Shown: in pieces, positions 1 to 25,168 of the stretch
Layout: the number at the start of each line of letters is the position of its first letter
How positions within the stretch are numbered: the stretch's first letter is position 1
Virus record (IMG/VR): IMGVR_UViG_3300044966_000721
Coordinates: 1-25,168 of that record
DNA length: 25,168 nucleotides
Strand: one strand, 5' to 3'
Origin: a virus
The notes under the pieces: generated by a model
Seen by the model: only the letters and a program-made list of their open reading frames with translations
Told to the model about the DNA's origin: nothing
Database searches by the model: none
Position numbers and translations under genes: made by a program

Positions 1-53
1 CATCTGTGTGATTCGCGCAACATGTTTTGCTGATTCTCTATAAATCGACTCGC

Positions 54-632
54 ATGCCTCGCTTGAAGAACAGACTGCACGAGCGGTTCGCGTGGCTGGT
101 TGCCGAGGGGCTCGACCGGACCGCTGCCTACCGTAAGCTATGCCCGCATGCCACTGCCGCGACCCAGATCGGCTATCAGGTCTACAGCCGGCCAGAGGTC
201 AAAGACCGCATCGCTGAGATCCAAGCCGAAGTCCACTCCCGGGCCGTGATGGCCATAGACCAGAAGCGCGACATCCTCCGGCAGATGGTGGAGGGGATCC
301 TGCCTACCAAAGTCGTGAAGAAGGCTGACGGCAAGGTGGAGGCCACATTCGACCGGCTCGCAGCCCTGACTGTCGATGCCAAGCTGGCAGGCGAGTTTGC
401 CGAGGACCAGAGGCGCCCGGAGGGCTCTGACATTAAGCTATCCTTCGAGGTCTACCACCGGAACGCCATTGCACCCAAGGCTTGGCTCGAGGCCGAGCTC
501 GTCGTCCCTGAGCCGGTGGACGCTCCCGGGGACTCTGTGCCGGCTCTGGATTACTCAAACTTAGACAGCGCCGACCTGAATCAGCCCGGGTTAGACGATA
601 TGATCCGCACCGCGCAGACCGGCATGTTGTAA
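54..632 (+). CDS. Terminase small subunit-like protein
   Basis: Probable small terminase: it would recognise the phage DNA and hand it to the large terminase. The 192-residue protein opens with a helical segment reading FAWLVAEGLDRTAAYRKL, followed about 25 residues later by SRPEVKDRIAEIQAEV. This 'helix, AAY/AAI, then xPEVxxRI' layout is what small terminases of the Terminase_2 type show. The C-terminal 60 residues are acidic and proline-rich and look disordered. I chose the ATG at 54 over an upstream TTG at 27 because the conserved helix begins just after it; neither start has a Shine-Dalgarno site. It is the first gene of a run that includes the large terminase 0.5 kb downstream. The call rests on pattern and position. 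A generic DNA-binding phage protein is the alternative. Confidence 0.7.
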   Translation: MPRLKNRLHERFAWLVAEGLDRTAAYRKLCPHATAATQIGYQVYSRPEVKDRIAEIQAEVHSRAVMAIDQKRDILRQMVEGILPTKVVKKADGKVEATFDRLAALTVDAKLAGEFAEDQRRPEGSDIKLSFEVYHRNAIAPKAWLEAELVVPEPVDAPGDSVPALDYSNLDSADLNQPGLDDMIRTAQTGML

Positions 633-743
633 CCTGCTCCAAATCAACACCCATTTTAATAACACCATACAACACACGTCATATGGAGTTCAAAAGTGCT
701 TTTTTCCGATTGATCCGCCTCACAATCAACAACTTAACACCAA

Positions 744-1046
744 ATGCCAACCTACTTCGTGCCCGGTAACAACTACACCAACTCCCTGACCCAGTACGGC
801 TTGCGTCCGTACGATGAACAGGACAACACCGAGGCCGCCTCGATGCCGGACGTCACCTACCAGTGCCAAGCGGTCACTGCGACGTCAGCCGTGTTTAAGC
901 GCACCCAGCCGACCGGCAGCGGGCCGACGGCCAACCCGGGCGTCTTGTTGGGCACCACTGTGCGCCTGCGCCTCGAGCGAGACGCCACCGGCCTGATGGC
1001 GTTCCCGCTTGGTCGCAGCTACGGTCGTCCGATCCTCCGCCCGTGA
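744..1046 (+). CDS. Hypothetical phage protein, 100 aa
   Basis: I do not recognise this protein. It is 100 residues long, begins MPTYFVPGNNYTNSLTQYG, has no membrane segment, and contains alternating polar and hydrophobic stretches (VTYQCQAVTATSAVFKRT, then VLLGTTVRLRLERDATGL) that suggest a small beta-rich fold. It sits between the small and large terminase genes and ends in a GTGA overlap with the tiny membrane ORF at 1043, so the three are probably translationally coupled. The start at 744 is the only good ATG and follows an A-rich leader (acaccaaATG) without a Shine-Dalgarno site. A virion decoration or packaging accessory role is possible, but nothing in the sequence shows it. Confidence 0.6.
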   Translation: MPTYFVPGNNYTNSLTQYGLRPYDEQDNTEAASMPDVTYQCQAVTATSAVFKRTQPTGSGPTANPGVLLGTTVRLRLERDATGLMAFPLGRSYGRPILRP

Positions 1047-1144
1047 CCGTCCACCTCGTCTTCAGCCTCCACGACTTCCTCGCAGCCGGCGCCATCGTAC
1101 TCTCGTGCGTGGCGCTGGCTGTTTGGCTTCACGACCATCGATGA
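1043..1144 (+). CDS. Tiny single-pass membrane protein, 33 aa
   Basis: A GTG-started ORF of 33 codons fills exactly the gap between the 100-residue protein and the large terminase. It overlaps the upstream stop as GTGA (1043-1046) and the downstream start as ATGA (1141-1144). The product has a short polar start, then a hydrophobic helix (FLAAGAIVLSCVALAVWL) and a charged end (HDHR), which fits a single membrane span. The two 4-base overlaps are the classic form of translational coupling and are the main support for it being real. Function is unknown. The alternative is that the large terminase simply starts far from the upstream gene and this ORF is chance. Confidence 0.5.
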   Translation: MTVHLVFSLHDFLAAGAIVLSCVALAVWLHDHR

Positions 1145-3012
1145 GCGCAGATCTACTCGCCACATTGCCGGCGCCCGTCGCCCGGGCCATCGCGGTCGCC
1201 ACCCAAGCCCGAGAGCTGGTGGACAGCAGCGAGGAGCGCGGCCTGATACGAGCCGCCGCGTTCCTTGCCAGCAACCATGCCAAGCACGCCGGGCGGCTGG
1301 AGATGACCAATGCCATGGCGGAGTCGATCATCCGGCAGTACGTGCAGAGCCTGCTCGACGCCGACCTGTTCGAGCCGGCGGCCATCCTGCTCTGGGGACC
1401 GGGTGCGTTCGACTGGAGACCGGAGTCCTGCCGCCGGGTCTGGCACGGCCTGATGGCGCAGGACAAGCTGCTGGTTCAAGGCGCCGGGTCGATGGGCAAG
1501 AGCTACGGTGCCGCCGCTTGGTTCTATTTGGATTGGTGGCGCGACGCCGACTGGACCTGTATCAAGGTCGTCAGCCTCACCGCTGCGCACGCCACGCGGA
1601 ACATCTTCGCCAGCATCAAGACCTTCCACCGTACCGCTCTGGTTCGGCCCGCCGGCATGGACGAGGATCTGGCCACGTCGATCCAGAGCAACACCGACAG
1701 CAAGCAGGGCATCCACCTCGTCGCCATCCCTAAGGGCGAGTCAGGCCACGGCACGCTCCGGGGCTTCCACCCATCGCCACGCACCAAGCCGCATCCACGC
1801 TGGGGCGGGGTCAGCCGGACGCACGTCGTCCTCGACGAAGCCGAGGAGGTGCCGGACGGCGTCTGGGCAGGCGTGCAGAACATCCTGTCCGCTGCCGACT
1901 CGAGCGTCCCGGGGCGCATCAAGATCTTCGCCGCCAGTAATCCTCGAGACCGGACCAGCCAGTACGGCCAGCGGTGCGAGCCCCGGTACGGCTGGGGCAG
2001 CATCGACATGGAGACCGACAAGGAGTGGGTCAGCCGGGACCGCTGGCAGGTCATCCGCCTCGACGCTGCCGACTGTGAGAACGTCATCGAGCAGCGGGTC
2101 GTCTTCCCCGGGCTCCAGACCTACGAGGGCTTCATGGCCTACGTGAGCCGGGGTCGGACGGCAGAGGCGAGCACGATGGCGCGGGGCTGGTTCCCTGACG
2201 AGGGGATCAGCATGGGGATCATCAGCCCGGCAATGATGGACAACGCGATGGGGATCGTCCGGTTTGTCGGGCCGGTCGTCCCGCTGGCAGCGTTCGACCT
2301 TGCCTTGGAGGGGGTGGACCAAGTGCTCTGCTCGTACGGACGGTTCGGGTTGAGCGACGGGTGGACCGACCGGGCCGGCAAGTTCCATGGCTTCAAGCAG
2401 GCTCGGACAATGCTCCAGCTCGACAGCCAGATGCCCTTCCCGAAGGCGGCCACGCTCGAGCAGGCGGCGGCCATCGTCCGGTTCTGCAAGCAGATGAAGA
2501 TCGGCGCCCGGTGGCTGTGTGTGGACCGGACGGGCAACGGTGCCGGCATCCACGATGTGTTGTGCTCGACGTTTGGCAGCGACGTCATGGGTCTGAACTA
2601 CTCATGGGCTGCGACTGAGACGCCGATCATGGGGGACGACAGCCAGCCGGCAAACGAGCTCTACAACGGACTGGTGACCGAGCTCCTGTTCGCGCTCTCA
2701 AAATACCTCGAGTTCGAGTGGCTCAAGATCAGCCCGGGCTTTCGGAACGAGGATCTGGTCAAGCAGGCGACTGGGCGCCGGTACATGCAGAAGGGGCAGG
2801 GGATGGTCCGGGTGGAGAGCAAGAAGGACTACATCAAGCGGACGCGGCTGGGATCTCCGGACGCGCTGGACTCGCTCTCGATGCTGGTCCACCTGTTGCG
2901 CCAGAGGGGCGGCAACGTGGCGACCATGACCGAGCGAAAGCCAGAGGTGGAGGGCAAGCCGCTGACGAGTCTGGTTGACAGTGCGGTGAGCTTCGTAGAC
3001 TTCAGTGAGTGA
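1141..3012 (+). CDS. terL: Terminase large subunit
   Basis: ATP-driven motor and nuclease that packages phage DNA through the portal. The 623-residue product has both expected domains. The ATPase part shows a Walker A motif GAGSMGKS (residues 114-121), a Walker B motif VVLDEAEE (229-236, with D232 and catalytic E233) and a coupling motif FAASNPRD (263-270). The RNase H-like nuclease part shows the three acidic positions expected for this fold: D386 in AAFDLALEG, D462 in WLCVDRTGNG and D574 in SPDALDSL. I chose ATG 1141 because it forms an ATGA overlap with the preceding ORF and leaves a protein of normal length. An open frame continues 44 codons upstream, but only by shadowing the two small genes. 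Family assignment is secure; the packaging mode (pac, cos or other) cannot be read from it. Confidence 0.95.
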   Translation: MSADLLATLPAPVARAIAVATQARELVDSSEERGLIRAAAFLASNHAKHAGRLEMTNAMAESIIRQYVQSLLDADLFEPAAILLWGPGAFDWRPESCRRVWHGLMAQDKLLVQGAGSMGKSYGAAAWFYLDWWRDADWTCIKVVSLTAAHATRNIFASIKTFHRTALVRPAGMDEDLATSIQSNTDSKQGIHLVAIPKGESGHGTLRGFHPSPRTKPHPRWGGVSRTHVVLDEAEEVPDGVWAGVQNILSAADSSVPGRIKIFAASNPRDRTSQYGQRCEPRYGWGSIDMETDKEWVSRDRWQVIRLDAADCENVIEQRVVFPGLQTYEGFMAYVSRGRTAEASTMARGWFPDEGISMGIISPAMMDNAMGIVRFVGPVVPLAAFDLALEGVDQVLCSYGRFGLSDGWTDRAGKFHGFKQARTMLQLDSQMPFPKAATLEQAAAIVRFCKQMKIGARWLCVDRTGNGAGIHDVLCSTFGSDVMGLNYSWAATETPIMGDDSQPANELYNGLVTELLFALSKYLEFEWLKISPGFRNEDLVKQATGRRYMQKGQGMVRVESKKDYIKRTRLGSPDALDSLSMLVHLLRQRGGNVATMTERKPEVEGKPLTSLVDSAVSFVDFSE

Positions 3013-3015
3013 CAT

Positions 3016-3216
3016 ATGAATACATTGGAGCTGTTGGATCAATTGACGGACCGGGTACGAGCCGAGGTGGCGGATTTGAAGTTGGTGAACGAGGTGCTGG
3101 ACCGGCTGCCTGAGGCGGCGGAGACGACGAACCTGCCGGCGTACGTCCGGGTGCAGGCGTTAGTGTCTGCGTTTGTGCAGTTGAAAGGTAGGTTATTGGA
3201 TGCTACGCTGGGCTGA
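3016..3216 (+). CDS. Small helical protein, 66 aa
   Basis: Unrecognised 66-residue, mostly helical protein (MNTLELLDQLTDRVRAEVADLK, then LPAYVRVQALVSAFVQLKGRLLDATLG). It has no cysteines and no membrane span; the heptad-like leucines suggest a small helical bundle or dimer. It starts three bases after the terminase stop in the recurring gacatATG context and ends in a TGATG overlap with the membrane protein that follows, so it is probably co-translated with it. The position suggests a packaging or lysis accessory protein, but this is only inferred from neighbours. Confidence 0.65.
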   Translation: MNTLELLDQLTDRVRAEVADLKLVNEVLDRLPEAAETTNLPAYVRVQALVSAFVQLKGRLLDATLG

Positions 3217-3521
3217 TGGACCTCAAGGACAAGGGCATTGACGTAGGGCTGGCGACAGCCGGGCTGTTTGGTGCCTTGATGATGCTCTCAAAGACCGCTG
3301 GCCTGAATGTGGGTCGTTCGGTGCTCTCGATTGTGGGAGGCGCAGCCTCTGCGAACTACGTCACGCCACTGATCTTGAAGGTGTCGAGGTTGGAGGACGA
3401 CGTGCACTACTCCTACGCCATCGCATTCCTGCTTGGGTTTGCCGGTCTGCGCGCCATCGAATTGATTTCTTCCAAACTGATTACAGATGAATCCACTCAC
3501 GCTAATAAACGTCGTCGCTAA
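3216..3521 (+). CDS. Holin-like membrane protein with three spans
   Basis: Predicted inner-membrane protein of 101 residues. Three hydrophobic segments are visible at about residues 10-27 (VGLATAGLFGALMMLS), 36-55 (SVLSIVGGAASANYVTPLIL) and 66-84 (YSYAIAFLLGFAGLRAIELI), followed by a basic tail ending KRRR. Small size, three spans and a charged C-terminus fit a class I-like holin, although no specific family is recognised. The start overlaps the previous stop (TGATG) and the end overlaps the next membrane gene by 35 nt. A second set of holin-like genes sits beside the endolysin at 20.1-21.1 kb, so this pair may do something else, such as membrane-associated packaging or superinfection exclusion. 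Confidence 0.65.
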   Translation: MDLKDKGIDVGLATAGLFGALMMLSKTAGLNVGRSVLSIVGGAASANYVTPLILKVSRLEDDVHYSYAIAFLLGFAGLRAIELISSKLITDESTHANKRRR

Positions 3522-3885
3522 CGCTGTTGTGGCGATTGCCGTGCTGGATGTTTCGTTTCGGGTATTCGGGCGCCCGGACCATCCAATCCACGGTAATCAG
3601 ATGCTGATGTTCACGCGGAAGTTCGTGTCTTCAATTGTGATTGCCGGTGCTGTCCTAAATATTGCCACCTTGTCAACTCCAAGCTGGACAGAGGTGATTC
3701 TGAATGTTGGGTTCAGTGCGAACTACGTATTCAGCTCTTATTATGACCGTTTTACCAATTCCAAGCATCCCTCAGTATCAGGCAAAGTACCTCGGAAGCG
3801 TGCCAACAGCAGGTCTGGCAATTCTCGACCGGCCAAAAAGAGTCCTCCCGCCGGCAGGAACCGAGGGAAACGGACTGCCGCCTGA
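3487..3885 (+). CDS. Second holin-like membrane protein with basic tail
   Basis: A 132-residue membrane protein with three hydrophobic stretches at about residues 4-26 (LTLINVVANAVVAIAVLDVS), 47-62 (VSSIVIAGAVLNIATL) and 69-87 (TEVILNVGFSANYVFSSYY). The rest is a strongly basic, probably disordered tail (RKRANSRSGNSRPAKK and onward). Its third span shares the string SANYV with the second span of the preceding membrane protein, which hints at distant relatedness or a common partner. It starts inside the end of that gene. The basic tail coincides exactly with the region where another reading frame (3743-3976) is also open, so tail composition may be shaped by the overlapping gene. Function is inferred only from topology. 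Confidence 0.65.
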   Translation: MNPLTLINVVANAVVAIAVLDVSFRVFGRPDHPIHGNQMLMFTRKFVSSIVIAGAVLNIATLSTPSWTEVILNVGFSANYVFSSYYDRFTNSKHPSVSGKVPRKRANSRSGNSRPAKKSPPAGRNRGKRTAA

Positions 3886-3976
3886 CAGGATCAGTCCCTA
3901 CAGTGGGATCTACGACGAGAACGGCAGGCTGCCGCGTGTCCCGGGTCCGGGAACGACTTTTGTAGCCAAGGTGTAG
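3743..3976 (+). CDS. Proline-rich small protein in an overlapping frame
   Basis: A 77-residue ORF that begins inside the membrane protein gene, in the +1 frame, and continues 91 nt past its stop. The product is rich in proline, glycine and tyrosine (MTVLPIPSIPQYQAKYLGSV at the start, ISPYSGIYDENGRLPRVPGPG near the end). The second half, which is free of the overlap, still reads as a plausible protein, and this is the main reason to call it. It has no signal peptide or lipobox, so it is not an obvious Rz1-type spanin despite the nested arrangement. It ends with TAG 21 bases before the methyltransferase gene. Function unknown. Confidence 0.5.
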   Translation: MTVLPIPSIPQYQAKYLGSVPTAGLAILDRPKRVLPPAGTEGNGLPPDRISPYSGIYDENGRLPRVPGPGTTFVAKV

Positions 3977-3996
3977 TGTAAAGAAATTGTACATAT

Positions 3997-4554
3997 ATGG
4001 ATTTTGAGAAAGACTTTTGGGGGAACTGCTGTTCGACCTTTGAAGAGGAGCTCAAGCAGTTTGTGTATGCCAAACGCATGGGCATTGAGATCGGAAATTA
4101 CGACTTCAATGTGCATGGAAAAAGGATCTTGGACATTGGTGGCGGCCCGGTTTCGATGCTCCTGAAGGCGCGGAACCTTTGGCATGGGTGCGTTGTTGAT
4201 CCGCTGGAATACCCTGTGTGGACATTGGAGCGGTACATCGCCAAGGGGATCTCTGTGCATGTTGCCCGGGGAGAGGACGCCGACACGCTGGACCTACCAC
4301 AGTTTGAGGAGGTTTGGATCTACAACTGCCTCCAACACACTGACGACCCGGAGAAGATCATTGCAAACGCCAAGGCGTTGGCGCCGGTGTTGCGGCTGTT
4401 CGAGTGGATTGACCTGCCGCCGCACCCGGGGCACCCACAGGAGCTCACCGAGGAAAGTCTGAACCGGTGGATCGGTTTGCAGGCCGGTCAGGTGGCGGAA
4501 TTTAACGGGTCCGGATGCTTTGGCCGGGCGTTCTTTGGCACATTTTCACAGTAA
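3997..4554 (+). CDS. Class I SAM-dependent methyltransferase-like protein
   Basis: A 185-residue Rossmann-fold protein likely to transfer a methyl group from S-adenosylmethionine. The glycine-rich motif I is clear (ILDIGGGP, residues 44-51), the acidic residue ending strand 2 is D68 (GCVVDP), a GED follows at 92-94, and the motif IV region reads VWIYNCLQHTDDP (107-119). The last segment (LRLFEWIDLPPHPGHPQEL, then WIGLQ and FGRAFFGTF) resembles small-molecule or glycan methyltransferases more than DNA methylases, and there is no DPPY or PC catalytic motif. The acceptor is unknown. It starts at gtacatatATG and is followed 14 bases later by the MazG-like gene with the same start context, suggesting one accessory operon. 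Confidence 0.8.
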   Translation: MDFEKDFWGNCCSTFEEELKQFVYAKRMGIEIGNYDFNVHGKRILDIGGGPVSMLLKARNLWHGCVVDPLEYPVWTLERYIAKGISVHVARGEDADTLDLPQFEEVWIYNCLQHTDDPEKIIANAKALAPVLRLFEWIDLPPHPGHPQELTEESLNRWIGLQAGQVAEFNGSGCFGRAFFGTFSQ

Positions 4555-4568
4555 CACCACGCACATAT

Positions 4569-5084
4569 ATGGATTCACCATCGGACGAATGCGAAATTGA
4601 CCACGAATACATCAAGAACATCTGGCTCAAAAAAAACGCGCCCCCTGCGGGTGCACTGAAGGAGGAGATCCCCCCGGTTGCGGACGTCCCCCCTTTGGGC
4701 TTTGGTCAGGTGTTTAGAGAGACCGCTCAGGAGGTGCATGCCACGGCTCGGTTGAAGGGCTGGTGGGACTCAAGGGACGGCATGGAGAAGTTGGCAGCAA
4801 GCGAGTCTCCTACGCTGCTGGACTTCACCAAGGCAACACTCGACGCCGCCTGCATTGCCCTCATTCACTCCGAGCTCTCCGAGGCTATTGAGGCCGCCCG
4901 GGCGGGGGATCCGCCGGACGACAAGATCCCTGAGTACTCCGGGGTCGAGGCTGAGCTGGCCGACGTCATCATCCGGATCATGGACATCGCTGCGCACCGA
5001 GGCTGGCGCGTAGGTGACGCCGTTGAGGCCAAGATGGAGATGAACAGGGGCCGGTCCCGGATGCATGGCGGAAAGAAGTTCTGA
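4569..5084 (+). CDS. MazG-like nucleotide pyrophosphohydrolase
   Basis: All-alpha NTP pyrophosphohydrolase-like protein of 171 residues, expected to hydrolyse nucleoside triphosphates (or ppGpp-like alarmones) to monophosphates. The metal-binding signature is present: ExxE at E102-E105 (SELSEAIEAAR) and ExxD at E129-D132 (EAELADVIIRIMDIAAHRGW). The C-terminal segment VEAKMEMNRGRSRMHGGKKF is the usual end of MazG-type helices. About 80 residues before the core are charged, proline-rich and unassigned. Phages commonly carry such enzymes to adjust nucleotide pools or blunt stress signalling; which role applies here is not visible. I chose ATG 4569, in the recurring gcacatatATGg context, rather than an upstream in-frame start inside the methyltransferase gene. 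Its stop overlaps the next gene as TGATG. Confidence 0.85.
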   Translation: MDSPSDECEIDHEYIKNIWLKKNAPPAGALKEEIPPVADVPPLGFGQVFRETAQEVHATARLKGWWDSRDGMEKLAASESPTLLDFTKATLDAACIALIHSELSEAIEAARAGDPPDDKIPEYSGVEAELADVIIRIMDIAAHRGWRVGDAVEAKMEMNRGRSRMHGGKKF

Positions 5085-5515
5085 TGAGCTCGTACCTCAA
5101 ATGGGAGCTGTACTCCCACACTCGTCCTACAGTCCCCGGGGACTACTGGATTGCGACACTCAAGCACCCAGAGAATGGTTGGTCGTCCAGCGTCACAAAC
5201 TTTGCCACGGTCCCGCTACAAGCCGCGTGGCACGACCTCGCCTACCTGCTAGATATCGCTCCAGAATGCCTCTTGTGGTACGGTCCACTGGAGTGGCCTG
5301 ACATCAAGCAGCATGCCATGAAACGGCTCGTCAAAGCCCAGCAGCAGGAGTTCGTCCGGGTCCACGAGAAACACTGCTGCGAATGCGGCGACATTACGGG
5401 AGTGAACAGCCGTTCAATTCCGTACAGGGACCAGCCAATGGACTGTCGGAAGTGCGAACGAATTAACACCGTAAGGATCCGAAGGAAGTTGATTCCTGCC
5501 AGCAGCGTCATGTAG
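5084..5515 (+). CDS. Hypothetical protein with C-terminal zinc-ribbon-like cysteines
   Basis: A 143-residue protein I do not recognise. The N-terminal half (MSSYLKWELYSHTRPTVPGDYWIA, then WHDLAYLLDIAPECLLWYGP) is aromatic-rich and looks globular. The last 50 residues carry a four-cysteine arrangement, CCECGD at about 98-103 and CRKCERINTVRIRRK about 21 residues later, as in a treble-clef or zinc ribbon. The basic residues after the last cysteine pair would suit nucleic-acid contact. The start overlaps the MazG gene stop (TGATG), so the two are probably translationally coupled. The gene is followed 26-60 bases later by a strong hairpin terminator, which marks it as the last gene of this + strand unit. 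Confidence 0.65.
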   Translation: MSSYLKWELYSHTRPTVPGDYWIATLKHPENGWSSSVTNFATVPLQAAWHDLAYLLDIAPECLLWYGPLEWPDIKQHAMKRLVKAQQQEFVRVHEKHCCECGDITGVNSRSIPYRDQPMDCRKCERINTVRIRRKLIPASSVM

Positions 5516-5546
5516 CTTGGCGCCTTTCATGGCTGGCAGCGAAAAA

Positions 5547-5587
5547 CCCCGGCTCCTCGTGTGAGGATGTCCGGGGACTTTCGTTTT
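5547..5587. terminator. Bidirectional intrinsic terminator
   Basis: A GC-rich inverted repeat pairs CCCCGG (5547-5552) with CCGGGG (5571-5576), with an inner CCTC/GAGG stem. Read on the - strand, the stem is followed at once by TTTTT, an excellent intrinsic terminator. Read on the + strand it is followed by actttcgttttt, which is weaker but usable. It therefore ends the accessory operon from the left and an antisense unit coming from the tRNA side. Confidence 0.75.
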
Positions 5588-5674
5588 TGTGGAAGCCTTT
5601 GTTTCATGAGGGTTACAATCCACCTGTTGCAGGATCTCCCTGCGCACCATTCGGCTGTCCACAAAATCGGTGCC

Positions 5675-6025
5675 GTCTCTCCGGCAGGTCACACCACTCA
5701 TCTCGATAAGGGCGAGTTCTTGGCAGGTGTCGCAGCCCGGTCTCTCCCGGATGTCACGCCCATTGACTCGGCGGCGTTCCCGTCTCGGCGTCCCGAAATT
5801 CAAGCGGTCTCTCCCGTTAGTCACACCACTCGAATAACCTCACGCAAAACGTAAAGCAAATCCGCTCCGGCATGAAGCCAGAGGCATGTGTCGCATTGGG
5901 TTGTGGCCCGCCGGTTTGAGGTGCTTTCGCATAGCCTTGGCGAGCTCTATTACAGTCTCTCCTGTTGTCGCACCACTCTTTGCACAGTGGCAGGTGTCGC
6001 GGAAGTCTACTAAGCAGGTGTCGCA
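5675..6025 (-). repeat. Degenerate interspersed repeats in a gene-poor stretch
   Basis: Nothing convincing is coded on the + strand between 5590 and 6028. Two short elements recur. One reads (on the + strand) GTCTCTCC, five or four bases, then GTCACACCACTC or close variants, at 5675-5699, 5740-5764, 5807-5831 and 5955-5978. The other is GCAGGTGTCGCA, at 5723-5734, 5884-5895 (one change), 5990-6001 (last base changed) and 6014-6025. On the - strand they translate to related peptide bits, SGVTNGRD, SGVTCRRD, SGATTGET and several CDTC pairs, so the stretch could be a decayed array of small cysteine-containing genes. Protein-binding repeats are the alternative. Confidence 0.5.
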
Positions 6026-6028
6026 AAT

Positions 6029-6105
6029 TGGTTGTGGGAGATGGATTTGAACCATCGACCTTCTGGTTATGAGCCAGACGAGCTACCAGACTGCTCCATC
6101 CCACG
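6029..6105 (-). tRNA. tRNA-Met (CAT), initiator type
   Basis: A complete 77-nt tRNA on the - strand with encoded CCA end. The anticodon CAT is at + strand positions 6069-6071. It carries initiator tRNA-fMet hallmarks: an unpaired C1/A72 at the acceptor end, an A11-T24 pair in the D stem, and G-C pairs at 30:40 and 31:39 of the anticodon stem. The 29:41 pair is T-A instead of the usual third G-C. The T arm is GATGG-TTCAAAT-CCATC. The remaining acceptor stem pairs fully (GTGGGA with TCCCAC). It lies antisense to all protein genes in the window, between a candidate promoter at about 6151-6179 and the terminator at 5547-5576. It is intact and flanked by phage genes on both sides, so I read it as phage-encoded rather than host DNA. 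Confidence 0.93.
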
Positions 6106-6150
6106 ATTAAAATCGAATCGCAAACATCGCTTGCGAGGTTTACTTGCGTG

Positions 6151-6179
6151 AATTAATATCAATGCTACTCATTGGTCAA
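6151..6179 (-). promoter_or_regulatory. Candidate promoter for the antisense tRNA unit
   Basis: Read on the - strand, TTGACC (6174-6179) is followed 17 bases later by TTAATT (6151-6156), or 15 bases later by TATTAA (6153-6158). This resembles a sigma-70-type promoter about 45 bases upstream of the tRNA 5' end. The surrounding 6106-6334 stretch is AT-rich and holds no convincing gene. The match is imperfect and the host's promoter consensus is unknown. Confidence 0.3.
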
Positions 6180-6334
6180 TAAATTTATGAAAGAACCAAA
6201 GGGATACGTTAAGCAAAAGCTCAGGCAATGCGGGCACGTTCAAAAACTCCCCGGATAATTTGTAAAATGTGACACGCTTACCAGCAAGTCGTACAAAATG
6301 AACAACGGCTTAAAAATCCCGCTTTGCCCAGCAC

Positions 6335-6850
6335 ATGCCCCAAAAAACTGATTTGAGAATGGAAGTGGTCATGAAACCGATTGACGAGCTGATTCCCTAC
6401 AACAGGAACGCTCGACAGCATTCGCTTGTGCAGATTGTGTGCTTGAAAGAAAGCATCGCTCAATTTGGGTTTACAAACCCGGTCCTGATTCACTTTTCTG
6501 GTCGCAGTATTGCCGGCCATGGTCGCGTTGAGGCTGCCAAACAACTTGGAATCAAACAGATCCCATGCATCGTCATGCACGACATGACCGACGCTCAGGT
6601 AAAGGCGTACACCATTGCGGATAATCAGCTCCCGACCATGGCGACATGGGATTACGATATTCTTGCCGCTGAAATTGATGAGCTCAGGGAAGAGGGATTT
6701 GACATGTCGAAGCTGGGATTCACCAAGGAAGAACTTGATGAGTTGATTGGATCCCCGGATGAGGATCCTGAGATTCCGGAAGAGGAAGAAAAAAAGCCGG
6801 ACTCTGACACGACAATTTGTCCAAAGTGCCACCACGAGTTTGTTGTTTAA
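6335..6850 (+). CDS. ParB/Srx-like domain protein with C-terminal zinc-ribbon cysteines
   Basis: A 171-residue protein of the ParB-like nuclease fold often found next to phage DNA-modification genes. The core reads PIDELIPYNRNARQHS, FGFTNPVLIHFSGRSIAGHG (the GHGR loop binds phosphate or nucleotide in relatives), RVEAAKQLGIKQIPCIVMHD and AYTIADNQLPTMATWDYDIL. After an acidic linker (PEIPEEEEKKPDSD) it ends with CPKCHHEFVV, a half zinc-ribbon. In many phages this domain is fused to a DNA methylase; here no methylase domain follows. DNA binding, CTP hydrolysis or nuclease activity are all known in the family and cannot be told apart here. ATGs at 6359 and 6371 are also possible starts; the latter is the only one with a purine-rich GGAAG just upstream. 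Confidence 0.85.
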   Translation: MPQKTDLRMEVVMKPIDELIPYNRNARQHSLVQIVCLKESIAQFGFTNPVLIHFSGRSIAGHGRVEAAKQLGIKQIPCIVMHDMTDAQVKAYTIADNQLPTMATWDYDILAAEIDELREEGFDMSKLGFTKEELDELIGSPDEDPEIPEEEEKKPDSDTTICPKCHHEFVV

Positions 6851-6851
6851 C

Positions 6852-7430
6852 ATGCCGACGCCAATCATGGGAATGGTCCCCCCGGGGGGATGGCACTTTT
6901 ATGAATCAGACGTCAAGCTGACCGGAATTACGTACCGGGATTTGTTGATAAACGTCCAAAACTACCGGGCTGAAAATCACCTTCCGTCCGGAGATGTTGA
7001 GGGCGATGTAAATTCGTACATCTGCTCGAACTGGCCAAACTTCTGCCACGGGGTGGACATGGTGACGATTACGAGCATCACTCCACAAACAGCATCCGCC
7101 GACCTGCTCAATGATATCCAGACGTGGGCTCGCAACATCCTCACCTCTCAGGATCCCCATCCGCTCGTTACGGACGACCTAGCCGAGGTCCGAGCCAAGA
7201 CGTGCCGTGCGTGCCCTCAGAACGTGAACTGGAGGGGTGGATGCGGCTCTTGTGTGGCGGCAGCAGAGAGAGTCTGCGCCAGCGTCAGACAGGCTCGTGA
7301 CACAGCTTCAACAGCGGTCCTTGGCGGCTGCCGGCTCATGCGTCACGACAACCGCACTGCCGTATTCATGGATAGGTCCGTTTTGCAAAAGGCAACCAAC
7401 CTCCCAGAGAACTGCTGGGTAAACCTCTAA
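6852..7430 (+). CDS. Hypothetical protein with cysteine-rich C-terminal domain
   Basis: A 192-residue protein not assigned to a named family. The first 110 residues (MPTPIMGMVPPGGWHFYE, then YRDLLINVQNYRAENHLPSG and YICSNWPNFCHG) look globular. From residue about 117 there is a cysteine cluster: CRACPQNVNWRGGCGSCVAAAERVC, then CRLMRHDN, with spacing typical of a small zinc-binding module. The closing segment (TAVFMDRSVLQKATNLPENCWVNL) is neatly folded in appearance. It starts one base after the stop of the ParB-like gene and ends four bases before the portal gene, so it belongs to the same transcription unit. A role in head assembly or DNA binding is possible but not shown. Confidence 0.65.
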   Translation: MPTPIMGMVPPGGWHFYESDVKLTGITYRDLLINVQNYRAENHLPSGDVEGDVNSYICSNWPNFCHGVDMVTITSITPQTASADLLNDIQTWARNILTSQDPHPLVTDDLAEVRAKTCRACPQNVNWRGGCGSCVAAAERVCASVRQARDTASTAVLGGCRLMRHDNRTAVFMDRSVLQKATNLPENCWVNL

Positions 7431-7434
7431 AGCC

Positions 7435-9843
7435 ATGTCCGACTACGCCAAGCCACTCGATCCAAAAATCACGGACAAGTTTGCCGACAAGGCACCGCGC
7501 ATTTCAGACGCTTACGAGAAACCGCGCATTCTGGACCTCGACGTCACGGACCAGTCCACCGGCAAAAACGAGACGGTTGACCCGGACACGTTGCAGGTTC
7601 GCCGCACCTTCAAGAACGCCGAGCAGGCACACTCCGCGTACAGGCGCCTCAAGCAACAAAATGTCGAGCGAAACCGAAAGAACCAACTCATCCAGAAAAA
7701 GCTCAACAATGAACCTCCGTACCAGCCCAAAAAACTTGAATCGATGGGCCAAAATTGGCGTTCAAATCGTCCTACTGGCTTCCTTAGTACTATGGTGTCG
7801 AGGATCCAGCCTCCATTTAGGGAGATCATCGACCAAGCAGCCACGCTGACGTTTACACGGTTTCCGATTGAGTCCGTTGATTCGGAACACAAGACCAAGG
7901 TGTTTCGCGAGTCCATTACCAAGTGCATCCGGGGCTGGAATGGCTGGGACGACCTGCTGGCGCAGACGGTCCACGAAAACACCACGTTTGGGTTCTGTGG
8001 TTGGTGCTGGGACGACTTGCGTGACTGGAAGCCCGACTTCCTGCGGCAGGACTACACCTTCTTTTCTATCGAGACTCCAATGGTTGCCGACGCGACTCCG
8101 ATCTGGGCTCGCAAGCGTCGGTATCAAATTGCGGAACTGCTTCCCGTGCTCGAGCGGGAGGAGATGTCAATTCTCGCTGGCTGGCACATTAAGAACCTCG
8201 TCAAAGCCATTAACAACGCCATCCCGGCTGGGCGCACGCTCGATGCTGACGACGACGCCAGACGGTACGAGGATTGGATCAGGGAGGGCTCGTACGGAGC
8301 CAGCTACGAAAATGACGCAAAGTATGTGGAGCTGGGTGAGATCCTTGTTAAAGAGCCGCACGGGAAAATTTCACGTTACCTTTTTGACGACAAAAGCGGA
8401 GATGAGATTTGTACGCAGATTGATCGCTACAACAAAATGTCCGAGACCATCGCGCTCTTTGCAGTCGAAATCGGATCCGGGAACCTGATGTCCTCCCGGG
8501 GCGCTGGGCGCGACCTGTACAACACCCATGTTGCGGTGGACAAGGCTCGAAACCTTGTGGTGGACAACAGCTACATCAAAGGGCTGCTTCTGCTCAAAAA
8601 GGGGCCAACAGCAAAGCCCAACATGGCGCCGCTTACGGTCCATCACCCAGTCGCGTTTGTGGCCGAGGGGTACGATGTCATTCCCCAGTCTCTGCCGGCT
8701 GACGTTGATGACTTTTTGCGGCTGGACAAATTCGTCAGTCAACTCGCCGAAATTCAGGTTGGCACGTTCCTTCCCGGGAGCCCGGTCGAGACGCAAGGCA
8801 GCGCAAAAACCGCGTCTGAGGTCAATCGCATCGCGTCAATTGAGAACCAACTTAGGCAAGGGATCCTGATGCGGTTCAGTCGCCAGATGTCGCACGCTGT
8901 TGAGCGCATGCAACGTGGCATTTGTCACCCGGAACACCTTAAAGCGGCAGCGGACCTAAAGGGAGTCATCGACTTGGTTCGCCAGACTGAGCCGCGTGCC
9001 ATCTGGGCGCGGCGCGAGGTCGTCGATGCGTTTGACCGCTCGATGATGGAGATGCCTCCGTTTCTCGTTCCATTTGAAGTGCCGGAGCACCTCGATGAGG
9101 ATGCTATCAACTGCTGTCTCGAGATGTTGGACAAAAACATCCCGCCAAGCGACATCCTGTTGTTGGCGTACAGTCCTGCCGTGGAGCTCATCCCTGACCA
9201 GACGGCTCAGGACAACCAGATTCTGGACCTGATGATCCAGCGGTACATGGGCAACCCAAACATCAATCAGGATGCCCTGATGAAGCTGGACTGGGTCAGG
9301 AAACTGGGCCAGACGACTGCCAACGAGGTCATCCTGCCGAAGGATCAAATCGAGGCCATGGCCATCGAGGCGACCCGTCAGCAGATCATCGAGCTTCAAT
9401 CCATTGTCGCCGGTCAAGACATCCCGGTTTCGCCTCGCGACAACGATATCGTTCACTTGGAAACGATGGCGCAAAAGCTGATGCCGGTCATGCAGAACAT
9501 CCCTCCCGGAGGGCTTCCTCCAGAAGGTGTGCAGCCGCTTATCCGGGCCATGCAGCACTTTGCCCAGCATATTTCGGCGGCTGAAGCAAAGGGCGCTCCG
9601 AGAGAACAGGTGGCAGCATTTAAGCAGGCGTACCAAGAGGCTGTTAAGCATCTCACTGTTGGCCAGAACACACCGCCACCTCCAGAAATACAGCCTGCTG
9701 CCGCTTCTTCTGGTGGCTCTTCTTTTCGTCCAACAGCAGCAGCGATGAATGCTGCTGGCCAAATTTACTCGGAGCAGAATCAGTCTCAGAACGCAGGTGT
9801 CGCAAGCGTTGCGACTCCACCAAGGCCATCAACAGCAGCATAA
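7435..9843 (+). CDS. Portal protein (podovirus-like)
   Basis: Forms the dodecameric ring at one capsid vertex through which DNA is packaged and ejected. The 802-residue length and a central segment GSAKTASEVNRIASIENQLR (about residues 456-475) are characteristic: portal proteins of short-tailed phages carry a TATEV-like motif before a long helix that leads to the stem. Upstream, the aromatic segment WNGWDDLLAQTVHENTTFGF and the helix PPFREIIDQAATLTFTRFPIE fit the wing. The C-terminal 150 residues are helical and then low-complexity (PPPPEIQPAAASSGGSS), possibly the barrel and a disordered end. Its position upstream of scaffold and capsid genes agrees. It is unusually far from the large terminase (4.4 kb). 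Fold assignment is by motif and length, not by search. Confidence 0.85.
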   Translation: MSDYAKPLDPKITDKFADKAPRISDAYEKPRILDLDVTDQSTGKNETVDPDTLQVRRTFKNAEQAHSAYRRLKQQNVERNRKNQLIQKKLNNEPPYQPKKLESMGQNWRSNRPTGFLSTMVSRIQPPFREIIDQAATLTFTRFPIESVDSEHKTKVFRESITKCIRGWNGWDDLLAQTVHENTTFGFCGWCWDDLRDWKPDFLRQDYTFFSIETPMVADATPIWARKRRYQIAELLPVLEREEMSILAGWHIKNLVKAINNAIPAGRTLDADDDARRYEDWIREGSYGASYENDAKYVELGEILVKEPHGKISRYLFDDKSGDEICTQIDRYNKMSETIALFAVEIGSGNLMSSRGAGRDLYNTHVAVDKARNLVVDNSYIKGLLLLKKGPTAKPNMAPLTVHHPVAFVAEGYDVIPQSLPADVDDFLRLDKFVSQLAEIQVGTFLPGSPVETQGSAKTASEVNRIASIENQLRQGILMRFSRQMSHAVERMQRGICHPEHLKAAADLKGVIDLVRQTEPRAIWARREVVDAFDRSMMEMPPFLVPFEVPEHLDEDAINCCLEMLDKNIPPSDILLLAYSPAVELIPDQTAQDNQILDLMIQRYMGNPNINQDALMKLDWVRKLGQTTANEVILPKDQIEAMAIEATRQQIIELQSIVAGQDIPVSPRDNDIVHLETMAQKLMPVMQNIPPGGLPPEGVQPLIRAMQHFAQHISAAEAKGAPREQVAAFKQAYQEAVKHLTVGQNTPPPPEIQPAAASSGGSSFRPTAAAMNAAGQIYSEQNQSQNAGVASVATPPRPSTAA

Positions 9844-9846
9844 TCA

Positions 9847-10083
9847 ATGTGGAACCAATCAGATAGCGCCAGATTCAGACAATACCATCAGCAGACAGGC
9901 GGGCGGCTTCTCGCCCATCTTCGATCTCAAGTACCAATTCTGACCGGCACAACAATCGAGCAGGTTGCCCTTGAGGCAAAACACAAAGAAGGAGCCGAGT
10001 ACGTACTGAGAATCATCGAAGGGATTCTGTCAGAGCAATTGCAGGCAGACGATTCGTCAGCAGGCGCATTCACATCAATGTAA
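9847..10083 (+). CDS. Small protein between portal and scaffold, 78 aa
   Basis: A 78-residue soluble protein, MWNQSDSARFRQYHQQTGGR at its start and EAKHKEGAEYVLRIIEGILS near its end; mostly helical, no cysteine, no membrane span. It begins three bases after the portal stop and ends 21 bases before the scaffold-like gene, in an operon-like arrangement. Small proteins in this position are common in phages, and the name would be head assembly accessory protein at best. I do not recognise a specific family. Confidence 0.65.
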   Translation: MWNQSDSARFRQYHQQTGGRLLAHLRSQVPILTGTTIEQVALEAKHKEGAEYVLRIIEGILSEQLQADDSSAGAFTSM

Positions 10084-10104
10084 GTAGATTAAAAACAACA
10101 TAAT

Positions 10105-11370
10105 ATGCTAGATACAGAAAATACAGTGCCGGAAATCACAGCAGCCAACCCAGATGGTGGCGCAGAAAACCTCAACGCGGATCCAATCACGCAGAGCACG
10201 TCGGATCAGATTGATGCCCTGCTCGATGCGGTTGAATCAGAGGGCTCTGGAGCGGACAAATCTCAGGACAATTCTGGACAGTTTTCAAGAAATGTTCAGG
10301 CAAACACTGAACAACCTCAGGGTGTTGCGGAGCAAAATTCCGGGACAAACAACGAGACATTTCAGCAGGATATCGACCCAGAAATTGCGGCAATTCAAAC
10401 GCCGCCCGGGATGTCAGAAAAACAGGTCAGCAACTGGGAGAAGCTGCGAAAGACTGCGACCGAATACAAGAAGCAGGCTGCCGAGGTTGAAATTCTCAGA
10501 CAAAAGCTGACCGAGGCTCAGACGCAACAGCCCCAACTCCCGTCTGACTACGAAGAGTTGCGCCGGTTTCGCTCTACGTTTGACCTACGCTCAGATCCTG
10601 AGTTCCAAGCCAAGTTTGACAAGCCGATCAATGATGCAACGGAGGGCATCTACAACCTTCTGCGAAAGCATCGCGCTGGCGAAGAGGTAATCAAATCCAT
10701 TCAGGAGGCAGGTGGTCCCGCAAAGGTGTCGAAGTCTTGGTGGAAAAAGAACGCCATCGACAAACTGTACCAGACTGAGGATGGGTTCACAGATGCTCGC
10801 CGCCTCGAAAATGCACTGGTGCAGATCGACGACACAGAAGCCGCTCGTCAGGCTGAAATTGACGAGTCAGCCGTAAATCAGGAGCAGTGGATCCAACAGA
10901 GAGAAGCAGAGCGGCAAAAATCATATGAGCAAGAGAACCAGCACATTACCTCCTACATGGAGGATGTGACAAAGAACGTGCCTTGGGCTCGGTTTCAGGA
11001 AATTCCCCCGGGCGCCACGCAAGAGCAGGCTGACCGAGTCCAGAAGCACAATGCTGGAGTCCAAGACCTGCACGAGAAGTTCTCGTCTGCGCTTTACCCC
11101 AAGAGCCCGACAGAGCGTGCTGCTGTTGCTGCTGCCGCCACTTTGTCTCACGTTGTCACAAACCAACTCCGGTTTGAGCAGGGGGAGAGGACAAAGCTAC
11201 AGGGCGAACTTGGCCGACTGCAAAAAGAACTGGCGGCGCTCAAGTCATCCGGGAGGATGCCGAAGCAAACGGTGTCCGGCCAACCGTCCAAGACAAGCAG
11301 CTTGAGCGACCGTCTCAAGATGAACAGCTCGGCAGCAATTGATATGGGTCTCGACGAGGCCGGCCTGTAG
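10105..11370 (+). CDS. Scaffold-like coiled-coil protein
   Basis: Probable capsid scaffolding protein, which templates procapsid assembly and is then removed. The 421-residue protein is highly charged. It has a disordered, Asn/Gln/Glu-rich first 95 residues, then long helices with coiled-coil character (WEKLRKTATEYKKQAAEVEI, AVNQEQWIQQREAERQKSYE, LRFEQGERTKLQGELGRLQK) and a serine-rich basic end. This composition and its place after the portal and upstream of the capsid gene are typical of scaffolds, which diverge too fast for motif recognition. Start at ATG 10105 in the acataatATG context. It stops with TAG two bases before the next gene. An internal core protein is the alternative. Confidence 0.65.
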   Translation: MLDTENTVPEITAANPDGGAENLNADPITQSTSDQIDALLDAVESEGSGADKSQDNSGQFSRNVQANTEQPQGVAEQNSGTNNETFQQDIDPEIAAIQTPPGMSEKQVSNWEKLRKTATEYKKQAAEVEILRQKLTEAQTQQPQLPSDYEELRRFRSTFDLRSDPEFQAKFDKPINDATEGIYNLLRKHRAGEEVIKSIQEAGGPAKVSKSWWKKNAIDKLYQTEDGFTDARRLENALVQIDDTEAARQAEIDESAVNQEQWIQQREAERQKSYEQENQHITSYMEDVTKNVPWARFQEIPPGATQEQADRVQKHNAGVQDLHEKFSSALYPKSPTERAAVAAAATLSHVVTNQLRFEQGERTKLQGELGRLQKELAALKSSGRMPKQTVSGQPSKTSSLSDRLKMNSSAAIDMGLDEAGL

Positions 11371-11372
11371 CC

Positions 11373-12365
11373 ATGAGCGAAAAAGTATCACCCATGGAGC
11401 GCAGGACACTTGCTGCGCTGGACTCTGCAAACCCGTTCCAGACTCCTGTTTCGGCGCCCAGATCACTGGGAGGAAAACCTGTCGCATCAACGCCGGATCC
11501 TGAGCCGGATGAAATTGACAGGCTGCCAGAGGCTGAAGACGAAATGATTGACGTGGCTGTCGAGGACAAGGCGCCAGCAAAGCGACGTGGCCGGCCAAAG
11601 AAAGCCGAGCAGGCGTCTCCTGTTGCGGAAGCAGAGCCGGTCTCGAGCGCGGACACAATCACCCAGACGCATGACCGAAATGGGATGCCAAACTACCGGT
11701 GCGAGTTCGCCGGGCGAGACATCTTTGTCGGGAAATGCTGGCACAAGACCGTGAGCCCGGCGACTGCTGACGCGGTGTCGGCCATGATGCTTGATTTCGG
11801 GAAGGACAGGATCCGGACCGACACTATTGTTGGCGACTCAAATATCTACCGCTCCAGAAATCTGATGGTGGAACGGTTTATGGCTACGGATGCCAAATGG
11901 CTCTTCTTCCTCGACGACGACATTGTGCCGGCAATAGGTCGAGCGGAGTGGTTTCGGAGCTGGGTGCCAAGTGCGTCCACCGTGCCGACCAATGCCCTCC
12001 AGAGGCACGTATTGCACCGTCTCATTGGCGCCGGCAAGACGCTGGTCGGTGCTGCTTACTTCCAGCATGGCGGGCTCGGGCGCATCGCTTGCAGCGACCT
12101 GTCGCTCGAGCCGGCGGCACGCTCGCACGCTGACCGAATAGCGCCGGTTGACTGGGTGGGGACCGGGGCGCTGATGGTCCACCGCAAGGTGTTTGAGGAT
12201 ATCCGGGAGGCGTTCCCGGAGCTGCACTCAACGGCGAGCTCTCCGTTCAATTATTTTGGTCCGATCAGCCATGCAAAAGGCGAGGATATCTCGTTTTGTG
12301 AGCGAGCCAAAAAGGCTGGTCACCAGTGCCATATTGATTTGGGAATCCCCGTGAAGCACTCGTAA
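11373..12365 (+). CDS. GT-A-fold glycosyltransferase-like protein with AT-hook-like linker
   Basis: A 330-residue protein whose second part looks like a nucleotide-sugar-dependent glycosyltransferase. The metal-binding DxD site is FFLDDDIVP (DDD at 181-183), followed by GAAYFQHGG (227-234), WVGTGALMVHRKVFEDI (261-277), KGEDISFCERAKKAG (302-316, a likely catalytic or acceptor-binding acidic loop) and a terminal VKHS histidine. The first 100 residues are disordered, acidic and proline-rich and include KRRGRPKK (70-77), which matches an AT-hook core and might touch DNA or simply be a basic patch. It lies between scaffold and capsid genes, where a virion glycosylation enzyme would be well placed. 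Donor and acceptor are unknown. Confidence 0.8.
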   Translation: MSEKVSPMERRTLAALDSANPFQTPVSAPRSLGGKPVASTPDPEPDEIDRLPEAEDEMIDVAVEDKAPAKRRGRPKKAEQASPVAEAEPVSSADTITQTHDRNGMPNYRCEFAGRDIFVGKCWHKTVSPATADAVSAMMLDFGKDRIRTDTIVGDSNIYRSRNLMVERFMATDAKWLFFLDDDIVPAIGRAEWFRSWVPSASTVPTNALQRHVLHRLIGAGKTLVGAAYFQHGGLGRIACSDLSLEPAARSHADRIAPVDWVGTGALMVHRKVFEDIREAFPELHSTASSPFNYFGPISHAKGEDISFCERAKKAGHQCHIDLGIPVKHS

Positions 12366-12372
12366 TTTATCC

Positions 12373-12969
12373 ATGAAAGTATACGCTTACTACCAAGCCA
12401 TCCCGACAGCAGATCAATCCGAGGAGTTTGCTTGCGCGAACTGGTGGAAGACAAGCTGGACAGCCAATGGCTGGGAGCCAGTGATGCTCAACCGGTCTCA
12501 CGCTCAGGGCAGCACGCTCTACAACAAAATGCAACAAAAGCTGGCCCAGTCCGGGATTAGCCAGCAGTGGCTACAGGCTCGAATTGCATGGTTTCATGCC
12601 CGGTTCACGCGCTGGTGCGCCTTGCACGCTGCTGGAGGCGGCTGGATGTCTGACTACGATGTGCTGAACCTTCGTTTGACTCCTGAAATGGCAAAGCGAG
12701 CGATGGAAAAGACGCTGCTTATCAACAGCGGGCCGGCTTATTTGTTTTACGCTTCCAAAGATCACTGCACAAACGCCATTAAAAGGTTTTTGATGGAAGA
12801 TTTGGTCGAGGACGGAAAGGTCAGATCTGAAATTGATATTCTTGGAGCAGAACCTGAACTTGGAACATTGATTGAACAGGTTTGCCATGTTCATTCGCGT
12901 GGAGACAGGAAAAGACCTGAAAGAATGCAGTTCATTTTCAATAATGAACCAGTGGATGCTGTTGAGTGA
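12373..12969 (+). CDS. Glycosyltransferase-like protein with DxD sugar-binding motif
   Basis: A 198-residue protein resembling the 'glycosyltransferase sugar-binding region with DXD motif' group. The key string is LHAAGGGWMSDYDVLNLRLT (about 84-103), where a glycine-rich turn precedes D94-Y-D96, the metal and nucleotide-sugar site. The start (MKVYAYYQAI) is a typical first beta strand. The protein is shorter than full enzymes of this group, so it may be minimal or act with the glycosyltransferase immediately upstream, seven bases away. No membrane segment is seen. Acting on capsid, fibre or host surface glycans is inference. It ends at 12969, just before a 240-base non-coding stretch with strong RNA structure. 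Confidence 0.7.
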   Translation: MKVYAYYQAIPTADQSEEFACANWWKTSWTANGWEPVMLNRSHAQGSTLYNKMQQKLAQSGISQQWLQARIAWFHARFTRWCALHAAGGGWMSDYDVLNLRLTPEMAKRAMEKTLLINSGPAYLFYASKDHCTNAIKRFLMEDLVEDGKVRSEIDILGAEPELGTLIEQVCHVHSRGDRKRPERMQFIFNNEPVDAVE

Positions 12970-13025
12970 TTTAATAAAAATGCCTTGCCATTGATGTTAA
13001 GTGTGTAATAGATGGCATATCGGCG

Positions 13026-13187
13026 CGGCACTTCCGTATAGTGCCGGTTGGCGGACCTAAACCGCAAAACGGTCGCTTATCTGCCCAGACGACGGGGGCT
13101 ACAAACAAGACTTTTTCGTTTTCCACACGGGAAACGCACGCTTGAACGTAGCTCAGTTTTTAACTGGATGGCTTGTTCAAGCTGAAC
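13026..13187 (+). ncRNA. Structured leader RNA upstream of the lectin-fold gene
   Basis: The 242 bases between 12970 and 13211 hold no gene but contain four ordered hairpins. CGGCACT pairs AGTGCCG (13026-13032 with 13040-13046). GCGG pairs CCGC (13051-13054 with 13062-13065). CGTTTTCC pairs GGGAAACG around an ACAC loop (13117-13124 with 13129-13136). GCTTGAAC pairs GTTCAAGC (13140-13147 with 13175-13182), enclosing CAGTT-TTT-AACTG (13154-13166). The last stem competes with GTTC-AAGCT-GAAC (13175-13187), which would allow two alternative folds just before the ATG at 13212. No known riboswitch or tRNA is recognised. A leader controlling the next gene or a free small RNA are both possible. Confidence 0.45.
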
Positions 13188-13211
13188 AACCAACACCACT
13201 TAAAAACTAAT

Positions 13212-14195
13212 ATGAAGTTCCTCAAAGGAATCTTGGCAGTTGCAATGCTCGCTGCTTTTGCAGGGGATGCGCACGCAGTCTGGAATACGTTTGTCACCGT
13301 CACTGGTGGCACGTTTGGAAATGGAACCAACTTCAAAGGGCAAACCGTTGCCACTGCGAGGATGGGTGAAACGGAAGTGAACTGGACCGAATTTCAAGGG
13401 GTTCGGACGTACGCTGCCGCAAACGGGTTCGACATCGGTTCTGTTGGAAGCGGCAAGTCTGCCACTGCGCCGGTTGAAAATGTCGATTGGTACGACGCTT
13501 TGAAGTGGTGCAATGCTGCCACTCTTCAGCAAGGCACGCTGACTCCTGTTTACAGCGTAGGGACACTCGCAATCACCGCTCTTTCGAGCTCTGGCACTGT
13601 TGCGACTGCAACCGTCCCCGGGGGCCACAAGCTGTCCACCGGAAATTGGGTGACTGTCTCAGGCGCAAGCGTGGCAGGGTACAACCTGACCCGGAGCGTG
13701 ACTGTCACGAGCCCAACTGCATTCCGCTACCTGACTGTGTCTGGCAGCATGGCTGTTGCAACCACTGCGTCGGCAAAAGTGTGGTACACGACTGGCGAAG
13801 TTGTCCCGACTGTAGAAACAGCAGGAACCGGCTACCGGCTTCCCACTGAACGGGAATGGGAATGGGCGGCTTGGGGCGGCGTTTTTAGCGGCACGTTTAC
13901 CTACTCTGGCAGCAACACTGCCAACACGGTGGCGTGGACCCGCGAAAACCAGCCAAGCCTCAATGCTGGAGCCCAGCCGGTTCGCACAAAAGGCTTCAAC
14001 GAAATCAACCTGTATGACATGTCCGGCAATGTAGCCGAATGGTGTTTTGATGACGCAACTCCGCTCTACGGGCGCCGGGTGCGTGGAGGTGGCTGGAGCT
14101 CCGACGCCGGACTCAGCCGCACGATGAATCGCGGATACCGGGATCCAGCCAAAGCAGAGGCTGCGTTCGGATTCCGAGTGTCCAGAAACAACTAA
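13212..14195 (+). CDS. Secreted FGE-sulfatase/C-type-lectin-fold protein with inserted beta domain
   Basis: A 327-residue protein of the formylglycine-generating-enzyme-like fold. Recognisable blocks in order: VNWTEFQGVRTYAAANG, PVENVDWYDALKWCNA (about 87-101), YRLPTEREWEWAAWGG (about 207-222), NLYDMSGNVAEWCFDD (about 263-278), VRGGGWSSD and a terminal AAFGFRVSR. The pair of active-site cysteines that true FGE enzymes carry after the RGG block is absent, so an enzyme role is unlikely and a ligand-binding one more so. Residues 1-22 (MKFLKGILAVAMLAAFAGDA then HA) form a signal peptide, odd for a capsid-region protein. About 75 residues of Ser/Thr/Val-rich beta sequence (roughly 116-190) interrupt the fold. 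I chose ATG 13212 because it begins the signal peptide. The same fold is used by diversity-generating retroelement targets, but no template repeat or reverse transcriptase is in this window. Confidence 0.8.
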   Translation: MKFLKGILAVAMLAAFAGDAHAVWNTFVTVTGGTFGNGTNFKGQTVATARMGETEVNWTEFQGVRTYAAANGFDIGSVGSGKSATAPVENVDWYDALKWCNAATLQQGTLTPVYSVGTLAITALSSSGTVATATVPGGHKLSTGNWVTVSGASVAGYNLTRSVTVTSPTAFRYLTVSGSMAVATTASAKVWYTTGEVVPTVETAGTGYRLPTEREWEWAAWGGVFSGTFTYSGSNTANTVAWTRENQPSLNAGAQPVRTKGFNEINLYDMSGNVAEWCFDDATPLYGRRVRGGGWSSDAGLSRTMNRGYRDPAKAEAAFGFRVSRNN

Positions 14196-14240
14196 AACAG
14201 CCCCAGAAACAAAAACCAAACCATCAACTTGTAACTTATT

Positions 14241-15449
14241 ATGGCAAACGATTGTATCAATCTTGCAACCATCCAGAACTTCGCTTCTAAGGATGTCAAC
14301 CGCATCATCGGCCAGATCGCCAAGGTGCTTGCTCGCAAATCGCCCTACATCAACTCGATTGATGGCGGCACGCTGCCTAACGTCTCTGATGTGGTGCGCT
14401 CCGTGGTCGAGGAAATGGCGGTTCCTGCTGCCTCGCTGGCTTCTCCCACATTCGTGGAAGACACCTCGCTTTGCGGCATTGGCGCCACTCCTGACCAAGT
14501 CGGCTCGACCGAGTACCAGTTCAGCCTTCAGACGCTGCGCGGCGCCGGCCCCCGAGTTTGCGTCAAGCAGGCTCGTACTGCCTTCAAAGGCTCGTACTTG
14601 CAGGCGCAGGTGAGCTTGGAGAAGACGATCTTGCAGATCATCAACGCTGACATCCGGTATCAGTACCTGATCCAGTCTGGTGTGAAGTACGTTGTTAACA
14701 CAACTGCTTCATTCACAACGAATTTGACTGGTGATATGCAGAATATCAACACGAAGTTCGCACAGACGCTCCCGGACGGTCCTCTCAACTTCAAGACGCT
14801 CTACCGGGCCGGCACGTTCCTGCGTGAGGAAATGCTCGCAGAGCCTTTCGCTGCTAAGGAAGGCGAGTTCTTTCAGGTCATGTTAGGCTCCGACGCCATC
14901 GAAAACATCCGTAACGACGCGGACGTCAAGGAAGACCTGTTGTACCTCTCTGCCGGCTCGTTCAAGCTCGGCGAAGAGTCCATCAGCGGCTACCAATTTC
15001 AAGGCTATAGGGGGTTCGCATTCGGGATCGACCAGCAGCCTCTCCGGGCCACTGGCTTCGACTCCAACGGCAACCTCGTGCTGGTCAACCCGATCATCTC
15101 GACTGCCGTCACCAATGGTTTTGCGCAGCGTCGTAACCCGGACTGGGTCAACGCTCCGTACGAAGTTGGTTTCGTGATTGCTGGCGATTCGTTCAAGCGT
15201 TTGGTTCCTGAAGGCTACATGGGCGAAGGTACGTTCAAATTCGCGCCTCAGTTGGCCATGGGTGAGCTCGAGTGGACCTACTTCCGCGACAACGACTGCA
15301 ACCTGTACGGGGATTTCGGTCAGCACATCTACCAGATCAGCCGGGCTATCCAGCCGATCCGGCCACAGAATGTGATGCCGATCCTGTTCAAGCGTTGCCC
15401 GTTTGACGGACAGCCGCTGCCGTGCTCGACTGCTGCAACGGGTCTCTAA
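14241..15449 (+). CDS. Major capsid protein (probable)
   Basis: Best candidate for the main shell protein: 402 residues, soluble, no signal, following the scaffold gene and ending in a strong hairpin, as highly expressed capsid genes often do. Recognisable stretches include ANDCINLATIQNFASKDVNR at the start, VLARKSPYINSIDGGTLPNV, then KEGEFFQVMLGSDAIENIRN and NAPYEVGFVIAGDSFKRLVP. Mixed alpha/beta content would suit an HK97-type fold, but I cannot show the fold from sequence alone. Eight cysteines are a little unusual for a cytoplasmically assembled shell. The start follows cttattATG with no Shine-Dalgarno. The alternative is a different abundant head protein. Confidence 0.7.
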   Translation: MANDCINLATIQNFASKDVNRIIGQIAKVLARKSPYINSIDGGTLPNVSDVVRSVVEEMAVPAASLASPTFVEDTSLCGIGATPDQVGSTEYQFSLQTLRGAGPRVCVKQARTAFKGSYLQAQVSLEKTILQIINADIRYQYLIQSGVKYVVNTTASFTTNLTGDMQNINTKFAQTLPDGPLNFKTLYRAGTFLREEMLAEPFAAKEGEFFQVMLGSDAIENIRNDADVKEDLLYLSAGSFKLGEESISGYQFQGYRGFAFGIDQQPLRATGFDSNGNLVLVNPIISTAVTNGFAQRRNPDWVNAPYEVGFVIAGDSFKRLVPEGYMGEGTFKFAPQLAMGELEWTYFRDNDCNLYGDFGQHIYQISRAIQPIRPQNVMPILFKRCPFDGQPLPCSTAATGL

Positions 15450-15455
15450 AAGTGA

Positions 15456-15501
15456 CCTGACTACGAGGGGGTCGGCGCCATGCCGGCCCCTTCTAGTCAG
15501 G
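15456..15501 (+). terminator. Long hairpin downstream of the capsid gene
   Basis: A nearly perfect 20-bp stem: CCTGACTA (15456-15463) pairs TAGTCAGG (15494-15501), then after one bulged C the arm GAGGGGGTCGGC (15465-15476) pairs GCCGGCCCCTTC (15482-15493, two G-T pairs), closing a 5-base loop. It starts six bases after the capsid stop. There is no T-run behind it, so it may slow RNA decay or attenuate transcription rather than fully terminate, leaving the fibre genes at a lower level. Confidence 0.6.
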
Positions 15502-15518
15502 CCAAATTACTGCGACCT

Positions 15519-15806
15519 ATGTCCATTCTTTCCACAGCTAACTTTGAGGAATACAGCCTGCTTTTATTGCAGGACATTGCAGGATCTTCAGGAGTAGTAG
15601 ATATTCAGAGCAACATGTCTACTGCCGTGTACAGGCAGAACACATTGACTCTATTGCAGTACATAGCCGCAAATGGCATTTCGGGCGGCACGGGCGCTAC
15701 TGGAGCCACTGGCGTTCAAGGTCCATCTGGGCTGCCCGGAACGAATGCTCCAACGTGGGCGCCAAACCTAGCTTACACAACCGGCGCAATCGTCACCCTT
15801 CCATAG
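15519..15806 (+). CDS. Fibre N-terminal segment: anchor plus half of a carbohydrate-binding-like module
   Basis: A 95-residue ORF. It begins with a helical, non-repetitive segment (MSILSTANFEEYSLLLLQDI, then QSNMSTAVYRQNTLTLLQYI) that could attach a fibre to the particle. A short collagen-like run follows ([19 protein letters not shown]) and then APTWAPNLAYTTGAIVTLP before a TAG. The next gene starts two codons later in the same frame with [15 protein letters not shown] and NPAFWDP. Together these form one W..Y.tG.iV..(F)Y.A...P....NP.fW pattern, as in CBM5/12-like modules and in an intact copy inside the next protein (about residues 314-360). So this ORF looks like the front part of the large fibre, cut by an amber codon. 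An in-frame upstream ATG at 15480 lies in the hairpin loop; 15519 is preferred. Confidence 0.65.
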   Translation: MSILSTANFEEYSLLLLQDIAGSSGVVDIQSNMSTAVYRQNTLTLLQYIAANGISGGTGATGATGVQGPSGLPGTNAPTWAPNLAYTTGAIVTLP

Positions 15807-15809
15807 CAT

Positions 15810-18800
15810 ATGGCCGATTTTTACATTGCAAAACAGAACGTCCCGGCAGGCACGACTCCGGGTTCAAATCCGGCGTTTTGGGATCCGTTCATTCCTACGG
15901 GAGCCACGGGAGCCACTGGCGTAATGGGCGCCACTGGCGCTGGCGCAACTGGAGTTACGGGGGCGACTGGAGTTACGGGGGCGACTGGCAGTGTCGGAGC
16001 GACTGGAGCAGGGGTAACAGGCGCCACTGGAGCGACTGGTATTGGCGGGACAGGCGCAACAGGCGCCACTGGATCTGTCGGTGCCACTGGGGCTACTGGA
16101 AACACAGGCGCCACTGGCTCTGCTGGCTCTGCCGGCGCCACTGGATCTGGAGCTACAGGCGCCACAGGCATTGCCGGCCCATCAGGAGCGACTGGATCAG
16201 TCGGAGCGACTGGATTTGCTGGGGCCACCGGGGCCACTGGCATTGGAGCCACGGGAGCCACAGGTGTTGCTGGAGCCACCGGTCCATCTGGATCCGGAGC
16301 GACTGGAGCCACCGGGATCGGCGCCACCGGGGCGACGGGCTCAGTCGGGGCGACGGGTCCATCTGGCTCTGGGGCGACTGGAGCTACTGGAGCCACTGGA
16401 GTTACAGGATCCACGGGATCCACGGGATCTACCGGATCTACGGGATCTACGGGTGATACGGGCGCCACAGGAGCCACCGGTGCAGCGTCTATAATTCCGG
16501 GCGCAACCGGCGCAACCGGCGCTGCCGGCGCAACCGGAGTTGGCGCTACTGGCGCTACTGGCGCAGCGTCTACCGTTCCCGGATCTACCGGGGCTACAGG
16601 CGCTGTTGGAGCCACGGGGATTGGGGCCACAGGAGCTGCTGGAGCCACTGGAGCCACAGGAAACACGGGCGCTACTGGAGTTGGCGCTACGGGCGTCATT
16701 GGCCCAACAGGAGCCACAGGCGTTGCTGGCCCAACTGGACCGGCTATTACGCCATTCAATTTTCTAGGAGCTTACAGTGAGTCTGTTTCTTATGCTATTG
16801 GTGACGCGGTTGCTTATTCGGGCGTAAACTATGTTGCTATTTTGGCATCTACAAATGTTGTTCCGAATGAAAACCCCGGCACTTGGCAGCAAATAACCAC
16901 AGCAGGTCCGGTTGGCCCTACTGGTGCCACTGGTGAGACTGGACCCACTGGCGCTGGAGCTACTGGAGCCACCGGTGCAGATTCGACCGTTGCCGGCCCA
17001 TCCGGCGCAACTGGCCCATCTGGCGAAAGTGGCCCAACCGGCGCAACTGGCCCAGAGGGTCCAACTGGACCTGCCGGCGGACCAATCGGACCAACCGGCG
17101 CAACCGGCGCAGACTCGACCGTGCCCGGCCCATCCGGACCATCCGGACCATCCGGACCAACCGGCGCAACCGGCGCAGACTCGACCGTGCCCGGCCCATC
17201 CGGCTCATCCGGCGCAACCGGCCCAACCGGCGCAACCGGCGCAGACTCGACCGTGCCCGGGCCAATTGGCCCAACTGGCCCAACTGGAGACACCGGACCA
17301 ACCGGCGCAACCGGCGCAGACTCGACCGTGCCCGGCCCATCCGGCCCATCCGGCGCAACCGGCCCATCCGGCGCAGACTCGACCGTGCCCGGGCCAATTG
17401 GCCCATCCGGCGCAACTGGACCTGCCGGCGGCCCAGCCGGTGCGACTGGTGACACCGGTTCATCCGGTGCTACGGGCGCCACGGGTCCGTCTGGATCGGG
17501 TGCCACGGGCGCTACTGGTCCAGTTGGAGCAACTGGCATACAAGGCGACCCGGGAGGCGCTACAGGAGCCACGGGTGCCGCTTCGACTATTCCGGGCGCT
17601 ACAGGCGCCACTGGCCTTCAAGGCGCAACTGGGGCTGGCGTAACTGGCGCAACTGGCGCAGTTGGAGCAACTGGACCGAGCGGTCCAACTGGCGCTCCGG
17701 GCGACAAATATTTTGGCACTTGGTTTGGCACAATAGTTGTGGCGCTTGGAACTCAAGTGGCAACCATTGTTACAGGGCTCGCGTATTTGCCGGGTCAAAA
17801 GGCTAGGTTCCAAAGTTCTTTTGCGGGAGAGTTCCTCGCAACATTCAGTGAATACAACTCAGTGTCTGGGAATTGTGTATTCAACGTTACTTCGATCATC
17901 AGTAACTTGAGTGCTCCAATCTCTTCGTACACATGGGACATTGCCGCTGACATTGTTGGCGCTACTGGAGCTACCGGGGCCGGCGCTACTGGAGCCACTG
18001 GGATCGGAGCCTCCGGAGCCACCGGAGCCGTCGGTGCTACAGGACCATCCGGGTCGGGCGCAACGGGCGCTACTGGCCCCGTTGGAGCCACAGGCTTGCC
18101 CGGGCAGTCTTCGTCTTTCTTCAACTATCAGGCTGACACAGGCACGCAGGTATTGCCTCCAACAGATCCAATAGGAAACGGAAATGTTGTTTGGAACAAT
18201 GTAACACAGACAAGCGCAAATCAAATTGCGTTGTCCCACATTGACGGGCTTGGAAATGACATTGATGTGTTTTTCCCGCTCTACAAAGTGAATGACACGT
18301 TCATTTTGCAGGACAGAAACAACTCCGCAAATTTTCAACGCTGGAGAATTACAAGCACTCCAACAATTGGGGACAATGCTTACATTGTAATTCCTGTCGA
18401 GTTGGTCGCGTCTGGCGGCACGCCGCAGTTCTCGAACAATCACCAGCTCATCTTCGCCATCGTCACGTCTGGGCTACAAGGAGCTACTGGCGTGACCGGA
18501 GCCACTGGACCATCCGGCACTGCTGGAAGCAATGGAGCCACTGGAGCCACTGGACCATCCGGCACTGCTGGGGCCGCCGGACCGTCTGGAGCCACTGGCT
18601 CTACAGGCTCAACCGGGACCACTGGTTCTACGGGAGCCACCGGACCGTCTGGGGCTGGCGCTACGGGAGCCACCGGACCGTCTGGGGCTGGAGCGACTGG
18701 TGCCACTGGACCGTCTGGGTCTGGCGCTACGGGAGCCACTGGTCCGTCTGGACCGTCTGGATCTCCGGGAGGACCAATAGGCGTTACGGGCTCTACTGGA

Positions 18801-19979
18801 GCCACAGGTGCTACAGGATCAACTGGATTTTCATACGCTCCAATAGTTTCAACTTTTGGAGCAACTAACATTGGGATTGGTTCAAGAAATTTTACCGTAA
18901 ATACTCAAAGTGCAAACACTGCATTTGGTGTTGGAACACAAATAAAAATTAGCCTAAGTTCAAATCCATCAATTTGGATGATTGGAATTATAACCTATTA
19001 TGTAAATTTAGCTTTACAGGTTAATGTTACTTCGTTTAGTGGCAGTGGTAACCTTACTGGTTGGACAATCACATTTTTACCATTTCAAGAAATCGGGGCA
19101 ACTGGCGCCACTGGACCTGCCAACGGCCCAACTGGCCCAACTGGCCCAACTGGAGACACCGGACCACAAGGCACTGTAACCAGTGTTAATGTTCAAACAT
19201 TTACTAGCAGTGGCACATGGACTAAGCCTAATGGAGCAAAATCTGTACATGTAATATGTATTGGAGCAGGCGGAGGCGGAGGATCGGGAGCCGTAGATTC
19301 TGCCGGGAACGCGGTTGGCGGGGGCTTAGGAGGAGGCAGTGGTGGAATAACCACTGCAACGCTAGATGCTACACTTCTTCAACAAACAGAGACAGTAAGC
19401 GTCGGGGCTGGCGGAGCAGGTGCAGTTTCACGCTTAAATCCAAATAACGGAGTCAGCGGAACAAGTGGAACGGCTTCATCTTTTGGTCTTTGGGTGTCTG
19501 CCGCCGCCGGCACCTTTGGCTACGGCGGACTAAGAGGAGGTAGTGCAGAAGGACCAATAGCAAGTGGCGCCGTGAAAGCACTGTTCCAAGGAGCTAGTGG
19601 AGGAGGTATAGCCGGCGGTGGGCTTTCGGGACTTGCGGGAGGAAATTCGCTCGTCACCGGGGGCGGAGGCGGAGGCGGAGGCGTTACAACTGGAAATACA
19701 GTATACAATGGTGGAGTTGGAGGGATTGGCTATCAATATAACGGGCAAAACTCAACCGGAGCAGGAGCAGGAGTTAATGGAGTGGGCGTTCTAAATGCTC
19801 CTCTTGGTGGCAATGGCGGAGGAGGAGGAAATGCAAGCAGAACACAAGTGGCAATGCGCGGAGGTGACGGTGGATTTTACGGAGGAGGAGGGGGAGGAGG
19901 AGGAGCATCGCATGTTTTTAATTCAGGCGGAGGCGGCAATGGTGCGCAGGGCATTGTTGTTGTAACAACTTACTTTTAA
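15810..19979 (+). CDS. Giant collagen-like tail fibre with polyglycine-rich tip
   Basis: A 1389-residue receptor-binding fibre. Order of parts: rest of a carbohydrate-binding-like module (1-29), Gly-X-Y collagen stalk dominated by Gly-Ala-Thr (30-313), an intact carbohydrate-binding-like module (about 314-360, [16 protein letters not shown]), a second stalk rich in Gly-Pro-Ser with STVP interruptions (367-631), a beta domain (632-716), stalk, a 125-residue domain starting [11 protein letters not shown] (about 766-890), stalk, a beta domain of the type repeated in the second fibre (about 1006-1096), and the tip. The tip begins [18 protein letters not shown] and is full of GGGGG runs, as in the polyglycine-helix adhesins of T-even-like phages (gp38 of S16) and Gly_rich domains. 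Collagen-like stalks trimerise. The start context tagcatATGg matches other starts in this phage. Confidence 0.88.
17109..17390 (+). repeat. Five direct repeats encoding the GADSTVPG interruption
   Basis: An 18-bp sequence, gcagactcgaccgtgccc, occurs without change at 17109, 17175, 17241, 17316 and 17373 (spacings 66, 66, 75 and 57 bp, all multiples of three). It encodes ADSTVP and inserts four residues into the Gly-X-Y pattern. Identity at DNA level, including third bases, points to recent in-frame expansion or conversion. Confidence 0.9.
18105..18480 (+). repeat. Duplicated fibre domain, copy 1
   Basis: Encodes the 125-residue domain running from [13 protein letters not shown] to the motif [15 protein letters not shown] diverged copy lies at 23058-23432 in the second fibre. 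The two share an exact 38-base block (18237-18274 and 23190-23227) and most of the protein sequence (for example [20 protein letters not shown]). The copies sit in otherwise different domain orders. Confidence 0.88.
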
Positions 19980-19980
19980 T

Positions 19981-20157
19981 ATGAGGTACGCCATTATTGA
20001 TGATGCAACCAAGATTGTGCAGGGCGTGATTATCTGGGACGGAGTAATGCCTTTCACTTCCCCTGATGACGCCATGCTTGTAAATGTAGATGGCATTCCT
20101 TGTGGTCCGGGATGGATCCAACAGCCTGACGGACAATTCACGCCTCCATCCGAGTAA
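19981..20157 (+). CDS. Small fibre-associated protein, 58 aa
   Basis: A 58-residue ORF that starts one base after the fibre stop (ttttaatATG) and ends three bases before the holin-like gene. It reads MRYAIIDDATKIVQGVIIWD, then DDAMLVNVDGIPCGPGWIQQ and ends PDGQFTPPSE. This 'YAIID...V.NVI.WDG...C..GW.Q.PDG.FT.P' layout is that of a widespread family of short phage proteins encoded right behind fibre genes, also seen as the N-terminal part of some tail-fibre assembly proteins. It may act as a chaperone or cap of the fibre; the exact role is unknown. Confidence 0.7.
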   Translation: MRYAIIDDATKIVQGVIIWDGVMPFTSPDDAMLVNVDGIPCGPGWIQQPDGQFTPPSE

Positions 20158-20159
20158 TT

Positions 20160-20396
20160 ATGGAGCAACTTGTCTCAAAAATGCTCGAGCAAGTAGCCGG
20201 ACAAGGCTTGCCAATGGCGTTTACCATTGTTGCTGTCTGGTTCTTGCACCAAACCAACAAAGGTCTGATCGTCAGGCTAAATGAGGAGCGCAGCGAGCAC
20301 ATGGACACTCTCAGTGACCAAATCAAAGACCTCAGGGAGGCCGTCATGGAGTGTGAGCGGGACCGGAAAGAACTTTGGTCAAAAATCATCAAATAA
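20160..20396 (+). CDS. Holin-like protein: one membrane span plus coiled coil
   Basis: A 78-residue protein with one hydrophobic segment at about 17-29 (LPMAFTIVAVWFLHQ), followed by a charged helix with heptad character (RLNEERSEHMDTLSDQIKDL, then ECERDRKELWSKII). This layout is that of BhlA/UviB-type and similar single-span holins. It sits two bases upstream of the endolysin gene, the standard place for a holin that makes the inner-membrane hole and lets the enzyme out. Family assignment is by topology and neighbour. A tethering or antiholin role is the alternative. Confidence 0.7.
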   Translation: MEQLVSKMLEQVAGQGLPMAFTIVAVWFLHQTNKGLIVRLNEERSEHMDTLSDQIKDLREAVMECERDRKELWSKIIK

Positions 20397-20397
20397 C

Positions 20398-20865
20398 ATG
20401 GACGACCGATCCAAAACCAATCTGGCAACATTGCATCCTGACGTTCACGAGCGTTTCAAGCTGTTCCTAACAGAGGCGCAGGCTCTGGCTGAAACCAAGG
20501 GGCTCGAGTACAAAGTGATCTGTGGAACCCGGTCATGGGAGGAGCAAGCGAAGATCTACGCTCAAGGCCGCACTGCTCCGGGAAAGATTGTGACCAAGGC
20601 GCCGCCCGGGAACTCGATGCACAACTTTGGCATCGCAATTGATTGTGGCGTGTTTCGAGGCGGGAAATATCTTGATGAAAGCGATCCGAAAACTGCCAGC
20701 GCCATGCACAAAGCAGCCAGTGAGCTCGCAAAAGAGCATGGCATTCGCTGGGGCGGCAATTTCAAAAGCATCATTGACGAACCGCACTTTGAGCTCGATA
20801 CACCTCTCAAGCTAAGTCAACTGCGCGACCGAAAAAAGAGTGGCGAGTGGGTGTCGTTGGTATAA
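20398..20865 (+). CDS. Endolysin, M15-type L-alanyl-D-glutamate peptidase-like
   Basis: A 155-residue zinc peptidase expected to cut the stem peptide of peptidoglycan during lysis. The M15 (VanY/D-Ala-D-Ala carboxypeptidase-like) metal ligands are all visible: H75 and D82 in SMHNFGIAIDCG (SxHxxGxAxD) and H130 in DEPHFEL (the catalytic glutamate would be E128). An arginine motif upstream (ICGTRSWEEQAKIYAQGR, about 41-58) is the usual S/GxR..eqq..LY..GR segment. It is close in size and layout to the phage T5 endolysin (M15C). There is no signal peptide, so release depends on a holin, and one is encoded immediately upstream. ATG 20398 was chosen because the upstream in-frame extension only shadows the holin gene. 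Confidence 0.92.
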   Translation: MDDRSKTNLATLHPDVHERFKLFLTEAQALAETKGLEYKVICGTRSWEEQAKIYAQGRTAPGKIVTKAPPGNSMHNFGIAIDCGVFRGGKYLDESDPKTASAMHKAASELAKEHGIRWGGNFKSIIDEPHFELDTPLKLSQLRDRKKSGEWVSLV

Positions 20866-20885
20866 TAATCTACAATCAAACCACT

Positions 20886-21098
20886 ATGCTTCAAATCATC
20901 ATTTCTCGACTCAAAGAGCCCAGCACGTACGCCGGCGTCTCGTCTCTTCTGGCTCTGTTTGGTATTCAGATTCCTGACTCCAAGCTGCAAAGCATCAGTC
21001 AAGCATTGGCTGCATTGGCCGGGGTAGCTGCCATCTTTATGTCTGAAGCAAAAGCCAAAGCACATGCCTCTGGTACTCAGCCTCCTCAGAATTCTTGA
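20886..21098 (+). CDS. Second holin-like membrane protein, 70 aa
   Basis: A 70-residue protein, MLQIIISRLKEPSTYAGVSS at the start, with two hydrophobic stretches at about 14-28 (YAGVSSLLALFGIQI) and 38-53 (ISQALAALAGVAAIFM) and a short basic end. The opening RLKEPSTYAG followed by two spans is common in phage proteins annotated as holins or lysis-region membrane proteins. It follows the endolysin and overlaps the next gene by 35 nt, so it could be a second holin, an antiholin or a membrane component of the lysis cassette. Confidence 0.65.
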   Translation: MLQIIISRLKEPSTYAGVSSLLALFGIQIPDSKLQSISQALAALAGVAAIFMSEAKAKAHASGTQPPQNS

Positions 21099-21303
21099 GT
21101 CCTACTTGTCCATCCGGGCCACCCGGGCCAGATGGGAATTAGAACGCGATATTGCACAACACTGTGATGACCTCGAAGACCGAATTGAAGCAGCTAGGCA
21201 AGCTGGCACTGCTGATGGCGACCGGCTTGCTGACAAGTTGCACGACCGGCTCCTCAGGAGCTCCGGGATCGAGGTATCCCAACAACGGGATCCTGCACCT
21301 TAA
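21064..21303 (+). CDS. Candidate inner-membrane spanin-like coiled-coil protein
   Basis: A 79-residue protein with a short hydrophobic start (MPLVLSLLRILESYLSI) and a charged helical body ([20 protein letters not shown], then [20 protein letters not shown]). In length and helix content it resembles a small i-spanin (Rz) subunit, but the N-terminal segment is short for a membrane anchor. It overlaps the preceding membrane gene and shares 137 nt, in another frame, with a lipoprotein gene, as in nested Rz/Rz1 pairs. That arrangement is the main support for the call. Confidence 0.45.
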   Translation: MPLVLSLLRILESYLSIRATRARWELERDIAQHCDDLEDRIEAARQAGTADGDRLADKLHDRLLRSSGIEVSQQRDPAP

Positions 21304-21424
21304 AGCAGGAGACACATATACATCGACCGGAATTGAGACTTGGTATTCTCTGGCACGTTATCAAGCCTGCGAACGTGATGCCATAAACGCTACTGCTGCG
21401 CTGAAGCAGGCAAAGAACCGATAA
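21167..21424 (+). CDS. Small lipoprotein, candidate outer-membrane spanin (Rz1-like)
   Basis: An 85-residue protein with a lipoprotein signal: basic start ([12 protein letters not shown]), hydrophobic core ([12 protein letters not shown]) and a lipobox cysteine at 25 (LLTSC). The mature part begins [16 protein letters not shown] and ends in a short charged helix ([20 protein letters not shown]). It lies in the lysis cassette and its first half overlaps the coiled-coil ORF at 21064-21303 in a different frame. Outer-membrane spanins link to an inner-membrane partner and fuse the membranes at the last step of lysis, which would imply a Gram-negative host. ATG 21167 gives a compact signal; a GTG at 21164 and a TTG at 21152 are also in frame. 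Confidence 0.6.
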
Positions 21425-21428
21425 CACT

Positions 21429-24400
21429 ATGAGCTGTGGCTGTGACGATTCAAATAGCGGGGCGTACCTTGGGGTTTGCCGGCAAGACATTCCCTACCCT
21501 CAAATCAGTGCGGAGTCGGTCCCGTCGCTGATCAGCAATTTGACGTTGTCCCTGTACGGGGAGATCACAAAGAGTGTCTCTGGCGGAAAGATAGTTTGGA
21601 CAATTCCATGTGACCCAAATCGGTCAGCCACGTTGTTTAATATCCCTCGAAACGAAGGTGAGGGGCTCATGTGCTATATGATGCGAGCACTTCAGTTGTC
21701 CAATATCGTTGGCGCGACTGGAGTAACTGGAGCAACTGGAATTGGCTTTCCTGCGCTTACATCACTTGCGAATCTTGAGCTCAGTGCTGGCACAAAGACA
21801 TTTACGGTTAATCTTAGCTCTTCGAGTGTTGCCTATGACAGCAGCATGCGTGTCAAAATTCAGCGCACTGGTAACTTTCCTACTTTTTGGATGGCTGGCT
21901 TTATCAGTTCGTATTCTGGGACCACCATGGTGGTGTCTGTTGATACCGTAAGCAATATAGGAACATTTTCAAATTGGACAATTACTCCATTTCCCGTGCA
22001 GGGAATACAGGGGGCAACCGGAGCTACTGGTTTAACCGGAGCAACTGGAGCAACTGGTCTAGCTGGCTCTACAGGCTCTACAGGCTCAACCGGGACCACT
22101 GGCTCAACTGGCGCCACTGGTGGTGTGGGCTCTACGGGCTCTACAGGGGCTACTGGACCTGCGTCAACCGTCCCCGGACCTACTGGGGCCACCGGCTTGT
22201 TGGGCGCAACTGGTGCTACGGGAGTTGGTGCTACGGGTGCCACTGGAGTTGCTGGAGCCACTGGACCTGCCGGAGCCACCGGAGCCACCGGAGCCACCGG
22301 AGTTGGATACGCAGGGCTTACATCTTCGACCCTACAGAGCGTAGGGTCCGGTTCAAAGACCTTTGTCGTAAACGCAGCATCAACAGCGTCTGCTTTTGTT
22401 GCAACTCAACGAGTCAGGGTGACAAATACTGTCACTCCGTCCAATTGGATGGAGGGAGTTGTAACTTCGTACAGCTCAACCAATTTAATAGTTAATGTAG
22501 ACTTCATCAATGGAGCCGGCGCGTATTCAACTTGGACCATCGGTCTGTCCGGCGGAATCGGGTCTACGGGCGCCACTGGAGCCGGAGTTACGGGCGCCAC
22601 TGGAGTTGCTGGAGTTGCTGGATCCACGGGCGCCACTGGACCGTCTGGGTCTGGAGCAACAGGAGCTACGGGTGTTGCTGGAGGTGCCGGGGCTACAGGA
22701 GCCACTGGATCTGTGGGGGCGACAGGAACTGGTTCTACTGGTGCCACTGGTGCCACTGGAGTTCCCGGAGCTACAGGAGCCACTGGAACTGGTGCTACTG
22801 GCGCCACCGGAGCCGCATCTACTGTTCCCGGGGCCACGGGCGCCACTGGAAACGGAGCCACTGGAGCCACTGGAGCTGCATCTACTGTTCCCGGAGCTAC
22901 AGGTGCCACCGGACCATCTGGATCCACTGGATCCACTGGCGCCACCGGAGCTGCATCTACTGTTCCCGGAGCCACAGGCGCTACCGGAGCCACCGGAATT
23001 GGCGTTGCCGGAGCCACCGGAGCAACTGGCACAATTGGCGCTACTGGATTGACAGGGCAATCTTCGTCATTTTTTAACTATCAAGCGGACACAGGAACGC
23101 AAACATTGCCTCCAACGCAGGCAATGGTTAATGGTCACATTGTTTGGAATAATTCAACTCAAACAAGCGCAACTCAAATTGCGTTATCTCACATTGACGG
23201 GCTTGGAAATGACATTGATGTGTTTTTTCCGCTCTATAAAATTAACGATACGTTTGTTTTGCAGGACAAAAATAATTCTGCAAATTTTCAGAGTTGGAAA
23301 ATCACAGGGACTCCAACAATTGGAAACAATGCCTACATTGTAATTCCAGTCACATTATTGACGTCTGGTGGAGTTTCTCAATTTGCAAACAATCACCAGC
23401 TTATTTTTGCTGTTGTTACATCTGGATTACAAGGAGCCACGGGAGTTACCGGAGCGACAGGAGTTACTGGATTTACTGGGGCAACCGGAGCAACTGGAGC
23501 TGTATCTACCGTTCCCGGAGCCACTGGAGCCACTGGAGCTGCGTCTACTGTTCCCGGAGCTACAGGAGCCACAGGAGCCGGAGCGACTGGGGCCACTGGA
23601 CCTGTTGGTGCTGGTTTTACTGCTCTGACGTCTTTGAGTAGTTTTGCTATTGGAACTGGGTCAAAGACATTTGTCGTAAACACAAGTTCAACATCTTCAG
23701 CGTTTGTTGCTGGGCAAAGGGTCAGGATTGCATCCACTGCTGTTCCAAGCAATTACATGGAAGGTCCGATTACGTCTTACTCTTCCACAAATCTTACGGT
23801 AAACGTAGATATTGTAAGTGGCTCCGGAACAACAGCGTCTTGGATTATATTTCTAGCAGGCAGTGCTGGGGCAACGGGCGCTACTGGCCCAGTTGGAGCA
23901 ACCGGATTTAGCCTTATTGGGCCATCTGGAGCAGCCGGAGCAAATGGAGCAGTGGGCTCCACTGGAGCAACCGGAGTTACCGGAGCCACAGGCGTTGCAT
24001 CTACTGTTCCCGGAGCAACCGGAGCAACCGGATCTGTATCTACAGTGCCCGGACCTACAGGCGCTACAGGCGCCACAGGCGCTGCGTCTACTGTTCCCGG
24101 ACCTACAGGCGCCACAGGCGCTGTGTCTACTGTTCCCGGACCTACAGGCGCGACCGGGCCATCTGGATCCGGAGCTACCGGAGCCACTGGCCCAACTGGA
24201 GTGGGCGCCACTGGTGCTACTGGCATAGGCTTTCCGGCACTTCTTTCATCAACGTTCCATTCGATTACTACTGGCGGCAAGGTTTTTGCTATTAGTCCTC
24301 CGGCTGAAAACAGTGCATATGTAAACGGGCAACGGGTTAGAGCTACTGTTCCCGGAGAACCAAATCGATACGTTGAAGGTCCACTACAAGCCTATTCAGC

Positions 24401-25168
24401 AAGTCAAATAACAATAGCTGTAGACGCTATTGGAGGATCTGGAGGTTCCACTTTTTGGACAATTGCTCTAACGGGACAATTTGGAGCAACCGGAGTTGCT
24501 GGAGCTACTGGCCCACAAGGCACTGTAAATAGCGTCAATGTGCAGACGTTTACCAGCAGTGGCACTTGGACAAAGCCCGCTGGGGCTATTTCTGTCCACG
24601 TTGCGCTTTTCTCGGGCGGCGGCGGCGGCGGCGGTGGTCGCAAGACGCCATCTGGCACTGCTGGAGCTGGCGGCGGCGGGGGCGCTGGTGGAAACTACTC
24701 TGAACGAGTTGTGCAAGCTGCGCTTTTAGGTGAGTCCGTATCCGTAACGGTTGGCGCTGGCGGCCAAGGCGGTGCAGCGGTGACGATAAATCCGGTGGGC
24801 GGCACAAATGGGAATATCGGAATTATTGGTGGCAACTCCTCTTTTGGAAGTTTTGTCGTTGCGTTCGGTGCTGGCCCCGGAGGAGGTGGAACAATCAGCA
24901 CTGGCGCAGCGGGATCAAACACTGCCAATTCGTCTCGCGCCATGTTTATCGGCGGCGCGGGCGGGGGTGGCGGAACTTTGATCCCGGGAACCGCTGGAAT
25001 TGGATCAGGCACTGGCGCAGCAGGGGGTGGCGGGGGTGGCGGAATTGCTACCACACCAGCCGCTACTGCTGGGGGGAACGGGGGCACTTCGCATTACTTT
25101 TTAACGGGCGGCCAAGCAAGCGGCGGCGCTGCTCCCGGTGGAAATGGAGGCGTTGGACCTAGTGTTGC
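21429..25168 (+). CDS. Second giant collagen-like fibre (incomplete at window end)
   Basis: An open frame of at least 1246 codons from ATG 21429 to the window edge. The N-terminus differs from the first fibre: [20 protein letters not shown] then about 80 residues of mixed sequence, probably a separate anchor. After that come Gly-Ala-Thr collagen stalks separated by repeated modules: a beta domain ending in a WTI-type strand occurs four times (about residues 106-192, 294-378, 728-812 and 934-1018), and the 125-residue [11 protein letters not shown] domain once (about 544-668). From about 1030 the tip begins ([18 protein letters not shown]) and runs into GGGG-rich sequence. Architecture and tip match the first fibre, so both are probably receptor-binding proteins. 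I followed the frame at several points and saw no stop; the true end lies outside the window. Confidence 0.87.
23058..23432 (+). repeat. Duplicated fibre domain, copy 2
   Basis: Second copy of the 125-residue domain found at 18105-18480. It keeps an exact 38-base block (23190-23227) and most residues, but third positions are shifted towards A and T compared with copy 1 (for example TTTTTTAAC against TTCTTCAAC), so the copies have drifted since duplication or were acquired from different relatives. Confidence 0.88.

Follow-up and report, generated by a model that had tools for sequence, protein, structure and literature searches.

An accessory phage protein with an FGE/C-type-lectin scaffold and an inserted FCCH/endosialidase-type barrel, encoded behind a conserved leader of the probable capsid gene

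Phage 'moron' proteins that act at the envelope or in superinfection exclusion are accessory, exported, and optional among close relatives. Phage endosialidases, in turn, carry a beta-barrel; in the K1F enzyme, this barrel provides one of three sites for polysialic acid and withstands mutation (PMC12632334). The C-type-lectin fold of the variable protein TaqVP and of other variable proteins has a site, 'insert 2', that tolerates insertions (PMC6328139). Here we describe a phage locus that combines traits of these systems. Each single part of the resulting architecture, an FGE-type lectin with an FCCH/endosialidase barrel, predicted to be exported and encoded behind a capsid leader, is of a known kind, and the combination appears to be new in the collections searched.

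The window analyzed here is one virus record of 25,168 bases (IMGVR_UViG_3300044966_000721), a 25-kb fragment of a phage whose relatives reach ~57-66 kb. An open reading frame on the plus strand (13212-14195), conserved among relatives, encodes a 327 aa protein (hereafter, the FGE protein), and is followed directly by the probable capsid gene. The ATG at 13212 coincides with the start aligned in the orthologues; an alternative upstream TTG at 13173 is possible. The parts of this region are the following:

13212..13277, + strand: Sec-type signal peptide, residues 1-22 (MKFLKGILAVAMLAAFAGDAHA; cut predicted before VW), inferred from hydropathy, with n, h, and c regions shared by 13 orthologues
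13278..13553, + strand: FGE/C-type-lectin domain, N-terminal half, residues 23-114 (PF03781; structure match; alignments)
13554..13784, + strand: inserted beta-barrel domain, residues 115-191 (77 residues), with the predicted fold of the E1 FCCH and endosialidase barrels (absent in orthologue L059 and in bacterial FGEs; predicted structure; profile match; virion-protein copies)
13785..14192, + strand: FGE/C-type-lectin domain, C-terminal half, residues 192-327, cysteine-free after 278 (PF03781; structure match)
14241..15449, + strand: probable major capsid protein gene, 402 aa, directly downstream of the FGE gene (inferred from conservation and position)

The lectin fold proposed in the initial annotation is well supported: the protein matches PF03781 (FGE-sulfatase) with an E-value of 6.1e-23, scoring 82.2 bits where the cut-off is 23.3, and the match spans the insert. 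The best sequence matches in the PDB are TvpA, the Treponema variable protein (2.8e-15), and CarF (5aoh; 5.9e-12), both stronger with a profile. An AlphaFold2 model of the full protein, built from 15 orthologues (pTM 0.79), matches CarF (5aoh, Z 17.1) and TvpA (2y3c, Z 14.6), with low confidence in part of the C-terminal FGE half (38-63 in ten-residue blocks from residue 221 to 320); PorK and PvdO are also among the matches, PvdO and CarF being among the best structural ones. The enzyme cysteines are missing, as had been suggested. The protein has just two cysteines, C100 and C278, and residues 279-327, the stretch expected to hold the catalytic pair of an FGE, contain none, so that the protein does not qualify as a formylglycine-generating enzyme and FGE chemistry is excluded; in some orthologues, one cysteine is retained after the RGG motif in the alignment. 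The N-terminus, likewise read earlier as a Sec signal, combines a lysine-containing n-region with a hydrophobic core (best ten-residue mean Kyte-Doolittle hydropathy 2.2-3.2 in the window protein and all 13 orthologues examined) and, in the window protein, a predicted A-H-A|V cleavage motif. By hydropathy, all these proteins thus show the simple n, h, and c features expected of Sec export.

The closest similarity of the scaffold is to Verrucomicrobiota surface proteins, and its kinship to Chthoniobacteraceae proteins hints at a host in this phylum. No relative of the capsid protein was found in 392 (5 + 387) Verrucomicrobiota genomes, a result that is uninformative on the host. There is no evident Shine-Dalgarno sequence at several checked starts, those of the FGE and capsid genes included (e.g. 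13212, 14241, 12373), which may hint at the host group. A tRNA-Met (CAT) gene lies at 6029-6105 on the minus strand, opposite to the structural genes. Among named phages, the FGE gene matched only distant Microcystis and gut phages, the terminase yielded one weak match only, and neither the capsid protein nor the insert alone (tblastn) had any match. In a second group of viral contigs (loci L007-L017), the FGE proteins lack the insert, begin with a signal-like N-terminus, and carry an N-terminal 'LERADSLHGPWV' stretch; nothing similar to the other proteins of the window was found in these loci. A Foldseek search of BFVD listed no full-length relative of the same architecture, which is weak evidence.

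The beta-type insert of about 75 residues, originally placed at roughly 13557-13785, is delimited here at 13554-13784. In alignments with FGE proteins of Verrucomicrobiota and with other viral FGE proteins, it replaces a hairpin of about six residues with 77; the domain is absent from the Verrucomicrobiota proteins, from that other group of viral FGE proteins, and from all bacterial FGEs fetched. An orthologue at the same locus (L059, 251 aa) lacks the insert and retains the six-residue hairpin TVNGQT (PVY-TVNGQT-YKTGE), so the insert is a module and not part of the fold, in agreement with its earlier description as an interruption of that fold. The insertion point lies between helix alpha2 and strand beta2 and corresponds to 'insert 2' of TaqVP. 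In a tree of the FGE halves alone, all FGEs that phages encode at this locus fall into a single clade (100/98), within which L059 pairs with the insert-bearing L188, and a grouping of all insert carriers apart from L059 is disfavored (AU p 0.021). The most parsimonious history would have the insert gained once and lost once; replacement through recombination is a possible alternative. The gene is under strong purifying selection, with dN/dS of ~0.04-0.15 in all whole-gene comparisons, and the insert usually evolves 1.3-2x faster at non-synonymous sites than the rest of the gene.

The predicted structure of the insert (pLDDT 83) is an FCCH-type beta-barrel, most similar to the FCCH domain of the ubiquitin E1 UBA6 (Z 11.4, rmsd 2.3, 79 residues), followed by the phage endosialidases phi92 (Z 9.6) and EndoNF (residues 421-507, Z 9.1) and by phage tail-tube proteins (Z 8.6); EndoNF gives the best Foldseek E-value. 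At the sequence level, the insert profile matches nothing in the PDB but the phi92 endosialidase (4hiz, E 0.0035). The match to PF12195 (endosialidase beta-barrel) is weak (one of the 20 relatives, E 0.021), and PF16190 (E1 FCCH) scores 12 bits, below its cut-off of 29.5, with weak matches in six of the 20. Among predicted viral structures, the same domain is seen in baseplate, fiber, and tailspike proteins. The insert profile also detects the domain twice in a protein of 761 aa (L034:7856-10138) and further copies in L001:10272-12788, both encoded downstream of the capsid gene and assigned by PHROGs to virion structural proteins (phrog_1645), which bears out the proposed resemblance to repeats of fiber proteins. 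Given these copies and the lack of the domain in bacterial FGEs, the insert was probably taken from phage virion proteins.

The open reading frame at 14241-15449 encodes the most conserved protein tested and matched no named family; its conservation and position make it the probable major capsid protein. A scan based on the capsid protein, made without regard to the FGE gene, recovered 146 relatives, and in the best 80 of these, which were kept, the capsid proteins are 81-96% identical. The FGE gene is absent upstream of the capsid gene in most of these 80 and is thus accessory. It is carried by 20 records, including the window, with the insert in 19 of them; exactly one copy is present in each of the five carriers tested, and none anywhere in 18 near-complete relatives (57-64 kb). 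Downstream of the capsid gene in the window, collagen-like Gly-X-Y stretches (15480-15806, 15810-19979, and about 21860-24280) are interspersed with beta-type segments; in L001 and L022, this position is occupied by a different virion protein.

The initial annotation, which placed the FGE gene in the head gene block, did not note that a conserved, structured leader RNA precedes it and that the capsid gene follows. The sequence between 13016 and 13209, which has homologues (nhmmer) immediately in front of the capsid gene of relatives, includes a structured core:

13016..13209, + strand: conserved leader, ~200 nt, which precedes the capsid gene in relatives and the FGE gene here (nhmmer; leader-to-capsid distances)
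13020..13102, + strand: leader RNA core, three tandem H-type pseudoknots (covariation in 28 relatives; per-sequence stems in 67 relatives)
+ strand: pseudoknot 1, stems 13021-13023/13034-13036 with 13027-13031/13041-13045
+ strand: pseudoknot 2, stems 13046-13048/13055-13057 with 13051-13054/13062-13065
+ strand: pseudoknot 3, stems 13072-13075/13090-13093 with 13083-13086/13096-13099

The leader is present in nearly all relatives in this phage group (e.g. L087, 5778-5978; L064, 5790-5993). It adjoins the capsid gene in 62 loci, in six of which the capsid frame merely starts further upstream; in L033, L034, L037, and L075, this frame begins ~40-50 codons earlier, immediately after the leader. 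In 36 loci (20 records including the window), leader and capsid gene are separated by 0.8-1.05 kb, always occupied by the FGE gene alone. The slot upstream of the leader (loci L027-L096; 11373-12969 in the window) holds varying glycosyltransferase-like, methyltransferase-like, and other genes, as named from their sequences, and is possibly a variable cargo site concerned with glycans.

A pseudoknot search in the first half of 67 distinct leaders gave a mean best score of 9.4, compared to 3.5 in dinucleotide shuffles, and for 56 of the 67, at most 5% of the shuffles reached the observed score. Among the 28 alignable leaders, the three crossing helix pairs comprise 95.0% standard pairs (77.9% in shuffles), 16 of 24 pairs show changes on both sides (10.0 in shuffles), and the covariation score is 0.514 (0.191, sd 0.013, in shuffles), these shuffles ignoring relatedness. 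When the pairing partners are slid by 1-3 columns, a control that preserves relatedness, pairing falls to 28-52%, in a comparison that favors the unslid structure insofar as it was drawn from the same 28 sequences. The leader of the window itself forms all six stems. RNAalifold finds almost no structure in the full alignment of 67 leaders, because pseudoknots and gaps defeat this method. The window leader has no Rfam match even at E 1, and none was found at the gathering score for the window and five relatives; promoter and terminator scans gave results near chance. A literature search, with most subscription journals outside its reach, returned no description of a capsid-leader pseudoknot RNA.

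From its position, the leader would act in capsid expression. We consider it possible, and put it forward with some reserve, that it represents an undescribed class of cis-acting RNA controlling capsid expression in a large group of uncultured phages, and that the FGE-FCCH gene settled behind it. During lysis, an exported lectin with a tailspike domain would then be made in amounts comparable to those of the capsid protein and could, for instance, coat the envelope against re-adsorption or rival phages. A chain of covarying pseudoknots ahead of the gene for the most abundant protein would be a new handle on the tuning of capsid synthesis, and of the two items, the leader RNA may hold the greater novelty.

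For the FGE protein, the reading that we tentatively prefer, at somewhat less than even confidence, is that of an exported, non-enzymatic binding protein, co-expressed with the capsid and acting at the host envelope to lower re-adsorption or to exclude competitors. The FGE gene would be read together with the capsid gene from the capsid leader, with a transcript start upstream of the leader; the protein would therefore probably be made late and abundantly, and would leave the cytoplasm via Sec. Its C-type-lectin/FGE scaffold carries a spliced-in FCCH/endosialidase-type barrel, of the kind used in a virion protein of the same phages, and the exported protein may bind envelope or extracellular glycans or surface proteins, most likely lowering the re-adsorption of progeny or excluding competitors. 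Coating of the cell, a block to superinfection, and glycan binding, all suggested initially, are plausible. Several points count against this reading: baseplate and tube proteins contain the FCCH-like fold too and need not use it to bind sugar, the model of the C-terminal FGE half is of low confidence, and the position beside the capsid gene would also suit a virion protein. PADLOC returned no defense-system match, which says nothing on exclusion. If the preferred reading holds, the phage would have armed a lectin fold that is derived from the host and exported with one of the domains of its virion proteins; the location of this accessory gene under the capsid leader points to strong expression late in infection. 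The insert-plus and insert-minus alleles that occur naturally at one locus make the role of the insert directly testable.

The strongest alternative is that the protein belongs to the virion, as an accessory that decorates the capsid or binds the receptor; it would be exported to the periplasm and join the particles at lysis. The invariable position of the gene between the leader and the capsid gene fits this alternative, as do the nature of the insert, a module of phage virion proteins, and the use of the FGE-type lectin fold as the receptor-binding domain in the phage protein Mtd (PMC6328139). We nevertheless regard it as unlikely, in view of the conserved signal peptide, the lack of a visible trimerization or attachment domain, and the absence of the gene from most relatives with 81-96% identical capsids. 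An exported enzyme acting on envelope components by a chemistry other than that of FGE, PvdO/CarF-like or new, is less probable still: several FGE-fold proteins are enzymes, CarF and PvdO among the best structural matches included, whereas the cysteine-free stretch at 279-327 excludes the FGE reaction and the best PDB sequence match, TvpA, is a variable binding protein. Mimicry of, or interference with, an FGE-fold surface component of the host, such as the GldK/PorK-type lipoproteins of gliding or type IX secretion, would account for the weak similarity to the GldK and GldJ profiles and for the matched PorK structures; however, the scores are far under the family cut-offs (41.8 against 350 bits, on which GldK/PorK membership was rejected) and there is no lipobox, which makes this explanation highly improbable.

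Of the initial annotation, the lectin fold, the foreign beta domain, the loss of cysteines, the export signal, and the link to fiber and virion proteins stood, and the proposed relation to diversity-generating retroelements fell. We give next to no credence to the FGE protein being the variable protein of such an element, despite a fold subtype shared with TvpA, Mtd, and TaqVP (PMC6328139) and TvpA as the top sequence match. No reverse transcriptase (PF00078) was detected in the 25-kb window or in 25 related records, several of 60-94 kb, in searches that recovered the positive controls, and the window contains no second copy of 14050-14195 that could serve as a template repeat. The tail of the gene is not hypervariable (dN/dS <1, not consistently faster than the rest), shows no consistent excess of substitutions involving adenine, and has few AAY codons. 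For the near-complete relatives, this assignment is refuted.

Compared with known systems, the window protein has in common with TvpA and TaqVP the FGE subtype of the C-type-lectin fold and the 'insert 2' site (PMC6328139), and differs from those systems in lacking a reverse transcriptase, a template repeat, and adenine-biased variation. With the PF03781 family at large (CarF 5aoh, TvpA 2y3c, human FGE), it shares the fold and the sequence signature, with a strong profile match, but it is phage-encoded and predicted to be exported, has no catalytic cysteines, and accommodates a barrel between alpha2 and beta2. The accessory, apparently exported, and optional status of the FGE gene resembles that of 'morons', to which it has no sequence relation; unlike these, it lies behind the capsid leader and is not a free-standing unit. 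The FCCH domain of ubiquitin E1 (PF16190) has the same predicted fold and is likewise an inserted module, with sequence similarity below the cut-off and no link to ubiquitin chemistry. The endosialidase barrel (PF12195; phi92 4hiz, K1F/EndoNF) also shares the predicted fold, with a weak profile and sequence match to the insert; there, the barrel is part of a tailspike, whereas here it is set into a lectin-fold protein that is probably exported.
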